Shown here in pieces: positions 1 through 64,000 of a DNA stretch of 64,000 nucleotides; positions within the stretch are counted from its first letter, which is position 1; each line of letters starts with the position of its first letter. This stretch comes from a bacterium (lineage in GTDB: Bacteria > Zhuqueibacterota > Zhuqueibacteria > Residuimicrobiales > Krinioviventaceae). The stretch lies in the NCBI GenBank assembly GCA_029561455.1, contig JAKQIY010000030.1, positions 248,001 through 312,000 of the forward strand. The letters are read 5' to 3'. The translations under genes were made by a program, and so were the position numbers. A model generated the notes under the pieces. The model ran no database searches. It saw only the letters and a program-made list of their open reading frames with translations, and was not told where the DNA came from.

Positions 1-269
1 AGCCAGAACGTGCATAATGCAGCAAGCAGAGTGATGAGGCTGCCGCCAAAAATATCAATCGGGCCGTTACCGCCGAAAATATTGGCGACCATGCAGCCGA
101 TGAATAAACCCGGTATAGCTTGCGGGAAGAACCAGGGCAACACCGTCAGCGCTTCGGCGACTCGCACCTGGATTTGTCCGTAGCTGATAGGCGCTAAAAT
201 TATAGTCAACGCGGCATACAATGCGCCAATGATAGCCGCAGTGGTAATGTAATTTGTACTTTTTTTCAT
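1..269 (-). CDS. queT: Queuosine-precursor transporter QueT, N-terminal part (gene runs off the window)
   Basis: The complement of 267-269 is an ATG, and the frame stays open to the window edge, giving 89 codons of a hydrophobic protein. It starts MKKSTNYITTAAIIGAL and then has the QueT signature SYGQIQVRVAEALTVLP, followed by glycine-rich membrane segments (GLFIGCMVANIFGG, IDIFGGSLITLL). QueT proteins are the substrate-binding membrane subunits (S components) of ECF-type importers for queuosine precursors; that role is family knowledge. The start is only 6 bp from the divergent nth start, so its Shine-Dalgarno (GGAG, about 11 bases upstream) lies inside the first codons of nth. The C-terminus and any partner genes lie outside the window. 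Confidence 0.85.
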   Translation of the reverse strand, partial: MKKSTNYITTAAIIGALYAALTIILAPISYGQIQVRVAEALTVLPWFFPQAIPGLFIGCMVANIFGGNGPIDIFGGSLITLLAALCTFW

Positions 270-275
270 AAAGCC

Positions 276-932
276 ATGCACTCCAATCTGGTCCAACAAA
301 TAACCACACAATTAGAGACTGCTTTCGGCATTCCCCGCCGGCAGGAACCGGGCAAACCGCTCGACAGTCTGATTTTAACGATACTTTCGCAAAGCACCAA
401 CGACCGCAATCGCGATGCGGCTTACCGGCAGCTTGTAGAGCAATTTCCGGACTGGGAAACGTTGATGAATGCGCCGGTAGAGCAAGTCGCCCGTGCCATT
501 CGTACCGCCGGTTTGAGCAACCAGAAAAGCGCCCGTATTCAGGAAGCGCTGCGCTGGATTTATTCGACTTACCACACTTTTGACCTGGCTTTTTTGTGCG
601 ATATGGAGCCGCAGCAGGTAATCGATACATTTATGCAATTAAAAGGCGTCGGTATTAAAACCATCAGCGTAGTGCTGATGGTAACCTGCGGCGTCGATAT
701 TTTTCCGGTAGATACGCATGTGCACCGCATCTGCAAGAGACTGGGACTGGTTCCTGAAAAAGCCGGCGCGGAAAAGACTCACCATCTTATGCAACCGCTG
801 GTACCAAAAGGAAAAGCTTATTCGCTGCACATGAATTTTTTGAAACTGGGCCGCACGATCTGTAAAGCGCAAAAGCCTGCCTGCCGGCTGTGTCCAATCA
901 GCAATTTATGTCCATCGGCCAAAATGGAATGA
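276..932 (+). CDS. nth: Endonuclease III (bifunctional DNA glycosylase/AP lyase)
   Basis: A 218-residue HhH-GPD base-excision repair enzyme of about the usual endonuclease III length. It removes oxidised pyrimidines and nicks the abasic site. The helix-hairpin-helix LKGVGIKT contains the expected catalytic lysine (K128), and VDTH carries the catalytic aspartate (D146). The C-terminal iron-sulfur loop is intact: C196, C203, C206 and C212 give the C-x6-C-x2-C-x5-C spacing for a 4Fe-4S cluster. The start is almost back to back with queT and has no visible Shine-Dalgarno. The TGA stop directly abuts the convergent stop of the alkyltransferase-like gene; the two stops together read TGATCA. Confidence 0.95.
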   Translation: MHSNLVQQITTQLETAFGIPRRQEPGKPLDSLILTILSQSTNDRNRDAAYRQLVEQFPDWETLMNAPVEQVARAIRTAGLSNQKSARIQEALRWIYSTYHTFDLAFLCDMEPQQVIDTFMQLKGVGIKTISVVLMVTCGVDIFPVDTHVHRICKRLGLVPEKAGAEKTHHLMQPLVPKGKAYSLHMNFLKLGRTICKAQKPACRLCPISNLCPSAKME

Positions 933-1268
933 TCAAGGTAGAACCACTTTATCCGGCAACGGCTGCCAACCATATTTTTGCATATCGATTACACCATTAT
1001 AGCCAATCTGAACACCTTCCGCTTCCAGCAATTGTTGTTGCAGGTCGCCGCCAGCGTAATCCGCATCCAAACTGATCTTGCCTTTACTGTTGATCACCCG
1101 GTGCCAGGGCAGATCGAGTTCTGCGGGACAACTGTGCATAGCCCAGCCTACGGTTCGCGCTGCACGCGGGTTTCCCAGCAGCGCCGCAATTTGTCCATAC
1201 GATGCCACCCGTCCTTTAGGTATTTGGCCGACGAGACGCCACACCTGTTGAAAAAATCCGCTTGCCAT
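933..1268 (-). CDS. Alkyltransferase-like protein (ATL), MGMT fold without the acceptor cysteine
   Basis: A 111-residue protein covering only the DNA-binding domain of O6-alkylguanine-DNA alkyltransferase (GRVASYGQIAALLGNPRAAR is the recognition-helix region). The active-site motif, PCHR in true alkyltransferases, is PWHR here (DLPWHRVINSKGKIS). Tryptophan in place of cysteine defines the ATL family, which binds O6-alkylguanine lesions without repairing them and hands them to nucleotide excision repair; that role is family knowledge. It converges with nth with no bases between the stops, so this corner pairs two DNA-lesion recognition proteins. Nothing seen suggests damage; the short length is normal for an ATL. 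Confidence 0.93.
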   Translation of the reverse strand: MASGFFQQVWRLVGQIPKGRVASYGQIAALLGNPRAARTVGWAMHSCPAELDLPWHRVINSKGKISLDADYAGGDLQQQLLEAEGVQIGYNGVIDMQKYGWQPLPDKVVLP

Positions 1269-1439
1269 ACGCTCTCTTTTTATTCCTGTTAATTTATGAA
1301 ATATTAATCTTTAATTCAAGTTATGCGCACGGATTAATAGCGGTATGCGATTATAAATATTCGGTGATTTACCTTTGAAATGACCGGTAAAATAAGTATT
1401 TTTATGTATTCAATTATTACTAACCGGAAGCGGATTATT

Positions 1440-2621
1440 ATGGCTGCGGAGCAGCGCGCAAAAATTCTTGTTACCTGCGCCAAAGGCATCTCTCCATATC
1501 TTAAAGAGGAGATCGCCGGACTTGGCTTTCCAGTCGAGGCTGAAAAGACCCTGGGAGTTTTTACCAGTGGAACGTTGCAGGATACCATTCGTTTGAACAT
1601 GCAATTACGCACCGGATTGCGGGTTTTATACCAACTGGCTGAATTCCGGGCGCACACTCCGGAGCAGCTTTATAAATACCTGGTTAAACTCAACTGGGAA
1701 GATTATCTTGATGCAGAGGGCTATATCTGCGTTACCTCGGCTGTCAGCACCCCGGCAATTAACGATACCCGTTTTGCCAACCTGAAAACCAAAGACGCTA
1801 TTGTCGACCGCATGCAGCAGCAATGCGGGCGCCGCCCGGATTCCGGCCCGGAACGCAATAAAACGGTAATCTTTTTGTACTGGCGCGAGGATGAGTGCGC
1901 CATATTTCTCGACACCTCCGGGGAACCGTTAGCAAAGCGCGGGTACCGCCAAATTCCGCTCAATGCGCCCATGCAGGAGACCCTGGCCGCCGCAGTCATT
2001 ATGGCAACAGGCTGGCAGGGGCAGAGCCCCTTTATAAATCCCATGTGCGGCAGCGGCACCCTGGCCATCGAAGCTGCGCTTGTTGCCCTGAACAAAGCGC
2101 CGGGATTATTGCGCAACCATTTTGGTTTTATGCACATTAAAAATTACGATTCCGAATTTTACCAGACCATACGCGCCGACTTGCGCCGCCAGGTTAAAAA
2201 AACTATTGATTTCGAAATTGTCGCTACCGATATCGATGCTGCCGCAGTACAGGGCAGTAAAAAGAACGCGCAAACTGCCGGGGTTGACCAATATATCCAT
2301 TTTGACAAGGCCGATTTCCGGGAAACACCCGTTCCGCAGCAACCCGGTATTATCATCATGAACCCGGAATATGGCGTGCGTTTAAATGAAGAAGCCAGGC
2401 TGGAAACAGTATACAAGGAAATAGGCGATTTTCTGAAAACCAGTTGCCAGGGGCACAAAGGTTATGTTTTTACCGGCAATTTAAACCTGGCTAAAAAAGT
2501 TGGTTTAAAAACCAGCCGCCGGTTGATCTTTTACAACGGGCCCCTTGAATGCCGGTTATTGGAATATGAATTGTACGAAGGTACAAAAGAGATATATGGA
2601 AATAAAAAGGCCGATTCCTGA
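1440..2621 (+). CDS. THUMP-domain 23S rRNA (guanine-N2) methyltransferase, RlmL N-terminal-half type
   Basis: A 393-residue RNA methyltransferase. The N-terminus is a THUMP-type RNA-binding region; the C-terminal half is a Rossmann methyltransferase with the SAM motif INPMCGSGTLAIEAA and a catalytic motif NPEYG, a variant of NPPYG. This is the UPF0020/RlmL-YcbY class, which makes m2G in 23S rRNA; the exact target base is inferred from family. The ATG at 1440 is chosen over an in-frame ATG at 1380 because a GGAAG Shine-Dalgarno sits about 10 bases before it and the upstream 20 residues do not look like the family's N-terminus. Only the first RlmL half is present; there is no RlmK domain. Confidence 0.9.
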   Translation: MAAEQRAKILVTCAKGISPYLKEEIAGLGFPVEAEKTLGVFTSGTLQDTIRLNMQLRTGLRVLYQLAEFRAHTPEQLYKYLVKLNWEDYLDAEGYICVTSAVSTPAINDTRFANLKTKDAIVDRMQQQCGRRPDSGPERNKTVIFLYWREDECAIFLDTSGEPLAKRGYRQIPLNAPMQETLAAAVIMATGWQGQSPFINPMCGSGTLAIEAALVALNKAPGLLRNHFGFMHIKNYDSEFYQTIRADLRRQVKKTIDFEIVATDIDAAAVQGSKKNAQTAGVDQYIHFDKADFRETPVPQQPGIIIMNPEYGVRLNEEARLETVYKEIGDFLKTSCQGHKGYVFTGNLNLAKKVGLKTSRRLIFYNGPLECRLLEYELYEGTKEIYGNKKADS

Positions 2622-2640
2622 GAGGAACCGGCCTTTTTTT
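2604..2640. terminator. Bidirectional rho-independent terminator
   Basis: A hairpin of AAGGCCG/ATTCCT paired with AGGAA/CCGGCCTT is flanked by an A-run on the left and a T-run on the right. It overlaps the stop of the rRNA methyltransferase and lies just before the convergent peptidase stop, so it can serve both genes. Confidence 0.85.
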
Positions 2641-2654
2641 GTGGGTGGGTATGG

Positions 2655-4541
2655 TTACATGCCTTTTTTCTTCAAAATCACTTCAATTTCATCCATTACC
2701 CGGTTCATAGCCGTCATGGTTTTGACAAACGGCTCCGGTGTGGTCATATCCACGCCGGCCTTTTTCAGCAAGTCGATGGGATATTCCGAACCGCCGGCCG
2801 ACAGGAAGGCCAAATATTTTTCCAGGGCACCTTTTTCCTTATTCAACACTTTTTCCGATAACGCGGTGGAAGCTGTGAATGAAGTGGCATATTGATAAAC
2901 ATAATAATTATAATAGAAATGAGGAATATATGCCCACTCATTGGTGTAAACATCTTTGACGATGCAGATATTTTTATCATGACCATAATATTTACGGACA
3001 ATATCGCCATATATTTGCGTCAGCGCTTCGCCGGTGAGGGCTTCGCCCTTTTCGGCTTTTTCGTGAATCGCTAATTCATATTCAGCAAATTGGGTTTGGC
3101 GGAAAACCGTGCCTTTAATGCCGTCAAGATAATTCATCAACAAGTCAAGTTTTACATCGTCATCCTTGATCTTTTTAAGCTGATCGTTGATCAGCAGCGC
3201 TTCATTAAAGGTCGAGGCAACTTCGGCGACAAATATCGGATAATCGGCAGTCGGGTAGGGCTGAGTTTTGTTTGATAGATAGCTCTGCATAGTGTGGCCG
3301 AGTTCATGAGCCAGTGTGCTGACATCATCGTATTTGCCGTTGAAATTCAACAGAATGTAGGGATGAACATCATACGCGCCGCCGCTGGAATAAGCCCCGG
3401 AACGCTTACCGGGAGAAGGATAAATGTCCATCCAGCGGTTGTTGATGGCTGTTTCAATAACACCGGTATATTCTTTGCCAAGCGGGGCAAATGCATCCAG
3501 CACCATTTGGTTGGCCTGGTCTATGGTAAATTGTAAATTAATACCTTTGACTACCGGCGTATAAACATCCGAGTATTTCAGAGTATCGACACCCAGCATC
3601 CGCTTTTTCAGCTTCAGGTAGCGATGAAAGGTATCCAGGTTGTTATTGACATTCTTAATGAGGGACATATAGACATCAATTGGAATATTGTTGGAATCTA
3701 ATGCATTTTCCAGGCTGGAATTGTAACCTCGCGAGCGGGCGTAAAACATGTGGGTTTTAATTTCTGCATACAATTGTTGTCCATACGTATTTTTAAATTT
3801 GGCGAGGCTGCCAAAAAAAGTATCAAATACCAGTTCCCGGTCCGCGCGATTGGTCGAAGCGCGATACAGGGCATAGTTCGCCAGGTTGAGATTGACTTTT
3901 TTGCCGTCGCTTAAAACAACATCTACATAAGGCATTTCCGCATTGCTGAAAACGCTGTAAATATCATACGGAGCGGAAGCCATCAATGAAGCCTGCGCCA
4001 GGATTTTTTCTTCCTTTTCTGAAAGCATGTGCGCCTTGCGCCGTTGCAGATCATTCAGATAAAAGGCGTAAATTGCCAGACCGGGTTCCGCTTTTAAAAA
4101 CGCATCAATTTTAGCTTTGTCGACTGCAATCAGTTCCGGTTCAATAAAGGAGGTCTTGGCGGCAAAGTCGGTGCCTAACTGTTGCAATTCCTGTTTCATT
4201 GATAAAGTTTGCGAGTTACGGGTATCTTCGTCAAATTTTTTTCCGGCATATCCGGATAACCGGCCATATTCTTTTTGCAGAGCAAAAACCAAATTCAGGC
4301 CGTTTAATAAATCCGCAGAAGAATTGGCCAATGTTCCCTTTTTTGCCACAACATCATCAATTTTTTGAGCCAAGTCCGCTTTGGCGGTTTCCCAGGCTTT
4401 GTCGTCCGGGTACAGATCGGCCAGGTTCCATTTATATTTTTCTTCAATGTCCGCCCGTTCCCGGCTTTGTGCGGTCAAGTTTGCCTGCGCTAAAAATAGT
4501 AGTGCTGCCATGATTATGAAAATTCCTGTTTTATTTAACAT
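2655..4541 (-). CDS. pepF: Exported oligoendopeptidase F-like M3 metallopeptidase
   Basis: A 628-residue M3-family zinc peptidase of PepF type. The zinc site is AHELGHTMQS (H412, E413, H416), with the third ligand in FVAEVAST (E440). The N-terminus is a signal peptide (hydrophobic MAALLFLAQANLTAQ), so unlike cytosolic PepF the enzyme should act in the periplasm or outside, trimming short peptides; that is inference from the signal. The start has an AAGGA site about 10 bases upstream. It lies 52 bp downstream of another exported metallopeptidase on the same strand and probably shares its transcript, ending at the terminator at 2604-2640. Confidence 0.93.
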   Translation of the reverse strand: MLNKTGIFIIMAALLFLAQANLTAQSRERADIEEKYKWNLADLYPDDKAWETAKADLAQKIDDVVAKKGTLANSSADLLNGLNLVFALQKEYGRLSGYAGKKFDEDTRNSQTLSMKQELQQLGTDFAAKTSFIEPELIAVDKAKIDAFLKAEPGLAIYAFYLNDLQRRKAHMLSEKEEKILAQASLMASAPYDIYSVFSNAEMPYVDVVLSDGKKVNLNLANYALYRASTNRADRELVFDTFFGSLAKFKNTYGQQLYAEIKTHMFYARSRGYNSSLENALDSNNIPIDVYMSLIKNVNNNLDTFHRYLKLKKRMLGVDTLKYSDVYTPVVKGINLQFTIDQANQMVLDAFAPLGKEYTGVIETAINNRWMDIYPSPGKRSGAYSSGGAYDVHPYILLNFNGKYDDVSTLAHELGHTMQSYLSNKTQPYPTADYPIFVAEVASTFNEALLINDQLKKIKDDDVKLDLLMNYLDGIKGTVFRQTQFAEYELAIHEKAEKGEALTGEALTQIYGDIVRKYYGHDKNICIVKDVYTNEWAYIPHFYYNYYVYQYATSFTASTALSEKVLNKEKGALEKYLAFLSAGGSEYPIDLLKKAGVDMTTPEPFVKTMTAMNRVMDEIEVILKKKGM

Positions 4542-4593
4542 AAATAAATTCCTTTCCTGTTGTTTGCCGATATCATACCGTTAATAAATGTTT

Positions 4594-6264
4594 TTATTCT
4601 ATTTCCGATAATTCATTAATAACCGGATACACCGGGCGAATATCAACCGGAACATGTTTTAATTCGTCGATCAGTTTGGCCATTAACGGCGTCATGACAC
4701 GATATTTTTCCACCAGTTGCCCGGCGCCGGTGTAATCACCGCGCGCTTCAATCAGCAGCAAGGTGTTGGCAAGACGCTTGACGGCGTTCAGCAATTTATC
4801 CCGATCATAATTCAATTTACCATTGGCATCGGCATAAAAAGCGCCGGTTTCGATGAAATAATTGAATTGAATGGCAACACCGCCGCCATGTGCTTCATCT
4901 ATGCCGAAGCGGATCGAACGGAACATGCCGCCCAGGTAACTGGCCAGAGTCGATTCTTCCATCTCTTGCGGAAATACGCCTTTGCTCATCAGGAACAGCA
5001 TGTTGTATAAACCCAACACGTCCGCTTTACATTCCTCGATGGTGGAATAGTGTTCCTTCAATTCCTTGCCTACGGATGTTTTAACACCGTTTTCCAGGGT
5101 TATATTTCCCGGTCCCAAACCATGGCTGACTTCGTGCAGCAGGACATGATTAAAATAGGCGTCAAAGGTTACATGTTTGAGGGGATCATCAGCAAGAATG
5201 GTGTTGACGATGGGAATCCAGCATTTTTCAAATTTTGCCCGGGCAACATTTTTCAGCATGACTTTTTTTGAGCCTTTGGCTTCGCGCACCCGCTCGTCAT
5301 TGGGCAAATTAAATGCGGTGGTTTGTATTCCGGCTTTGGTATCGCCGGCGGAAAAAACCTCCTGAACCACTTTGACCGGCGAAGATGAGCCGCGGTTAAA
5401 GTTTTTGTATTGATCGGGTATGGGCAGGTTATTTTCCATGTCATCCAGATAGCCGGAGACGATTTCCAGTTTCCTGCTTTCCTCATGATCGACCACGCAT
5501 AAAAACGCCTCATACGCGGCTTTGTAATTGAATAACCGATCTTCGTACACTTCATAAGGGCCAATCACAATTTCCAGGTCGCCGGCCAAATCCATCCAGG
5601 CCATGTCGCTTTCATAGTAATCATCGGTTAAAAAGGCTTGAGCGCGGAGGGTCAAATAGTTTTTCAGGGTAGCATCGTCGGTAAGCGCTGCCGCTTCATC
5701 GAGTAAAGCACTCACTTTTTCAACCAGTTCTTTATAAGCAACATGGTATGGAATAACCTGTAACCCGGCGCTATCCCTGCTAATAATTGTGAATTCGCTC
5801 GTAAACTGCTTTTCCACGTCCGGCTTGCCGGCAAAAGCCGCCAGGAATTCCTCTTTGCTCATATTGGTCGGATAGAACCCGGCGCCCAGCGGTTTTTCAC
5901 CTACTTTAATAAAGGGAGTATGTTCTTCCAGGCGGTTCCAGGGGCCGAACATGACCTTGAACAGATCGAGATGAGCCTGAGCCTTGGCGTCGTTTTGCAG
6001 TTGTTCCAGCAATTGCGGGTTATCGGGAGTGACCTGCAATAAAAATAGACGGTCGATTATTTCTCCGGCCTGGACAAGTTTTGCCAGGGCTTTTTTGTCG
6101 TTAACGGATAACGAACCCAGATCGCATTGCAGTTCAACCGGCGCCAGCTTTTCAAGCTGCTCATTAACATAGGCAACAGAAGTGGTATCGGCCTCTTTTG
6201 GGCTGCAACTGCATAATGCAAGTACGGCAATCAAAATTCCTCCAAACACAAAAGTAAGTCGCAT
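4594..6264 (-). CDS. M49-like (dipeptidyl peptidase III-related) zinc metallopeptidase lipoprotein
   Basis: A 556-residue putative lipoprotein (hydrophobic leader LIAVLALCSCS, lipidation at C18 or C20). The metal site is LLHEVSHGLG (HEVSH, residues 377-381) followed by IEECKADVLG (410-415), the HExxH...EExxAD arrangement of DPP III relatives. Classical DPP III has HELLGH with one extra residue; this shorter HExxH version is the bacterial form often mislabelled as a Zn-dependent hydrolase or Nudix protein. It is likely an exopeptidase at the inner face of the outer membrane or in the periplasm. AAGGAG precedes the ATG. It is first in an apparent two-gene transcript with pepF. Confidence 0.8.
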   Translation of the reverse strand: MRLTFVFGGILIAVLALCSCSPKEADTTSVAYVNEQLEKLAPVELQCDLGSLSVNDKKALAKLVQAGEIIDRLFLLQVTPDNPQLLEQLQNDAKAQAHLDLFKVMFGPWNRLEEHTPFIKVGEKPLGAGFYPTNMSKEEFLAAFAGKPDVEKQFTSEFTIISRDSAGLQVIPYHVAYKELVEKVSALLDEAAALTDDATLKNYLTLRAQAFLTDDYYESDMAWMDLAGDLEIVIGPYEVYEDRLFNYKAAYEAFLCVVDHEESRKLEIVSGYLDDMENNLPIPDQYKNFNRGSSSPVKVVQEVFSAGDTKAGIQTTAFNLPNDERVREAKGSKKVMLKNVARAKFEKCWIPIVNTILADDPLKHVTFDAYFNHVLLHEVSHGLGPGNITLENGVKTSVGKELKEHYSTIEECKADVLGLYNMLFLMSKGVFPQEMEESTLASYLGGMFRSIRFGIDEAHGGGVAIQFNYFIETGAFYADANGKLNYDRDKLLNAVKRLANTLLLIEARGDYTGAGQLVEKYRVMTPLMAKLIDELKHVPVDIRPVYPVINELSEIE

Positions 6265-6374
6265 GTGTGCTCCTTGTTATGAAAAGTTATGTTTATTGAA
6301 TTTAGGAAATTATTTTTGAAAAACAAATGAGTTAATAGGATAAAGCAATAAAGGCAGGATTTTTTTAGCAAAGT

Positions 6375-6410
6375 AAAAACAGTTGCCCGGGCATGTGTCC
6401 GGACAACTGT
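6375..6410 (-). terminator. Rho-independent terminator of the TonB-dependent receptor gene
   Basis: ACAGTTGCCCGG pairs with TCCGGACAACTGT with one mismatch. Read on the minus strand, the hairpin is followed by a T-rich stretch. It separates the receptor transcript from the M49 peptidase downstream. Confidence 0.75.
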
Positions 6411-6465
6411 TGTAAGAAATTTTATGGGGTAAAGAATTAAAGACTGAAATACAATGACCGTTTGC

Positions 6466-8646
6466 TTAAAATGTTGTGGATAACGACAATACATAATTCC
6501 TTATTGGTAATAATGTTCGTTCCATCTGGGTATGATTATGGTTCAGGGCATTGTTAACATTGGCCATCAGTGTGTAATTTAAAAATTTTAAAGCCAGGCG
6601 GCCGTTCAGGGTCTTTTGCGCTACCCGATCATCGTTGGGATAGACTTTGACTTTATCCAGCCGCGAGACATAGATATAATCGGCGCCGATCTGTAATTTA
6701 CCAATTTGATAGCTGACGGAGGATTTTAGTAAATGTTTGGCGCGGTACGCCAGCACGGTATTGAGGTCAAGATCTTCCGGGTCCATAAAAGTATAACCCA
6801 CTTCAATGGCGGCGTTGTTGAACCAGGGAATGACCTTGAGATTGGTTTCCACGCCTTTGATGCGGGCACGGGTAACATTGGTAAACTGCACCGTTTGGGT
6901 TTCATCCGGTTCGGGTTCAATCAAATCCCAGTAATCGTTCCAGAACCCGGCAATATCCAGGTAAAAGTGGGGATTGGGGTTGTAATTGCAACCCAGTTCA
7001 TGCGACCAGGCGGTTTCGGATTTTAAATTCTGATTGGGAATTATCCGGATGCCTGAGAATATGGAATCGGAAAAGCGTTCCGACATGCTGGCGGCGCGGA
7101 AACCCCGCCCTGAGGAAAGCCGGAAGGTCATGTCCGACTGCGCGTGCCATACCACACCCAGTTTGGGACTGAGTTCGGAATCGTTGAAACCAATGTCCAC
7201 GTACTGATAGTCATAGCGCAAACCCAGGGTTAACATAACATTGGTAATTAGTTTTCTTTCGTTTTGCGCATACAGAGAAACAGAATATTGGTCATGCGTA
7301 CCCACCAGGCCGGATACCACATGATCCCACGATTCTTCAGTGCCGAAGGTAATGGAATTTTCTTCAGAGACCTGGTAATCGCCCTGCATTTCAAAGCCAT
7401 AACGGTTGGCGGTCGAGGCGTTGTCGTTATCGTGGAAATAATTTTTCCAGTAATTGCGGAACCAGGAGAGCCTGGTCTTGAGGCCAAAGTTTTTGCCGGC
7501 AATCCAGTTGTGAAAACCATTCAACCCGAATTTATTGGAATTGTAATAATCACCAATCGCTTCCGGGGCGACCTCAAGGGCGTGGCGCTGGTCGCGCCAC
7601 ATTAAGCCGGCGCCGCTTTCGCCGCCTTCGGCATTTGCCGAAAGGGTGAGGTTTTGCTGGCCGTTAATTTTAGTAAATATCTTGGCCGAGCCGTTAAGTC
7701 TTTGATAATTGCCATTTTGCCGGTAACCGGTAGTCTGCTGCCGGCCCAGGGAGAGCATGACATCCGCATTTTTTATACGGCGGCTGTGGTCGATGTTTAC
7801 ATCGTCAAAATGCAGGGTGCGGTCGCCGGCCCAACGCCATTCTTCAAATCTGGGTTTGTCATATAGACCTGCGGACATACGGATGTTGGTGGTCGGTTTG
7901 GGCGTGGTCTTTTTGGTGATGATATTGATCACGCCGCCCAGGGCATTGGCGCCATACAATGCCGACCCGGCGCCTTTGATAATTTCCACCTGTTCCACCT
8001 GCGTGGCCGGAACCATATCCCATTTAATATCGCCACTATCGCCCGGCATCACCGGAACGCCGTCAATCAGGAACAACACACGGCTGCCGGCGCCGTAACT
8101 GAACCCGGAAGATCCGCGGATGTTGACCTGCGAGCCGATATAGTTGATCCCCGATGAATATTCCAGCAATTTATCAATATAGATCTGGTTTTTTTCTTTC
8201 AATTCGCGCGCCGTCATCACTCCTACGCTGTTGGGAGAATCCTGAATGCTTTGCCGTCTTTTGTTGGCGGTTACCAGCACTTCCGGGGTTTCGATGACGG
8301 TTTCTTCCATTTGAAAATTGAGTACGGTGGTTTTATCAGCATTGACTGTTACATTTTTAAATTCGATGCGTTTATAGCCCATCATGGAGACCACAAGCTG
8401 ATATGTGCCGGGGGGAATGCGGTTCAGGGTATAATTACCGTCCACATCGGTGGCGCCGCCCAGTACCGTGCCGCTTAACAGCAGGTTTACGGCCGGCAGC
8501 GCTTCGCCGTCCGCTTTATCGGTTACCTGGCCGGAGATCGTACCGAATATCTGGCCCCACAGCGTATTTGCTATTAATAGACTGAACGCGAATATTATGA
8601 TTACTCTTTTTACCGGTTTTGCTATCATATTCATATTCTTTTTCAT
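6466..8646 (-). CDS. TonB-dependent outer-membrane receptor with N-terminal CarboxypepD_reg-like domain
   Basis: A 726-residue outer-membrane transporter. After a signal peptide (about residues 1-32) comes a CarboxypepD_reg-like beta domain (GTISGQVTDKADGEALPAVN to about 115). The plug follows (SVGVMTARELKEKNQIYIDK; VNIRGSSGFSYGAGSRVLFL; ALGGVINIITKK), then a beta-barrel ending in a terminal aromatic strand (VLSLSTTF). Such receptors import iron complexes, cobalamin or oligosaccharides using TonB energy; the substrate cannot be told from sequence, and there is no SusD partner nearby. It lies 109 bp downstream of a same-strand lipoprotein gene with no terminator between, so the two are probably co-transcribed. 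Confidence 0.92.
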   Translation of the reverse strand: MKKNMNMIAKPVKRVIIIFAFSLLIANTLWGQIFGTISGQVTDKADGEALPAVNLLLSGTVLGGATDVDGNYTLNRIPPGTYQLVVSMMGYKRIEFKNVTVNADKTTVLNFQMEETVIETPEVLVTANKRRQSIQDSPNSVGVMTARELKEKNQIYIDKLLEYSSGINYIGSQVNIRGSSGFSYGAGSRVLFLIDGVPVMPGDSGDIKWDMVPATQVEQVEIIKGAGSALYGANALGGVINIITKKTTPKPTTNIRMSAGLYDKPRFEEWRWAGDRTLHFDDVNIDHSRRIKNADVMLSLGRQQTTGYRQNGNYQRLNGSAKIFTKINGQQNLTLSANAEGGESGAGLMWRDQRHALEVAPEAIGDYYNSNKFGLNGFHNWIAGKNFGLKTRLSWFRNYWKNYFHDNDNASTANRYGFEMQGDYQVSEENSITFGTEESWDHVVSGLVGTHDQYSVSLYAQNERKLITNVMLTLGLRYDYQYVDIGFNDSELSPKLGVVWHAQSDMTFRLSSGRGFRAASMSERFSDSIFSGIRIIPNQNLKSETAWSHELGCNYNPNPHFYLDIAGFWNDYWDLIEPEPDETQTVQFTNVTRARIKGVETNLKVIPWFNNAAIEVGYTFMDPEDLDLNTVLAYRAKHLLKSSVSYQIGKLQIGADYIYVSRLDKVKVYPNDDRVAQKTLNGRLALKFLNYTLMANVNNALNHNHTQMERTLLPIRNYVLSLSTTF

Positions 8647-8755
8647 TTATCTGTTGTTTGGCATTTACCTGAATTTTCACTAGAAATAGATTATGGCGCT
8701 GTCCTGCACAAAACCACTGAACAATCAAAGTGCATAATCACCGACAACGCGCGGT

Positions 8756-9562
8756 TCAGAAAACAATTCTGATGTCAATATTATTCAAAACAGCAGTGTC
8801 CGACTCTATCGTAACGCCCTTCATAATCCAGTTTTGCAGAGCTTCATTATAAACTGAATAAAATCCTTTTAAACTGCTAAAACCGATAGGTTCACCTTCA
8901 ACCATAACCAGGGCGCCGATCATTTTATACTTGCCCGGTTGTAAAGACATAGCGTAAGTTGTTGAATCAAATCCTGCGGTTATAGGGGAACTGAAGGTAA
9001 TATTCAGCAGGCTGTCGGGCGGAAACGAGGTTGAAGCTGCCAGCAGAACCGTGGCGGCTCCTTTGGGCCAGGCGCCATAAGCGCGGATTTTACCCTTTAT
9101 AGCGCTGTTAACGGCGCGCCGCGCTTTGGAAAGGTCGGCCGTAATATTAATCTGGTCGATGATAGTTTTTTTATCAGGGATGGTCACGCTGCCGGGATTG
9201 AACTGGTCGGCGCCGGGAAAGTAGATACCGATGATATTGGTCACATCCCAGGGTTGGTCTTTTTCTTTCCACACCACGCCAACCGCCGCAAAATCGGCCG
9301 GCGGGGTATAAATGATGTATTCAGTAGAATCGATGCCCAGCGGCAGGGGATCGCCCAGGACAATTTCTGAAATATTGCTTGGTGGGAATTTGGTAGCGGC
9401 CACTACCAGTACCTGGTCGGTATTTTCCGGCCATTGTTTTTTAAATGTTATTTTGCCTTTAAAGCCGCTTTGCGTGGGTTCAAGTCCCGGATCTGTATCG
9501 CAAAAACACAACAGTAAAACCGGCATCAGGAGCAGGAGGGAGAAAACAGGTGTCTTTTTCAT
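8756..9562 (-). CDS. Putative surface lipoprotein with two tandem homologous domains
   Basis: 268 residues from the ATG at 9562, where MKKTPVFSLLLL gives a proper lipoprotein leader with a cysteine in LLLCFCDTDPG; an in-frame ATG at 9607 would add 15 residues before the signal. I do not recognise the family. The body is an internal duplication: GKITFKKQWP...VLVVAATKFPPS...GIDSTEY is repeated as GKIRAYGAWP...VLLAASTSFPPD...GFDSTTY, each unit about 110 residues and each ending in a GIYF/GFYS-like segment. It is next to a TonB-dependent receptor on the same strand. An accessory ligand-binding role for that receptor is inference only. Confidence 0.75.
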   Translation of the reverse strand: MKKTPVFSLLLLMPVLLLCFCDTDPGLEPTQSGFKGKITFKKQWPENTDQVLVVAATKFPPSNISEIVLGDPLPLGIDSTEYIIYTPPADFAAVGVVWKEKDQPWDVTNIIGIYFPGADQFNPGSVTIPDKKTIIDQINITADLSKARRAVNSAIKGKIRAYGAWPKGAATVLLAASTSFPPDSLLNITFSSPITAGFDSTTYAMSLQPGKYKMIGALVMVEGEPIGFSSLKGFYSVYNEALQNWIMKGVTIESDTAVLNNIDIRIVF

Positions 9563-9599
9563 TCTATCCGCAAATTTAATTAAACAGTTATTAAAATAA

Positions 9600-9637
9600 A
9601 AAATCAAGATTCCGCCCGGTCAGGCAGAATCTTGATT
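9600..9637 (-). terminator. Rho-independent terminator of the FadL-like gene
   Basis: AATCAAGATTCCGCC pairs with the GGCAGAATCTTGATT side across a short loop. On the minus strand a T-rich tail follows. It isolates the porin gene from the lipoprotein gene. Confidence 0.75.
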
Positions 9638-9677
9638 CTCTAACTTTTAAAAAACTTGAATTATTCCAAAAAAAATA

Positions 9678-11168
9678 TTAGAAAATATAATCCAGGCCAA
9701 ACATAATGCAGTCGGTGCCCATATTATATGTGCCGGCCATATTGTCATAGCCTAAACCGTCGGCAGTGGGTACCCACTCGGTAACTTCTTTTTCAGCGGA
9801 GATAATTTTTTCATAGCTGGCGTGAAAGTTAACCGGACCTAGCGGAACCATGGCGCCGAGTGCAAGTGAGTGCCTCCGGCTGAAATCCGGTATGCTGGGG
9901 GTTACGGTTTCGTCAATACCGGCATTGGGTTCGGTATAATACCCAAGACGGAGTTTCATAATGGGCAGGGTGTATTCACAGCCGAGACCTACTCTAATCC
10001 CATCTTCCCAATTTTGTGTCAGTTCGCTTACTTTTTCACCATCTTCATCATTGATGGGAATTACGCCCCAGGCGGACCATTGTGTCCAGGCCAGGTCGGC
10101 GCTGATAAGCAGGTTGGTAATACCGGTATAGGCAACACCGATACCGGCGCGCATCGGCAGGGGCATATCGGCTTTGACTTTCTGGTCTTTGGTTTTATCC
10201 ATTGATGCGCCGGAATAGTAATTCAGCATAACGCCATATTGATCTGGTGTTAACAAACCGCCGGCCAGCATGGCGTCGAGGGTGGGTTTTACACCGGCCA
10301 GAATGGTTTGATGAGCTACGGCATTATCGGCAAAGTAAGTTTTAGCATTGACGGTGCCGTCCAGCTTTAAATCATTATAGTATTGCAGCGAAGCGCCAAT
10401 ACTTAAATCTTCGGTGGCTTTGTACATCGCGCCGATATTAAAACCAAAACCGCCGCCGTCGCCTTCCAGCTTGGTATCGGTCAACAAATGATTGTATTGC
10501 GAATTCAAAGCGCCGGTTGCTTGAATGGCAGCAGCAATCTGGGCCAGGGCTGGATTAAAAACATAAGGGTTCGGGGTAAAATTGGGTTTTTGAATTTCAA
10601 TAGTCGCCATAATAATGCTAGCGCCCAAACCCACTGAAAATTTATCATTGATTTTATAAGCAAATGTGGGGTGAATATCGACGATCTGCATTTCGTCATC
10701 ATAATCAAATTCCGGGTATGTTTTGTTATAAGATTGAGTATGCAGCATATCCCATTTTGCGCCTAAACCAAAGGGCGCCCATACGCCAAGACCAAACGCA
10801 TATTTACCGGTGCTGTAATAGATACCGCCGGACGGGACAAAAAAGGTTCTGGATTCATTTTTTACTTCTTCATCGATTGTAGTGCTAAATTGTTTGCTCT
10901 CAGTTCCGATTTTAATATGACCGGCTGTATAACCAACAACCGGGGTAATTAATTCGGAACTCATTCCAACAGTAAATCCTTTGCTGAAAACCATTCCAGC
11001 CGGGTTCCAGTTCATGGCGCTCCAATCGTCTGCGACTGCCCGGAAGTTACCGCCTAACGCTTGCGCTTTTGCGCCTACGCCGGTCAGATCAATTCCTGCG
11101 GAAAATAAACTGGTGGTAATAAAAAATAACGATAAAACAAGGGCCAACACGGTAAAATTGCGTCTCAT
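9678..11168 (-). CDS. FadL/TodX-family outer-membrane hydrophobic-substrate channel
   Basis: A 496-residue outer-membrane protein with a signal peptide (about residues 1-24). The mature N-terminus carries the family hallmark: GAKAQALGGNFRAVADD followed by WSAMNWNPAGM, the NPAG motif of FadL-type barrels. Beta-strand-rich sequence runs to a terminal aromatic residue (FGLDYIF). FadL proteins pass long-chain fatty acids or aromatic hydrocarbons across the outer membrane; the substrate here is unknown. A strong GGAGG sits 6-8 bases before the ATG. The gene is divergent from a TetR regulator of fatty-acid-regulator appearance, which supports lipid-linked control. Confidence 0.92.
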   Translation of the reverse strand: MRRNFTVLALVLSLFFITTSLFSAGIDLTGVGAKAQALGGNFRAVADDWSAMNWNPAGMVFSKGFTVGMSSELITPVVGYTAGHIKIGTESKQFSTTIDEEVKNESRTFFVPSGGIYYSTGKYAFGLGVWAPFGLGAKWDMLHTQSYNKTYPEFDYDDEMQIVDIHPTFAYKINDKFSVGLGASIIMATIEIQKPNFTPNPYVFNPALAQIAAAIQATGALNSQYNHLLTDTKLEGDGGGFGFNIGAMYKATEDLSIGASLQYYNDLKLDGTVNAKTYFADNAVAHQTILAGVKPTLDAMLAGGLLTPDQYGVMLNYYSGASMDKTKDQKVKADMPLPMRAGIGVAYTGITNLLISADLAWTQWSAWGVIPINDEDGEKVSELTQNWEDGIRVGLGCEYTLPIMKLRLGYYTEPNAGIDETVTPSIPDFSRRHSLALGAMVPLGPVNFHASYEKIISAEKEVTEWVPTADGLGYDNMAGTYNMGTDCIMFGLDYIF

Positions 11169-11470
11169 AAACCCTCCTCACAAAGGTGTAGGTGAAAATT
11201 ACTTTACCTGCAATTCCAGGCGCTAATTAATCAGGTGTTGATTTGGATAAAAATGAATCAATTTCATTTGCAATTATAATAAGCAAAAAAAACGCTTTTG
11301 TCAACAGTAATATTATAAAAAATGAAGATTATTCATTATTTTAATTTTCGGTTTTCTGTTCTGTGATTGTTTAAAAAACATTTGTTTATTTTAATATTTA
11401 AAATTTGTAAATTATGAATAGCGTTCACTATTGTTTGTCTTGGTATTTGCAAAATAAACGGAGTTGATGA
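11169..11470. promoter_or_regulatory. Divergent promoter region between the FadL-like porin and TetR regulator
   Basis: About 300 bp of AT-rich sequence with no gene. The imperfect palindrome TGAATAGCGTTCA at 11415-11427 (TGAA...TTCA arms) lies 44 bp before the regulator start and is the best operator candidate I can see. It is short, so it may be chance. No convincing sigma-70 box pair was found. Confidence 0.4.
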
Positions 11471-12058
11471 ATGGATTCTCATAAAAGAGCAAAAATATTA
11501 AAAGCAGCAATAAAAATATTTGCCCGCGATGGCTTTTTTAACGCCAAAGTAGAAGAGATAGCCAAAGAAGCCGGGGTCGCCACCGGTACAACTTATTTAT
11601 ATTTTGATAACAAGGATGATATTCTCATTTCAATATTTGAAGAAGAGATGATCCCGATTATTGAAACCATGCGCAATGCAATCAGCAAAAAAGCGACCGC
11701 CAGGGAAAAAATTATTGAAATTATAACCTGTCATTTAAAAATGATGCAGGAAAAAGCCGATATGGGGCAATTGCTGGAACTGGAATTGCGGCAGAGCAGT
11801 AAATTCATTCATGGTTACCAGGGAACCCGTTTTAAAGAATATCTCGATATTATGGGTGAAACGCTGGCGGTAGGACAGGAGAGCGGTGAATTCCGTAACG
11901 ATATTCATCCGGTAATTTTTAAACAAATTTTGTTCGGGGCGCTGGATCAAATTTCCATGAACTGGTCGCTGTCCAAATCCCGCAAGATCGACCTGCATTT
12001 ATCCGCCGATCAAATTGCCGCAGTGCTGCTGGATGGAATAGAGAAAAAGGGCAAATAA
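11471..12058 (+). CDS. TetR/AcrR-family transcriptional regulator
   Basis: 195 residues with an N-terminal TetR helix-turn-helix (residues about 7-53: ILKAAIKIFARDGFFNAKVE, then VATGTTYLYFDNKDDIL) and an all-helical ligand-binding C-terminus. The overall look is that of the FadR/YsiA branch of TetR proteins, which respond to acyl-CoA; I hold that loosely. It is divergent from a FadL-type channel, so control of that channel and of itself is likely. A GGAG site precedes the ATG by 7 bases. It converges on the VOC-family gene with 3 bp between the stops. Confidence 0.92.
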   Translation: MDSHKRAKILKAAIKIFARDGFFNAKVEEIAKEAGVATGTTYLYFDNKDDILISIFEEEMIPIIETMRNAISKKATAREKIIEIITCHLKMMQEKADMGQLLELELRQSSKFIHGYQGTRFKEYLDIMGETLAVGQESGEFRNDIHPVIFKQILFGALDQISMNWSLSKSRKIDLHLSADQIAAVLLDGIEKKGK

Positions 12059-12061
12059 CAG

Positions 12062-12541
12062 TCAAGACTGACCCTGGCGATAAGCCGCCCATAAAGTGTT
12101 AATATCAATTTTTTTCATTTTCAGCATTGCCTGCATTACACTTTGTGCTTTTGCCGCATTCGGGTCGTTGAGCATTTCACCCAATATCGTTGGCACGATC
12201 TGCCAGGAAACGCCGTATTTATCTCTTAGCCAGCCGCATTCTTGTGGTTCGCCGCCATCGGCAAGTTTGCGCCACAGGTCGTCTACTTCTTCCTGGGAGT
12301 GACATTTAATATGTAATGAAATGGCCGGTGAAAAAGTAGAATAAGGCCCGCCATTCAATGCCATAAATTCTTGTCCCGCCAGTTCGAAAATCACTGTTAG
12401 TACTGTTCCTTTGGGCTTGGGACCGCCTTCTCCATAATAGGAGGTTTGTACGATTTTGGAATTTGTAAAAACCGATGTATAAAATTGCACAGCTTCTTCA
12501 GCATTGTCATCAAACCACAGGCATGGGGTTATTTTTTGCAT
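12062..12541 (-). CDS. VOC-superfamily protein (PhnB/3-demethylubiquinone methyltransferase-like)
   Basis: 159 residues of the vicinal-oxygen-chelate fold: ITPCLWFDDNAEEAVQFYTS is the characteristic opening, GQEFMALNGGP the middle strand, and CGWLRDKYGVSWQIVP the closing strand. Proteins of this PhnB-like group are often annotated as 3-demethylubiquinone-9 3-methyltransferase, but few have a proven function. A GGGAG Shine-Dalgarno precedes the ATG. It is monocistronic as far as can be seen. Confidence 0.88.
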   Translation of the reverse strand: MQKITPCLWFDDNAEEAVQFYTSVFTNSKIVQTSYYGEGGPKPKGTVLTVIFELAGQEFMALNGGPYSTFSPAISLHIKCHSQEEVDDLWRKLADGGEPQECGWLRDKYGVSWQIVPTILGEMLNDPNAAKAQSVMQAMLKMKKIDINTLWAAYRQGQS

Positions 12542-12752
12542 TGTTTTACTCCCTGAACTAGTAAATATTGTTTATTAATAGACAACAAGCATGCGTTGTT
12601 TATTATTCTTGGGTTGGTATGTTAATGTGAATTGAATACGAATTTTACGGCACAATTGCTATAATCTTAATATTGATGGGAAACAAGTAATGTAAAGTGA
12701 ATTAATACCCCATGTGTTATTGTTAAACCTGCTGTAATATTATTAACACACG

Positions 12753-12790
12753 CTGCCCGCGCCAATGGCGCAGGCAGCCGGTCATGCCGG
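12753..12790. repeat. Two adjacent GC-rich inverted repeats
   Basis: CTGCC-C-GCGCC pairs with GGCGC-A-GGCAG, followed at once by CCGG-TCATG-CCGG. It lies between the PLD-like gene's 3' end and the VOC gene's start. There is no clear T-run on either strand, so terminator function is only possible. Confidence 0.4.
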
Positions 12791-12809
12791 AATTTTACTT
12801 TTATCAGGT

Positions 12810-14648
12810 TTATTTTTGTATGTATAATTCCCGTTGGCGGTTTTTCAAGTCATTTACATTAAACCAGGCCTGATACCATGCTTTGCTTTCATGACTCAGA
12901 TCGTCAAGAATTAATGTTTCCTTGTTGGTTTTTTCCGCTGCTGATTTCTCTTTGATTTCTTTATTGCGCCAGTGAAAATGATCGACGAGCCTTAACGCTT
13001 CAATGGCAAATACGGTAACAATATCATCATCGTGAATTTCTAACAGGTTATCGCCATTTTTCTGTTCAGGAGAAAATGCCAGATTACTGCTGCCGCAATA
13101 GACTACCGGGTCTTTACCTTTAAAATTCACGACAATGAACTTGTGATGGATAGCATAACCGTCGATCCCTGCGACCTTGCCAAAAGGTTCGGGCAGTGTG
13201 TTTTCAATACCTTTGGCGGCAACCCGTAATCCTTTTAAAGAATTGGGTTTATATAAAAATACGCTGTAATCATCCTTTTTGCTAATGCTGTCCGTTATGC
13301 CATAGGTAAAGACCTGATCGTTTTTTACCTGTTGTTTTACTGCATCCAGTATTGAACTTTTACTGGTATCTTTCATAATGGCAAAGAGAATATCGGTATT
13401 ATCCGGTTCCAGAATGCGATTTTTTATACGGTTAAATATTCGATCTGCGGCATCCTTTGGGTGTGGCGCAAATGTTATTGTCATTTCGGGAATGGCAGCT
13501 TCTTTAAAGATAAAGTCATTAGTTGAATATTTTGAGCCTTTAAAAGTTTTCATTTTTGCGACGCCGAAAGATTCATCAAATACCTCATTGTATAATTGTG
13601 CAACATTTTCATTATTGATAATGAGTACATGATTGCTATTAATATACAAGCCGTTGGTGGAGAAATTGGTCGAGCCGGTCAGTACTTTTACCCCCTTGTT
13701 AGCCTTAATTTGTATAAATACTTTACAATGCGCCATGCTGAAAAATTTGCCTCTTTGCAGGTCGTTACTGTTTGCCGCGAATTGTGTGAATTTATCAGCA
13801 AAGGTTGATTCCATCGAATCATTGTCGCCATGTTTGCCGCTATTATCCAGTATCATTTTTAACCTGTTTTGCCCGGCAAGAACCAGCAGACGTTTGCATA
13901 TTTCCGGTTCGTTCAAATCATATGTAAATGCTTTTAAAGAAAGACTGTTATCGTTGATTACCTGATCAAGAAATTCAATAATACGCTGCCTGGCCTGCCA
14001 GCCCAGCCACTTGTGTTGTTCTTCAAATGTATAATCGACCTCATAATCGCTGTTGGTCGCATAATTATGACGTTTGGCCGTATCCGCTTTTTGAGTGATG
14101 TCAAAAAGCAAACTATCCTGACCGGCCGGCGGTCTAACCCGGTTATTGTTAACATTAAAACGCTCCGCATAGGCTACCGATGATACGAATCCCCGCGTAA
14201 ATCCGATTTTGGTATTTTTCATATCAAAAGGACCGACGTTGATCGTTACACTAACAGTGAGATTTTCATCAAGGCGAAGCAGCCGGCCATTTTGAATATA
14301 ACGGGGGGTGACCTTGTACTCATAATCGCCAAATACTGCAGTTTGGGTATCGATATCTGTACTTGGTACATGCACCCAGTTGAACTTTTGAATTGGTGAA
14401 TATAAAGTGGAGTTTTTATAATTTTTATCCGGGATATCGGGATTGTTCTTTAGAAAGGCAGCCGAAAAAGTGAGCCGATTATAGATCGAGCGCAGTTTGC
14501 CGTTTTCTTCATTTTTGTATCTGAACCGGATTGTAAAACCGGCAAGATTGGTACGCAGTTCTTTTTTAACATCAAAGGCCAGCAATGTCATGGCGTCTCC
14601 CTTGTATGCCCTGACCTTGACGCCATTGTTTTCATTAGCAACTTCCAT
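12810..14648 (-). CDS. Phospholipase D-like (two-HKD) protein with novel N-terminal region
   Basis: A 612-residue soluble protein with no signal peptide. Two HKD-type half-sites are visible: H307-x-K309 in MAHCKVF, followed by GSTNFS (325-330), and H501-x-K503 in HHKFIVV, followed by CGSSNLAFS (518-526). Two half-sites in one chain make one PLD active site, as in phosphodiesterases, nucleases and lipases of the superfamily. Residues 1-200 are beta-rich and unrecognised. Substrate cannot be told; PLD-like nucleases do occur in defence loci, and a toxin-antitoxin pair and the AT-rich nuclease-like gene lie just upstream on the map. GGAGG precedes the ATG. Confidence 0.82.
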   Translation of the reverse strand: MEVANENNGVKVRAYKGDAMTLLAFDVKKELRTNLAGFTIRFRYKNEENGKLRSIYNRLTFSAAFLKNNPDIPDKNYKNSTLYSPIQKFNWVHVPSTDIDTQTAVFGDYEYKVTPRYIQNGRLLRLDENLTVSVTINVGPFDMKNTKIGFTRGFVSSVAYAERFNVNNNRVRPPAGQDSLLFDITQKADTAKRHNYATNSDYEVDYTFEEQHKWLGWQARQRIIEFLDQVINDNSLSLKAFTYDLNEPEICKRLLVLAGQNRLKMILDNSGKHGDNDSMESTFADKFTQFAANSNDLQRGKFFSMAHCKVFIQIKANKGVKVLTGSTNFSTNGLYINSNHVLIINNENVAQLYNEVFDESFGVAKMKTFKGSKYSTNDFIFKEAAIPEMTITFAPHPKDAADRIFNRIKNRILEPDNTDILFAIMKDTSKSSILDAVKQQVKNDQVFTYGITDSISKKDDYSVFLYKPNSLKGLRVAAKGIENTLPEPFGKVAGIDGYAIHHKFIVVNFKGKDPVVYCGSSNLAFSPEQKNGDNLLEIHDDDIVTVFAIEALRLVDHFHWRNKEIKEKSAAEKTNKETLILDDLSHESKAWYQAWFNVNDLKNRQRELYIQK

Positions 14649-15094
14649 AGTATTTCCTCCTTAAATGAATTACAGAAGATTTATTATGCTAGTTAACCGT
14701 TCCGGTGGGTGGTTTTCAATCTAGGCCGGATAAAGTTGTTGGAGGTATAACGGTGTTGCTAGCTGTATGAATTGTCGGACGGTAATCTTTATGTATTCAA
14801 TCAACAAAATTTCCACTTTTTCCCATGAGGCGCCCGATCAGTATTCCGGCCAATATTTAGTAAATTTTTTAGAAATATGCAAGATGTATTTAGCTTTTGC
14901 AGGTTTTTTTTGCAGGAGAGCCTTTTAATCGCAAATAGTTGCCGATTGATATTATATTCTTTTATTCTAAAGATTTTTATTTAATGGTGATCGTGACAAA
15001 GCCCCAAAATGTGGATAAATGAATGATTGAAGGGGATTTTTGGTTATTGTGCGGGGACGGGACGACCCCTGTAAACTCATGCCGCCAGTGCCAA
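14649..15094. other. Gene-free 446-bp stretch
   Basis: It holds the promoter side of the PLD-like gene and the 3' flank of the toxin gene. The only structure I see is a direct repeat of TTTTGCAGG at 14895 and 14908. A minus-strand open frame extends below the toxin stop in another frame but looks non-coding. Confidence 0.4.
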
Positions 15095-15418
15095 TTATCG
15101 TAATAATCTTTTTTGTAATAAATCCTGCAAATCCCGGCGGCCGTCCAGGATACAATGCACATATACTCTGTCGGTAATAATTTGGTAGATAATTCGGTAG
15201 GGTTTGTAATGTATTTCCTTGTATTCAAAAACACCGATCCGTCCCAACTCGGGAGGAGTATGACCCCGTTGAGCAAAATCCGCCAGGCTTTGGCAAGTTG
15301 TTTGAAGGTTCGCTAATAGTTGTTCCGCTTTGACCCGCGAATCGTGTTTTACCACATATTTGAACAGATCAACAAGATCACGCTCCGCATCGGCAATAAT
15401 GTATATTTTGTAACTCAT
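15095..15418 (-). CDS. Type II toxin, RelE/ParE family
   Basis: 107 residues of the RelE/ParE fold: MSYKIYIIADAERDLVDLFK start, a helical middle, then the strand pattern YKEIHYKPYRIIYQIITD and YVHCILDGRRD that closes the fold. RelE toxins cut mRNA on the ribosome, whereas ParE toxins poison gyrase; the C-terminal GRRDLQDLL fits the ParE-like group, but I cannot decide. The start lies 2 bp after the antitoxin stop, the standard antitoxin-first arrangement, so the pair is one operon read leftwards. Confidence 0.9.
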   Translation of the reverse strand: MSYKIYIIADAERDLVDLFKYVVKHDSRVKAEQLLANLQTTCQSLADFAQRGHTPPELGRIGVFEYKEIHYKPYRIIYQIITDRVYVHCILDGRRDLQDLLQKRLLR

Positions 15419-15420
15419 TA

Positions 15421-15705
15421 TTATTCTTGTTCATCCGGCTTTACTGTCGTACGCACATCATTAAAGGATTGAGAGAGTTCCTTATAATTACCATCCTTTA
15501 AATTTTTGGCGCTAATGGCTAGAATTTTTAACAATGCCAGGCTTTCCTGCGTTTCTTCAAAAATTTTAATATCCTGCAGAACAGCTTTAGCTTCACCGTT
15601 TTGTGTGATGATGAGGGTTTTTTGATTATTGGCAATATCCCTTACAATTTCCGATGCGTGCGCCTTTAAATAGCTGATTGGTTTTACGCTTTCACTTGCT
15701 TTCAT
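15421..15705 (-). CDS. Type II antitoxin, Phd/YefM family
   Basis: 94 residues with the Phd/YefM DNA-binding N-terminus (SVKPISYLKAHASEIVRDIA, then KTLIITQNGEAKAVLQDI). The charged C-terminal tail would wrap the toxin. It precedes the RelE/ParE-like toxin by 2 bp and should repress its own operon together with the toxin. A strong GGAGG Shine-Dalgarno lies 6 bases before the ATG. Confidence 0.92.
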   Translation of the reverse strand: MKASESVKPISYLKAHASEIVRDIANNQKTLIITQNGEAKAVLQDIKIFEETQESLALLKILAISAKNLKDGNYKELSQSFNDVRTTVKPDEQE

Positions 15706-15725
15706 TTGGTGCCTCCGTGATGTTG

Positions 15726-15759
15726 ACTATAATTTAGACTATATTTGGGTCAATGTCAA
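15726..15759 (-). promoter_or_regulatory. Toxin-antitoxin operon promoter with repeated ATAGTC half-sites
   Basis: On the minus strand TTGACA and an overlapping TTGACC lie upstream of TATAGT with a 16-base spacer from the latter. ATAGTC occurs twice, 12 bases apart, across the -10 area, a plausible binding site for the Phd-type antitoxin. Confidence 0.5.
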
Positions 15760-15834
15760 GAGAATACTGCTACAATTATTAAACTATTAAATAACAAGTA
15801 TTATTCAATAAAATGTTACTATTATATAAACAAC

Positions 15835-15863
15835 TTGACAATTTCACTGAAATTATTTATATA
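15835..15863 (+). promoter_or_regulatory. Sigma-70-like promoter of the 1282-residue gene
   Basis: TTGACA at 15835-15840, a 17-base spacer and TATATA at 15858-15863. It leaves a leader of about 135 bases that contains the inverted repeat ATCAATG...CATTGAT (about 15869-15892). The 15706-16005 gap otherwise holds only the toxin-antitoxin promoter. Confidence 0.5.
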
Positions 15864-16005
15864 TACTTATCAATGTAATGAAAATCATTGATTCTTGGGT
15901 CGAGAAATTATGATAAATACAAACATTTACGTTATCAAAGAGACTTACTGATATAGAAAGAATTATTTATACTTTTTGTAGTATTAATAGAGGAAATAAT
16001 ACAAT

Positions 16006-19000
16006 ATGAATGCAAAGGATAAAAATTATTTATTACTTCAATTTAGAGATAAAATTTTCACAAAGAATGGAACTGAATACCAAACTTTTTTTGAAAATAT
16101 TATGGAAAAAACTTACCCTGGTTTTCAAAGAATTCGACCTTATGGAAATAGGGGTGATGGAGGAAATGATGGTTTTAGAAGGAATTCAGGTATCTATTAT
16201 CAAATTTACGCACCACTTGAACCAAAAATTTATGAATCAAAAGCTGCAAAAAAAATGAAAGATAATTTTAAAACACTTATAATAGAATGGAATGATATTT
16301 CACCAATTATAGAATATAATTTTGTCTTTAATGATAAATATAATGGAACAACACATGATTTAGAAAGAGCATTATCTGAACTAAAAGAAAATAATCCTAG
16401 TATTCAATTTTCTCTTTTTTTGGCAAAGGATTTAGAACAAGTCTTTATTTCATTAGATGAAGATGTTATTTTAAATTTAGGTTTTGATATAGATTCGAGA
16501 AAATCAATTGCAAATGGTAGAAAATATTTAGAGAATGTGGAAGTAGAGCTTGATAGAGAAAATGCAAGAATTGCTTTAAAAATATTAGAAAATTGTAAGG
16601 ACATCATTCATAATTTAAATAATGATGATTTAATATTGGAATATGAAATATTAGAATGCAGATGTTTACAAAAGTTAGAACAAATTGATAAGATAAAAGA
16701 AAAATATGAGAATATTTCTATTCGTTATCCGAAAGATCCACGGCCATTATTGTTTTTAGCAGAAATTTATTTATTTAATAAAGAATTTGATAAAAACCGA
16801 GAATTATTAGACAATGCTGCCCAAATTGATAATAATCATTGGTTATATTTATTAGAAGAATTAATTAGGAAAGATCATTTAGGTGAAAATGTTGATATTT
16901 CAACTATTAATGAGAAAATATTTCCTGATAATTCAAGAATAAAAGCAAGTTTTTATCGTTTATATGCAATTTTATTAAATCATTCTGGAGATTATGAAAA
17001 AGCTTGTTATTTTATTGAAACAGCTATCCATTTGAATCCTGAGGGCTATAAAAATTATAGTACCAAATTATCAATTTTTGAAATTAATATGATTTCTAAA
17101 CTCAACAATTCTCAAAAAATAATTCTAACTCAACAATTTTTAAATGAGATAGAAAAAGTTGAAAAAAAGTTTTCCGAATTTGGAGATATTCTACCTAGAA
17201 ATCAAGCATTTCTAAATTTGAAAAAATTGAATTCTTACTATCTACAAGATAATATAAAAGAAATGACAATTATAACCCAAAGAACTTTCGAGTTGATATT
17301 TGAATGTTACTTTGATAATTTAATCGATCAACTTATAGTTAAGTTAATTAGTTCCAGTGAGTTACCAAATCTTTCTTTTAATCGGTTATTGATTTATTTA
17401 AAAAATTCAAATAATAACATTTCAGATGAACTTGCCAAGGAACTTGTTATCCAATTTAATTTAAGAAATAGTCTTGTAATGGATGGAACCAAATTCTTTA
17501 AGGAGATTAATAAACTACGATTTGTAAAATTAATCGAAGATATTTCTTGTAAAAATTATGAAAGCATAATCAAATTTATAGATAGAGATATTAAGTTTGC
17601 AGTTAATATTGTTAATTTATTTAAAAATTTTCCTGATTTAAGAAGGAAAATACTTGATACCCTACCTGATAATAAAAATATTCAAAAAAACAAGTTAAAA
17701 CTATTATGCAATTATGATGAAGGTAATTTTGAAACTGCATTTAAAATATTGCACGAAATTGATTTTACAAATATGCATTTCTTTGAATGCAAACAGTATT
17801 TGAAGATTGCACAGAAAATGAAAGCATGGGATTATGAAGTAATTATTTTGGATAAACTCATTGAAAAGGAAAAAGATGAAAAAGAAATATTCTATTTAAA
17901 GTTACAATTATCTAATGCTTATTATAGGTCAAAACAATATATAAGAAGTATTGATATAGGTGAAGAATTATTAAAAATAGATTTACACAAAAAAATATTA
18001 AGTACAAAAAATAAAGAAATACTTCTTAGTCAAACAATTCAATCTTGTTTGGAAAGAGGTAACATTGATGATAAATTTTTAAAAAAAGCTCAGCAAGTGT
18101 ATGAAATGCTTAAGTTTCCAGAATCTTCTTTTGAATTTAAAGTCGATATTGTCGCTTATTTGTATCTATATAATAACGAACCACAAAAGGCTTTGGATTC
18201 TATAATTGAGGGTATAAAAATAAGAAAAAGATTGACTCCAGTAGAATATGCAAAGTTATATTTTATTTTATTTTTACAAATTGGGAAACAAATTAAATAT
18301 AATTATGATTCATTAACAAAAGTTGAGGATAATACATTTATTAAATTAAAAAATAATGATTATTGGTTATTTATTGGTGATGATAATGAATTAGATGCAA
18401 TAAAAATAGAAAAAAAATCACCAAAGTATTTTCAATTTATAAATCATCAACTTGGTGAAAAAAAATTTTTCGATGATATATCATATTCAGAATGCCATGA
18501 AGATGTAATAGAGTATATTTTTACGATTGAAAAATATGTATTATGGCAATGTTATCAAAATTTTCAAAAACTAGCAAAAGCCAATTTTCTAGATGGAGTA
18601 AAAATGGTTGAAGTACCTGATAAAGAGGGTACTATTGATCTGCATTACTTATCTAACTATTTTGAAGATTTGGATAGGAAAAGAAGGCCAATTTTTGAAA
18701 TGTATTGTAAAAACAAAATTCCATTAGCTGCACTAACTATTAGTGAAGGTAGTCTTTTAAATGCAATCGGTAAGATACAAAATGAAAATCATGGTTTTAT
18801 TAATTCTAGCACAGGGTCAATAGATGAGTTTCAAAAACAAAAAAATATTATCAGCAAAATAATTAATGAAAAATGTTCATTTTATATTGATGGTACCTCT
18901 GCACTGTTTTTATCAGAAATTGGTCTTATAAAAACAATTTATACTTTTATCCAAAATATTAAAGTACCAAATTCAGTTATTAGTTTTTTGTTAGGTGTTG

Positions 19001-19854
19001 CAGAAAAGTTTAATCCAAGAGAACAAATAACTGGGTTTTTAGGATATACAAAAGGAAAGTTTAAATTTTCACCTCTTGATAATAATAGATGTGATTTAGT
19101 TTATAATAATTTTTCAGAAAGCATTAGGTTGTTTGAATCAAAACCAGCAAATATTGGCATCATTTCTTTAGCTAATAAAGCTAATTGTTTATCAGAACAA
19201 AAAATTCCAGCCGAACTGTGTGATGCTTGTATACTAGCACAAAAAGAAAAAATACCAATTTTAACTGATGATTATTTATACTTGAAAATGAATGAATTAG
19301 AAACTAAGAAGAAACATCCAGACTATTTTTCTTCATTGGCATTAATAAGAGTACTCTATGAAGAAGGAAAAATACAGTTTAGTGAGTATTTAGATTATTT
19401 TTGCTATCTGTCATTTTATCGTTTTAGATTTTTATCTTTAAATTCAGATGATATTGAAAATGCCGTTTTTGGTGTTGGGAAAATTAGGACAATTAATCCT
19501 GAGAATATTAGAAAATTTAATTTTTCACTTACTTTATCTGAAGAATATGGCGTTTCATTTCAAAATGCATTTTCTGTTGTTGGGTTTTTTTTTCATAAAG
19601 TTCTTATTGACGATACAATTTCATTTGATGCTACTGAAAAAATTTTTATTGAATTAATTGAAACACTCCCCCAAAAGTTTGATAAGATAACATTAGGGCA
19701 GATTCTTTTGAGAGGATGTATTTTCCTTATTGAAAAAGAGTTACCTAATTTCATTCTTTATCCTAATAATTCAATTCTCTTACAGAAAATTGAAAAATTA
19801 TTAAAAATAATTGACTTGTATAAACCAAAAGCAAAATTGTGGGTCCCAAATTAA
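16006..19854 (+). CDS. Putative defence protein: Mrr-like nuclease fold, helical repeats, C-terminal PIN-like domain
   Basis: A 1282-residue protein in very AT-rich DNA unlike its neighbours. Residues about 18-160 resemble an Mrr-like PD-(D/E)xK module: E24, YGNRGDGGNDGF with D51/D55, then YYQIYAP, where Q-x-Y stands in the place of Q/E-x-K. Residues about 170-830 are mostly helical with TPR-like units (DYEKACYFIETAIHLNPEGY). Residues about 955-1100 look like a PIN nuclease: FYIDGTSALFL (D962), CDACILAQ (D1073) and ILTDDYLYL (D1088/D1089). There is no signal peptide or NTPase motif. I do not recognise a described system. Composition and neighbours (toxin-antitoxin, PLD) suggest transfer and a stand-alone defence role; that is inference. 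A GAGGA site lies 11 bases before the ATG. Confidence 0.7.
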   Translation: MNAKDKNYLLLQFRDKIFTKNGTEYQTFFENIMEKTYPGFQRIRPYGNRGDGGNDGFRRNSGIYYQIYAPLEPKIYESKAAKKMKDNFKTLIIEWNDISPIIEYNFVFNDKYNGTTHDLERALSELKENNPSIQFSLFLAKDLEQVFISLDEDVILNLGFDIDSRKSIANGRKYLENVEVELDRENARIALKILENCKDIIHNLNNDDLILEYEILECRCLQKLEQIDKIKEKYENISIRYPKDPRPLLFLAEIYLFNKEFDKNRELLDNAAQIDNNHWLYLLEELIRKDHLGENVDISTINEKIFPDNSRIKASFYRLYAILLNHSGDYEKACYFIETAIHLNPEGYKNYSTKLSIFEINMISKLNNSQKIILTQQFLNEIEKVEKKFSEFGDILPRNQAFLNLKKLNSYYLQDNIKEMTIITQRTFELIFECYFDNLIDQLIVKLISSSELPNLSFNRLLIYLKNSNNNISDELAKELVIQFNLRNSLVMDGTKFFKEINKLRFVKLIEDISCKNYESIIKFIDRDIKFAVNIVNLFKNFPDLRRKILDTLPDNKNIQKNKLKLLCNYDEGNFETAFKILHEIDFTNMHFFECKQYLKIAQKMKAWDYEVIILDKLIEKEKDEKEIFYLKLQLSNAYYRSKQYIRSIDIGEELLKIDLHKKILSTKNKEILLSQTIQSCLERGNIDDKFLKKAQQVYEMLKFPESSFEFKVDIVAYLYLYNNEPQKALDSIIEGIKIRKRLTPVEYAKLYFILFLQIGKQIKYNYDSLTKVEDNTFIKLKNNDYWLFIGDDNELDAIKIEKKSPKYFQFINHQLGEKKFFDDISYSECHEDVIEYIFTIEKYVLWQCYQNFQKLAKANFLDGVKMVEVPDKEGTIDLHYLSNYFEDLDRKRRPIFEMYCKNKIPLAALTISEGSLLNAIGKIQNENHGFINSSTGSIDEFQKQKNIISKIINEKCSFYIDGTSALFLSEIGLIKTIYTFIQNIKVPNSVISFLLGVAEKFNPREQITGFLGYTKGKFKFSPLDNNRCDLVYNNFSESIRLFESKPANIGIISLANKANCLSEQKIPAELCDACILAQKEKIPILTDDYLYLKMNELETKKKHPDYFSSLALIRVLYEEGKIQFSEYLDYFCYLSFYRFRFLSLNSDDIENAVFGVGKIRTINPENIRKFNFSLTLSEEYGVSFQNAFSVVGFFFHKVLIDDTISFDATEKIFIELIETLPQKFDKITLGQILLRGCIFLIEKELPNFILYPNNSILLQKIEKLLKIIDLYKPKAKLWVPN

Positions 19855-19881
19855 TATTAATAATGAAGTATCCATCTGTGG

Positions 19882-20139
19882 CTAAAATTTTGTTTTGTCG
19901 GTACAGGCCGCGACCAGTTCTGACAATAAGAAAATTTTCCCCGGAATTCTTTGCCAGTTAAATTCAATATTATCATTTTTAAACAAATTGAATTTTAATT
20001 TTCTTAAAATCAATATCTCGCTATTCGACCAGTCTTTTATACATAGAAATACAATTGAATAATGCTTGTTTTTTTGCTCATTAATTATAATATTGCATAA
20101 TTCTGAATTAAAAATTATTATGCCGGCGCTGTTGACCAT
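19882..20139 (-). CDS. Small hypothetical protein or gene remnant
   Basis: 85 codons starting MVNSAGIIIFNSELC and ending ELVAACTDKTKF, AT-rich like the preceding gene and on the opposite strand. I recognise no family. It has no good Shine-Dalgarno and could be a leftover of a degraded gene at the island's edge. It is the only candidate in the 19855-20205 gap. Confidence 0.3.
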   Translation of the reverse strand: MVNSAGIIIFNSELCNIIINEQKNKHYSIVFLCIKDWSNSEILILRKLKFNLFKNDNIEFNWQRIPGKIFLLSELVAACTDKTKF

Positions 20140-20205
20140 TTTATAAGCAAAAGAACACTATACCGGCTGTATTGTGGCTGGAAACGGGTATTGAAAGGAT
20201 AGAGT

Positions 20206-21456
20206 ATGCAATTAGGGAAATATTCACTGGGGATTGGCGACCGGTTTTCGCAGCAGGGCAGGGCGCAGCTTGCCGCGTTGAGTCAGGCCCGAACCAACGG
20301 CGTGGATATTACGCCGGTGTGGAACAAATCCTTCCGCGAACACCAGATCATCCATTCGCAGCCCGGCGATACCCGTCGCGAGGCGGATCAGGCCGTACAA
20401 GCGCTGCAATGGCAAGCGCCTTATTTTGTCGACGCCGACCATATCAATTTAAAAACGGTCGACCTGTTTATAGATGCCTGTGATTTCTATACCCTGGATG
20501 TGGCAGATTATATCGGCCAGGAAGCGAATGATCAGGATGTGCAGGCCTTTGCCGACCGCTACAACAAATACATCGGCATGCTGCATATTCCCGGCATCGC
20601 CGATACGTTCCAGGTAACCGGTAAACTGCTCCTGGATATTGCGGAAAAATACCTGTATGCCGTCAAAGAAGCCGGACGTATATACCGCCACATTGCCGCC
20701 CGACGCGAAAACCGGCCTTTTGTCGTTGAAGTCTCTATGGACGAAACCGATACGCCGCAAACCCCGGTGGAATTGTTCTTTATCCTGGCCGCCATTGCTG
20801 ATGAAGGCATTCCGGCGCAAACTATTGCTCCCAAATTCTCCGGACGTTTTAACAAGGGTGTGGATTATGTTGGCGATATTAGCCGGTTCAGCAGGGAATT
20901 TGCCCAGGATATTGCAATTATTCAATATGTGTGTAAAAATTTCACCCTGCCGCATAATTTGAAACTGAGTGTTCATTCCGGCAGCGACAAGTTCTCTATT
21001 TACAAACCCATTGCCGCTGCATTAAAACAATTCGACGCCGGTCTGCATCTCAAAACCGCCGGCACCACCTGGCTGGAAGAACTGATCGGCCTGGCAATGG
21101 CCGGCGGTGAAGCGCTGGAGATCGCCAAAGTTGTCTATCGCCAGGCCTGGGAGCGGTATGATGAATTGTGTAAACCTTATGCAACGGTGATCGACATTCA
21201 TAAAGAATTCCTGCCCGATCCCGCACAGGTGGACAAGTGGGACAGCATTATGTATGCCGAATCCCTGCGGCATGTGCCGGGGAATAAACATTTTAATCCG
21301 CATTTCCGGCAATTGCTGCATGTGGGATACAAAGTAGCTGCCGAAATGGGCGCCGGGTATATAAATGCCCTGCAAAAGCACGAAGCGATCATTGCCGTCA
21401 ATGTTACGGAAAATCTTTATGACCGCCACATTAAACCATTGTTTATGGGCATTTAA
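20206..21456 (+). CDS. uxaE: Tagaturonate epimerase UxaE
   Basis: A 416-residue soluble enzyme of the UxaE family, which converts D-tagaturonate to D-fructuronate and so offers a one-step route in galacturonate use. Features matching the family are the opening GIGDRFSQQGRAQLAAL, the DADHINLKTVD segment, FVVEVSMDET, APKFSGRFNKGVDYVGD, and the metal/sugar-site stretch KLSVHSGSDKFSIY with HLKTAGTTWLEE. The ATG at 20206 follows GGATAGAGT. A nitroreductase gene follows 39 bp later. No other uronate genes are in the window, though exported glycosidases lie downstream. Confidence 0.88.
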   Translation: MQLGKYSLGIGDRFSQQGRAQLAALSQARTNGVDITPVWNKSFREHQIIHSQPGDTRREADQAVQALQWQAPYFVDADHINLKTVDLFIDACDFYTLDVADYIGQEANDQDVQAFADRYNKYIGMLHIPGIADTFQVTGKLLLDIAEKYLYAVKEAGRIYRHIAARRENRPFVVEVSMDETDTPQTPVELFFILAAIADEGIPAQTIAPKFSGRFNKGVDYVGDISRFSREFAQDIAIIQYVCKNFTLPHNLKLSVHSGSDKFSIYKPIAAALKQFDAGLHLKTAGTTWLEELIGLAMAGGEALEIAKVVYRQAWERYDELCKPYATVIDIHKEFLPDPAQVDKWDSIMYAESLRHVPGNKHFNPHFRQLLHVGYKVAAEMGAGYINALQKHEAIIAVNVTENLYDRHIKPLFMGI

Positions 21457-21495
21457 AATACATGTCAATTCATTGACTGATAAAAAGGATTAGAA

Positions 21496-22002
21496 ATGGA
21501 TTTTTTTTCAACCCTAGCAAACCGTTACAGCGTGCGCGCCTATCAAAACCGGCCGGTGGAAGATGAAAAATTACAGCGGGTGCTGGACGCCGCCCGGCTG
21601 GCGCCAACGGCTGTAAACAAACAGCCGTTTCGCCTGGTAGTCATGAATCCCAGGGGACATGAACAAGAACTGAATCGCGTTTATCACCGTGAATGGTTCG
21701 TGCAGGCCCCACTGGTGATCTGTATGTGCACCATTCCCGCCGAGGCGTGGAACCGCCGCGACGGGAAAAATTATGCGGATGTGGATGCAACGATTGCCAT
21801 GGATCATCTCATTCTGGCGGCAACGGAACTGGGGCTCGGCACCTGCTGGGTTGGCGCTTTCGATCCGGACGCGGCCAAACAAGTGTTTGCCCTTGCCCCG
21901 GGTTGGGAGCCGTTGATCATGACTCCCCTGGGGTATCCGGCAGATCAGCCACGTCTTAAAACCCGCAAATCCCTTACGGATCTGGTGAACTTTATTGAAT
22001 AA
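21496..22002 (+). CDS. Nitroreductase-family FMN oxidoreductase
   Basis: 168 residues with the classical nitroreductase opening RYSVRAYQNRPVEDEKLQ, the FMN-contacting ARLAPTAVNKQPFRLVV, and the C-terminal LGLGTCWVGAF and GYPADQP segments. Members reduce nitro groups, flavins or quinones with NAD(P)H; the natural substrate here is unknown. An AGGA Shine-Dalgarno precedes the ATG. It lies 39 bp after uxaE on the same strand, so co-transcription is likely, though a functional link is not obvious. Confidence 0.92.
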   Translation: MDFFSTLANRYSVRAYQNRPVEDEKLQRVLDAARLAPTAVNKQPFRLVVMNPRGHEQELNRVYHREWFVQAPLVICMCTIPAEAWNRRDGKNYADVDATIAMDHLILAATELGLGTCWVGAFDPDAAKQVFALAPGWEPLIMTPLGYPADQPRLKTRKSLTDLVNFIE

Positions 22003-22072
22003 ATTATGTTATCAACGGTTGTTTCAAAAATTACTGCCAGGGGTTTTTGTATTTAATTCTAAGAATCAATTG

Positions 22073-22106
22073 CCGGTTAATATACGATGTATGTATAGTT
22101 AACCGG
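22073..22106. repeat. Inverted repeat CCGGTTAA/TTAACCGG
   Basis: Eight-base perfect arms continue inward as TATAC/GTATA with one bulge. It lies between the nitroreductase stop and the CDP-alcohol transferase start. No T-run follows, so an operator or mRNA structure is as likely as a terminator. Confidence 0.45.
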
Positions 22107-22245
22107 ATAATTACAAAAGAATTATGAAACAATGAGCGTTTCTTTTCGTTATAAAGGAGAATTCGGTTTTCCTGATTAATATTTTCTGTAGCCGATAATG
22201 GTTATATATAAGTTTAATTTTTTTGAATTAATAATGGGGTAGAAT

Positions 22246-22857
22246 ATGTCCGATACACCAAATGGAATTATCCCGGTTAAACTTGAACGCTGGTTCTGCC
22301 GTAACCTGGAAAAAATAACCGGCAGCATTGCTGCAACCGGTATAACACCCAACACTATTACAATCCTCAGTTTGTTATTGGGATTGCTGGCCGGCCTGTT
22401 TTTATGGCATGGCCGGTTCGGCTGGGCCTTAGTTTTTGGTTTTTTTATGGCGGTCGCCGATGTTCTCGACGGTCAACTTGCCGTGCTCACCAATCAGAAA
22501 AGTCGATTTGGGGGAATCCTGGATTCAACCATCGACCGCTATAATGAGGCGTTTTTACTAATTGGTTTGGGCGGGCATTTTTATTTTTCCGGTCAGGCAG
22601 CAGGAATCTGGGTGCTGGCATTAATCATGATCGGCTCATTTAACGTAAGTTATGTCAAAGCCCGCGCCGAAGGAGCCGGTATGGATTGCCCGGTGGGTTT
22701 GTTGCAACGCTCCGAAAGACTGGTATTGATAGCCATCGGCATTATCTTCCGGGGATGGGTTTTGCACATTATTTTATTGTTTCTAGCCGTCATGACCCAG
22801 GTTACCGTTATACAGCGGTTGCTCTATGTTGCAAAAGTTGATAAAATTGAGGTATAA
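22246..22857 (+). CDS. CDP-alcohol phosphatidyltransferase family membrane enzyme
   Basis: A 203-residue multi-pass membrane protein. The CDP-OH-P signature D-x2-D-G-x2-A-R-x8-G-x3-D-x3-D is present as D72, D75, G76, A79, then V80 in place of arginine, G89, D93 and D97. All metal-binding aspartates are kept, so activity is plausible. The family transfers a phosphoalcohol from a CDP-linked donor to an alcohol acceptor, making phosphatidylinositol-phosphate, phosphatidylglycerol-phosphate and related lipids; the substrate is not clear here. It stands alone with gaps of about 240 and 310 bp on either side. Confidence 0.9.
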   Translation: MSDTPNGIIPVKLERWFCRNLEKITGSIAATGITPNTITILSLLLGLLAGLFLWHGRFGWALVFGFFMAVADVLDGQLAVLTNQKSRFGGILDSTIDRYNEAFLLIGLGGHFYFSGQAAGIWVLALIMIGSFNVSYVKARAEGAGMDCPVGLLQRSERLVLIAIGIIFRGWVLHIILLFLAVMTQVTVIQRLLYVAKVDKIEV

Positions 22858-23171
22858 CAATAAAGCCAGTCCGGTAACGAAAATATAAAATTTTCTAAAC
22901 GATCACACTCCGGTTTCGGAAATTATAGAGTTATTGGGAAACAGTAAACAATTGACCAGATAATATTCTGAGGTTTGACAAGGATTTGTTTGAAATTTAT
23001 TTTAAATTTTGTAAATTAATAACTTTAGTTTATTTTATTAAAATGTAGTGGAAAGTTTTTTCGTTTCAGGCAAGATAGCAGATCTTGATGTCTTGATATG
23101 ATCGTCGGCAGTAATAGAGATCAGTCAAGACATTGTTTTATAATAACATTCAGGATTTCAGGCGATAATTT
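22858..23171 (+). promoter_or_regulatory. Gene-free 314-bp region with a possible promoter
   Basis: TTGACA at 22975-22980 with a 17-base spacer to TATTTT at 22998-23003 is the best promoter candidate for the following gene. It would give a leader of about 160 bases. Nothing else is recognised. Confidence 0.35.
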
Positions 23172-24302
23172 ATGGCGATTATGGTACCGCGTTCGGTTAC
23201 AGGTGTGCAAATAACCAGGTTCAGCTTTATGCTCCTGGTATTCAGTTGGTTTTTGGCTTTATCCCAGCCATGTTTTGCTGCAGAAAAAGAGGGTTATTTT
23301 TTTTATCACGGACTTTGTTATGGCAGCGAATCGAATATCCACCCGGTTCGGTTGATTATTAATGGCGGGTTCGGGATCATGCAGATGGATAACCGCGATA
23401 ATCATTTAAAGAGTATTGATTTTAAAAATGGCGTCGATAACCTGTGGATGAATCTTAAAGACCCGGTGAAAGCCATAGAACAGGATGGCTGGAATGACTT
23501 TATTATGACCCAGGTTGTCCCGATCAGCGTTGACAGAAAACAAGCTTATTACTGGCCCAATTATACCCAGCATCTTATCGGCGGGGGCATGAGTTATAGA
23601 ATGATTGAAGAGTGGTACCGCTGGCATCATGTTGGCCATCCGCGCCTGGCGTCTTTTATTACTCTTAACGTTTACCATTTTTTAAATGAAGTTGTGGAAA
23701 CCAGTGATTTCGTTGGCTATAATGTCGATCCAATAGCCGATATATATATATTTAATCCATTAGGTATGGTCATGTTCAGCAGCGACAGAGTTTGCCGGTT
23801 TTTCAGCAATACGCTGAATATGGCGGATTGGTCCTATCAGCCGTCGCTGGACCCATTTTCCGGGATACTGGAGAATAATGGTCAAAATTTTGTGATGAAA
23901 TATAAAATTAAAAAGAGTTACAAGTGGAGTTTGTTTTATCATTGGGGAACTCATGCTGAGGTGGGCGCCTCTTTTGAACGGGCGAATGGCGATTGCATAT
24001 CTTTCGGTACCGGGATGACCGCCAAGGGACTGGTAAACATCAGTGAAAGCGAAAATGTCCGCCGTCTCACCGCCGACCTGGTATTGACCGCCGGGCTGTT
24101 TTATGATCGCAATAATTCTCTGCTCGCCTCGCTGCTCTATTCACAAACCCAGGATTACCGGGCGCGATTGAATATTTATCCGGGAGTGGTTAAAATCGGT
24201 AAATTTTCACCGGGATTCTTTATGTCGCTCGATCATGAAAATAAACCCAGTATCGGCATCAATTTCAGGTTGATCCCGCTTGGCCTGGCGCGGGTTTTCT
24301 GA
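23172..24302 (+). CDS. Exported protein of unknown function (possibly DUF3943-like)
   Basis: 376 residues with a signal peptide (hydrophobic SFMLLVFSWFLALSQPCFAA, cleaved near residue 37). The mature part alternates aromatic and polar residues like an outer-membrane or membrane-associated beta protein and ends in a phenylalanine. The middle (LIGGGMSYRMIEEWYR; LNEVVETSDFVGYNVDP; IADIYIFNPLGMVMF) recalls the layout of DUF3943-type proteins, with a helix followed by an acidic segment and then DI-x-NP-G. That is pattern memory, not a search. No enzyme motif is seen. It stands alone between the lipid transferase and a glycosidase. Confidence 0.6.
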   Translation: MAIMVPRSVTGVQITRFSFMLLVFSWFLALSQPCFAAEKEGYFFYHGLCYGSESNIHPVRLIINGGFGIMQMDNRDNHLKSIDFKNGVDNLWMNLKDPVKAIEQDGWNDFIMTQVVPISVDRKQAYYWPNYTQHLIGGGMSYRMIEEWYRWHHVGHPRLASFITLNVYHFLNEVVETSDFVGYNVDPIADIYIFNPLGMVMFSSDRVCRFFSNTLNMADWSYQPSLDPFSGILENNGQNFVMKYKIKKSYKWSLFYHWGTHAEVGASFERANGDCISFGTGMTAKGLVNISESENVRRLTADLVLTAGLFYDRNNSLLASLLYSQTQDYRARLNIYPGVVKIGKFSPGFFMSLDHENKPSIGINFRLIPLGLARVF

Positions 24303-24382
24303 ACATAAGCAAGCTGATATTGTTATTTATTTTTTGCTGTCTGAAAATTATTTTCTAAATTGCCGGAATTTATTATATTACT

Positions 24383-24409
24383 TTGACTAGTTTTACATGT
24401 CTGTATAAT
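24383..24409 (+). promoter_or_regulatory. Promoter of the clan-A glycosidase gene
   Basis: TTGACT and a perfect TATAAT (24404-24409) separated by 15-16 bases, about 28 bp before the ATG. A GGAAGG Shine-Dalgarno follows. The spacer is slightly short. Confidence 0.5.
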
Positions 24410-24437
24410 ACAATCATAAAACTATCGGGAAGGCAAT

Positions 24438-25889
24438 ATGAAAAAATTTTTATTGCTGTATATCATGTTTTTGTGCGGGCCATTATATTCCCGGCCAATT
24501 CAACTCCATCCTGAAAATCCTCATTACCTGCTGTACAAAGATAAACCGGCAATCCTCATCACCTCCGGCGAACATTACGGTTCGGTCATTAACCTGGATT
24601 TTGATTATGTAAAATACCTGCAAACCCTGGCTCAAGACGGTTTGAATTATACCCGTATTTTCACCGGCGCTTACCTGGAAAGGGTCGGCAGTTTCGGCAT
24701 TGAAAAAAACACCCTGGCGCCAAAAGCCAACCGGGCGCTGGTTCCCTGGGCCAGGAGCGCAACGCCGGGTTACATCAATGGCGGCAATAAGTTTGATCTC
24801 ACGCAGTGGGATACGGCATACTTCCAACGCTTGAAAGATTTTATCAGCCAGGCGGAAAAATATGATATTATAGTGGAAGTGACCCTGTTTTCTTCAATTT
24901 ATACCAACGATTACTGGGTCTACAGTCCCTTGTATCATGGCAATAATATCAATGCCACCGATTCGGTGGCGCACCAGCAGGCGCAGACTCCGGCAAACGG
25001 GAATTTAATGTCCTTCCAGGAAGCTATGGTGCGCAAGCTGGTGGAGGAATTGAACGGGTTTGATAATGTCTTTTATGAAATTCAAAATGAACCCTGGTCA
25101 GATCAGACGGTACAGGCGCTGATCCTCAATCCCTATGACCTCGATACCGGAGTGAACTGGAATAAGCGCACCCATCTGGCCACTCCCGCCTCGCTGCAAT
25201 GGCAGGAGCGGATCGCTGCGGTCATAACGGAAACTGAAGCCGGGTTGGAGAATAAGCATCTGATTGCACAAAATTTCTGCAATTATAAATATCCAGTTGA
25301 TAATGTGACCCCGGCCGTCTCGATCATCAATTTCCATTACGCCTGGCCGGAAGCGGTGTACTGGAATTACGGCTATGACCGGGTTATCAGTTTTGACGAG
25401 TCCGGCTTCTCCGGCAATTCAGATGATGTATACCGCAGACAGGCATGGAATTTTATCCTGGCGGGCGGCGGGATATTTAATAACCTGGATTACTCTTTTT
25501 ACCCCGGTTGCGAATATGGCAGTGGTGTTAATAATGCTCCCGGCGGCGGCAACGCGGTTTTTCGCGCCCAGTTGAAAATATTGCGGGAATTCATTGCCGA
25601 TTTCAATTTTATTGCTATGAAACCTGATTTTGAGGTCATTGTTTTGTCGCCCGGTGTGGTATCCCGCGCCTTGTCCGAACCCGGCAGGCAGTACGCCATA
25701 TATCTGGATGGTGGCGCACACTGTAATGTAACGCTAAATTTACCGTCCGGCTCTTTTCAGGCAGAATGGCTGGATACCAAAACCGGCCGGGTGACCGGCG
25801 TTGAACAGCTGGAACATAAAGGCGGAAGAATTACACTAAAAAGCCCGGAATACGAGCAGGATATAGCGCTGCGCATTCTTGCCAGGTGA
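24438..25889 (+). CDS. Exported clan GH-A glycoside hydrolase
   Basis: 483 residues with a signal peptide (about 1-18). The catalytic domain is a TIM-barrel glycosidase of clan A: the acid/base site is FYEIQNEPW (E218 in the NEP motif) and the likely nucleophile is FDESGF (E321), the spacing typical of GH5-like families. A small beta domain follows (QYAIYLDGG...VTLNLPSGSF...AEWLDTKTG), of the kind often found after DUF4038-like or GH140-like barrels. Substrate cannot be told. It is the first of several exported glycosidases in the next 18 kb. Confidence 0.82.
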   Translation: MKKFLLLYIMFLCGPLYSRPIQLHPENPHYLLYKDKPAILITSGEHYGSVINLDFDYVKYLQTLAQDGLNYTRIFTGAYLERVGSFGIEKNTLAPKANRALVPWARSATPGYINGGNKFDLTQWDTAYFQRLKDFISQAEKYDIIVEVTLFSSIYTNDYWVYSPLYHGNNINATDSVAHQQAQTPANGNLMSFQEAMVRKLVEELNGFDNVFYEIQNEPWSDQTVQALILNPYDLDTGVNWNKRTHLATPASLQWQERIAAVITETEAGLENKHLIAQNFCNYKYPVDNVTPAVSIINFHYAWPEAVYWNYGYDRVISFDESGFSGNSDDVYRRQAWNFILAGGGIFNNLDYSFYPGCEYGSGVNNAPGGGNAVFRAQLKILREFIADFNFIAMKPDFEVIVLSPGVVSRALSEPGRQYAIYLDGGAHCNVTLNLPSGSFQAEWLDTKTGRVTGVEQLEHKGGRITLKSPEYEQDIALRILAR

Positions 25890-25960
25890 AATAAAGCTGA
25901 ACCTGTATATTGAGTAAATGGCATGATTTGGATATAATGAAATTTTACCGTTTTCCCTTT

Positions 25961-26025
25961 CTTGAAAGCTGTTTCAAGATTTTAAGTGTATATAATTATA
26001 AGACTTGAAGAACTGTTTGTTCAAG
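25961..26025. promoter_or_regulatory. Promoter flanked by two CTTGAA...TTCAAG inverted repeats
   Basis: CTTGAAA-GCTG-TTTCAAG at 25961-25978 and CTTGAA-(10)-TTCAAG at 26004-26025 lie on either side of TATAAT (25991-25996). The same half-site sequence in both suggests a two-site operator for the permease gene; the first repeat could also be a weak terminator of the glycosidase gene. Confidence 0.45.
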
Positions 26026-26104
26026 ATCCGGTTTAACCCGTTGTCTGACTAGTTATGTTATGTTGCCAATCGCCGTTGAGGTTTTAAATCGTGGACGTTA
26101 ATTT

Positions 26105-27139
26105 ATGAAAGTGTCGTCTTTTTTTCAGATCTCGGTTCTCACCATATTGTTTTTTTACATTTTACTAGTTGGCCGTGACTTGCTCATTCCTTTTTTTCTG
26201 GCTTTGATAATCTGGTACCTGGTCAACAGTCTTGCTTTTATCTGCCAAAAAATGACACTATTTCACCGGCAATTATCGTTACCGTTATGTAAAATTTTAT
26301 CGGCTCTCATTGTTGCAGCAATGCTTTCTTTACTGGCATACCTGGTCAGTAAAAATGTTACCGATGTCGTTACTCTGGCGCCGGTTTACCAAAAGAAATT
26401 AACGGCGCTTTTGTTCAGGGGCCTGGCATTGGCCGGTCTGCATAATCAACCGAGCTTGAACCAGGTATTTAGTATAATTGATATTGGCAGTCTTGCAAGT
26501 CAGCTTGCACACGTGATCACCGGTTTTATCAGCAATACCGGCATTATTTTAGTCTACCTGTTTTTTTTATTTATGGAACAAAAAAGTTTCAGCGTTAAAT
26601 ACCTGGCCTTGATTGACCACTCCCGGAAACAACAGGATATTTTAAAGATAATCGATAAAATTAATCATGAAATAAGAGTTTATATCGGCGTCAAGTCTTT
26701 GATCAGCGCGATAACGGCTTTTCTCTGCTACCTTGTCATGATTTCACAAAAACTGGACCTGGCTGAATTTTGGGCGATTTTAATTTTTGTTCTCAATTTT
26801 ATACCCACGGTCGGTTCCCTGGTTGCCAATATAATGCCCTTGATGTTTGCGCTGATCCAGTTTGACTCGGCTTTACCGGTGGTCATTATTGGAGTTGGTA
26901 TTTTTTTAACAGATTTTTTAATTGGCAATTTTCTTGATCCCCGCCTGATGGGCGAAAAATTGAACCTGAGCCCCCTGGCAATTATCCTGTCATTAGCATT
27001 GTGGAGTGAAATATGGGGTATAGCCGGTATGATATTATGTATTCCATTAACGGTGATTTTTATGATTGTGTTCTCCCATTTTCCACAAACCAGGTCGTTG
27101 GCGATTTTACTTTCACGCGACGGCAAGATTGTTGCCTGA
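26105..27139 (+). CDS. AI-2E family (TqsA/PerM-type) permease, first of a tandem pair
   Basis: A 344-residue multi-pass membrane protein of the AI-2E transporter family. Typical features are an N-terminal helix pair around RDLLIPFFLALIIWYLVNS, a central ISNTGIILVYLFFLFMEQ helix, INHEIRVYIGVKSLISAIT, the family signature ILNFIPTVGSLVANIMP (written VLNFIPTVGSLVANIMP here), and FLDPRLMGEKLNLSPLAII near the end. Members export autoinducer-2, sodium/protons or unknown solutes, and the name should not be taken as proof of AI-2 transport. The next gene is a close paralog, so this is a tandem duplication. Confidence 0.92.
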   Translation: MKVSSFFQISVLTILFFYILLVGRDLLIPFFLALIIWYLVNSLAFICQKMTLFHRQLSLPLCKILSALIVAAMLSLLAYLVSKNVTDVVTLAPVYQKKLTALLFRGLALAGLHNQPSLNQVFSIIDIGSLASQLAHVITGFISNTGIILVYLFFLFMEQKSFSVKYLALIDHSRKQQDILKIIDKINHEIRVYIGVKSLISAITAFLCYLVMISQKLDLAEFWAILIFVLNFIPTVGSLVANIMPLMFALIQFDSALPVVIIGVGIFLTDFLIGNFLDPRLMGEKLNLSPLAIILSLALWSEIWGIAGMILCIPLTVIFMIVFSHFPQTRSLAILLSRDGKIVA

Positions 27140-27271
27140 TTAATGCAATCGGTCAATTACTATTCAGCCGAAAAAATAGATGGCAAACAGAAAAATAACC
27201 CACCGGCTCTAGATTATTTCTTTATTTACTGTGTGATAATTTTTTGTATATTATAAATCAGAAAATAAACA

Positions 27272-27322
27272 AACTGTGAGACAGTTGAGTCCAGATCGTA
27301 CATGACAGATCATGTATTCTGG
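27272..27322 (+). repeat. Two inverted repeats in the leader of the second permease
   Basis: AACTGT-GAG-ACAGTT at 27272-27286 is followed by a longer two-step palindrome at 27291-27322: outer CCAGA/TCTGG and inner TACATGA-CAGA-TCATGTA. No T-run follows. They could be operators or leader hairpins; the first permease has a different arrangement. Confidence 0.5.
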
Positions 27323-27356
27323 TCTTAAATAAAACCTGAAATCAGGATGGAGTAAA

Positions 27357-28394
27357 ATGAAACTGACTAGTTTTTTTCATGTGCTGGTAATAACCATACT
27401 CATTTTTTACCTGCTGGTTGTCGGCAAGGATCTATTGATCCCACTGGTTCTGGCAATTATCATCTGGTATCTTATCAATATACTGGCGCTTGGTTTCAAA
27501 AAAATCAAACTGTTTCGCTGGCGCCTGCCCCTGGCTATATGCTATGTTTTATCGGTTATAACAATATCCGGCGTATTATATTTATTGGTCACGCTGATCA
27601 GCAATAATATTGCCGATGTAATCGTCGTTGCCCCTTCGTATCAAAAGAAACTTTCCGCCCTGATTGCCCAGGCGTATGCACTGCTTGGGCGCACCGAACC
27701 CCCTACGTTGCAGCAAATTTTTCAAAAGATTGATATCGGGGGTGTATTGTCGCAATTTGCTGTGGTTATTACCGGGTTTATCAGCAATACCGGAGTTATA
27801 CTGGTATACCTGATATTTATATTCCTGGAACAAAAGAGTTTCAAGGTCAAGTTAATGGCTTTGATAGAAAATCCGGAACGGCAAAAAGACATTTTTAAAA
27901 TGATTGAAAAAGTGGACAATGATATTCGTATCTATATCGGCATCAAGACTTTTGTCAGCGCCCTCACCGCCATTCTCGGCTATTTTGTGATGGCCTCACA
28001 AAAGCTTGATTTTGCTGAATTCTGGGCGATCCTGATTTTTTGTTTGAATTTTATTCCAACTATAGGTTCGATAATCGCCACATTTTTACCGGTACTGTTC
28101 GCGCTCATCCAGTTTGACAGGTTTTTGCCTATTATCATTATTGGATTAGGGTTGACTTTTTTACAATTTACTATTGGCAATATCCTCGATCCCAAATTAA
28201 TGGGTAATAATCTGAACCTCAGCCCGCTGGTCATCCTGGTGTCCCTGGCGCTATGGGGCGCATTATGGGGGATTGCCGGTATGCTCTTGTGTGTACCGAT
28301 AACGGTGATCATTTTTATTGTTCTGTCGCATTTTCCCAAAACCAGGCCGCTGGCAATTTTCCTCTCCCAGGATGGAAAAATAAATTTATCCTGA
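27357..28394 (+). CDS. AI-2E family permease, second of a tandem pair
   Basis: A 345-residue paralog of the preceding gene with the same layout: KDLLIPLVLAIIIWYLIN, FISNTGVILVYLIFIFLEQ, LNFIPTIGSIIATFLPV and LDPKLMGNNLNLSPLVIL. The two can be aligned end to end by eye with no large gap, pointing to duplication in place. A GGATGGAG Shine-Dalgarno precedes the ATG. Its regulatory region differs from that of its sister, suggesting the copies are separately controlled. It is followed 78 bp later by a GH5 lipoprotein gene. Confidence 0.92.
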   Translation: MKLTSFFHVLVITILIFYLLVVGKDLLIPLVLAIIIWYLINILALGFKKIKLFRWRLPLAICYVLSVITISGVLYLLVTLISNNIADVIVVAPSYQKKLSALIAQAYALLGRTEPPTLQQIFQKIDIGGVLSQFAVVITGFISNTGVILVYLIFIFLEQKSFKVKLMALIENPERQKDIFKMIEKVDNDIRIYIGIKTFVSALTAILGYFVMASQKLDFAEFWAILIFCLNFIPTIGSIIATFLPVLFALIQFDRFLPIIIIGLGLTFLQFTIGNILDPKLMGNNLNLSPLVILVSLALWGALWGIAGMLLCVPITVIIFIVLSHFPKTRPLAIFLSQDGKINLS

Positions 28395-28472
28395 AGAAAT
28401 GCCGGAGGCAAAGTACAATTAAATCTATTACAACCGGTATGGACCTGATTGGTCAACCTTTGTGAGGTAACA

Positions 28473-29705
28473 ATGAAAAAACATTACCTGGTAGTTGCGC
28501 TAGTATTGGTTTTATTATGGGGATGCAGTAATAGTGGCAGTTCGCAAAACCGCTTTGTCCGGGTGGAAGGCAAAGAGTTTATTGCTCCGGATGGCAAGCC
28601 GATTCTGTTGCGTGGCATGAACCTGGGCAACTGGCTGGTGCCCGAAGGCTATATGTTCAAGTTCCGCCATGCCACGTCACCGCGGCTGATCAACACGGTA
28701 ATCAGCGAGCTGGTTGGTCCTGCTGAGGCGCGGAATTTCTGGGCTCAGTATTATGATAATTATATTCGCCGCGAAGATATACAGTTCATCAAACAATGTG
28801 GTATGAACTCGATACGGGTGCCTTTTAATTACCGGCTATTCACTCCTGAAGACCACCCCGGTGTGTGGCTGGGGCCAGGATTTGAAATGCTGGATCGCGT
28901 GATCGGCTGGTGTAAAGAAGCCGGGATATGGGTGATCCTGGATATGCATTGTGCGCCCGGCGGGCAGACCGGCGATAACATCGACGATAGCTGGGGCTGG
29001 CCGTCCCTGTTCGAGAGCGAAGAGAGCCAGAAGCGGGTTGCAGAGGTGTGGCAGAAAATTGCCGCACGTTATGCCGATGAACCAACTGTGCTGGGCTATG
29101 ACCTGCTGAATGAGCCTATCCCGCACTGGGATGAGGTGCAGTACCTCAACGATCGTCTTGAGCCGTTGTACAAGCAAATTACCGCCGCTATACGCAAAGT
29201 GGATAAAAATCACATCATCATCCTCGGCGGCCGGCGCTGGGATACCAGCTTTGATATATTTGGCCCACCTTTTGACGACAAGCTGGCGTATACTTTTCAT
29301 AAATACTGGTCGGATGTGACCGATTCTTCCATTCAGGAGTATCTTGATTTTCGTGATAAATACAATGTACCGTTGTGGATGAGCGAGTCCGGTGAAAACA
29401 ATTACGAATGGATAGGTTCTTTTACCGACTTGTTAGAAAAGTACAACATCGGCTGGTGTTTCTGGCCCTATAAAAAGATGGAAGCGCCGAGTTGTATCGT
29501 TACTTTTGCCAAACCGGAGTATTGGGACGAGATTAAAGAATATGCCGATAACGCCGGGACAGGGTTTAATGAAAGACGCGCCAAACGTCCGGACCCGCAG
29601 CATGTGCAGGCTGCCTTGCAAGGTTTTTTACAATACTGTCAGTTTGAAAATTGTACGGTAAACGACGGGTATTTACAAGCGTTACGATTGCAATCCGGCA
29701 AGTGA
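28473..29705 (+). CDS. GH5-family glycosidase lipoprotein (cellulase-like)
   Basis: 410 residues from the ATG at 28473, which has a GAGG Shine-Dalgarno; a TTG at 28449 in the same frame is less likely. A lipoprotein leader ends LVLLWGCSNSG (C18). The catalytic barrel has LRGMNLGNWLVPEGYMF, SIRVPFNYR, LDMHCAPGGQTGDN, the acid/base motif YDLLNEPIPHW (E214), FHKYW and the nucleophile LWMSESGENN (E305). This is the GH5 pattern of endoglucanases and exo-1,3-glucanases; the LRGMNLGNWL opening leans to the glucan 1,3-beta-glucosidase side. A terminator follows. Confidence 0.9.
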   Translation: MKKHYLVVALVLVLLWGCSNSGSSQNRFVRVEGKEFIAPDGKPILLRGMNLGNWLVPEGYMFKFRHATSPRLINTVISELVGPAEARNFWAQYYDNYIRREDIQFIKQCGMNSIRVPFNYRLFTPEDHPGVWLGPGFEMLDRVIGWCKEAGIWVILDMHCAPGGQTGDNIDDSWGWPSLFESEESQKRVAEVWQKIAARYADEPTVLGYDLLNEPIPHWDEVQYLNDRLEPLYKQITAAIRKVDKNHIIILGGRRWDTSFDIFGPPFDDKLAYTFHKYWSDVTDSSIQEYLDFRDKYNVPLWMSESGENNYEWIGSFTDLLEKYNIGWCFWPYKKMEAPSCIVTFAKPEYWDEIKEYADNAGTGFNERRAKRPDPQHVQAALQGFLQYCQFENCTVNDGYLQALRLQSGK

Positions 29706-29720
29706 TTTATAAAAGACATC

Positions 29721-29772
29721 AAGGGCGAAGTATTCATGATTATTAAAAATCAAAAATTACTTTGCCCTTTTT
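29721..29772 (+). terminator. Rho-independent terminator of the GH5 gene
   Basis: AAGGGCGAAGTA pairs with TACTTTGCCCTT (one G-T pair) across a 25-base AT-rich loop, followed by Ts. Confidence 0.65.
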
Positions 29773-30410
29773 ACTTATCACTTATTGGGGTAATATAAAC
29801 TGTAAAAAATAAATTTTTATAATACAATTTTATAATCTCTTTGGGGTTGATTCCCCCAGTATGCTTCGGATATAAAAGTGAGTTGGCAAGATACCGGGGC
29901 TGTATCAAAAGCCTAATAAAGTGGGATAGGTTACAAGTTTGAGAAAATACCATTCATGACATTCCGGAGAGCGAAGGGACAAGGTATCTTTGGCATTTAA
30001 AATATTGTGTAAATAAGATTTCTCATTTTGCTCGAAATGGCAAGTTTGTTTTATATGCATAATGTTATATGACCTTTTTCAAATTGGTGGTTTTGATGCT
30101 ACCCCGGAGTTTCATTGTTTTATTTTGAACATCATTCTGCGAGCATTTCACAGCTATGGTATCCAAGTAAATAATACCTAGCCAGGGTAAAGAGAAACAA
30201 ATTCGGTTATTGTATAAGCTGATGTGAATTATAATTTTTCTCTTGCTATTTTCTGTAAAACCGGACATATTATATTACTCTAGGATTACACTATTTCATT
30301 ACCAAAGACTATATGGGCCCGGGAAAAATGAACCGGTCTTTGACTGGTTATAATTTTTTTACTTTGTCATAAGCCAAAGTATTTAATTAATCAAGTTTAT
30401 GGGAGGATAT
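29773..30410. other. Gene-free stretch with a degenerate inverted repeat
   Basis: About 640 bp with no credible gene. TGACATTCCGGAGAGCGAAG at 29957 onward and AGATTTCTCATTTTGCTCGA at 30016 onward read as decayed arms of a CATTTCGAGCGAAG...GAGAAATCT-type interspersed palindrome. The last 12 bases hold GGGAGG, the Shine-Dalgarno of the FISUMP gene. Confidence 0.45.
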
Positions 30411-31763
30411 ATGTCACGTTCAAACTGGTTTTTATGCATTTCTGTTTGTCTCATGGTCCTTTGCCAGAATGTGTTCTCGCAATTTGTTGTTCAGGGAGTT
30501 GTAAGGGATAACGGATCCGAACCGGTAGCGAATGCACTAGTTATGTTAATAGACCATGCAGATACCAACCGCGTATTCAGCAATACTACCAATGCCCAGG
30601 GAGAATATTCACTAGAGATTACAGGTACAGGAATTATTAACAACCCTGAACAACCAGTAGCTGGTTTTAATTTATTACAAAATTATCCCAACCCCTTTAA
30701 TCCCTCTACTGTAATCAGTTATGAAATACCTTATCCCGCACACATCCGGATTGAAATTTATAATGTGCTGGGACAAAAAATAAAGACATTGTTTGACGGT
30801 TTTCAGATATCACTTTCCGGCAGGGTTGTTTGGGATACTACCAATGATCAGCGCCAGGGTGTTTCTGCGGGTGTTTATTTTTATGTATTAACTGCAGAGG
30901 GAGTAAGGGTTACACGAAAAATGGTGTTAATGGACGGGCACCTGGGATATTCCGGCTTGTCGTCTGTCGATGCTGTCATTACATATCAATCCCAAATGGC
31001 AAAAGCATCATCAAGTATGTACCGGCTCTATATTAGTGGCACAGATATTATCACTTATAAAGAGGATAATGTACAGATCACCGGTAATACAACACACGAT
31101 GCTACCGTATATCGTACCGACACTGTAACCGATATTGACGGTAATGTTTATCGCACTGTACAGATTGGTACTCAATGGTGGATGGCAGAGAATCTCAGAG
31201 TAACACATTACCGCAATGGAGATGCAATACCTCTTTCCACCATTAATGATGAATGGGCGGAGTGGTTTTATTTAACCAGCGGGATTTATTGTTATTATGA
31301 TAATGATAGTAGTAATGCTGCTATTTATGGCGCTCTGTACAATGGATACGCAATTATTGATAGTCGGCAGTTAGCCCCTGAAGGCTGGCATATACCTTCG
31401 GATGAAGAGTGGAAGCAATTTGAAATGCAGTTAGGCATGAGCCAGTCAGAAGCAGATAAAACTAATGCATGGCGTGGAACAAATCAAGGCGGAAAAATAA
31501 AAGAATCCGGTACTGTGCACTGGAGTAGCCCCAACCTGGGTGCTACGAATGAAACCGGTTTCAATGCCTCGCCTGGTGGGTATCGTGATTCAAAAAATGG
31601 TAAATTTATGCAAAAGAGTAATAATTCTATGTATTGGACTAGTACCAACAACATTTTTTATGGTACTATTTGGTACCGTTCTCTGCACTTTAATAGTGAT
31701 GATTGTTATCGTTACCATATTTCAAAATTTAGTGGTTTAGCAGTTCGTTGCGTCAAAGACTAG
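30411..31763 (+). CDS. Exported protein with internal secretion-sorting-like segment and C-terminal FISUMP domain
   Basis: 450 residues from the ATG at 30411, which has GGGAGG upstream; an ATG at 30399 lies inside that site. After a signal peptide (about 1-24) comes a beta domain (VVQGVVRDNGSEPVANALV). Next is an FCB-type sorting segment QNYPNPFNPST (residues about 90-100) running to VTRKMVLM (about 174). The C-terminal half is a Fibrobacter succinogenes major paralogous domain (VTDIDGNVYRTVQIGTQWW, WMAENLRVTHYRNGDAI, GWHIPSDEEWK, ATNETGFNASPGGYRD, GLAVRCVKD). Sorting segments of this kind normally end the protein, so its internal place is odd. Function unknown; probably surface or secreted. 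Confidence 0.85.
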   Translation: MSRSNWFLCISVCLMVLCQNVFSQFVVQGVVRDNGSEPVANALVMLIDHADTNRVFSNTTNAQGEYSLEITGTGIINNPEQPVAGFNLLQNYPNPFNPSTVISYEIPYPAHIRIEIYNVLGQKIKTLFDGFQISLSGRVVWDTTNDQRQGVSAGVYFYVLTAEGVRVTRKMVLMDGHLGYSGLSSVDAVITYQSQMAKASSSMYRLYISGTDIITYKEDNVQITGNTTHDATVYRTDTVTDIDGNVYRTVQIGTQWWMAENLRVTHYRNGDAIPLSTINDEWAEWFYLTSGIYCYYDNDSSNAAIYGALYNGYAIIDSRQLAPEGWHIPSDEEWKQFEMQLGMSQSEADKTNAWRGTNQGGKIKESGTVHWSSPNLGATNETGFNASPGGYRDSKNGKFMQKSNNSMYWTSTNNIFYGTIWYRSLHFNSDDCYRYHISKFSGLAVRCVKD

Positions 31764-32064
31764 ATAAAAGAGTCCCCGGACTTTAAAAAACAATTATATT
31801 TTTATAAAGATAATCAGTCCGAGTGTCCAAACTGATATGGATGTACTGCCTGTTATTAAATTAGATCATGGACAAAGCATTCCGTGTCTCGACAGGATAT
31901 TTTTTAAATTTTTTTGTGTATAAAAGCTAGAGTGAAAAAACCGGGGGACGTATTTTTCCTCTTTTTGACGATTACTCTGTATCTTTATAATATTAAGGGA
32001 AATAATACCCGCCTTTTACCTGTTGTATTGATTTACAAATTCCTAAAAAGGAAAAGATGGTTTT
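31764..32064. promoter_or_regulatory. Intergenic region upstream of the PAS-PP2C gene
   Basis: It holds a short palindrome AGTCC-CC-GGACT just after the FISUMP stop and, at 31992-32011, the motif ATTAAGGGAAATAATACCCG preceded by TATAAT-like sequence. A near-identical motif lies upstream of the multi-PAS kinase gene at 49863-49883. Confidence 0.45.
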
Positions 32065-33984
32065 ATGAGTCGATACTCCGATTTGACCGCAACAGAAAAA
32101 CCAGCAATACAATTACACACTAGAAATTACATCCTGCACACAATAATCAACAATTTGACCGATGGTGTAATTGTCGCCGATAAAACCGGTAATTTCATTT
32201 GTTTTAATCAGGCCGCGCGGGATATATTAGGCATCGGGGCCCGGCGTATAAAACCGGAGGATTGGGCAACTGCTTACGGGTGTTATTTGCCGGATATGAC
32301 CAATCCTTATCCTGCTGGCCAATTACCTCTGGCCCGTGCTTTACATGGTGAACATGTTGAAAATGAAGTTATATATATCCGTAACACGTCCCGGCCAGAT
32401 GGTGTGTTTATCCAGGTGAATGCCAGACCAATGCTGGATGAGCATGGCTTGCTCTCCGGCGGTATTGTGACGCTTCGCGATATTACTGCCGCCAGGCAGT
32501 TGGAAATCGATAAAAACCACAGTGATGATCGAATCCGCCGGTTGTTCAGGGGCTTTCCCATTCCTACCTATATCTGGCAGCATCATGATAACGATTTTGT
32601 GCTTGTCGATTGCAATGACGCTGCTGAGAGAATTACCGGCGGGACAATCCGCAAAACCATCGGCACAACACTGACGTTAATGTATAACGGCAACCCAGAG
32701 TACCAGGTGATACATAATGATTTTTATGAGTGTTATCACAATCAAAAAACTGTCAAGCGTGCTATGAGTTATCGGTTCTCAGGTACAGGCGAGGTCAAAG
32801 ATCTAAAGGTTAGCTATGTTTATGCACCTCCGGATATGGTTATGGTGCATACGGTGGATATGACCGGTCAGAATCATGCCCGCATCGAAATGCAAAAACT
32901 CACCAGCGCCGTTGAACAAACAGCGGACAGTGTGGTTATAACCGACCGCAACGGTCTAATCGAATATGTCAACCCGGCATTTGAATCCACCACCGGATAT
33001 AGCCGTGCTGAAGTAATTGGCAAATCTCCTAGACTGCTTAAATCCGGCAAGCATGACCGGTCTTTTTATAAAAGATTGTGGAACACAATTTTGCAGGGTA
33101 AACCGTACCGGGGTATAATCGTCAACAAGAAAAAGAACGGCGAATTGTACTGGTGTGAGCAAACCATAACAGCCATGAAGGATGGCAATGGCGCAATTAC
33201 CCATTTTGTTTCGGTGATCAAAGATATTACCCTGCTGAAAAAAAAGCAGGAACTTGACATGCGCCTGCGCATCGCCCATGAAATTCAGCAAAAATTATTA
33301 AAAGCGACCATTACTCTTCCCGGTTTTGATATTGCCGGAGCCACGTTCCCGGCGGTTGAAACCAGCGGTGATTTTTATGATTTTATCACCCTGCAAGACG
33401 GCAGTTTCGGCCTGGTGATAGGCGATGTGTGCGGGCACGGCATTGGTGCGGCGCTGATCATGGCGCAAACCCGCGCTTACCTGCGAGCTTATGCCAGAAT
33501 GGAATCGGACCCCGCGGTTATTCTAACCCTGCTTAACCGCGACCTGGTCAACGATCTCGATAACAATAATTTTGTTACCCTGGTACTGGCACGTCTCAAT
33601 CCACAGCAAAAAATATTGGACTATGCCAGCGCCGGGCATCCACCGGGTTTTATCATTGCCGGAGACGGCCATGTTGCAGAATTGCCCGGCACCGGCATCC
33701 CGCTCGGTTTTATGGCCGATTATCATTATGAAAAAAGCCCGGCTATACCCTTGTCGCCGGGTCATAACATTGTTTTTATAACCGATGGTATAGTGGAAGC
33801 AAAAGGCGGTAACCAGGAAGAGTTTGGGTTTGAACGAACCCTGGCCGGGATCACAAAATATCAAAAAAGTAAAGCAATGCGCATAATAAAACAACTCGTC
33901 CGCTCGGTGCGTGATTTTGCCGATGGGCATGCCGGGGAGGATGATATGACCGCTATTGTGTGCAAGGTATTGGCTGAGAACTGA
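32065..33984 (+). CDS. PAS-sensor PP2C-type (RsbU/SpoIIE) serine phosphatase
   Basis: A 639-residue cytosolic signalling protein. It has three PAS-like domains: about 25-145 (IINNLTDGVIVADKTGNFIC), about 155-275, and about 285-400 (LTSAVEQTADSVVITDRNGL, GYSRAEVIGKSPRLL). They are followed by a SpoIIE/PP2C phosphatase domain from about 415 (AHEIQQKLLKATITLPGFD, GDFYDFITL, LVIGDVCGHGIGAALIMA, GHPPGFI, FITDGIVEA, GEDDMTAIV). The metal-binding aspartates of the GD and DG/DD motifs are present. Such proteins usually dephosphorylate anti-sigma-factor antagonists; no STAS or anti-sigma gene is adjacent, so the partner is elsewhere. The gene ends at a perfect terminator. Confidence 0.93.
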   Translation: MSRYSDLTATEKPAIQLHTRNYILHTIINNLTDGVIVADKTGNFICFNQAARDILGIGARRIKPEDWATAYGCYLPDMTNPYPAGQLPLARALHGEHVENEVIYIRNTSRPDGVFIQVNARPMLDEHGLLSGGIVTLRDITAARQLEIDKNHSDDRIRRLFRGFPIPTYIWQHHDNDFVLVDCNDAAERITGGTIRKTIGTTLTLMYNGNPEYQVIHNDFYECYHNQKTVKRAMSYRFSGTGEVKDLKVSYVYAPPDMVMVHTVDMTGQNHARIEMQKLTSAVEQTADSVVITDRNGLIEYVNPAFESTTGYSRAEVIGKSPRLLKSGKHDRSFYKRLWNTILQGKPYRGIIVNKKKNGELYWCEQTITAMKDGNGAITHFVSVIKDITLLKKKQELDMRLRIAHEIQQKLLKATITLPGFDIAGATFPAVETSGDFYDFITLQDGSFGLVIGDVCGHGIGAALIMAQTRAYLRAYARMESDPAVILTLLNRDLVNDLDNNNFVTLVLARLNPQQKILDYASAGHPPGFIIAGDGHVAELPGTGIPLGFMADYHYEKSPAIPLSPGHNIVFITDGIVEAKGGNQEEFGFERTLAGITKYQKSKAMRIIKQLVRSVRDFADGHAGEDDMTAIVCKVLAEN

Positions 33985-33994
33985 GTGTTGTATA

Positions 33995-34028
33995 AACAAA
34001 CAAGGGCGATTCGTCGCCCTTGTTTGTT
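33995..34028. terminator. Bidirectional terminator with perfect 15-bp stem and TTCG loop
   Basis: AACAAACAAGGGCGA, TTCG, TCGCCCTTGTTTGTT. It lies between the convergent stops of the PP2C gene and the GH9 gene and can serve both. Confidence 0.85.
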
Positions 34029-34038
34029 CAAATTATGT

Positions 34039-36501
34039 TTATTTCCCGTTTAACAGATCATCTGCTGCCAGCACGCAAAAAATGTAACTGGCGGCGCCGG
34101 GCATAACGTATTCGCCCTGCTGCCAGAGATAGGGGAATGGATCTTTCAGTTCCGGGAAATCCGGACGAATGAGACCGGTGCCGGAAGCCCCGCCGCCGGG
34201 TATATAAGACCAGTCGTCACGGTTAACCCCATAAGCCGTAGTTAACGACCGGGCGCCAACCCCGGAAATGAATGAAGTCGATGAACCCGGATGACAACCG
34301 AAAATAAAATTAAGCGCCCGTAAAACATTCTCGCGGTCAAACAGAGCCGGATATGCTTTATGCAAATAATACTGGTTGACTGCAAAACTTTGAATATCCC
34401 AGCCGACGCCCCAAATTGCCGGACGATAGGGAATACCGTAGGGATTTTCGGTCATACTTTTCTGTATCATGGCGCTGTATTCGTTTACCGCTTGCGCGAA
34501 CTCACTGGTAAAGGCAGGGTCTTTAATTGCCGGCAATATCCGGGTAATAGCCCAGCCGGCGCCGCGCACCTGCTTTTTAATGTCAGGCAGCAATGCAACC
34601 AGGTGGTTGAGATATTTCTCGTTTTTGGTTGTTTCATACAGTTCCACGGTCGCTAAAATTTCCTGCTCTTTTATGTTGCCCGGTATATAAGCGCTGCGGT
34701 GCATAACCGGCTCATGGGTTTGTTCATAATCCCAGATTTTTATTGCAGTGTGCAAACATTCATCCGCGAGTTTGTCGTCAAAGCCGCGCAGCACCCTGGC
34801 GGAAGCCGCAAATGTGGCGGCGGCGCTGTATTCCATACCTGTTGATTTGTTGGTGAAAATGTAGCGGTCATCCTTTTTACCGGAATGAAAACCATCGGTC
34901 TGCAACGGGCCCAGTTTGGGTTCATAGACCAGGTTATCCGTCATGGTCATGGCATCGCCGAGATGCACATACTGGATGATTGAATTACAGATAATACCGG
35001 GGAAACAATGGTCGCTTATTCGGTATCCGGCTAGCAGGTTTTGCAGGCCGTGCCTGATCTGCTGCAGAATATCCGGCGCGCCGTCAGGCTTGTGCAATTC
35101 AACCAGGCGAGCTTCATCATTCACTGCCGTTTGATCGGTATTGACCTTAAATGTTTCCCGGATCAATACCAGCGAATAGATCGTTCGGGCCTGTGAACCG
35201 GCAGCCAGGTCATAATCGCCGGCGTCGTGCCAACCGCCGCGATCCAAACCCGGCACATGTTCAAAGGGTTGGAATTTGGTTTCTGTCGCCGCGCCTTGCC
35301 GGTAACTGTCAAAATGTTCCAGTGGAGCCGGGGCCTGCATGGCATCGTCGAGATGACAGGGGCCATGCCAGATACGGAACCGATCCCGAATGGTTGTATG
35401 GCACATTTGCACCGGGAAGAAAGTATCCAGAGTCGACTGCCATACCGCTTGTTGATAGACATCCGCGCTGATCTTGAAAGGCTCGGTTTGCCGGTCGCCA
35501 TAGCGGATAACATACATGCCCGGTTCCCGGACTTGGCTAAAATCAAAAATGGCATATTGGTAACGCAGGAATTTGCCCCATAATTTTGGAGTTGCTTCCA
35601 AAACCGGCGCCAGGCCGCCATTTGCAACTTTATACAAACCTGCAATTTGAGTATTTACAGTCTGGGCATCCAGTTCAATGATTGCCTGTTTGACCTGGTT
35701 CGGGTGATAGCCGACCTGCGAATGACCGATGACCGGTATATGCCGCCAGTCCGGTGCGATAAAGGGTTGTATAACCCATTCAATTGCATTCTGCGTCGCC
35801 CCGGCGGGGATTTCCTGGCGGATGACATACCAGCCGTTTTGATCGGTATCGCGACCGTCGTAAAGTTGTAATGTACCATTTTTACTTTCAAATTGTAAAT
35901 GATACAGGGGATCTTCAGGAGCAACCGATAAATTATGTCCTGAAGCCAACGGCTGGGGTATTACCTCGCCATTATGTAATTGCACCGGGCCGTTACCCTG
36001 GCGTGGAAAGGTATTGAATGTGCCGTCCAGGCAATAGCTTTTACCGAAATAAATTTGTGGATACAGTTCGAAATTAAAGCCCAGTTTACCGGCCAGGGAG
36101 TCGGGTAGCGGTTTGGCGAGGTCCAGGGTTATGATGAATTGTCCATTTTCAGTCCTGATATGTACACTGTAATCCAGGGCAACAGCAGGAAAGGTATTGG
36201 TAACATGAATAATTTTATTTTGCGCATCCAGGCTGCGCCTGGCATTGCCGGATTTGGGATCCCACTGTCCGGGTGTCGGTTCCAGCCGCAGGTCTCCGCA
36301 GGAAGCCAGCCGTTGATCGTGCTGAATGATTTCCAGCCCGCCCTGTTTTCCTTCAGGATAATTATTATGGAACGCAAGAAGAGTAAAACCCTGCGCTTCA
36401 AAGTACTCCTTTTCGCTGTTTAAATTTAAGGTCGTTATTACACTGAAACTTGGTAAATACATTAAAAGCAATAAAAGACCGGTGAGCAGGTATTTTTTCA
36501 T
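34039..36501 (-). CDS. Exported GH9-family glycosidase (endoglucanase-like) with Ig-like domain
   Basis: 820 residues from the ATG at 36501, which has CTGGAG upstream; an ATG at 36525 would place 8 residues before the signal peptide (MKKYLLTGLLLLLMYLPSFS). An N-terminal beta region of about 250 residues is followed by a CelD-type Ig-like domain (IPVIGHSQVGYHPNQVKQAI) and the (alpha/alpha)6 GH9 barrel. The catalytic aspartates are in RGGWHDAGDYDLAAGSQ, with STGMEYSAAATFAASARVL, FIFGCHPGSSTSFISGVG and the general-acid side towards the C-terminus. GH9 enzymes cut beta-1,4-glucans or glucosaminides. No carbohydrate-binding module or sorting signal is evident. Confidence 0.9.
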   Translation of the reverse strand: MKKYLLTGLLLLLMYLPSFSVITTLNLNSEKEYFEAQGFTLLAFHNNYPEGKQGGLEIIQHDQRLASCGDLRLEPTPGQWDPKSGNARRSLDAQNKIIHVTNTFPAVALDYSVHIRTENGQFIITLDLAKPLPDSLAGKLGFNFELYPQIYFGKSYCLDGTFNTFPRQGNGPVQLHNGEVIPQPLASGHNLSVAPEDPLYHLQFESKNGTLQLYDGRDTDQNGWYVIRQEIPAGATQNAIEWVIQPFIAPDWRHIPVIGHSQVGYHPNQVKQAIIELDAQTVNTQIAGLYKVANGGLAPVLEATPKLWGKFLRYQYAIFDFSQVREPGMYVIRYGDRQTEPFKISADVYQQAVWQSTLDTFFPVQMCHTTIRDRFRIWHGPCHLDDAMQAPAPLEHFDSYRQGAATETKFQPFEHVPGLDRGGWHDAGDYDLAAGSQARTIYSLVLIRETFKVNTDQTAVNDEARLVELHKPDGAPDILQQIRHGLQNLLAGYRISDHCFPGIICNSIIQYVHLGDAMTMTDNLVYEPKLGPLQTDGFHSGKKDDRYIFTNKSTGMEYSAAATFAASARVLRGFDDKLADECLHTAIKIWDYEQTHEPVMHRSAYIPGNIKEQEILATVELYETTKNEKYLNHLVALLPDIKKQVRGAGWAITRILPAIKDPAFTSEFAQAVNEYSAMIQKSMTENPYGIPYRPAIWGVGWDIQSFAVNQYYLHKAYPALFDRENVLRALNFIFGCHPGSSTSFISGVGARSLTTAYGVNRDDWSYIPGGGASGTGLIRPDFPELKDPFPYLWQQGEYVMPGAASYIFCVLAADDLLNGK

Positions 36502-36815
36502 TGTTTCTCCAGGTTTGGTGAACATAATTTTTTTGGGTAATTTACAAAACCTGTAATGTAAAACAACAGGTTTTTTAATTTAATTTTTAAGTACGCAACG
36601 GAAGTAATGATTTAAAATGTTGATTTTTATTATTTTAAAATTGTTTCTCTGTTGTAAGGTCGTGATAATGTTTTACAATTGATGGGGTTATCAGCCGGTA
36701 ATTTTACTCACTTGTCATTGTGAGCACTTATTTCTTGTGCTTTTATAGGTATGAATAATTGTTTTCTTTCAATTATTTCGGACAGAAAAAAATTTTTAAA
36801 AAATGAAATAAATAC

Positions 36816-36844
36816 TTGCTTTTTTATATTTTAATGATTAATAT
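36816..36844 (+). promoter_or_regulatory. Sigma-70-like promoter of the cold-shock gene
   Basis: TTGCTT at 36816-36821, a 17-base spacer and TAATAT at 36839-36844, placing the start near 36851 and giving a leader of about 195 bases. Upstream (36720-36755) are small palindromes CTCAC...GTGAG and GCAC...GTGC; the rest of 36526-36815 shows nothing. Confidence 0.45.
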
Positions 36845-36936
36845 ATTTGTGCAAGTAAATGTACACTGTATTCCCCATATTATGTATTGGTTTTGAAGAC
36901 TTTTTCTAAAAAAATTCTAAATCAAAAAAACAATTA

Positions 36937-36988
36937 AATCGTAGCGAAAGCCCGAATTTTGTTGGCTATTCAATACGATTTTTTTTTC
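36937..36988 (+). promoter_or_regulatory. Terminator-like hairpin in the cold-shock mRNA leader
   Basis: AATCGTA pairs with TACGATT, with AGCC/GGCT pairing inside it, followed by about nine Ts. It lies 57 bases before the cold-shock ATG and downstream of the likely promoter, so it could act as a transcription attenuator, or end a short separate RNA. Confidence 0.55.
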
Positions 36989-37044
36989 ATAAAGGAAGGA
37001 ATCTGGTTGTACAAAATGGTAAAATTTTTGTAAAGGATTTTTTA

Positions 37045-37245
37045 ATGGAAAAAGGTACAGTAAAGTGGTTCAATGGCTCAAAGGGCTATGGATTCATCAC
37101 CCGTGAAGAAGGCGATGATGTATTCGTTCATTTTAAAGCTATCATTGGCGACGGTTATAAAACTCTGAACGAGGGAGACCAGGTCCAGTTTGAAGTTGAA
37201 CGGGGAGCTAAGGGTTTACAGGCAACCAACGTAAAAAAGGTCTGA
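37045..37245 (+). CDS. Cold-shock-domain protein (CspA family)
   Basis: 66 residues forming a single cold-shock OB-fold. RNP1 is KGYGFITR and RNP2 is DVFVHF, and the opening [16 protein letters not shown] is diagnostic. It binds single-stranded RNA and DNA and melts mRNA structure. The ATG has an AAAGGA site. The long leader with a terminator-like hairpin, and a terminator right behind the gene, make it a self-contained, probably leader-regulated unit. Confidence 0.96.
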
Positions 37246-37258
37246 TCCGGACTACTTT

Positions 37259-37290
37259 ACCCCTGGCTAACACCAGGGGTTTTTTGTTTT
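37259..37290 (+). terminator. Rho-independent terminator of the cold-shock gene
   Basis: ACCCCTGG-CTAACA-CCAGGGGT followed by TTTTTGTTTT. Confidence 0.9.
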
Positions 37291-37333
37291 AATACTCCAC
37301 AATCCTGATTTTAACCATTAATATTTTTAATAC

Positions 37334-38059
37334 TTATTGATTATCCGGTTCCACACAAAACATATAACCGGCGCTGCGGATGCTTTTGAAAAAGACTGGA
37401 TTCTTTGGATCGGCTTCAAAATATTTGCGCAGCCGGGCCACAAATATATCTACAGTTCGGGTTTCCACTTCGGAGCGGATTTGCCATACATGTTCCAGTA
37501 ACTCGTGGCGGGTGACAATCGTATTGACATGATCGGTAAAATATTTAAGTACCATAGCCTCGTGCTGGGTCAGGGTAAATTCGTTTTTGCCGGCCCGGCA
37601 TTGCAGGTTTTGAAAGTTAATGCTATGCGGCCCGAAACAGAATACCGGGTTTGCCGCAGAGGTTTTTTGGTACCACTGCTTACGGCGCAGCATCCCTTTA
37701 ACACGTAATAATAGTTCGTCAAGGTGAAAAGGTTTGGTTATGTAATCATCGGCGCCAATTTCCAGGCCTTTTAACCGGTCGGCAAGCCCGGTTCGCGCCG
37801 TTAACATTAATATGGGTATTTGCGGATCGGTCTCGCGCATTTTAGCAGCCACCTGAAACCCGTCCATATACGGCAGCATTATATCGAGAATAACCAGGTC
37901 GCAGGGATGAGCGGCATAAATTTCCAGCGCTTTTCTGCCGTCCGCCGCCAGCATAACGGCATAGCCTTCTTCGCTCAAATTATACTCCAGCCCAACCGCC
38001 AGGGATTCTTCATCTTCCACCAGTAAAATACGGTTTCCGGCAAAATCATTCCGGTTCAT
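37334..38059 (-). CDS. OmpR/PhoB-family response regulator
   Basis: 241 residues from the ATG at 38059, which has GAGGCGAAA upstream; an ATG at 38074 is also in frame. The N-terminal receiver has the acidic pair in LLVEDEESLA, the phospho-acceptor LVILDIMLPYMDG (D59) and the lysine in DDYITKPFHLDELLLRV. The C-terminal winged helix ends RTVDIFVARLRKYFEADPKN, with RSAGYMF. The start overlaps the kinase stop by 14 bases, so the pair is translationally coupled, kinase first. Target genes are unknown. Confidence 0.95.
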   Translation of the reverse strand: MNRNDFAGNRILLVEDEESLAVGLEYNLSEEGYAVMLAADGRKALEIYAAHPCDLVILDIMLPYMDGFQVAAKMRETDPQIPILMLTARTGLADRLKGLEIGADDYITKPFHLDELLLRVKGMLRRKQWYQKTSAANPVFCFGPHSINFQNLQCRAGKNEFTLTQHEAMVLKYFTDHVNTIVTRHELLEHVWQIRSEVETRTVDIFVARLRKYFEADPKNPVFFKSIRSAGYMFCVEPDNQ

Positions 38060-39074
38060 TTTCGCCTCGTTCAATTTTCTTGCGTTTCTGGGTCAGTTTT
38101 AAAAGATTATTGATATAACGGGTTTTGGCCGTCGGGTAGACGGGCAGGTCGATGGTGAAGGCTGTCCCTTGTCCCGCGCCTTCACTATGCACATGTATTT
38201 TCCCGCCATGCATTTTAATGATTTCTTTGACCCAATAGAGACCCAAGCCAGTGCCTTTGACATTGGGAATATCCGGCCGGTAAATACGATGAAATTTCTG
38301 AAATACCTGTTTCTGATCTTTTTTTGCAATCCCGATCCCGTGATCGCGGAATTCGAGCACCAGGTGACCGGCTTTATTAGCAAATTTCATTTCGATCTGC
38401 GGTGGTCCTTCAGAGTATTTGATTGCATTATCAACAAGATTATCCAATACTGTGCGCATAGCATTGCGGTCGATAACGCAGGAACAGGGCGCATCGCCGG
38501 ATATAATAACCTCTTGCGATGAGAGATTAAACTGCCCGGCTGTGTCCTGCAATAATTTGCGAAAGGTTGGTCCGGCGGCGACGATCTCGTAATTGAAGAC
38601 GATTTTCTTTTGTTCCAGTCCTGAAATTTCCAGTATCGAGTTGATAAGATTTTTCAACCGGTCGGCGTCTTTAAGCATTCGGTTGAGAAATTCCGTCTGT
38701 TTGGCGGGAGGCACCTGCCTGCTTTTAAGCGTTTCCAAATATAGTTGAATGGAAGAGAGGGGTGATTTTAACTCGTGGGTTATATTGGCAATAAAATTGT
38801 CATACATACCGGTTATTTTCATTTGGTCGGTCAGGTTCCTGAAAATGAGCAATAACCCGACCGAAGCGGTCACCATTAAAACCAGGCCGCCGACCAGTTC
38901 CAAAACATTGGCGCTTTTGGAAACCAACTGAGGGGTAATGCGTTCGCCAACGTGATTATAGATTATGTTACTGGCAACATAACGAAAAATCCACAACAAG
39001 ACTATTACAATCCAGGCAACCTGCGCCAGTACAAAAATAAAAATAGGATAAAACAGCGAACGTTGTTTTTTCAT
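38046..39074 (-). CDS. Membrane sensor histidine kinase
   Basis: 342 residues. Two transmembrane helices (about 9-31 and 60-79) bracket a very small periplasmic loop of about 30 residues, so sensing is probably within the membrane. HisKA has FIANITHELKSPLSSIQLYL (phospho-acceptor H100). The ATPase domain has the N-box LDNLVDNAIKYSEG, FRDHGIGIAKKDQ, and GTGLGLYWVKEIIKMHGG. It is first in a two-gene operon with the OmpR-type regulator and is divergent from the radical SAM gene. No stimulus can be named. Confidence 0.95.
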   Translation of the reverse strand: MKKQRSLFYPIFIFVLAQVAWIVIVLLWIFRYVASNIIYNHVGERITPQLVSKSANVLELVGGLVLMVTASVGLLLIFRNLTDQMKITGMYDNFIANITHELKSPLSSIQLYLETLKSRQVPPAKQTEFLNRMLKDADRLKNLINSILEISGLEQKKIVFNYEIVAAGPTFRKLLQDTAGQFNLSSQEVIISGDAPCSCVIDRNAMRTVLDNLVDNAIKYSEGPPQIEMKFANKAGHLVLEFRDHGIGIAKKDQKQVFQKFHRIYRPDIPNVKGTGLGLYWVKEIIKMHGGKIHVHSEGAGQGTAFTIDLPVYPTAKTRYINNLLKLTQKRKKIERGENEPE

Positions 39075-39227
39075 GTTTTATTCTGATTCTGTTCCTACAA
39101 TAGTTTACGAATGCAAATTAACTGATTTTTTTGAAACTTGAAAGTGGTTTTACAGAACTTTTACAATTCTCAAATGAAAAATTAATTATATTGCAGACAT
39201 TAAATTAGTTTTTTTTACGAGGCTGTA

Positions 39228-40706
39228 ATGAAAATATTATTAATATATCCTGAAACTCCATCCACATTCTGGAGTTTTCGACATGCTTTGAAATTTGTTT
39301 CACTCCGGTCGAGCGAACCGCCGCTGGGGTTGCTGACTGTAGCCGCAATGCTGCCTGAACACTGGGAAAAGAAATTAATAGATATGAACGTTTCACGCCT
39401 GACGGATAAGCAAATCCGTTGGGCCGATTATGTGTTTTTAAGCGGTATGGATGTCCACCGCCAGGCATTTCAGGCTTTGATAAGGCGCTGTAAGGCTCTC
39501 GGCGCTAAAATTGTAGCCGGTGGGCCAATGGTAACCACGGATTATGTGCAATTTCCCGGCGTCGATCATTTTGTACTGAATGAAGCGGAAATTACCCTGC
39601 CGTTGTTCCTGCGGGACCTGGAAGCCGGATGCCCGCAACATATTTATAGTACTGATCAATTCCCGGATATAGCGCAAACACCGGTACCGCTCTGGCGGCT
39701 GCTGGATATGAAAAAATATGCCGCCATGAGTATTCAATATTCGCGCGGCTGCCCGTTTAACTGCGAGTTTTGCAGTGTAACGCAGCTTAACGGCCACCAA
39801 GCCCGTACCAAAAGCGCCGCCCAGTTTTTGCATGAACTGGATACCCTGTACACTGCCGGGTGGCGCGGCAATGTGTTCATTGTCGACGATAATTTCATCG
39901 GCAACAAACGGCTGCTTAAAAGCGACCTGCTGCCGGCGTTAATCGCCTGGTCGCAGGCACATCGCCATCCCTATACCTTTACCACCGAGGTTTCCATCAA
40001 CCTGGCCGATGATGAGGAACTGGTACGGCTGCTGGTGCAGGCCGGAATGCGCACTGTATTTGTGGGCATCGAAACCCCCAACGCCGCCAGTCTCGCCGAA
40101 TGCGGCAAAGCTCAGAACCTGCAGCGCGATATAGTTACCTCGGTAAAAAAACTGCAGCGCTCCGGGTTAATGGTGCACGGCGGCTTTATCGTCGGGTTCG
40201 ACAATGACCCGCACACCATCTTTGAAGATCAGATCCGCTTTATTCAAAAGAGTGGCATAGTTACTGCAATGGTGGGACTGCTGACCGCGCTGTCCGGAAC
40301 CCATCTGTTCCGGCGGCTTAAATCCGAAAATCGTTTGCTGGATCATTCCACCGGCAATAATATGGACGGCTCGTTGAATTTTGAACCGAAAATGAACCGG
40401 CAAAAACTGCTCGAAGGCTACAAGTCCGTTTTGAATACCATCTATTCACAAAAAGCTTATTACGAACGGGTCACAACCTTTTTGCGGGAATATCATTTAC
40501 CCCAGCAGGGCGTATTTAAAGTAACCTGGCGCGACATACGGGCGTTTTTCCGCTCGATCTGGAAGCTGGGTGTACTGGAAAACGGCAGAAGGTACTACTG
40601 GAAGCTGCTGCTCTATACCCTGTGGAATTGTCCGAAAAAGTTTTCTCTTACTGTTATGCTGGCCATTTATGGCTTTCATTTCCGCCGGGTGATTGAATCA
40701 GTATAA
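39228..40706 (+). CDS. B12-binding-domain radical SAM protein with DUF4070-like C-terminus
   Basis: 492 residues. Residues 1-145 are a cobalamin-binding-like Rossmann domain (MKILLIYPETPSTFWSF, VFLSGMDVHRQA, KIVAGGPMVT). The radical SAM core follows with the cluster motif C175-P-F-N-C179-E-F-C182 (YSRGCPFNCEFCSV), then FIVDDNFIGN and RTVFVGIETP. The C-terminal part has HGGFIVGFDNDP and an MNRQKLLEGYKSVLNTIYS segment as in DUF4070 proteins, the family that includes the hopanoid methylase HpnP. The substrate is unknown. GAGG precedes the ATG. The next gene, a nitronate monooxygenase, starts 47 bp later. Confidence 0.92.
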   Translation: MKILLIYPETPSTFWSFRHALKFVSLRSSEPPLGLLTVAAMLPEHWEKKLIDMNVSRLTDKQIRWADYVFLSGMDVHRQAFQALIRRCKALGAKIVAGGPMVTTDYVQFPGVDHFVLNEAEITLPLFLRDLEAGCPQHIYSTDQFPDIAQTPVPLWRLLDMKKYAAMSIQYSRGCPFNCEFCSVTQLNGHQARTKSAAQFLHELDTLYTAGWRGNVFIVDDNFIGNKRLLKSDLLPALIAWSQAHRHPYTFTTEVSINLADDEELVRLLVQAGMRTVFVGIETPNAASLAECGKAQNLQRDIVTSVKKLQRSGLMVHGGFIVGFDNDPHTIFEDQIRFIQKSGIVTAMVGLLTALSGTHLFRRLKSENRLLDHSTGNNMDGSLNFEPKMNRQKLLEGYKSVLNTIYSQKAYYERVTTFLREYHLPQQGVFKVTWRDIRAFFRSIWKLGVLENGRRYYWKLLLYTLWNCPKKFSLTVMLAIYGFHFRRVIESV

Positions 40707-40753
40707 ACTGCAACCGGCGGTATTACATTACTCTCTTTGGAGGTTATTCATTT

Positions 40754-41887
40754 ATGGATCATATTAAAATGCCCGAACTGCATATCGGCAATCTGACAGC
40801 TAAAATACCAATCATACAGGGCGGTATGGGCGTGGGTGTTTCTTTATCGGGACTGGCCGGCGCTGTGGCCAGGCAAGGCGGCATCGGTGTAATCGCTACT
40901 GCTGGTATTGGCATGCAGGAACCGGATTTGCAAAGGCATTTCACAGAAGCCAATAACCGGGCGCTAACCCGGGAAATACAACAAGCCAAAGTCAATGCGA
41001 ATGGCAATGGCCTGATTGGCGTGAATATTATGGTCGCATTAACCGATCATGAATCCTTACTGCTCACCGCCCTTGATGCCGGCGCCGATGTGGTGTTTAT
41101 GGGCGCGGGTTTGCCTTTGAAAATACCCCAGGTGGTTACGCCGGAACGTATGCAGTCCAGTCCAACCCGGATTGTGCCGATTGTATCCTCCGGGCGAGCT
41201 GCGGACGTGATCTGCAAGACCTGGGGTAAGCATGATTGCATACCTGATGCTTTTGTGGTAGAAGGCCCCCTGGCCGGCGGCCATTTGGGATTTAAAAAAG
41301 AGCAGTTGGATGACCCGGCTTATCGGCTGGAAATCCTGGTCAAGGACACGCTTGACGCTGTGCGGCCTTTTGAGCAGCAATATGGCAAACCGATTGCGGT
41401 CATTGCCGGAGGCGGCATTTATACCGGCGCGGATATTTACCGCTTTCTGGAAATGGGCGCCGCCGGGGTGCAAATGGCTACCCGGTTTGTCGCTACCCAT
41501 GAGTGTGACGCCGATATCCGCTTCAAAGAGCAATATCTCAAAGCCAGGCCGGAAGATATTATGATCATCGACAGTCCGGTAGGGTTGCCGGGACGCGCCA
41601 TTCGCAACCAGTTTCTGAATGATGTGTCGGCTGGCCAGAAAAAGCCGTTTAAATGCCCCTATAAATGCCTGCGCACCTGCGAATTCCGGGAAGCGCCGTA
41701 TTGTATTGCCAAAGCGTTAATCAATGCCAAGCTGGGCACGCTGGATGACGGTTTTGTCTTTACCGGGGCTAACTCCTGGCGGGTGAATGAAATTGTCTCT
41801 GTGCAAGAGTTGATGGAATCGCTGGAGCAGGAATATGCCGCCGCAGTTGTTGTGCAGAAAAATGTCAAGATGTGCGCTGTTGTATAG
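40754..41887 (+). CDS. Nitronate monooxygenase / 2-nitropropane dioxygenase family flavoprotein
   Basis: 377 residues, an FMN-dependent TIM barrel. IPIIQGGMGVGVSLSGLAG opens the fold, followed by GVNIMVAL, DAFVVEGPLAGGHLGF (the catalytic-histidine region of the family), VIAGGGIYTGADI and GAAGVQMATRFVATHECDAD. A cysteine-rich insert near residue 300 (KCPYKCLRTCEF) is found in some anaerobe homologues. Substrates range from nitronates to enoyl-ACPs (FabK-like), so the name is a family label. GGAGG precedes the ATG. It is probably co-transcribed with the radical SAM gene. Confidence 0.92.
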   Translation: MDHIKMPELHIGNLTAKIPIIQGGMGVGVSLSGLAGAVARQGGIGVIATAGIGMQEPDLQRHFTEANNRALTREIQQAKVNANGNGLIGVNIMVALTDHESLLLTALDAGADVVFMGAGLPLKIPQVVTPERMQSSPTRIVPIVSSGRAADVICKTWGKHDCIPDAFVVEGPLAGGHLGFKKEQLDDPAYRLEILVKDTLDAVRPFEQQYGKPIAVIAGGGIYTGADIYRFLEMGAAGVQMATRFVATHECDADIRFKEQYLKARPEDIMIIDSPVGLPGRAIRNQFLNDVSAGQKKPFKCPYKCLRTCEFREAPYCIAKALINAKLGTLDDGFVFTGANSWRVNEIVSVQELMESLEQEYAAAVVVQKNVKMCAVV

Positions 41888-41942
41888 ATGAGTTTTTTTA
41901 ACAGGTTAAAATAAACAACGCGGATTTTTATAAAGTTTTATA

Positions 41943-41975
41943 TAAAGCCAAAATATGCAGAGTATTTTGGCTTTA
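41943..41975. terminator. Bidirectional terminator overlapping the GH5-like stop codon
   Basis: Perfect 13-bp stem TAAAGCCAAAATA...TATTTTGGCTTTA with a 7-base loop. Its right arm contains the stop codon of the convergent glycosidase gene. Confidence 0.8.
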
Positions 41976-42965
41976 TTCATTTCCGCACTGCGTATTACGC
42001 TGTTCCAGACAATAGTTTTTGAATTGGGTTTTGAAAGGCTCCTGGTACTGTCCCCACAGCCAAGCTAACAAACTGGTGTGGGTAGTGCGGCAGGCGGCCA
42101 TGATATTGGTAAAGGGGTGCTCGCCGTTAGCGGCAAACTCGCCGATAATCACCGGCGCGATGTTGGCGTTCTGCAACTCTACCAGTCGGGCTTCAATTTC
42201 CTGGCGCGATACATCCCAATAGGTGCGATAGGCGTGAATATCAAAAACAATGTTATTCCTGCCCGCCAGTAGTTCCGCCCCTTTTGACAAAAACGGCTCA
42301 TGGCCCTGGCCCATAGCATTACCGCACAACACAATGATATTATTAGCGCCGGTTCCCCGGATGTTATCCACCATTAACACTGCGTCGGCCAGCCATTGTT
42401 CGGCGGAAGCGGTGGTCTCTTTTTTCCAGTCATACGGCTCGTTCCACACCCCGAACCACACATCGCTCTGGTTTTTGAACAGCGCGGCGATCTCGCGCCA
42501 GCGTTTTTGAATATTATCGAAACGCGGGTCTAACGAGGGAGTTGCCCCCAGCAACTGGCAATCCGGGTAGGGTGTGCCGCCGCCGGGCAAGGCATCGCTG
42601 TTCCACCAAAACGCGGTCAGTATTGTAACAAAGCCCTTGCTGCGCGCTTTGCCAACAATTTCCAGCAGCAATTCATCGGACATCAGTTTCATATCCACGC
42701 ATTCGCGGGAAATATCCATGCCCCAGGAAGCGACTTCATCGTAATTCTTGTCCCAGGCGCTCATTTTATCCGTGCCGCGCAGTTCCCATTCGCAGCTATC
42801 CTTCATCAGCTTGGAGCCGGAGGTGTAATAACCGGTTTGCTCTTTCTCAACCGGCGTTTTGGCAACGGGATTCGAGTCCTTGCCGCAGTGGGGGAGAAGC
42901 AGAACTAGAAAAGCGATGATTGTAATGGATTCTCCGGTTTGGGTGGTTTTTTGTTTCTTTGGCAT
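41973..42965 (-). CDS. GH5-like glycosidase lipoprotein
   Basis: 330 residues with a lipoprotein leader (SITIIAFLVLLLPHCGKD, C27). It is a compact GH5-type barrel: an ELRGTDKMSAW opening, RECVDMK, FVTILTAFWWNSD, the acid/base motif FGVWNEPYDW (E176), NIVFDIHAYR and the nucleophile PVIIGEFAANG (E276). The start lies 61 bp inside the 3' end of the upstream DUF6398 gene in another frame; no later start keeps the lipobox, so overlap and translational coupling seem real. Substrate is probably a beta-linked glucan or mannan, not determinable here. Confidence 0.85.
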   Translation of the reverse strand: MPKKQKTTQTGESITIIAFLVLLLPHCGKDSNPVAKTPVEKEQTGYYTSGSKLMKDSCEWELRGTDKMSAWDKNYDEVASWGMDISRECVDMKLMSDELLLEIVGKARSKGFVTILTAFWWNSDALPGGGTPYPDCQLLGATPSLDPRFDNIQKRWREIAALFKNQSDVWFGVWNEPYDWKKETTASAEQWLADAVLMVDNIRGTGANNIIVLCGNAMGQGHEPFLSKGAELLAGRNNIVFDIHAYRTYWDVSRQEIEARLVELQNANIAPVIIGEFAANGEHPFTNIMAACRTTHTSLLAWLWGQYQEPFKTQFKNYCLEQRNTQCGNE

Positions 42966-43504
42966 TCTTCCTGTCTCTTCTCTTCAATGCTCATAGGTTT
43001 ATTTTCCGGGATATAAGGGATCAACCCCTTTTCGAAAGCGATTTGTTGAATTTCCGGGTCGGCATAACGCGCGTCGATAATGAATCCATTAACCATAATG
43101 TGCCAAACGTAGGGATTGTCATTCATCTCACTCGGTAATGTATAACCGGGATGAAGCTGGAACAAGTCCAGTAAATCGCGCACCTGCCTGGACCGGGTTT
43201 CCCCCATACTTTTGGTAACATTCCAGGCTGCGCATAATTCATCCGCACGGATATGGGGTTGACTGCTTTTATCAAAAAGGAAATTTACAAAACCAATAGC
43301 GTAGGTAATTCCACAAGCCCACGATACAGGATCGTATTTCAACAGCGGCGAAGGCCGCTTGCGGCATAGCGCGGCTGTAGCTATACGAATAATAAAAGCG
43401 TATTCCTCATTCAGGTGTTTTTCACAGAACGCATCCGTTAACCGGGTAATTTCATTGAATTTTTCCAGCATCGCCTTGGGAATTTTTTCGCTGGTAGCGG
43501 CCAT
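42905..43504 (-). CDS. DUF6398-type protein of unknown function
   Basis: 199 residues, soluble and mostly helical. The conserved-looking core is ALCRKRPSPLLKYDPVSWAC followed by GITYAIGFVNFLFDKS, the pattern I associate with DUF6398. The C-terminal tail is lysine- and proline-rich (RQEECQRNKKPPKPENPLQS). No catalytic motif is seen. It overlaps the GH5-like lipoprotein start by 61 bp on the same strand, so the two are probably one transcript, though a functional link to a glycosidase is not obvious. Confidence 0.75.
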   Translation of the reverse strand: MAATSEKIPKAMLEKFNEITRLTDAFCEKHLNEEYAFIIRIATAALCRKRPSPLLKYDPVSWACGITYAIGFVNFLFDKSSQPHIRADELCAAWNVTKSMGETRSRQVRDLLDLFQLHPGYTLPSEMNDNPYVWHIMVNGFIIDARYADPEIQQIAFEKGLIPYIPENKPMSIEEKRQEECQRNKKPPKPENPLQSSLF

Positions 43505-43599
43505 GTTATCCTTTCCTCAATACTTTTACTGTATCTAAATTTTATACATATTGAAGAAAAAAAGCAAGGGATTTGTTGAGGGGAGAAAAATATTGAATT

Positions 43600-43715
43600 A
43601 AATCCCGTGAGGGATGAAATGTTTCTAGAAAACAATAAACACGCAAACATCAAGCTCCGTCAGGAGCGAAACAATTATCTTTATCCGCAGATGACGCAGA
43701 TTTACGCAGATGGAA
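43600..43715. repeat. Composite interspersed repeat: hairpin units plus CGCAGAT repeat (left copy)
   Basis: ATCCCGTGAGGGAT and GCTCCGTCAGGAGC are small hairpins typical of interspersed elements. Right after them comes TCCGCAGATGACGCAGATTT, continuing to ACGCAGAT, three CGCAGAT units. An inverted relative lies at 44653-44756. Confidence 0.6.
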
Positions 43716-43848
43716 AATGTCAAAAAACGAAAGAACAAGTTTGGTCCTTCTGCGTGACAGTGATGATAAAGCAAATTATTCTATGATTTGGAATCTATCC
43801 CTGTTTTAAAGTATATACAGAGAGGTGGCTTACTTTTGTATTTTTCTG

Positions 43849-43877
43849 TTGAAATTCATAAAATTATTGGGTATAAT
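43849..43877 (+). promoter_or_regulatory. Sigma-70 promoter of the orphan antitoxin gene
   Basis: TTGAAA at 43849-43854, a 17-base spacer and a perfect TATAAT at 43872-43877, about 35 bp before the ATG. The remaining 43716-43848 of the gap shows nothing. Confidence 0.65.
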
Positions 43878-43911
43878 CTGTTTATAATAAAATTTAAGAA
43901 ATGTTGCCTAA

Positions 43912-44106
43912 ATGATCATTCATCCACAAATTATTGAAAAACAGGGCAAGAAAGAGTATGTAATTTTGCCCTACGAGGAATTTTTGTTAATACAAGAGGA
44001 ACTCGATGATTTAAATGATCTCCATGACTTACGCGTAGAGAAAGAAATCTCGAAGGACGAACCAACTAGAAAATTGGAAGATGTAATCAAGGATTTGAAT
44101 ATTTGA
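43912..44106 (+). CDS. Orphan Phd/YefM-like antitoxin
   Basis: 64 residues starting MIIHPQIIEKQGKKEYVILP, then YEEFLLIQEELDDLNDLHDL and a charged tail (KEISKDEPTRKLEDVIKDL). This is the short prevent-host-death type, with a small DNA-binding head and an acidic helix that would hold a RelE-like toxin. No toxin gene follows; the next gene, 73 bp on, is a GNAT acetyltransferase of a class not known to pair with Phd. It may be a remnant or may act on a toxin elsewhere. Confidence 0.75.
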   Translation: MIIHPQIIEKQGKKEYVILPYEEFLLIQEELDDLNDLHDLRVEKEISKDEPTRKLEDVIKDLNI

Positions 44107-44179
44107 TTTTATTTTAATTAAATCTGGAATGTTTTGAAGTTAAAACCCTATAACAAATTTTTCCTGATAAATTAATCCC

Positions 44180-44626
44180 ATGCACCTCCACCGCACCACT
44201 AACACCCATCCCGATTTTTTGCTGTTGATGCAAAAGCTGGATGCTGAAATGCACGCCCGCTATGGCGAGTTGCAATTGCAATACAATCCCCACAACATAC
44301 TGGCGGAGCTCGATACCGCGCTGCTCGGTTATGTGGAAGGGAAACCGGCGGCTTGCGGTTGTTTCAAAGTTGTGGATGAGCGCACCGTCGAGATCAAAAG
44401 AATGTACATGGACCGGGATTACCGCGGCAAGGGCTATTCCATAGCGCTGCTGCAAGCCCTGGAAGCATGGGCCGCCGGACTGGGTTACAGCAGAGCGATC
44501 CTCGAAACCGGCAATAAGCAGCCCGAAGCCATTGGCCTGTATAAAAAGTGCGGCTATCAAATCATCGAAAACTATGGGCCGTATGTTAACATGCCGAACA
44601 GTGTTTGCATGGAAAAGATATTATAA
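44180..44626 (+). CDS. GNAT-family N-acetyltransferase
   Basis: 148 residues with the acetyl-CoA-binding motif A RMYMDRDYRGKGYSIALL (R/Q-x-x-G-x-G/A: R-G-K-G-Y) and motif B GLYKKCGYQII. The length and the opening HRTTNTHPDFLLLMQKLD fit the small PanZ/YjcF-like acetyltransferases of unknown substrate. No Shine-Dalgarno is visible. It sits between the two arms of an inverted repeat pair together with the orphan antitoxin. Confidence 0.9.
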   Translation: MHLHRTTNTHPDFLLLMQKLDAEMHARYGELQLQYNPHNILAELDTALLGYVEGKPAACGCFKVVDERTVEIKRMYMDRDYRGKGYSIALLQALEAWAAGLGYSRAILETGNKQPEAIGLYKKCGYQIIENYGPYVNMPNSVCMEKIL

Positions 44627-44652
44627 ATCCTGTTTGCAGTGCGAATCGATTT

Positions 44653-44756
44653 GAAACAGAGTTTCAATGACAATTTCCCATCCAAAGCGGAGTTTGGATG
44701 GGAGGGGAGAGTAGAAGTTTTTTAATCTGCGTCCATCTGCGCAATCTGCGGATAAG
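44653..44756. repeat. Composite interspersed repeat (right copy, inverted)
   Basis: It contains GAAAC-AGA-GTTTC, a perfect hairpin CCCATCCAAA-GCGGAG-TTTGGATGGG (44677-44702), and ATCTGCGTCCATCTGCGCAA followed by TCTGCGGATAA (44724-44755). The last part is the reverse complement of the CGCAGAT block at 43681-43715. Confidence 0.6.
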
Positions 44757-44967
44757 TGCTTTTCTCTTTTTTATCTGCTTCTCAGCACCTCTACGTAAAA
44801 AATTAAGACTTATTGTAGAATGCAATAAAATAACCCATTCGTACTAGAACCCTTTCCATAAATATCTTTGCATTTTTCTCTTAATAATGTATTTTATGAA
44901 TGTATTAAAATTTAAAAAAATCTCTGTATGAACTAACAATGTATTATCCGAATTTAAGGTTATAATA
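44757..44967. other. Gene-free AT-rich stretch
   Basis: Nothing recognised before the small reading frame at 44968; the whole 44627-45207 gap otherwise holds the right repeat copy and that frame. Confidence 0.4.
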
Positions 44968-45141
44968 ATGAATAAAATTTTATTGACTAGAATCATTCAA
45001 TTAATTTTTCATATCAAATCGAAAAATAACAGAACAATTCATGATAATACTTCCATTGTCCATAAATATAAGGGCATATTGCCAAAAGACATCAATGAAA
45101 AGTCTGAAATAACCGATATTGTTATGAAAAAGCATTCCTGA
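44968..45141 (+). CDS. Possible small protein (57 residues)
   Basis: A short frame with an AAGG site 8 bases before its ATG. It starts MNKILLTRIIQLIFHIKSKN, has a middle KYKGILPKDINEKSE and ends IVMKKHS. The YKGILPKDI stretch is reminiscent of small antitoxin-like proteins, but I cannot place it in a family. It could be a real micro-gene or the relic of a toxin-antitoxin module. Confidence 0.4.
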   Translation: MNKILLTRIIQLIFHIKSKNNRTIHDNTSIVHKYKGILPKDINEKSEITDIVMKKHS

Positions 45142-45207
45142 TATTGAGTTAGGATATGTGTAAAATCATCAATTTTGATCCTATTCATTTAATGAACATA
45201 AATTCTT

Positions 45208-46389
45208 ATGGGTAACACAAATTTTAACGTCCTCATCCTCGGCGGCGGGCCGGCGGGATTACTGTGCGCCTGGCAGGCGGCGCGGCGCGGGCGCTCCGTA
45301 CTCGTACTGGAACGCGGCAAGCGACCCGGCGGCAAAATAGCTATATCCGGCGGCGGCAAGTGCAATTTTACCAACCGCACCTGCATGGAGGATGATTTCG
45401 TCTCCGCTAATCCCGCTTTTGTGCGCTCCGCTTTGGCGCGGTTCGGCCCGGCGGATTTTCTGCGTCTGCTTGAACAATATCACATTCCCTGGGAAGAGCG
45501 CGAGCAGGGACGCCTGTTTGGCGTTAAATCCGCCATTTATATTGTGGATATGCTGGTTGATTTATGTTCAAGGCAGGGAGTGAGGTTTGCATTAAAATGT
45601 GATGTACAGTCTATTGAAAAAGTAGCGGATAAATATCTGGTAAAAACGAACATGGGCGCATACCGGGCGCACTCCCTGGTGGTGGCTTGCGGCGGCATGG
45701 CGTATCCCCAGGCCGGAGCAACGGATCTAGGCTACCGTATCGCCGAACAATTCCACATACCGGTCATTACAACCAAGCCGGGACTCGCACCGCTGCGCTA
45801 TACGAAACAAGATTATGATTTAGGGGAATTGACCGGCATTAGCCTGACCGCCGGGGTAACTCACGCCGGTAAAACCTTTACCGACCAGGTGCTGTTCACA
45901 GACCGCTCGCTGAGTGGTCCGGCCATTTTGCAAGCCTCCTGCACCTGGCAACCCGGCGAGGCCGTAACGATCAACTGGCTGCCGGAGATAGACCTGTTTG
46001 CATTGTTGTGGGAAAAGAAGCAATCCCGCGGCGCAACGCCGGTCACTAAATGGCTCGATCCGCTGCTGCCGAACCGGATGGCGCGGCTGTGGATGCGGCG
46101 CTATTACCCGGCGGTGACCCCGGCCAAATGCAGCCGCGAGCAACTGCTGCAATTCTGCAATTCACTCAACCAATGGCAATTTTATCCCGCCGGAACCCTG
46201 GGCTTTAAAAAGGCCGAAACCACCCTGGGCGGGGTAGATACCCGCGCCCTCTCTTCAAAAACAATGGCAGTGAAAAACGTACCGGGACTCTATTTTATCG
46301 GCGAGGTAGTGGATGTAACCGGTCGGCTGGGCGGTTACAACCTGCAATGGGCCTGGTCCAGCGGTTATGCGGCGGGACAGTTTGTATAA
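45208..46389 (+). CDS. BaiN/RdsA-family NAD(P)/FAD-dependent oxidoreductase (HI0933-like)
   Basis: 393 residues. The dinucleotide-binding motif is VLILGGGPAGLLCAW, and the family hallmark GGKIAISGGGKCNFTNRT follows at about 42-60. The middle carries VVACGGMAYPQAGATDLGY and LFTDRSLSGPAILQAS, and the FAD-closing motif is GLYFIGEVVDVTGRLGGYNL near the C-terminus. The family includes the bile-acid-pathway reductase BaiN, but most members act on unknown substrates. No Shine-Dalgarno is visible before the ATG. It converges on the DinB-like gene with 34 bp between. Confidence 0.93.
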   Translation: MGNTNFNVLILGGGPAGLLCAWQAARRGRSVLVLERGKRPGGKIAISGGGKCNFTNRTCMEDDFVSANPAFVRSALARFGPADFLRLLEQYHIPWEEREQGRLFGVKSAIYIVDMLVDLCSRQGVRFALKCDVQSIEKVADKYLVKTNMGAYRAHSLVVACGGMAYPQAGATDLGYRIAEQFHIPVITTKPGLAPLRYTKQDYDLGELTGISLTAGVTHAGKTFTDQVLFTDRSLSGPAILQASCTWQPGEAVTINWLPEIDLFALLWEKKQSRGATPVTKWLDPLLPNRMARLWMRRYYPAVTPAKCSREQLLQFCNSLNQWQFYPAGTLGFKKAETTLGGVDTRALSSKTMAVKNVPGLYFIGEVVDVTGRLGGYNLQWAWSSGYAAGQFV

Positions 46390-46423
46390 GGCCTATCGAG
46401 GGGCGCACTATTCAAATATGCTG

Positions 46424-46894
46424 TTACACACTGCGAGTTTGCCGGAACGCCTGCAAATTTCTGTTGATCTGCGCGATATGCCGGTCGATATGCTCAGCAT
46501 AGCCCTGCATCAGGGTTTCCAGGGTCAGTACACCGCGAACTGAATGGGTGCCGGTTTTTTGCCATTCCTCATTGCTGAGAGTTTTGAGGAATTTGTAATT
46601 CATGCTGCGCACAAGTTTGAGTATTGCCAGCGCATCTTCCAGATCAATGTCATTATAATGTAATGATTCCGTCCAGGCGCGTTCATCAAAATTCATAACG
46701 ATGGCCGGATTATCGGCTACAAAGGTACGCCAGCGCACATAGCATTGCACTTCAGCATCCGCCAGGTGAACGATTATTTCGTGAATTGACCAGGCCTCCG
46801 CAGCCGGCTTGAACTGTATAGCGGCGGCATCCAACCCGGCTATGGCTGCCTGTAAATCCTCGTAACCGTGTTTAAATTTTTCCAGATCGATCAT
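46424..46894 (-). CDS. DinB-family four-helix metalloprotein
   Basis: 156 residues of the DinB/YfiT-like four-helix bundle: KPAAEAWSIHEIIVHLADAE supplies the first metal-binding histidine region and MQGYAEHIDRHIAQINRN the C-terminal histidine pair. Members are putative thiol-dependent transferases or stress proteins, mostly uncharacterised. GGAAAG precedes the ATG. Confidence 0.88.
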   Translation of the reverse strand: MIDLEKFKHGYEDLQAAIAGLDAAAIQFKPAAEAWSIHEIIVHLADAEVQCYVRWRTFVADNPAIVMNFDERAWTESLHYNDIDLEDALAILKLVRSMNYKFLKTLSNEEWQKTGTHSVRGVLTLETLMQGYAEHIDRHIAQINRNLQAFRQTRSV

Positions 46895-46964
46895 TGGCTT
46901 TCCTGTAATATGTCATTCTTGGGGTATGCTTTTTCAACCTTACGTATTCCACCTGTTTATTGTT

Positions 46965-47290
46965 TCACTGTCCGGAATCCAGGTACCTAATAATCCTGTG
47001 TAATTCATCGTTAACCGGTTCCGGTAAGCCATGAGCAATATTTTCGTATTGTACATAGCGAACCGTCAACCCCAGGCTGCGGCATTATCGCCGCCGTTGT
47101 GCAGTGCAACTTGCCGGGAACAAGATTTTTTATGTTATAGTTCAGGGGAATAAAAAAAATTATTTTGTTGTGACCGGTTTATTATCGATACCCTGAAAAA
47201 TAATTTCTCCGATGATAATAGAACCGGGGTTAATCGGTTTATATGCTTTGCTGCAGCCGAAACTTAGGGCAAGAATTAAAAGAAATATTT
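46965..47290 (-). pseudogene. Eroded, internally deleted secreted alpha/beta-hydrolase
   Basis: Three pieces in order on the minus strand read as one lost gene. First is a lipoprotein leader FLLILALSFGCSKAYKPINP continuing to IFQGIDNKPVTTK and a stop. Next is YSPEL-stop-HKKSCSRQVALHNGGDNAAAW, like the strand and nucleophile-elbow approach of esterases. Then, after a frame change, comes LTVRYVQYENIAHGLPEPVN followed by DELHRIIRYLDSGQ and a stop (46965), like the catalytic-histidine end. The central part with the catalytic serine is missing, the start codon is gone and stops interrupt it. Confidence 0.55.
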
Positions 47291-47418
47291 AAAATAAAAG
47301 GACATGTAGGTATTTTGATGCAATTATTAAAAATATTTAAAATTTTCTTGCTTTTTTAGTTAATTGAGTATATTTTGTATATAGTTGTTTAATGTTGTAT
47401 AATCTTTTAAGGACGTCA

Positions 47419-48516
47419 ATGGAAAAGTACTATTCAATCAGTGAAGCGGCGGATATTCTCGGCGTAAACAAGGAAACATTGCGCAGATGGGATAAAACCG
47501 GCAAGTTTACTACCAACAGAAATCCAATCAATAATTACCGGGTTTATACAGCGAACCAGGTTAATCAATTTGTCAAAGATCTGCAACTGGATTATGTTAC
47601 TCAATATACTACAGAAAAACTGGAAAATCCATATTTTAAAACAGCGCTTGGTGAACTATATAATATGGATGTAATAAAGTTTTTAGGAACAGTTGCAAGT
47701 GAAACAGTTGATCTTATTTTTGCCGATCCACCTTATAATATTAAAAAAGCCGAATGGGATTCTTTTCAGTCTCAAAAGCAATATGTTGAATGGAGTCTTG
47801 CCTGGATCAGGGAAGCGCACCGTATTCTCAAACCAAATGGCGCACTCTATATTTGTGGATTTTCTGAAATATTAGCTGATATAAAATGGGCGGCTAATTA
47901 CATGTTTAAAGGCTGTAAATGGCTGGTATGGTTTTACCGGAATAAAGCCAATTTAGGGAATGATTGGGGGCGATCTCACGAAAGTATATTACATTTTCGC
48001 AAAGGCAAGGATTTCATCTTCAATATGGATGAAATAAGGATTCCTTACAATGCTCATACTCTTAAATATCCCAAGCGCCCGCAAGCGGTTACTTCGCAAT
48101 ATAGTAATGGCAAAGGCAAGCAATATATATGGGAGCCTAATCCACAGGGCGCTAAACCCAAAGATGTATTAGAGATACCAACCTTGTCTAATGGTTCCTG
48201 GGAAAGAACCGCCCACGAAACCCAAAAACCGGTGGAATTGGTTAAAAGATGTGTATTATCTTCTTCATATCCCGGGCATTTGATTGTTGATCCTTTTGGC
48301 GGTTCGGGTACAACTTTTGCCGTTGCAGAAGCCTTCTCACGTAAATGGCTGGGCACAGAGATTAATCCGGTCTATTGTGAAATTATCAAACAACGACTAT
48401 CAAATTCCATAGAAATAAATCGTATCGCTACCGGCAAAGATGAAATTGAGGCTGTGGAAAGAAGAAAAAAATTACGAGTAAAGAAAACCCCAGATATCAT
48501 TCAATATCAATTTTGA
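47419..48516 (+). CDS. Type II DNA methyltransferase fused to a MerR-like HTH domain
   Basis: 365 residues from the ATG at 47419, which has AAGGA upstream; an ATG at 47392 overlaps a TATAAT box and is unlikely. Residues about 1-60 are a MerR/excisionase-like helix-turn-helix (YYSISEAADILGVNKETLRR, NNYRVYTANQVNQFVKDL). The methyltransferase follows in beta-class order: motif IV ADPPYN (103-107), a central target-recognition region, then HETQKPVELVKRC and the SAM-binding VDPFGGSGTTFAVAEAF with WLGTEINP. It methylates adenine-N6 or cytosine-N4 at an unknown site. The HTH may repress its own promoter. It converges with the endonuclease, with a 45-bp overlap. Confidence 0.9.
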   Translation: MEKYYSISEAADILGVNKETLRRWDKTGKFTTNRNPINNYRVYTANQVNQFVKDLQLDYVTQYTTEKLENPYFKTALGELYNMDVIKFLGTVASETVDLIFADPPYNIKKAEWDSFQSQKQYVEWSLAWIREAHRILKPNGALYICGFSEILADIKWAANYMFKGCKWLVWFYRNKANLGNDWGRSHESILHFRKGKDFIFNMDEIRIPYNAHTLKYPKRPQAVTSQYSNGKGKQYIWEPNPQGAKPKDVLEIPTLSNGSWERTAHETQKPVELVKRCVLSSSYPGHLIVDPFGGSGTTFAVAEAFSRKWLGTEINPVYCEIIKQRLSNSIEINRIATGKDEIEAVERRKKLRVKKTPDIIQYQF

Positions 48517-49371
48517 AAATGGAAATATATAATTATTGAAAGGGGCCTGTTTTGCTACTTTGGGTACATCCAGATAATAATAACCCTCCAATTCAGTCAA
48601 AAATTTTGTATATACCATAAACAAATTAGAGACAAAAGTATAACTTATTTTTGGTTCTTTTGTGTCATCTTTTCTTTGAATATCATTTTGCGAAATTCCT
48701 AAAATTCTTACCGGATGGCCTAAAAATCTTTCCATTAAGAGTTTATCGATAAAGATTTTCGGCATTCTGTCTTTAGTTGTTGTTTTTAAAGATATTACGA
48801 TTTCATCAGGGTCAATATCTTTCGCATTCGATTTTACATTTTTATAGGGTGATATAACAACATCTGTTTCACATTTATAATATTTTACTCCTTCGTCGGT
48901 GTCATAAGGAATATTTAATATTACTTTTTTCATCGGTATTGCTATTGTTTGCAGAATTATTCGTATCAATTCTTCAAAACGGTTCCCTACATGTTTTCTT
49001 GAACTGTTGGGTTCAACTAGCAGATCGAGACCAATTCCGATTGACTGTTGGATTGTATAAATTACTTTATCTACAATATCATATTGGTTTTTTTCAAAAA
49101 CACGCTGACCTCCCTTTAGGTAATTAAATATTTTTGAAAGTTCGTTATACTCCCGGAGAAAAATATCCGGTTCTCTAATAAACAGATTTTGATGAAATGG
49201 TCTTATCGTCTTTTTCGTACCTGCTATTGTTGAAGAACAAATGATATAATCGGAAAAGTGGGTTTCTTTATTAATCATATCCCGCATATAATTTAAAACT
49301 CTGATAGATACATTAACAAATTCTCCCATCGAGTTTTTAGGAGCTTGCAGATCTTCTACTAATGTTATCAT
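48472..49371 (-). CDS. Probable type II restriction endonuclease (PD-(D/E)xK)
   Basis: 299 residues from the ATG at 49371, which has an AAGGA site 6 bases upstream; an ATG at 49416 lacks one. A PD-(D/E)xK-like core can be read: GNRFEELIRIIL (E133/E134), YYKCETDVVISP (D170) and EIVISLKTTTKDRMPKIF (K196), the S-x-K version of the catalytic E-x-K. The KTTTKDRMPKIF-type stretch recalls endonucleases of several type II systems. The position against the methyltransferase makes it the cognate enzyme. The 3' ends overlap by 45 bp in convergent orientation, which could dampen expression of both. Specificity unknown. Confidence 0.78.
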   Translation of the reverse strand: MITLVEDLQAPKNSMGEFVNVSIRVLNYMRDMINKETHFSDYIICSSTIAGTKKTIRPFHQNLFIREPDIFLREYNELSKIFNYLKGGQRVFEKNQYDIVDKVIYTIQQSIGIGLDLLVEPNSSRKHVGNRFEELIRIILQTIAIPMKKVILNIPYDTDEGVKYYKCETDVVISPYKNVKSNAKDIDPDEIVISLKTTTKDRMPKIFIDKLLMERFLGHPVRILGISQNDIQRKDDTKEPKISYTFVSNLFMVYTKFLTELEGYYYLDVPKVAKQAPFNNYIFPFSKLILNDIWGFLYS

Positions 49372-49433
49372 ACCCGATCCTTTTTTTATGTTATCTGTTA
49401 ATAATTTTATTTGCAAAAATGTGTTCTTTTGTT

Positions 49434-49628
49434 TTACTCCAAAATCTCCTGCACCCGGCCGATCTCCCCGCTTTCCAGACGAACTTTGATGCCGCGGTGG
49501 TGCTTTGGAACGCTGGTGAGTAAATCCTTGACTATCCCTTCAGTTCTTTTGCCGGTCTTTTGATCTTTTTTCAATACAATCGAAACTTTTTGTCCGGGTT
49601 TGATATTAGCGCGAATTTTTCCATCCAT
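49434..49628 (-). CDS. YwbE-family protein
   Basis: 64 residues matching the YwbE (DUF2196) family: MDGKIRANIKPGQKVSIVLK, KRTEGIVKDLLTSVPKHHRG, IKVRLESGEIGRVQEIL. The full length is normal for the family. The fold suggests a small beta-barrel, possibly nucleic-acid binding; function unknown. It lies 62 bp upstream of the endonuclease on the same strand. Confidence 0.92.
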   Translation of the reverse strand: MDGKIRANIKPGQKVSIVLKKDQKTGKRTEGIVKDLLTSVPKHHRGIKVRLESGEIGRVQEILE

Positions 49629-50204
49629 TTTTATGCCTGTAAATTTGTTTTTAAAATCCGGGTAAAATAAAATTAATTGTCAGTATACTTTGCAGTTGCC
49701 TGTCTGTCAATTTTAATATAGGTAAAAATTTGTCAGTTAAAAATCAATTTTTTTTCAGGCTCAATATATAGCTTAAATTTTTTTTTGGTATACGTTAGTG
49801 TACACATTTGTGTGATATGACCCATTTCCGGCAGATTCATTTTACATGTGGTGTTTTTATATAATTAAGGGAAATAATTCCCCGATTCAAGAACGCAAAA
49901 TGATGAAAAGCGGTTTCAAGATTATATTGTTAATAAAATGTCGATAAACAAATACCAGAGAATAGTAATCGAGTAAGATATATTATTGTTTATTATTAAT
50001 TTAATAATTTGAAATCATTAGTCAATAATTCCTGAACTGCACAAAACACCAATATTTTTAACTTGATAGAGCCTGTTTTTTTTATTTTATGTTTGAATTA
50101 GATTTAGCCATGCTGTTTATTAAGTAAATTGGCCCGTTTATTGCCATAAATTACAATGACGAATTATATGCAGGCAAGGAAAAATATAAATTTTTAGGAA
50201 GTCT
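49629..50204. promoter_or_regulatory. Long upstream region of the signalling operon
   Basis: 576 bp with no gene. At 49863-49883 it holds ATTAAGGGAAATAATTCCCC, with GGGAA-ATAA-TTCCC arms, nearly identical to the motif before the PAS-PP2C gene. A TTTTTAGGAA Shine-Dalgarno lies just before the operon's first ATG. No clear promoter box pair was found. Confidence 0.45.
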
Positions 50205-53200
50205 ATGCGCTCCATGGAGAAAAAATCGTTACTCCTGGTTGATGACGAAATGCTGATTGCAATGAATAGCGCCAAAGTTATCCAGAGCTTTGGGTATGAT
50301 GTAGTAATGGCTAATAGCGGCAGCAAAGCAGTCGATATTGCGTTGAGTAATGACAAGATCAGCCTGGTTCTGATGGATATTGATTTGGGCAAGGGGATTG
50401 ACGGCCCCCAGGCCGCGCGGTTGATCCTGGAAAAACGCAACATCCCGATTGTTTTTCTGACTTCTCATTCGGAAAAGGAATACGTAGACCGGGTAAAAGA
50501 GATTACCAGGTATGGATATGTAATAAAAAATTCCGGGGATTTTGTATTACGTTCTTCTATTGATATGGCGTTCGAGTTATTTGAAGCCAATAAAAAATTG
50601 CACGATAGCGAAGAATCACTCGCCATCACATTCCTGTCCATTGGCGATGCCGTAATCGCCACAGATATTAACGGTCTTATTACCCGCATGAACAGCAAAG
50701 CTGAACAATTGACCGGCTGGCGTTTTAACCTGGCTATCGGCAGATCCCTGGAAGAAGTGTTTAAAATATTCAATGCCAGTGACCGCAGTATCCAAATAAA
50801 TCCCGTTAAAACAGTACTTGATTGTAAAGATAATGTTGCGCTTGCCAACAATACCGTGTTGATCAGTAAAGATGGCAAGGAATACCAGATTGCCGATAGC
50901 GCCGCGCCGATTCGGGATAATAACGGCATTATTCGCGGCGTTATTTTGGTATTCTCCGATTATACGGAGAAATACCGGGTTTTGGAGGAGTTACGTGAAA
51001 GTGAAGAACGTTATCGCGCTGCATTTAATACCAGTCCCGATTCCATCATTATTTCTACCTTGAAAGGACTGTGGATAGATGTTAATGACAGCTTTACACG
51101 GATTACCGGATTTACACGGGATGAAGTAGTTGGCAAGCTATCTGAAGTATTACCAATTTGGGATAACCTGGAAGAGAGAAAGGTTTGGGTTAAAGAATTA
51201 CAGGAAAAGGGCTCGTGTATCAATTTCAGGGCGGTTATGCGGGCAAAAGATCATTCACCAATCATTGTATTGCTTTCTTCACGGATCATTACTATAAACC
51301 AGGTACCACATATTTTTTCAATCGCCAAAGATATTACCCAATTGGAAAAAGCGGAGCAGGCCCGGAAAGAGAGTGAGGAGCGATACCGCGCTGCTTTTAT
51401 TACCAGTCCGGATGCCTTTATCATATCCACCATTGACGGACTTTTGATAGATATTAATGAAAGTTTCAGTAAGTTGACCGGTTACCAAAAAGAAGAAATT
51501 GTTGGTAAACTTGCTTCAGAAACAAATATCTGGGCCAACCCTGAGGATCGGGAAAAATGGATAAAAGAATTACTATCTGCCGGGGTTTGTGAAAAGTATC
51601 CAACCAGTATGTTTGGCAAGGATAACAAACTCCTGAATATAGTGTTGTCTTCGCGCATTATCAGGATCAACCAGGTCGAACATATTCTTACTATAGCCCA
51701 GGATATAACTGAACTTGTACGAACTGAACAGATATTGCGCGACAGCGAGGAAAGATACCGCGCCGCCTTTTTTACCAGTCCTGATGCTATTTCTATTACA
51801 ACACTTGATGGAAAGTGGATAGATGTAAATAATAATTTTTCAAAATTGACCGGATTTACCCGCGACGATATTTTTGGGAAAAAGTCTCTTGATATTTCAA
51901 TTTGGGTAGAAACTGATGACCGGGAAAAATGGATAAAAATTTTACTGGAAAAAGGCGAGTGTGATGACTTTGAAGCGCAAATGAAACGAAAAGATAATAT
52001 TATCAACACCGTTTTATTATCTTCACGTTTAATTTCCATAAACAATGAAATGCATATTTTTACAGTTGCCAAAGATATTACTGAGCTTAAAAAGAAAGAT
52101 CAGGACCTGCGGGAAAGTGAGGAAAAATACCGCGCTGCATTTCAAACCAGCCCCGATGCTATTAATATTACTACCATGCAGGGTGTCTGGATTGATATTA
52201 ATGAAGGGTTTACCAAAATTACCGGATTTACAAGGGGTGATGTTATTGGCAAGAACTCTACAGAGATCGATATTTGGACGAATCCTCAAGACCGACAAAC
52301 TTTGGTAAAGGGCTTACAGAAAAATGGGGTTTATGAAAACCTGGAAACTGTTTTGCGCTGTAAAGATGGATCACTGATAACAGTGCTCATGTCGGCGCGG
52401 ATAATCATGATTAATCAGCAGTCTCTTATACTTTCAATTACCAGGGATATTACCCAACGTAAACACGCCGAACTGGCTTTGAAGGAAAGTGAGGAATGGC
52501 ACAAAGCGATTCTGCAAACGGCAATGGATGGTTACTGGCTGGTTGATATGCAGGGGCGCTTGCTTGAAGTTAACGAGACATACAGCCGGATGTGCGGCTA
52601 TAGTGTCCAGGAACTGTTAACGATGCAAGTTTCCGAACTCGATGCGGTAGAATCTTCTTCGGATGTCATCTCCCGTATCCAAAAAATGATTGCATTAGGG
52701 GAGAATCGCTTTGAAACCCGGCACCGCCGTAAAGATGGCAGTGTTTTTGATGTTGAAGTCAGTATTCAGTACCGGCCGGTTGCGGGCGGGTGTATAGTCG
52801 CTTTTCTGCGCAATATTACTGAACGAAAATTGATCGAGCAAAGTCTTGCAACAAGTTTGCATGAAAAGGAAACGTTATTACACGAGGTCCATCTCCGGCT
52901 GCGGAATTTTTTGTATCAGGTCTCTAACCTGCTCAATGCCCAGTATGACGGTTTTAAAAACCGGCAAGATATTTTGACAGCGCTGGAAAATGGAAAAAAA
53001 CGCATTAATTCTATTGCCCTGGTGCACGGGTTATTATACGAGTCAGATGATTATTCACACATTAACATGGAAGTGTTTATCCAAAAACTCGCGCCTCAAA
53101 TACTGCATTCTATCGATTGCGGGAAAAAAATTAGTATTGATATTGCCGTTAAAAATATATTTTTAAATATCGATAATGCAGTTAGTTGTGGTCTTTTAAT

Positions 53201-53483
53201 CACTGAATTGATGACCAATGCCTGTAAACATGCTTTCCCTGACCGCGATACCGGGAATATTTCCATTATTCTAAAACCTGTAAGTGAGAATTTACTGGAA
53301 CTTGTAGTTGCGGATAACGGTATCGGGTTTAATAAAAACGAATCGGACGACAAGGGTCTGGGAATGATGTTGATACAGTCACATATTGCGCAATTACATG
53401 CCGGATTGGAATACAGTTATAACGATGGTACAGTTTGCCGGATTGTATTTCCTGCTAATCATGCGTTAGAACCAGGTATTTAA
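50205..53483 (+). CDS. Receiver-multiPAS hybrid histidine kinase (HisKA_2)
   Basis: A 1092-residue cytosolic kinase. A CheY-like receiver (about 5-120; acidic pair DDE, phospho-acceptor D58 in LVLMDIDLG, lysine in YVIKNSGD) is followed by a PAS domain (about 130-255). Four tandem PAS repeats then run from about residue 267 to 762, each exactly 124 residues and starting SEE(R/K)YRAAF-TSPD. Another PAS domain (about 763-880) precedes the kinase. The H-box EVHLRLRNFLYQVSNLLNAQ keeps the first histidine (H896) but departs from the usual HHRVKNN. The ATPase domain has LITELMTNACKHAFPDRDTG, DNGIGF and KGLGMMLIQSHIAQL. It is first in a five-gene operon; the next gene starts 21 bp later. Confidence 0.93.
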   Translation: MRSMEKKSLLLVDDEMLIAMNSAKVIQSFGYDVVMANSGSKAVDIALSNDKISLVLMDIDLGKGIDGPQAARLILEKRNIPIVFLTSHSEKEYVDRVKEITRYGYVIKNSGDFVLRSSIDMAFELFEANKKLHDSEESLAITFLSIGDAVIATDINGLITRMNSKAEQLTGWRFNLAIGRSLEEVFKIFNASDRSIQINPVKTVLDCKDNVALANNTVLISKDGKEYQIADSAAPIRDNNGIIRGVILVFSDYTEKYRVLEELRESEERYRAAFNTSPDSIIISTLKGLWIDVNDSFTRITGFTRDEVVGKLSEVLPIWDNLEERKVWVKELQEKGSCINFRAVMRAKDHSPIIVLLSSRIITINQVPHIFSIAKDITQLEKAEQARKESEERYRAAFITSPDAFIISTIDGLLIDINESFSKLTGYQKEEIVGKLASETNIWANPEDREKWIKELLSAGVCEKYPTSMFGKDNKLLNIVLSSRIIRINQVEHILTIAQDITELVRTEQILRDSEERYRAAFFTSPDAISITTLDGKWIDVNNNFSKLTGFTRDDIFGKKSLDISIWVETDDREKWIKILLEKGECDDFEAQMKRKDNIINTVLLSSRLISINNEMHIFTVAKDITELKKKDQDLRESEEKYRAAFQTSPDAINITTMQGVWIDINEGFTKITGFTRGDVIGKNSTEIDIWTNPQDRQTLVKGLQKNGVYENLETVLRCKDGSLITVLMSARIIMINQQSLILSITRDITQRKHAELALKESEEWHKAILQTAMDGYWLVDMQGRLLEVNETYSRMCGYSVQELLTMQVSELDAVESSSDVISRIQKMIALGENRFETRHRRKDGSVFDVEVSIQYRPVAGGCIVAFLRNITERKLIEQSLATSLHEKETLLHEVHLRLRNFLYQVSNLLNAQYDGFKNRQDILTALENGKKRINSIALVHGLLYESDDYSHINMEVFIQKLAPQILHSIDCGKKISIDIAVKNIFLNIDNAVSCGLLITELMTNACKHAFPDRDTGNISIILKPVSENLLELVVADNGIGFNKNESDDKGLGMMLIQSHIAQLHAGLEYSYNDGTVCRIVFPANHALEPGI
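51003..52490 (+). repeat. Four in-gene PAS repeats of exactly 372 bp
   Basis: The unit start (GA-GAA/G at the SEE codons) recurs at 51003, 51375, 51747, 52119 and, as the next PAS begins, at 52491. The spacing is 372 bases each time with no insertion or deletion, while the sequences have diverged. Confidence 0.9.
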
Positions 53484-53504
53484 AACATATAATATGGCTT
53501 GATA

Positions 53505-56500
53505 ATGAAAATTCTTAAAAACATAATTTTATTTCTAATCCCTGTAATTATTATTTGGGGTTCATATTATGTTTACCATACCTGGGTATCGGAAATAAAT
53601 AAAAATAAAAAAGAAGCGCAGATTATTGCAGAAACTGCTGCCAATGCCATAAATGGTATAAGCTTAGAAAGAACCATTAAGGAAAACAACATTTTTGACT
53701 ATGATGCTTATTCTACCATAAAAAACAGATTAATGCAGTTCAGAATTATTTATGATCAAGTACGTTTTGTTTATATTTATACACAAATAAATGGGAAATT
53801 ATATATCGTTGCCGATTCCGAACCGGTTTTTGCGCATGATTATTCTCCGCCTTTCCAGGAATATACCGAAGCATCAGAACAATACTGGATACCCTTTTCC
53901 TCCAAAAAAACCCTGATCACGTTACCTGTTACTGACCGTTGGGGTGAATGGATAAGCATTCTAGTGCCGCTTTATGAGGCAAAGAGTGGCCATATTCACC
54001 TGGTATTTGGCATAGATTATTATGCAGATAACTGGACAAAAAGCGCCTTTCTGCATACATTACGAATGGGAATCCTGATCATTACGCTGGTTTTATTGTT
54101 ATTAACATTTTACCTGATTGTTAATAAAAATGAACAGTTGAAAAAAGAAGGCGCTCTTTTGGAAAAAAGTGAAAGTCGCTTAAAAAGAGCCCAGGTGCTG
54201 GCTCATGTCGGTAACTGGGAACTCGATTTGCAAACCAAGTTAACCTGGGTTTCTGATGAAGCTACAAGAATATTTGGCATTAACAAAAATATTAACACTT
54301 TTCCTTTTGATGCCATAAAACGGATAGTTCATCCGGATGACAGGGCCGGCCGGGAATTAGCTTTACAACAGTTGCTTACAAAAAATATTAAATATGATTT
54401 CGAATTTCGCATTATCCGTCCTGTTGATGGACAGGAGAGAATCCTGCATTCTAATGCTGAGCTTGAATATGATGAACATGGCAGGCCGGAAAAAATAACT
54501 GGTGTAATACAGGATATTACCGAACGTAAAAAAGCACAACAAGAACTTGTTAAAAAGACTGAAGAACTGGATAACTATTTCACCAATGCCCTTGATCTGT
54601 TTTGTATAGCCAATACCAATGGCTATTTTATAAAACTGAACAAAGAGTGGGAAAATACCCTCGGTTATACTCTTGATGATATGGAGGGAAAGAAATTCTT
54701 TGATTTTATCCATCCTGATGATCTGCAGCCAACCCTGGATGCAGTAGCAACCCTTGCCGGGCAGGAACAAATTCTAAATTTTATTAACCGGTATCGGGCA
54801 AAAAATGGCGCTTATCATTTTATTGAATGGCGTTCCAAACCAGCCGGCAACCTGATCTTTGCCGCCGCCCGCGATATTACCGAACGTAAAGCAACGGAAA
54901 ATTTGCTTCAACAAACCAGGCAGAATTATGAGACCTTTTTTAACACCATCGATGAGTTTCTTTTTGTTCTCGATGAGAATGGCAATATTCTGTATACCAA
55001 CAACACAGTAATCAATCGTCTTGGTTATAGTAGTGAAGAATTAAGTGGATTATCTGTATTATTGCTCCATCCGCCGGAGCGGCGGGAAGAAGCCGGCAGA
55101 ATAGTATTAGAAATGTTGGAAGGGAAAGTCCAATTTTGTCCGGTGCCGATCATGACTAAATCCGGCAAGTATATTCCTGTCGAAACCAGGGTTACCCGTG
55201 GTATGTGGGATGGTAAACCGGTGTTGTTTGGCGTTAGCAAGGATATATCACTATTAAAATTTTCTGAAGAGAAATTTTCTAAAGTTTTCTATATCAACCC
55301 ATCGGCCTGCGGACTAAGCGATGTAGTTACCGGAAAATATATTGAAGTTAATGCAGCTTTTTATTCATTGTTAGGTTTTTCCAAAGATGAAGTTATTGGT
55401 AAAACAGCCTCAGAGCTGGGTATATTAAGTCAGATTACCAAAAAGGAGATATTATCTTACACCGGTAATGACGGGAAAGTTACCAATGCAGAAACCCATT
55501 TGATTGCCAAAAATGGTGAGATCAAAGACGTATTATTATCCGCAGATATTATTGAGCTTCAAGACCGAAAATATCGTTTTACCGTTGTTAATGACATTAC
55601 CGAACGAAAGCGAATGGAAGAAGCCCTGCGTGAGAGCGAGGAAAAGTATCGCCTGTTAATTGAAAACAGCCATGATGTTATTTATACATTAAATTTTGAT
55701 GGAAAATTCCTGTTTGTATCCCCGGCATGGACAACTCTGCTGGGGCACCCGGTGGAAAAAGTAGTAGGTAAAAATTTTCAGGAATTTGTTCATCCGGACG
55801 ATATTCCAGCTTGTCTGGCCTTTCTCCATAAGGCTGTTTCATCCGGGCAACGTCAGGAAGGAATTGAATACCGGGTCCGGCATAATGACGGCTCCTGGCG
55901 CTGGCATACGTCCAGCGGGGTTCCCCTATTGAATAGTGTCGGCCAGGTTATTGGCTATGAGGGTATTGCACGGGATATAAACGACCGCAAACGCATAGAA
56001 AAAGAACTGATTGAAAGCGAAAAAAGATATATTCTGGCAATAGAAGGCACCTCTGCCGGGCTGTGGGACTGGGATATGATTAACGACAAAGTCATGTTTT
56101 CTCCATATTGGAAGAGTATGCTTGGCTATGCTGACCCTGAAATTAGCAATGATTTTAAGGGCTGGCAAAATTTGTGGCACCCGGATGATAAAGAAAATAT
56201 TGAAAAAATCATTCAGGATTATGTTGAGGGTAAAACCAATCATTATGAGGTCATTCATCGCCTGCGCCACAAGAATGGCGACTGGCGCTGGATTTTGACC
56301 CGCGGCGTATTGTTACGCGATGCTGCCGGAAAACCGAGCCGCTGGATTGGCACCAATCTCGATATTACTGAACAAAAATTGACTGAAGAAAAGATCAAAT
56401 CCCTGCTGGCGGAAAAAGAGATCATACTCAAAGAAGTGCATCATCGTATCCGCAATAATATGAATACTATCCGCAGTCTATTATATTTACAGGCCGGTTC

Positions 56501-57008
56501 CGTGAATGATCCGGCAATTATTGACGCTCTCAAGGATGCCGGCAGCCGTGTGCAAAGCATGATGATCCTTTACGATAAATTATACCAAACCACTCAAACC
56601 AGCGAAATGTCGGTAAAGTTGTACTTTCAAGAGTTGGTGCCGCAAATAATAAGTAACTTTCCCAACCGGGATTCGGTTCAGGTTAACATGAATATTCAGG
56701 ATTTTATCCTCGATGTAAAAAGATTGTCGCCGCTTGGTATTATGGTGAATGAGCTATTGACAAATATTATGAAATACGCCTTTAACGGCAGAAAAGACGG
56801 CATAATTACCCTGAGTGTAACCTGTGAAATAAATATAATCGTTTTAGTAATTGACGACAACGGTAACGGCTTGCCGGAGAATATTAATTTTGAAAATTCG
56901 ACCGGTTTTGGCCTTATGCTGGTCGCTATGCTTACCAAACAATTGGATGGCAGTATAAAAATTGAGCGTGATAATGGCACAAAGATTGTACTGCAATTTG
57001 AGAAATAA
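53505..57008 (+). CDS. Membrane multi-PAS sensor histidine kinase (HisKA_2)
   Basis: 1167 residues from the ATG at 53505; a TTG two codons earlier is less likely. Transmembrane helices at about 5-22 and about 183-205 enclose a roughly 160-residue extracytoplasmic sensor of dCache-like appearance (VRFVYIYTQINGKLYIVADS). At least six PAS/PAC units follow, several closing DITERK. The kinase has the canonical HisKA_2 box KEVHHRIRNNMNTIRSLLYL (H979/H980) and an ATPase domain with MVNELLTNIMKYAFNGR and DDNGNGLPENI. It is second in the operon, 21 bp after the receiver-PAS kinase and 30 bp before the TonB-type receptor. The output regulator is not adjacent. Confidence 0.93.
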   Translation: MKILKNIILFLIPVIIIWGSYYVYHTWVSEINKNKKEAQIIAETAANAINGISLERTIKENNIFDYDAYSTIKNRLMQFRIIYDQVRFVYIYTQINGKLYIVADSEPVFAHDYSPPFQEYTEASEQYWIPFSSKKTLITLPVTDRWGEWISILVPLYEAKSGHIHLVFGIDYYADNWTKSAFLHTLRMGILIITLVLLLLTFYLIVNKNEQLKKEGALLEKSESRLKRAQVLAHVGNWELDLQTKLTWVSDEATRIFGINKNINTFPFDAIKRIVHPDDRAGRELALQQLLTKNIKYDFEFRIIRPVDGQERILHSNAELEYDEHGRPEKITGVIQDITERKKAQQELVKKTEELDNYFTNALDLFCIANTNGYFIKLNKEWENTLGYTLDDMEGKKFFDFIHPDDLQPTLDAVATLAGQEQILNFINRYRAKNGAYHFIEWRSKPAGNLIFAAARDITERKATENLLQQTRQNYETFFNTIDEFLFVLDENGNILYTNNTVINRLGYSSEELSGLSVLLLHPPERREEAGRIVLEMLEGKVQFCPVPIMTKSGKYIPVETRVTRGMWDGKPVLFGVSKDISLLKFSEEKFSKVFYINPSACGLSDVVTGKYIEVNAAFYSLLGFSKDEVIGKTASELGILSQITKKEILSYTGNDGKVTNAETHLIAKNGEIKDVLLSADIIELQDRKYRFTVVNDITERKRMEEALRESEEKYRLLIENSHDVIYTLNFDGKFLFVSPAWTTLLGHPVEKVVGKNFQEFVHPDDIPACLAFLHKAVSSGQRQEGIEYRVRHNDGSWRWHTSSGVPLLNSVGQVIGYEGIARDINDRKRIEKELIESEKRYILAIEGTSAGLWDWDMINDKVMFSPYWKSMLGYADPEISNDFKGWQNLWHPDDKENIEKIIQDYVEGKTNHYEVIHRLRHKNGDWRWILTRGVLLRDAAGKPSRWIGTNLDITEQKLTEEKIKSLLAEKEIILKEVHHRIRNNMNTIRSLLYLQAGSVNDPAIIDALKDAGSRVQSMMILYDKLYQTTQTSEMSVKLYFQELVPQIISNFPNRDSVQVNMNIQDFILDVKRLSPLGIMVNELLTNIMKYAFNGRKDGIITLSVTCEINIIVLVIDDNGNGLPENINFENSTGFGLMLVAMLTKQLDGSIKIERDNGTKIVLQFEK

Positions 57009-57038
57009 TCTATAAATAGTGAGTTATTGAGGAGAACG

Positions 57039-58994
57039 ATGAATACAAAGAGATGGTCGCTAATCGTTTTATTGGTTTTAGCTCTTTTTCATTTAACACA
57101 CGCGGAAGAAATTGACATCAGGTCGATGTCGCTTGATTCTCTGTTAAACATACCCGTCAGCGCTGTTTCCAAGTATGAACAAAAAAGCAGTGAGGCGCCA
57201 TCGTCGGTTACAATTATTACTGCCGATGATATTAAAAAATTTGGCTACCAGACATTTGATGAAATTTTAGCAGGCGTACGCGGATTTTATATTAATAATG
57301 ATCGTAATTACAGTTACCTTGGGGTGAGAGGATTCGGCAGACCGACTGATTATAATAACCGTATTAAAGTATTATTGAATGGCTGTACTTTAAATGATAA
57401 TATTTATAACAGTTCGTTGCTGGGGTCGGAATTGGCGCTTTCCCTGGAAACCATTGAGCGTCTGGAAATTGTCCGGGGACCGGGTTCCGTGATCTATGGC
57501 ACGGGAGCAATGCTTACCGTTATTAATATAATTACCAAAGATCCCACATTCGATGAGGGCTTTACAACAGTACTCAAAACCGGAAATTTTGGTAAAAAAC
57601 AGTTCGATCTAACCTGGAGCCGGGAATTTAATAACAAATTGCAAATCTTTGTTTCCGGATTGTGGGGTGAAATTTCAGGCGAGGATATTTATTTTAAAGA
57701 ATATGATACGCCGGAAACCAACAATGGTATTGCCAGAAATCTGGATTGGGACAAGTATTATGGCAATTTTGTTCATGTATCATTTAATAACTTTACTTTA
57801 CAAACATTGTTTGCTCAAAGGGAAAAGGCTGTCCCAACCGCGGCCTGGGGAGTGATGTTCAATAACCCTGACTCACGTGTGTTAGATCAGAGAATGTTAC
57901 TGGAACTTGGTTATAAAAGGAAATTAGGCTTTAATTCATCGCTATCCGGACGGATTTTTTTAAACAGTTATAAAAATGATCAGACATATCCTTTTGATGT
58001 TAATTTTTATGATGACGCCGAAGGCCGCTGGTATGGCAGTGAATGGCAATATCTTTGGGATGTTTTTTCAAATTTACGGGTAACCGGCGGTCTGGAATAT
58101 CAAAATTTTTATAAAACGCAATACATCTATAAAACTGACAATGATATTGTTTTTATGTATGATAAACCCCAGCATCTCACCGCACTATATGTTCAAACTC
58201 AATACCAACCCCTGCATAATCTATCCTTTACATTAGGTGTGCGTCATGAAGATTATAATATTACCAGCGCCTCAACGACTCCAAGAATAGGGATAATTTT
58301 TAATCCCAATAATAAGCGTACATTCAAGTTATTATATGGTAAAGCTTACCGGATCCCGGATATTTATGAAAAAAATTACCTGGAACCGGACTATCAAAAA
58401 GTTAATTATGGACTGGAATCAGAACAGATCACAACCACAGAATTAGTTTATGAACAAAAATTTTCCCGCACTATTTATGGCATTCTGTCGATATATGATT
58501 ACTCTATATATGATTTGATTGAATTAACATTGGATAATGCCGACTCCCTGCACTGGTACGTAAACCTGGGTAAAACCAATGCTCGCGGTATAGAAATGGA
58601 ATTTAATGGCAGGTATGAAAATGGGTTTTCCTGGTATTTTAACACATCCTGGCAAAAAGCACAGCTCACCGAAAATAAAATCCATATCAGTAATTCACCC
58701 GAACTGTTGCTAAAGGCAGGTGGTATAGCCCCGGTTACATCTTTTATGAACGCGGCGGTGGAATTTTTATATGAAACGGCGCGATATACTTTAACCAATT
58801 CAAAATCTAAAGCGTATTTTTTGACGAACGCAAGTTTAAATTCAAATACATTTGGACAGCATTTCAGGATCAATTGTACGGCACGAAATCTTTTTAATGT
58901 TAACTATGCACTGCCGGGAGGGCTTGAGCACGAACAGGATTTAATTCCCCAAAAGGGTCGTACTGTTACTTTAGGCGCTGAAATAAAATTTTAA
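57039..58994 (+). CDS. TonB-dependent receptor-like outer-membrane protein of the signalling operon
   Basis: 651 residues from the ATG at 57039, which has GAGGAGAACG upstream. A signal peptide (about 1-22) leads to a mature start EEIDIRSMSLDSLLNIPVSA, then the plug (SSEAPSSVTIITADDIKKFG, YLGVRGFGRPTDYNNRIKVL, ERLEIVRGPGSVIYGTGAML) and a barrel ending TLGAEIKF. There is no CarboxypepD_reg-like domain, unlike the receptor at 6.5-8.6 kb. Its S-LDSLLN-PVSAVSK opening is of the receptor subgroup I associate with neighbouring YfiR-like and sensor genes. It may serve as a signal-sensing receptor as much as an importer; ligand unknown. It ends 5 bp before the YfiR-like gene. Confidence 0.9.
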   Translation: MNTKRWSLIVLLVLALFHLTHAEEIDIRSMSLDSLLNIPVSAVSKYEQKSSEAPSSVTIITADDIKKFGYQTFDEILAGVRGFYINNDRNYSYLGVRGFGRPTDYNNRIKVLLNGCTLNDNIYNSSLLGSELALSLETIERLEIVRGPGSVIYGTGAMLTVINIITKDPTFDEGFTTVLKTGNFGKKQFDLTWSREFNNKLQIFVSGLWGEISGEDIYFKEYDTPETNNGIARNLDWDKYYGNFVHVSFNNFTLQTLFAQREKAVPTAAWGVMFNNPDSRVLDQRMLLELGYKRKLGFNSSLSGRIFLNSYKNDQTYPFDVNFYDDAEGRWYGSEWQYLWDVFSNLRVTGGLEYQNFYKTQYIYKTDNDIVFMYDKPQHLTALYVQTQYQPLHNLSFTLGVRHEDYNITSASTTPRIGIIFNPNNKRTFKLLYGKAYRIPDIYEKNYLEPDYQKVNYGLESEQITTTELVYEQKFSRTIYGILSIYDYSIYDLIELTLDNADSLHWYVNLGKTNARGIEMEFNGRYENGFSWYFNTSWQKAQLTENKIHISNSPELLLKAGGIAPVTSFMNAAVEFLYETARYTLTNSKSKAYFLTNASLNSNTFGQHFRINCTARNLFNVNYALPGGLEHEQDLIPQKGRTVTLGAEIKF

Positions 58995-58999
58995 ATTTT

Positions 59000-59584
59000 A
59001 TGAAAAATTATAAAATCCGACATAACTTTTTAAAGCTGATAACGGTCATTTTTCTATTACTTTGCACGATAGTAGCAGGGCAGGAAATCTATTTACCAGT
59101 AAAGACTCAATTGCAGTTGTTTTTTAAAATTTTAACTTTTGATCGTAATCTCAGGCAACGCGCCGGCTCTGAATTGGTGTTTTGTGTTGTTTATCAGGCA
59201 AAATTTCTATCGTCTTACAATATTAAAAGTGAAGTTGTCGAAGAATTTGAAAATGTTATTGCAGGGATGAACGATTATAATCTGAAAATTATGACAGTTG
59301 ATTTGGAATCGGAAAACCTGGAAAAAGCTGTTATTGACAAAAAGATAGATATTTTATATATTGCCCCGATACGAGCTTTTGATTTGCAAAAAATTTTGCA
59401 AATCAGCCGCAAGTACTATATATTAACAACTACCGGTGTGCCGGAGTATGTGCAGGCTGGTGTAACCGCCGGAGTTACTATTAAAGATAACAAGCCCCTT
59501 ATTCTTGTTAACATTTCTTCTGCGAAAAAGGAAAATATTGATTTCAGTTCACAGTTGCTCAAGCTAGCCAGAATTTATGATTAA
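59000..59584 (+). CDS. YfiR/HmsC-like (DUF4154) periplasmic protein
   Basis: 194 residues with a signal peptide (about 1-27, [18 protein letters not shown]). The mature chain has the YfiR-like order: [33 protein letters not shown], a helical middle, [15 protein letters not shown], and the closing [20 protein letters not shown], which matches the typical DUF4154 ending. In Pseudomonas, YfiR is a periplasmic repressor of the CHASE8 diguanylate cyclase YfiN. Here the next gene, overlapping by 8 bp, encodes a kinase with a CHASE8-like sensor, so an analogous inhibitory contact is likely; that is inference. Confidence 0.78.
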
Positions 59585-61046
59585 ACAGTTACGGTCTCTC
59601 ATCCCGTTCCATTTCCAGCCCAGGTACAGTACTATCAGAACAAGACTTGTTCTTTTGATCTCTGTTCTGATAGCGGGTATTTCCATATTTATATATTTAT
59701 ATTTTCCGGCCGCTTTGCAAAGACAAGAGTTAAAGAACTATACTAAAAGCGCTGTCAGTATTGCCGAAATGACTGCATACAGTATTGCGCCAGCCCTGTT
59801 TTTTGGCGATACCAGTAGTGTTGCCGAGGTATTAAACAGCGTCAAACAAAATCCGGATTTTAATTTTATTGTTGCTTTCAATGATGGTGGTCGTATTATC
59901 GCCGTTGAAAGTGAAAATGATGATTTTTCTGTTTATACTGACAGTATTAACGTACATCATGATAATTATATTTCACCTGACGGGCGGATTATGGTCACGC
60001 AAACGCCGGTTACTATTAATGCCCAGGTACTCGGCAAGATTGTTTTGGGATTGTCTCTCGACGATTTGCGAAAAGCTGTAAATGACAGTAAGAAAACCAC
60101 GGCTCTTGTCAGCCTGGTGATTCTGTGTACGGGTATTATTGTGGTAACTGGTATCAGCGCCTTATTAACCCGTCCTCTGGGGCATATAGTCGATACCATT
60201 GAACGCATCGCCGCCGGAGATTACAGCCACAGAGCCAATCCATCTTCCAGCCTGGAAGTGAACCGGCTGGCAGGAACATTCAACCAAATGGCGGAGCGGA
60301 TACAACTGGCCCAAAATCAACTTGAACAGATGAATCGCGATCTGGAAAAACGGGTACAACAGCGAACCGGGGAGTTGCGCAAGGAAATAATCCAGCGTAA
60401 ACGCGATGAGAAAAAGATCATTGCATCCCTACGCGAAAAGGAAGTATTATTAAAAGAGATACACCACCGGGTGAAGAACAACCTGCAAATTATTCAAAGC
60501 CTGTTGTATTTACAGTCACAGGGTGTTAAAGATAGTAAAGCACAGAATTTCTTTACCGAAAGCGTCAACCGTATCCGCAGTATTGCGCTGTTGCATGAAA
60601 AACTCTATAAAACCGGCGATCTGGCGCGCATTGATTTTTCCGACTATGTGCGTGACCTTGTGCAGGGTATTTACCAGGCCTTTGATTTTCATAATAATTT
60701 AATTAAATTTGATATTCATGTTACGCGGTTTTATCTCAGTATTGATATGGCAATCCCCTGCGGGTTAATTGTAAATGAACTGGTTTCCAATGCCTTGAAA
60801 CATGCTTTTAAAACAAATACCGGGGTGGATAACATAATCAAAGTTGTTGCAAAAAAAACGGATGATAAACACTTGTTCATTTCCATTCAGGATAATGGCT
60901 GTGGCATACCGGATAATATTGATATTGAAAATAGCTCCAGCCTGGGGTTAAGACTGGTGAATAGCCTGGTTAAAGATCAGCTTAATGGAAATATGCAAAT
61001 GCTGGTTGATGCGGGAACCAGGTATGATATTATTGTTCAGGTATGA
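59577..61046 (+). CDS. CHASE8-like/HAMP sensor histidine kinase (HisKA_2)
   Basis: 489 residues. TM1 is about 23-43 and TM2 about 176-197. The periplasmic segment between reads like CHASE8, the YfiN sensor ([20 protein letters not shown], then [20 protein letters not shown]). HAMP (about 198-250) and a coiled coil ([20 protein letters not shown]) lead to the kinase, with the H-box [20 protein letters not shown] (H296/H297), [26 protein letters not shown] and [11 protein letters not shown]. It starts within the YfiR-like gene (8-bp overlap), so the two are translationally coupled. It should pass a periplasmic signal to a separate response regulator, possibly the receiver of the operon's first gene. 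Confidence 0.92.
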
Positions 61047-61220
61047 TTTTGTATTCCTGCCATTCGTTGTTTTGATATTTGATCCTTTTATTATTTTACG
61101 GGTAACATTTCCTTTTGCTGATCGTATTTATATATAATTCATTCAGGTTAGCGGGTGAATATCCAGTGAGCATCGGTGTATAATAATCAGTACAATAATT
61201 TATCAAAAGAGGGAACGGTT

Positions 61221-63623
61221 ATGAAGCACATACACAGTGTAATTTTAGCGTTTTCGTTAGTTGGTTTGGTTTTATCCCCGGCATCGCTTTTGATTGCCGG
61301 TAAACCTCAACTCGCGGCTTACCATGAACCGGCGGCCGATCAGTTTATGACCGAGTGGATTATCTCTTCACCAATTTCTGTATTCTCTGTAGATCCTGAT
61401 AATAAGGAAGAAGAATTACAAAAGCGGGTATTTGCCGCCGATTTACTGGAAAAAGTAGGCGGAGAAGCCGGTCTGGATTTTACGGTTATCTCGAAAAAAG
61501 ATCAGGCAATAACCTGGCGAACAATCAAGTCCGATAACTTTGCAATCGACCTGATAAAGGAATTTGGAGAAAAAGAGTTTGCCGTTATCTATGCATATAC
61601 CGAAATCAATGTCAGTGTGGAGCAAAAGGTTTTGCTGGGCATTGGCAGCGATGATGGCGTTAAAGTTTGGCTTAACGGTAAGCTGATCCATGAAAACTGG
61701 TTGAGTAGAGGTGTGCAGGCCGATAACGATCTTGTGCCGGCAATATTACAACAAGGTGTAAACCGGCTTTTACTCAAAGTGCAAAATATTCAAGGCGAAT
61801 GGGGATTTGCCTGCCGGATTATGAGTAAAACCTCGCTGGCAGATAAAGTGGTGAATGCCGCGGAATTGGGCGACCTGGATAAATTTAAAATGCTGCTGGA
61901 CTATGGAGTGGATATAAATATAAAAGGCGTCAACGGATTAACGCCTTACCAGGCCGCGCAAATTAAGGGTCGGGCGGACATTCAGCAATTTCTGCTTGAA
62001 AAAGGCGCGGATACGAGTGTTGCCATGCCTACTGCCCGGGAACTGACCGATAACCAGTTTAATCATTTTTTTAATAATAAAACCTCCGGCGCTGCCGTGC
62101 TGGTTGCCCGCAACGGCGAGATCCTTTATCAAAACGGCTATGGAATGCAGAATATAAAAAAGCGCCTTCCGGTCACGCCTGAAACTGAATTCCGCATTGG
62201 CTCCATTACCAAACAATTCACAGCCGCCGCTATTTTAAAATTACAGGAAGAAGGCAAACTGTCGGTTACCGATAAATTATCCAAATACTATCCCGATTTC
62301 CCACGCGGTGATGAAGTGACCATTCATCACCTGCTGACCCATATCTCCGGTATTCACAGCTATACGAACAGTCCGGGTTTTTTAAGCAATGTCGAAAAAA
62401 CTATCAAATCCCCCGACCTGATTGAAATAATTAAAACCGACCCTTATGATTTTGATCCGGGTGAACAATGGAAATATAACAATTCCGGGTATTTTATTCT
62501 CGGTCATATTATTGAACAGGTTTCCGGATTATCCTATAATGATTTTTTGCGAATAAACTTTTTCGAACCGCTGGGAATGCATAATACCGGTGTTCATTAT
62601 AAAGGGATAAAGTTGGAGCACGAAGCCGCCGGATACTCATTTGAAGGCAGCAGTTGTAATTTAGCATTAAATTGGGATATGTCCTGGGCCGGCGGCGCCG
62701 GCAACTTGTATTCAACAGTCGGTGATCTGTTCAAATGGAATGAGGGATTGTACAGTGGTCAAGTGCTTAATGAATCCTCTTTGCAAGCTGCTTTTACCCC
62801 GGTTAAATTAAACAACGGCGACATACCGCAGGAAGTTGGCAAATATGGGTATGGACTAGTTATTGAAGAATTCCGCGGTGTAAAACGAATCGGGCATGGC
62901 GGTGGGTTGAATGGCTTTTCAACCTATTTGGTTCGTTTCCCGAAATTGAATATTACTGTTATCGTGTTATCCAATGCCCAGCCCGGAGCGCCAGGTTTTT
63001 CTCCAAATAACGCCATGCTTGATATTACCGAGTTCTTTTTCTACCCGGAATTAGCAAGCCGTAATTCATTAGTTACCGATAAATCCGTCGATCCGAAAAC
63101 ATATCCCGATTTTGTTGGCCGATATGATTATACCAGGGGCGTTATGGAATTCACTGTTGAAAATGATAAACTATATGCCCAATTTACCGGCCAGGGCAAA
63201 GCGGAGGTATTCCCTGCCGGGCAGGATGAATTTTTTTGGAAGGCTGTTGAAGCCCGTGTTAAATTCCTGCGCGATGAGAACGGCAAGGTTTCCCATGTTG
63301 TTCATTACCAGGGTGGCCAGGAGATTAAAGCCCCGCGCTTGGTGGATACCCCGGTGGCCCCGGTTGATCCTGCTATTTATGATTCTTATGTGGGCGATTA
63401 TCAACTGGCGCCAAATTTTATACTCACAATCAGTAAAGAAAATAACCGCCTGTATACACAGGCTACCGGGCAAGGCCGGTTCGAGATATTCCCGAGTTCG
63501 GAAACAGAATATTTTTTAAAGGTGGCTAAAGCCGAGATTACTTTTAACAAGGATGAGAGTGGAAAGGTTGTATCTCTAACTCTGCACCAGGCCGGTAGAG
63601 ATATGCAAGCGCCCAAAAAATAA
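61221..63623 (+). CDS. Exported class C beta-lactamase-fold serine hydrolase with ankyrin and C-terminal repeat domains
   Basis: 800 residues from the ATG at 61221, which has GAGGGAACGG upstream; an ATG at 61176 precedes the signal. After the signal peptide is a beta-sandwich region (LLGIGSDDGVKVWLNGKLIH, ligand-binding-like), then about two ankyrin repeats (VVNAAELGDLDKFKMLLDYG; AAQIKGRADIQQFLLEKGAD). The beta-lactamase-type domain has S-x-x-K in RIGSITKQFTAAA (S328, K331), Y-x-N in KYNNSGYFILG and the H-x-G box GHGGGLNGFS. Two DUF3471-like repeats end the chain (FVGRYDY..., YVGDYQL..., each with YAQFTGQG/YTQATGQG and a FPAGQDEFFWK-like motif). It is probably a periplasmic peptidase or esterase. 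A terminator follows. Confidence 0.9.
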   Translation: MKHIHSVILAFSLVGLVLSPASLLIAGKPQLAAYHEPAADQFMTEWIISSPISVFSVDPDNKEEELQKRVFAADLLEKVGGEAGLDFTVISKKDQAITWRTIKSDNFAIDLIKEFGEKEFAVIYAYTEINVSVEQKVLLGIGSDDGVKVWLNGKLIHENWLSRGVQADNDLVPAILQQGVNRLLLKVQNIQGEWGFACRIMSKTSLADKVVNAAELGDLDKFKMLLDYGVDINIKGVNGLTPYQAAQIKGRADIQQFLLEKGADTSVAMPTARELTDNQFNHFFNNKTSGAAVLVARNGEILYQNGYGMQNIKKRLPVTPETEFRIGSITKQFTAAAILKLQEEGKLSVTDKLSKYYPDFPRGDEVTIHHLLTHISGIHSYTNSPGFLSNVEKTIKSPDLIEIIKTDPYDFDPGEQWKYNNSGYFILGHIIEQVSGLSYNDFLRINFFEPLGMHNTGVHYKGIKLEHEAAGYSFEGSSCNLALNWDMSWAGGAGNLYSTVGDLFKWNEGLYSGQVLNESSLQAAFTPVKLNNGDIPQEVGKYGYGLVIEEFRGVKRIGHGGGLNGFSTYLVRFPKLNITVIVLSNAQPGAPGFSPNNAMLDITEFFFYPELASRNSLVTDKSVDPKTYPDFVGRYDYTRGVMEFTVENDKLYAQFTGQGKAEVFPAGQDEFFWKAVEARVKFLRDENGKVSHVVHYQGGQEIKAPRLVDTPVAPVDPAIYDSYVGDYQLAPNFILTISKENNRLYTQATGQGRFEIFPSSETEYFLKVAKAEITFNKDESGKVVSLTLHQAGRDMQAPKK

Positions 63624-63648
63624 TTTTCCCTGTGGGAATGAATTGTTC

Positions 63649-63688
63649 AACCTTGCAGATGATTTTTATCTGCAAGGTTTTTTATTTT
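63649..63688 (+). terminator. Rho-independent terminator of the serine hydrolase gene
   Basis: Perfect 12-bp stem AACCTTGCAGAT...ATCTGCAAGGTT with a 7-base loop, followed by TTTTTATTTT. Confidence 0.9.
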
Positions 63689-63719
63689 GGAAAATATTTA
63701 ATTTCCGCGTAATTTTTAC

Positions 63720-63944
63720 TTGACTTTAGTATTTTAATTGTTTATCATTAGTTATATCATTGTTTAGTAAATTTTATTACGTGATTTATTATAATAATTA
63801 AAGATTGATTTGCATTGTTTGGTAATCAGTCGAAAATAATTACGATTAGAATAATAGCTTTTCATAATACAACACCACTCCCACAAACAAGCCCGTCCAA
63901 TAGGTTTTGCCGATTTAATGACCCTGGACGGGCTGTTTTTTTGG
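63720..63944 (+). ncRNA. Candidate small RNA or leader: orphan promoter plus terminator
   Basis: TTGACT (63720-63725), a 17-base spacer and TATCAT (63743-63748) form a good sigma-70-like promoter. About 185 bases later, ACAAGCCCGTCCA pairs with TGGACGGGCTGT (63887-63936) and is followed by a run of Ts, a terminator on the plus strand. No reading frame lies between. It could be a small RNA, or the attenuated leader of a gene beyond the window. Confidence 0.45.
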
Positions 63945-64000
63945 TTTTTATTTTCAAATTCTATCTTGCGTTTTAATAATTATTGATAATCATTGAAATT

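Follow-up and report, generated by a model that had tools for sequence, protein, structure and literature searches.

An AT-rich 1282-residue protein with REase-fold, TPR-like, GreA/B-C and PIN modules, assigned to the TPR-GreA/B-C-PIN conflict system

Introduction

The TPR-GreA/B-C-PIN conflict system was described from sequences by Kaur, Iyer, Burroughs and Aravind (eLife 2021, PMC8195603). Its archetype, Fischerella WP_017307658.1, carries an EAD10 N-terminus, the 13 swappable N-terminal effectors include REase and HNH domains, and its action on RNA polymerase is a published prediction (PMC8195603). No experimental study of the family, and no report of an activity or phage test, was found in the literature searched, and looking for the name GreAB-C-PIN or for defence at the polymerase channel turned up nothing more. 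A one-protein PIN system with a split PIN domain, DS-3 of DefensePredictor, is required for phage defence (PMC13092281). Here we analyse a gene in a 64,000-nucleotide stretch of bacterial DNA (the window) and compare it with these and other known systems.

Results

Gene and family assignment

The gene is a single intact open reading frame for 1282 aa, stop-free throughout, whose ATG is preceded by AGAGGAAATAAT. Its GC content is 0.248 and its GC3 0.15, against 0.425 across the 16 kb flank, in agreement with an initial annotation made from the sequence alone, which had described one long AT-rich frame unlike its neighbours in composition. The motifs quoted there are likewise present, namely GDGGNDG (residues 50-56), YYQIYAP (64-70), FYIDGTSALFL (from 959), CDACILAQ (1072-1079) and ILTDDYLYL (1085-1093). 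The frame is not a chance one, because its core is common to nine other genes, at 27-51% identity to the window protein, and seven full-length relatives score over the cut-off of Pfam family PF20698. The features of the gene are collected in Table 1.

Table 1. Features of the gene and its product, in window coordinates
Feature	Position	Strand	Basis
REase-TPR-GreA/B-C-PIN protein, 1282 aa	16006..19854	+	ORF; relatives
PD-(D/E)xK (REase) effector module, residues 1-165	16006..16500	+	AlphaFold2, VIA-align, PADLOC LmuA
GDGGNDG motif, residues 50-56; G50, D51, N54, D55, G56 invariant	16153..16173	+	17-member alignment
YYQIYAP strand, residues 64-70; Q66, P70 invariant; Y68 at Lys position of (E/Q)xK	16195..16215	+	17-member alignment, model
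K83, invariant, helix after QxY strand; candidate migrated catalytic lysine	16252..16254	+	alignment, model
Helical TPR-like region, residues about 166-760	16501..18285	+	TPR matches; relatives over Pfam cut-off
GreA/GreB C-terminal (FKBP-like) domain, residues 768-840	18307..18525	+	VIA-align, Foldseek, hhalign, alignment
Conserved, mostly helical linker with F(E)MYC..N.P motif, residues 841-949	18526..18852	+	alignment, model
PIN domain, residues 950-1126	18853..19383	+	VIA-align, PF20698
PIN acid D962; E only in Legionella HNH form	18889..18891	+	10-member alignment
PIN acid D1073, invariant	19222..19224	+	10-member alignment
T1087-x-D1089 motif, invariant; position 1088 usually E	19264..19272	+	10-member alignment
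C-terminal helical tail, residues 1127-1282	19384..19851	+	model

The gene is almost certainly a member of the TPR-GreA/B-C-PIN conflict system. Four family features were found: a PIN domain of PF20698, a GreA/B-C domain between the TPR region and the PIN domain, TPR repeats (weak in the window protein, over cut-off in relatives) and a variable effector on a constant core. The initial annotation knew of no described family with this order of domains; the order is nonetheless not new, since the published account already lists REase and HNH as N-terminal effectors (PMC8195603), and the single-gene habit that the annotation had proposed for a conflict system is also that of the published family.

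Relatives and effector swapping

Relatives were recovered with an N-terminal alignment and with a four-sequence PIN alignment. A single-sequence protein search of the genome and viral contigs and a search with a two-sequence core alignment found none, a PDB sequence search gave noise only, and NCBIfam yielded no family for the core. Seven full-length forms are headed by the REase module: the window protein and those of a viral contig (L008), a Bacillota MAG (L039), Anaerolineales (L040), Chloroflexi (L042), Acidobacteriota (L043) and Sulfidibacter (L045, a locus also represented by viral contig L009). HNH-headed forms are found in Parcubacteria (L044) and in the matching proteins of the Fluoribacter plasmid pLD-TEX-KL and Legionella bozemanae (P0002, L046), and one relative, L041, is a fragment. 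The REase forms are spread over Bacillota, Chloroflexota, Acidobacteriota, Sulfidibacter and a viral contig, the HNH forms over Legionella and Parcubacteria. In an unrooted tree of the core the two HNH forms group together and adjoin an REase form; support is moderate, at 76 and 67, and the pattern fits an effector swap. Judged by these sequences, the N-terminal effector, REase or HNH, is exchanged on one core.

The N-terminal REase module

The AlphaFold2 model of residues 1-165, built on a 17-sequence alignment (pLDDT 92.6), has the alpha-beta-beta-beta-alpha-beta core fold of PD-(D/E)xK nucleases with its elements in the expected order. VIA-align 2 ranks FokI (Z 10.3) highest, then EcoT38I (10.1) and the nuclease at the N-terminus of Avs4 (9.8); lower-ranking matches are further restriction and defence nucleases, among them Can2, Shedu, HamA, Cap4 and NucC. 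The Mrr-like fold first suggested for this end is thus upheld as an Mrr/FokI-like PD-(D/E)xK fold. Because the Foldseek E-values for the modelled parts (REase and GreA/B-C-PIN) are weak by themselves, none being below 0.001, our fold claims rest on VIA-align Z-scores, topology and conserved residues. The PADLOC model of LmuA, the Lamassu effector, matches the domain with an E-value of 2.8e-8, and 16 of the 17 members of the REase family score to it. The family also occurs as a Cupriavidus ABC-3C protein with a CTD10 tail (38.5% identity over 155 aa).

The 17-sequence alignment includes stand-alone phage genes and ABC-3C-like proteins, and across it G47, D51, N54, D55, Q66, P70, K83 and N109 are unvarying. 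The canonical D...(D/E/Q)xK set of PD-(D/E)xK nucleases is present in part: D55 and Q66 are there, but the strand reads Q-x-Y or Q-x-F, not Q-x-K, in every member. Y68 does stand at the lysine position, as the initial annotation had seen; its further suggestion that the domain is perhaps inactive for this reason is unproven. The Y/F is family-wide while D51, N54, D55, Q66 and K83 never vary, which suggests that the active site is kept, perhaps rearranged, and conservation of the whole unvarying set would be unexpected in a dead domain. K83, on the following helix, may supply the missing catalytic lysine.

The module was also seen in other settings. On a Salmonella plasmid (L005:5950-6777) its fusion partner is an Apea-like HEPN domain, matched below cut-off at E 3.6e-4; the gene, for a 275-aa protein of two putative nucleases, lies in an island with integrase, DUF4435 and AAA genes. 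In P2-like Klebsiella phages (L007:5977-7020; MK416018, OK490461 and others) it is joined to a tail of no known kind in a cargo gene between a virion-morphogenesis gene and a baseplate V gene, likely a phage-borne defence gene.

The TPR-like, GreA/B-C and PIN modules

The TPR matches of the window protein, at 227-281 and 317-346, are weak and below the Pfam cut-offs, and the relatives L039, L040 and L044 exceed the cut-off for families such as TPR_14, TPR_8 and TPR_19, so that at the level of sequence the TPR-like middle read from the window alone appears sound.

The initial annotation read three modules; residues 768-840 form a fourth. The model that covers them (pLDDT 82) aligns over this range with GreA/GreB 2pn0 of Nitrosomonas at a VIA-align Z of 8.9 and with Gfh1 3aoi at 8.2, and Foldseek gives a probability of 0.99-1.00. 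Against a GreA family drawn from the host and its relatives, hhalign returned a modest match (probability 57%, E 1e-4 in one comparison) over a short, expected stretch, and the GreA 'SPxGKAL' loop is kept only in part. Among the ten members aligned, the domain has the pattern F-x-K...W...L-x-A...Y, with F778, K780, W787, L796, A798 and Y808 invariant.

For residues 950-1126 the structural matches are PIN domains of VapC-type and eukaryotic proteins, with Z-scores of 9.2-9.3 for PAE2754 and VapC4, in support of the PIN-like fold that the initial annotation had read at the C-terminal end. All ten members of the core alignment match PF20698 (PIN-TPR-GreABC, 'PIN domain associated with the TPR-GreAB-C-PIN system'), the best at E 2.5e-16. 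The window protein aligns through all conserved positions and scores 18-22 bits, under the 27.8-bit cut-off, and its membership of PF20698 therefore rests on its relatives. PF20698 alone matched nothing in 82 genomes of the phylum, the window's own included, and is thus too narrow a profile for this member. In the ten-member alignment D962 is present in nine, D1073 and D1089 are invariant and E971 is nearly so. The catalytic set D962/D1073/D1088 named earlier accordingly stands for its first two residues; D1088 is E in most relatives, and the invariant acid is D1089.

Genomic setting

The ten neighbouring ORFs comprise FadL-like, TetR, 3-dmu-9 MT, PLDc, ParE, Phd/YefM, UxaE, nitroreductase and CDP-OH-PT genes and one ORF with no match, and the gene has on one side the Phd/YefM-ParE pair, encoded on the opposite strand, with metabolic genes on its other side. 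That antitoxin and toxin pair (15095-15705, minus strand) adjoins the gene as a separate unit. A PLD-type gene at 12810-14648 has a weak likeness to the NgoFVII restriction endonuclease, and no close relative of it was found in the 12 nearest genomes searched; the 12-20 kb stretch of the window may be a small accessory island. Of 79 genomes of the phylum, one has the gene under study, whereas its flanking genes are present in 21-22 of 22 relatives, where an attempted reconstruction of the empty site found them on separate contigs. No convincing element ends were found among repeats around the gene.

The setting of the gene family is mobile and appears defence-like. The Sulfidibacter copy (L045:1-12700) belongs to a prophage, where it is flanked by head-type and tail-sheath-type genes, and has 39% GC against 57% in its surroundings; that of L008 adjoins a tape-measure-like gene and serine recombinases, and that of L039 lies beside two serine recombinases, the phage and recombinase names in these three loci being our reading of translations, not database matches. 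A conjugative plasmid carries the L003 copy, with a recombinase and a TacA/GNAT pair next to it. Other neighbours are AbiEii (L043), RHH-DUF433/DUF5615 (L042), Phd/VapC (L040), and Fic and RloB/AAA_21 (L044), and of nine loci seven have the gene at a GC content 7-23 points below that of the flanking DNA. The survey of homologue neighbourhoods that the initial annotation had proposed thus finds copies carried by prophages and a plasmid, next to serine recombinases and close to toxin-antitoxin genes. Most related loci (L003, L040, L042, L043, L044) have toxin-antitoxin or abortive-type genes alongside. Downstream of the Parcubacteria HNH form is an RloB-like and AAA_21 pair (L044:9731-11479), with Fic upstream, a defence-like neighbourhood.

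Discussion

A model for the protein

Comparison of sequences and structures establishes the four modules, the swapping of the effector, the invariant REase and PIN acids and the carriage on mobile elements. The explanation that we favour, with a probability of roughly 0.6, is that of a horizontally acquired, stand-alone anti-phage or anti-element TPR-GreA/B-C-PIN protein with an REase-fold effector. In its favour, besides the modules and the published description, are the presence of the gene in a single genome of the phylum between near-universal genes, the copies on mobile elements, and an REase module that also occurs in LmuA-type effectors, in an ABC-3C protein and fused to HEPN. A role in defence is probable, and the protein is most likely of the abortive type, the abortive action being presumed. 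In the model, the GreA/B-C domain would dock on RNA polymerase, from the secondary-channel side, or on a complex carrying phage transcripts. The TPR region would keep the protein quiet and sense the docked state, after which the PIN domain would cut RNA and the REase domain DNA, in an order that we infer, and either infection would be stopped or the cell would die. Docking on the polymerase, for which the fold is our ground, is the tentative part, to which we give a little less than an even chance. A more elaborate form, in which the protein is a two-nuclease sentinel riding RNA polymerase through GreA/B-C, with PIN cutting transcripts of the hijacked polymerase and then triggering a DNA nuclease whose lysine has moved to K83, is speculative and in our judgement doubtful.

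If GreA/B-C is instead a reused ligand- or protein-binding fold, the TPR and GreA/B-C regions could sense a phage protein or metabolite directly and oligomerisation could activate the nucleases without RNA polymerase, the family and the defence role staying the same. TPR scaffolds usually bind partner proteins, the closest REase relatives (LmuA, ABC-3C) work with other sensors, and what the comparisons recover for GreA/B-C is its fold, not a known polymerase-binding surface. Against this, six positions of the domain are invariant in ten divergent members and the domain is kept in every one, which suggests one shared partner, and we hold direct sensing to be somewhat unlikely. It is also conceivable that the gene chiefly protects its carrier, by superinfection exclusion of a prophage or in plasmid competition, and not the host, a role compatible with our main explanation. 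The copies in the Sulfidibacter prophage with its head and tail genes, beside the tape-measure-like gene of L008 and on the Fluoribacter plasmid would agree with this; however, no phage or plasmid genes adjoin the gene in the window, L040, L042 or L043, and as the main role it seems distinctly unlikely.

The division of labour between the two ends bears on the remaining alternatives. The replacement of the (E/Q)xK lysine by Y or F in every member could mean that this end of the protein binds DNA but is catalytically dead and that PIN alone kills, yet none of D51, D55, Q66 and K83 varies in the 17 sequences, and relatives substitute an HNH nuclease domain, so that a nuclease effector seems to be required at this position; we consider a dead domain unlikely. 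Conversely, PIN might have a regulatory role or be degenerate, leaving the variable N-terminal domain as the only effector, given that the N-terminal domain is the part swapped and that D962 becomes E in the Legionella form. The invariance of D1073 and T1087-x-D1089 in all ten members, and of D962 in nine, speaks against this, which we judge improbable. The set of seven REase and two HNH forms on one core, some of them in prophages, is well suited to tests of effector swapping and of the active sites, and if the published prediction holds the family would be an immune system guarding RNA polymerase itself with a replaceable killing domain.

Comparison with known systems

VapC and other PIN toxins have the PIN fold and its acidic residues in common with the window protein, which differs in being large, multidomain and without a paired antitoxin. 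The fold and acids are shared with DS-3 too, a comparison made by description only. Avs4, a STAND NTPase with an Mrr-like N-terminal nuclease, resembles the window protein in being one large protein with a similar nuclease fold at its N-terminal end and in carrying a TPR-type sensor, as the window protein has a TPR-type region; the STAND NTPase was not found in the window protein, which has PIN and GreA/B-C domains instead. The effectors of Lamassu (LmuA) and ABC-3C have a homologous N-terminal REase module, and TPR-GreA/B-C-PIN takes the place of their C-terminal docking domain. No LmuB/SMC-like ATPase or middle component was found among the ten neighbouring ORFs. These include neither LmuB nor an ABC or antitoxin partner belonging to the gene, and we reject membership of the whole gene in Lamassu, ABC-3C or toxin-antitoxin systems. 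With GreA/GreB and Gfh1 the likeness is that of the C-terminal FKBP-like fold; their N-terminal coiled coil, which reaches the RNA-polymerase active site, is not seen here, and unlike them the domain is embedded within a 1282-aa protein.

To the published account of TPR-GreA/B-C-PIN this analysis adds support from predicted structures for three modules, the invariant residues, the kinship of the REase module to LmuA and ABC-3C effectors, and prophage carriage. In contrast to the archetype, the window member is chromosomal and AT-rich, has an LmuA/ABC-3C-type REase, and its PIN domain alone falls under the Pfam cut-off; it shares with the system the common module order, the single-gene habit, the swappable N-terminal effector and the rapidly evolving core.

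Follow-up and report, generated by a model that had tools for sequence, protein, structure and literature searches.

The natural point of comparison for the locus described here is the YfiBNR system (also written YfiR-DgcN-YfiB), in which, according to the accessible text of two studies in Pseudomonas, YfiR keeps YfiN off and YfiB pulls YfiR to the outer membrane (PMC3375315, PMC4655355). The accessible part of the 2012 study by Malone and colleagues adds that the majority of Yfi systems distant from Pseudomonas lack YfiB, and that such YfiB-less systems come with kinase, Hpt, GGDEF-EAL or MCP outputs, so that the exchange of outputs on YfiN-like proteins, kinases and chemoreceptors included, is not new (PMC3375315). 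Nor is the combination of a receptor, a YfiR-like protein and a kinase wholly new, since each of them has a sibling model in NCBIfam (NF053590, the TOL_0244 receptor; NF053591, the TOL_0243 YfiR-like protein; NF053592, the YfiR-associated kinase) and the families are named there as associated, which means that the curators had already seen the set.

Two further systems frame our argument. Signalling from TonB-dependent receptors to the cytoplasm is known mainly through the FecA-FecR scheme, and in the FecA-FecR-FecI transducers the TonB receptor is the outer-membrane input to the cytoplasm. LuxP, for its part, has a periplasmic binding-protein fold and acts on the PAS-like sensor of the kinase LuxQ.

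The locus and its domains

The window, by which we mean the whole 64,000-nucleotide stretch that was analysed (G000:C61:248001-312000), comes from a genome, G000, of 5.85 Mb in 85 contigs. Towards its end lie five co-directional genes (Table 1), which the initial annotation had read as a single unit with gaps of 21, 30 and 5 bp and then an 8-bp overlap; this spacing is exactly what is found with ATG starts. The ATG of the receptor gene has a ribosome-binding-like GAGGAGA upstream, and is judged on that sequence the likelier start than the TTG. A consensus scan placed no plus-strand terminator-like site between any of the five genes, and at the junction of genes 1 and 2 it gave two overlapping promoter-like sites, again consensus matches only; as consensus matches, promoter-like and terminator-like hits exceed those in shuffles (73 against a mean of 48.8, and 23 against 13.8). 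The hydrolase gene that follows, whose product also has a weak ankyrin match below the Pfam cut-off, is probably the fourth gene of the local unit: the 129-bp gap before it is likewise without a plus-strand terminator-like site in the consensus scan, and a 14-pair terminator-like stem (consensus only) lies 3' of it at 63649-63679.

Table 1. Features of the locus, in positions of the window
Feature	Position	Strand	Basis
REC-multi-PAS-HisKA_2 protein (gene 1)	50205..53483	+	Pfam
Multi-PAS-HisKA_2 kinase (gene 2), N-terminal part without domain assignment	53499..57008 (alternative start 53505)	+	Pfam
TonB-dependent receptor (gene 3)	57027..58994 (alternative start 57039, ATG)	+	Pfam plug and barrel; 655 aa from TTG
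Receptor N-terminal box MSLDSLLNIPVSAVSKYE, directly before the plug	57126..57179	+	Position matrix score 21.2; translation checked
YfiR-like periplasmic protein (gene 4), DUF4154, divergent clade	59000..59584	+	Pfam, AF2 model, tree
Sensor kinase (gene 5): CHASE8, HAMP, HisKA_2, HATPase_c	59577..61046	+	Pfam
CHASE8 domain of gene 5	59742..60047	+	Pfam, alignment, model
Beta-lactamase-family (PF00144) hydrolase with DUF3471 domains	61176..63623	+	Pfam

Pfam confirmed what had been proposed for genes 3 to 5: the first of them encodes a TonB-dependent receptor, the second a DUF4154 protein and the third a CHASE8-HAMP-HisKA_2 kinase. The receptor has a plug (5.6e-19) and a TonB barrel (4e-24); gene 4 matches DUF4154 (6.2e-12; 46.3 bits, cut-off 24.9); and gene 5 combines CHASE8 (1.2e-8; 35.6 bits, cut-off 27) with HAMP, HisKA_2 (7e-29) and HATPase_c, so the claim of a CHASE8 periplasmic part stands, as does that of a swapped output, a HisKA_2 histidine kinase with no GGDEF cyclase. 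All three proteins match the NCBIfam triad and are encoded by adjacent genes, as the model names imply; the scores, however, fall far below the curated cut-offs (130.9/645, 31.8/125 and 65.9/194 bits). A search of viral contigs with the gene 5 kinase gave no match.

The likeness to YfiBNR thus lies in a DUF4154 protein encoded beside an inner-membrane protein of CHASE8 (PAS-like)-HAMP type, and it extends into the sensor itself. The APALFF-GD stretch of gene 5, whose H-box is intact, aligns with the AAVVF segment of E. coli DgcN (alignment A7), the type of segment that the accessible literature gives as the YfiR-binding segment of YfiN, and its phenylalanine is kept, Phe76 being invariant across the seven rows of that alignment. 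The predicted structure of the gene 5 N-terminus (pLDDT 88.8) matches PAS-like sensors such as those of WalK (4ywz; Z 13.0, rmsd 2.8, 126 residues) and CitA (2j80; Z 12.4, rmsd 3.2, 110 residues). The differences are equally clear, because HisKA_2 and HATPase_c stand where YfiN has GGDEF, and a TonB receptor is found instead of YfiB, an OmpA-like lipoprotein; Pfam detected no OmpA-type domain in any protein encoded from gene 1 to the downstream hydrolase. The locus resembles FecA-FecR-FecI in having a TonB receptor as outer-membrane input, but Pfam gives only plug and barrel on this receptor at E values up to 10, with no STN domain, and it gives an anti-sigma or sigma domain neither in the products of genes 1 to 5 nor in the hydrolase.

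A recurring set of three genes

We surveyed 82 genomes of the phylum and found DUF4154 in 30 of them, at 47 places that were counted as 45 loci because two genomes have tandem copies. Neighbours were taken on the same strand within 4 kb, with CHASE8 proteins and receptors found by profiles built from these loci. Both partners are present at 26 of the 45 loci, CHASE8 only at 10, a receptor only at six and neither at three; in other words, at least one partner accompanies DUF4154 at 42, a receptor at 32 and CHASE8 at 36, where the chance per random gene (4 kb, same strand), as estimated from G000 gene counts, would be about 3% for a TonB receptor and about 0.3% for CHASE8. The claimed synteny therefore recurs widely, and it is the receptor, YfiR-like and CHASE8 kinase genes only that make up the recurring module. 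Among the receptor-only loci, the sequence stops no more than 100 bases past the YfiR gene at L070 and L078 and after a CHASE8 stub at L079. By Pfam, the same-strand downstream neighbours of DUF4154 are CHASE8 proteins in 29 of 39 cases and receptors in six of 39, and a plug is found upstream in 24 of 38. Seen from the other side, DUF4154 lies within 4 kb of 35 of the 61 CHASE8 places, and the two domains, present in 30 and 34 of the 82 genomes when counted singly, occur together in 28 (p 7e-14, kinship ignored). Of the remaining 26 CHASE8 places, those without Pfam DUF4154 within 4 kb, 18 were fetched as a sample (the other eight being outside it), and three of these 18 have a divergent YfiR-like neighbour.

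G000 itself has a second full receptor-YfiR-kinase set on C24, a YfiR-kinase pair without receptor on C26 and a receptor-YfiR pair without kinase on C43; a further receptor-YfiR pair, in G015 (C46), has no CHASE8 gene nearby. Several receptors can also be lined up at one YfiR gene (four before it at L128, three before it at L054, three after it at L051), which fits receptors as inputs and YfiR as a hub. The outputs encoded downstream of YfiR are varied too: HisKA in 14 of 39 cases, HisKA_2 in nine of 39 and, at L085, a HAMP-MCPsignal chemoreceptor whose N-terminal part matches our CHASE8-HAMP profile and not Pfam CHASE8. This agrees with the modularity described, in the part of the paper accessible, by Malone and colleagues (PMC3375315), whose YfiR-YfiN[PAS/HAMP] core likewise has a YfiR homologue syntenic with a PAS/HAMP protein of other output. 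A receptor input, the box described below and the HisKA_2 type are, in contrast, not described in that part, and the word "TonB" is absent from the paper's main text. G000 also encodes a chemoreceptor with a below-cut-off CHASE8 match, beside a CheA-like gene.

The YfiR-like protein of the window belongs to a group of its own, split from the common YfiR group by a branch with 100/100 support in a tree whose bootstrap had not settled, in which the branch to E. coli YfiR is very long, and from which (as from alignment A3) the tandem DUF4154 proteins L076 and L077 were excluded. A core motif, [DN]-[IVL]-x-Y-x-x-P-[LI]-R, is present in 18 of 18 window-type rows and none of 36 others, 10 of the 18 having been retrieved with a pattern of this same motif. 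That pattern was used to search genome contigs and found 15 loci, at which the presence of the motif is consequently no independent test. Their titles name Calditrichota/Calditrichaeota, KSB1, Latescibacterota, Poribacteria, Ignavibacteriae, WOR-3, Gemmatimonadota, Acidobacteriota and Actinomycetota; the spread beyond the phylum rests on these 15 named loci, of which one is a duplicate and four had already been counted, and the Actinomycetota-titled locus matches G038, a genome of G000's own family. At the 10 new loci a receptor lies upstream in eight, the remaining two starting at a contig end, and a same-strand CHASE8 protein lies downstream in eight; L132 has its CHASE8 match on the opposite strand.

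A box that marks YfiR-linked receptors

Directly before the plug, receptors of these loci share an 18-residue box, approximately x-S-L-E-E-L-M-N-x-x-V-T-x-A-S-K-x-x, which we first noticed in receptors of G000. A regular expression missed the window's own receptor and was given up for a position matrix, made from 20 receptors of other genomes, with seeds chosen by a pattern written after the sequences had been viewed. Run at a threshold score of at least 15 on every gene with a plug in G000, G037 and G015 (111 in total), the matrix found the box in seven of the eight receptors beside a Pfam DUF4154 gene and in two of the 103 others. One of those two, in G015 (C46), turned out to adjoin a divergent YfiR-like gene that the Pfam search had missed, so that the box itself led to an overlooked YfiR gene; with this correction the counts become 8/9 and 1/102 (p 1.8e-10, kinship ignored). 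Because the box was first seen in G000, the fair test is that in G037 and G015, which served neither to find nor to train it, and here the box marks 6/6 YfiR-linked receptors and 0/68 others (p 5.4e-9; 5/5 and 1/69, p 3.7e-7, before correction; kinship ignored in both). When one locus at a time was left out, the box was recovered in 36 of 37 YfiR-neighbouring receptors with complete N-termini, two with cut N-termini being excluded; the exception, on C43 of G000, has an insertion within the segment.

The box is new here, and its association with YfiR-linked receptors is an observation. What it does is a matter of interpretation: a TonB box would be expected at about this place, and so the box may serve transport and signalling jointly, or may simply have descended with one receptor subfamily. 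That position, the possible subfamily inheritance and a box-bearing receptor on C78 of G000, where 16 kb of sequence contain no YfiR-like gene, count against the signalling scheme that we now set out.

A proposed route from outer membrane to cytoplasm

Given a genuine CHASE8 and DUF4154 pair, recurrent synteny and a kinase output, the best reading, by analogy with YfiBNR, is that the receptor takes the place of YfiB and the kinase that of YfiN. We give about even chances to a three-protein module that would lead from the outer membrane to the cytoplasm, from receptor to YfiR-like protein to CHASE8 kinase to receiver. The TonB-dependent receptor would bind its ligand at the outer membrane, and the box, as the periplasmic segment at the receptor's N-terminus ahead of the plug, would then engage the YfiR-like protein; the latter would be released from the CHASE8 domain, or its grip on that domain altered; and kinase activity would change, with phosphate passing to a receiver, most likely in a REC-HisKA_2 protein encoded past the window. 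We infer, as parts of this scheme, the contacts of the YfiR-like protein with receptor and CHASE8, whether regulation is positive or negative, the ligand and the acceptor of the phosphate.

The structure of gene 4 leaves room for another arrangement. Its AF2 model (pLDDT 93.4) is predicted to have the fold of YfiR (4zhu; Z 15.2, rmsd 3.3, 147 residues), and it fits substrate-binding proteins as well (3lft: Z 16.1, rmsd 6.8, 172 residues; 6k1x: Z 15.6, rmsd 2.7, 144 residues), with LuxP lower (1zhh; Z 9.0). The receptor might therefore import a ligand that the YfiR-like protein, as a single-lobe relative of binding proteins, presents to the CHASE8 kinase, much as in LuxP-LuxQ, which also pairs a periplasmic protein of binding-protein fold with a PAS-like kinase sensor; a receptor-YfiR contact would then be unnecessary. 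In G000 a related HAMP-HisKA_2 kinase (38% identity) does follow the gene of a phosphonate-binding-type protein. We nevertheless think this somewhat unlikely, since it leaves unexplained why YfiR-linked receptors share a box, Pfam finds no CHASE8 on the C36 kinase, and a single lobe offers no binding cleft between two lobes. LuxP-LuxQ differs, moreover, in that here the YfiR-like protein has one lobe and the set includes a gene for an outer-membrane receptor.

Less probable still is a reading in which kinase and YfiR-like protein act as an envelope-stress or redox pair on the YfiBNR pattern, and the receptor is merely co-expressed with them, being itself regulated and providing no input. The 10 of 45 loci with CHASE8 and no receptor nearby, C26 of G000 among them, speak for such a pair and count against the three-protein module, implying that in some cases the receptor is dispensable or its gene lies further off. 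Receptor-YfiR pairs without a nearby CHASE8 gene also exist, however (C43 of G000 and C46 of G015), the box marks the receptors adjacent to YfiR, and the cysteine pairs of YfiR are missing from gene 4, where the sole cysteines are Cys62 and, within the signal-peptide region, Cys22. The missing pairs set the window protein apart from YfiR and tell against the three-protein module as well, as does the isoleucine of gene 4 (alignment A8) where YfiR has Phe162, a residue named as central to YfiN binding in the accessible text of PMC3375315.

A chance neighbourhood of unrelated signalling genes is, for the five as a whole, very improbable. In its favour, G037, a genome of the same genus, has neither gene 1 nor gene 2 next to the module, and the gene 5 kinase has 26 matches in G000, mostly to its HisKA_2 end. 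Against it, the receptor, YfiR-like and kinase genes come together again and again in two YfiR clades separated by a deep split, far above estimated chance, which largely refutes the idea for these three and leaves it likely for genes 1 and 2.

The two left-hand genes and the phosphate acceptor

Of the five-gene unit originally proposed, then, the right-hand three genes endure and the left-hand two do not: judging from one same-genus relative, G037, where neither is found beside the module, genes 1 and 2 are probably co-directional neighbours and not part of it. The conserved order in G037 comprises the receptor (49% identity), the YfiR-like protein (42%), the kinase (48%) and the downstream hydrolase (59%; 777 aa). 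Both left-hand genes encode proteins with six PAS stretches each and a HisKA_2 match (4e-14 in gene 1, 8e-20 in gene 2), gene 1 having in addition a receiver (Response_reg, 1.3e-15).

This receiver had been suggested as the phosphate acceptor, a suggestion that now looks weak, the top G037 match to the REC part being only 38% identical and on a different contig. In HisKA_2/HWE kinases the histidine of the HR pair carries the phosphate, and the H-box of gene 1, EVHLRLRN, is without it, so autophosphorylation of this transmitter at the usual site is probably impossible, as its sequence suggests; among the other HisKA_2 proteins of these loci, 22 of 23 keep this histidine, and the 23rd falls outside the search pattern. 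The receiver could accept phosphate regardless of the H-box, but we dropped it as first choice, both for this H-box and for its absence beside the module in G037. The conserved alternative, a REC-HisKA_2 gene found near the module in both G000 (C61:312715-313806, shortly past the end of the window) and G037, with 60% identity, most likely encodes the acceptor, a protein of 363 residues.

What the module may mean

We found neither a link between receptors and YfiR, nor a receptor proposed as the missing input, nor the box in the literature searched, a body of work with most subscription journals and bioRxiv outside it. Our broader proposal, which we hold tentatively and at somewhat less than even chances, is that the box, conserved in a class of TonB-dependent receptors, is a periplasmic plug-in by which they hand an outer-membrane ligand signal to YfiR-family proteins. 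This would provide, in several phyla, a general route from receptor to kinase or chemoreceptor that is separate from FecA-FecR, and would reveal the outer-membrane input so far missing for Yfi systems without YfiB. As to ligands, the literature offers one hint, in the namesake of the NCBIfam receptor model, TOL_0244 of Thalassolituus, which the accessible text reports as sevenfold up on n-C28 alkane compared with Tween 80 and as having 40.3% similarity to OmpS, reported necessary for alkane detection (PMC6304351). If the receptor is indeed the input, many receptors that are currently unassigned would become sensors, the partner kinase of each could be read from the adjacent genes, and the N-terminal box would pick such receptors out by their sequence.

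Genes beside the module

The neighbourhood of the module holds several further genes (see table). The DNA methyltransferase-like gene, whose product has a helix-turn-helix-like start, overlaps the 3' end of the converging minus-strand gene, and from our reading of the sequence the two might form a restriction-modification pair. In gene 2, the multi-PAS-HisKA_2 kinase to the left of the module, the N-terminal part gave no convincing match in a Pfam search; we think that this part is probably periplasmic. The REC-HisKA_2 gene just past the window shares 60% identity with a gene near the module in a same-genus relative (G037).

Features in and near the window and at other loci
Feature	Position	Strand	Basis
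DNA methyltransferase-like gene	window 47392-48516	+	sequence reading only
Gene converging on it	window 48472-49416	-	sequence reading only
Gene 2, N-terminal part (about residues 30-185)	window 53590-54060	+	Pfam search
REC-HisKA_2 gene and 1281-residue multi-PAS HisKA_2 kinase on opposite strand	C61:312715-317653 (L083:14715-19653)
HAMP-HisKA_2 kinase, same genome	G000:C36:288389-289825 (loci L002, L067)
Chemoreceptor gene next to CheA-like gene, same genome	L159:2708-7161 (G000:C26)		Pfam search
YfiR-like gene and HAMP-MCPsignal chemoreceptor gene	L085:6425-8525
Four TonB receptor genes and YfiR-CHASE8 kinase pair	L128:1603-12006

Variations on the arrangement

Elsewhere in the genome, a HAMP-HisKA_2 kinase on contig C36, 38% identical to the window kinase and lacking a CHASE8 match in Pfam, lies downstream of a gene for a phosphonate-binding-type periplasmic protein, which stands in place of YfiR. 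A chemoreceptor on contig C26 carries HAMP, HAMP_2 and MCPsignal domains together with a CHASE8 match below the Pfam cut-off, and its gene adjoins a CheA-like gene. At locus L085, a chemoreceptor gene with HAMP and MCPsignal domains directly follows a YfiR-like gene, with receptor genes lying beyond the pair.

L123 and L124 both come from contig JAKEEG010000075.1. They share one match and one arrangement of genes, running in opposite orientations, and may reflect an artefact of assembly that made the contig palindromic. The match in L118, a record titled Actinomycetota, equals that of G038, a genome assigned to the same family as the window's genome, and the title is probably wrong.

In L128, from a record titled Poribacteria, four tandem TonB receptor genes precede one YfiR-CHASE8 kinase pair, and in L076 (G071:C30) and L077 (G070:C92) a single open frame with two DUF4154 domains is followed by a CHASE8 protein.
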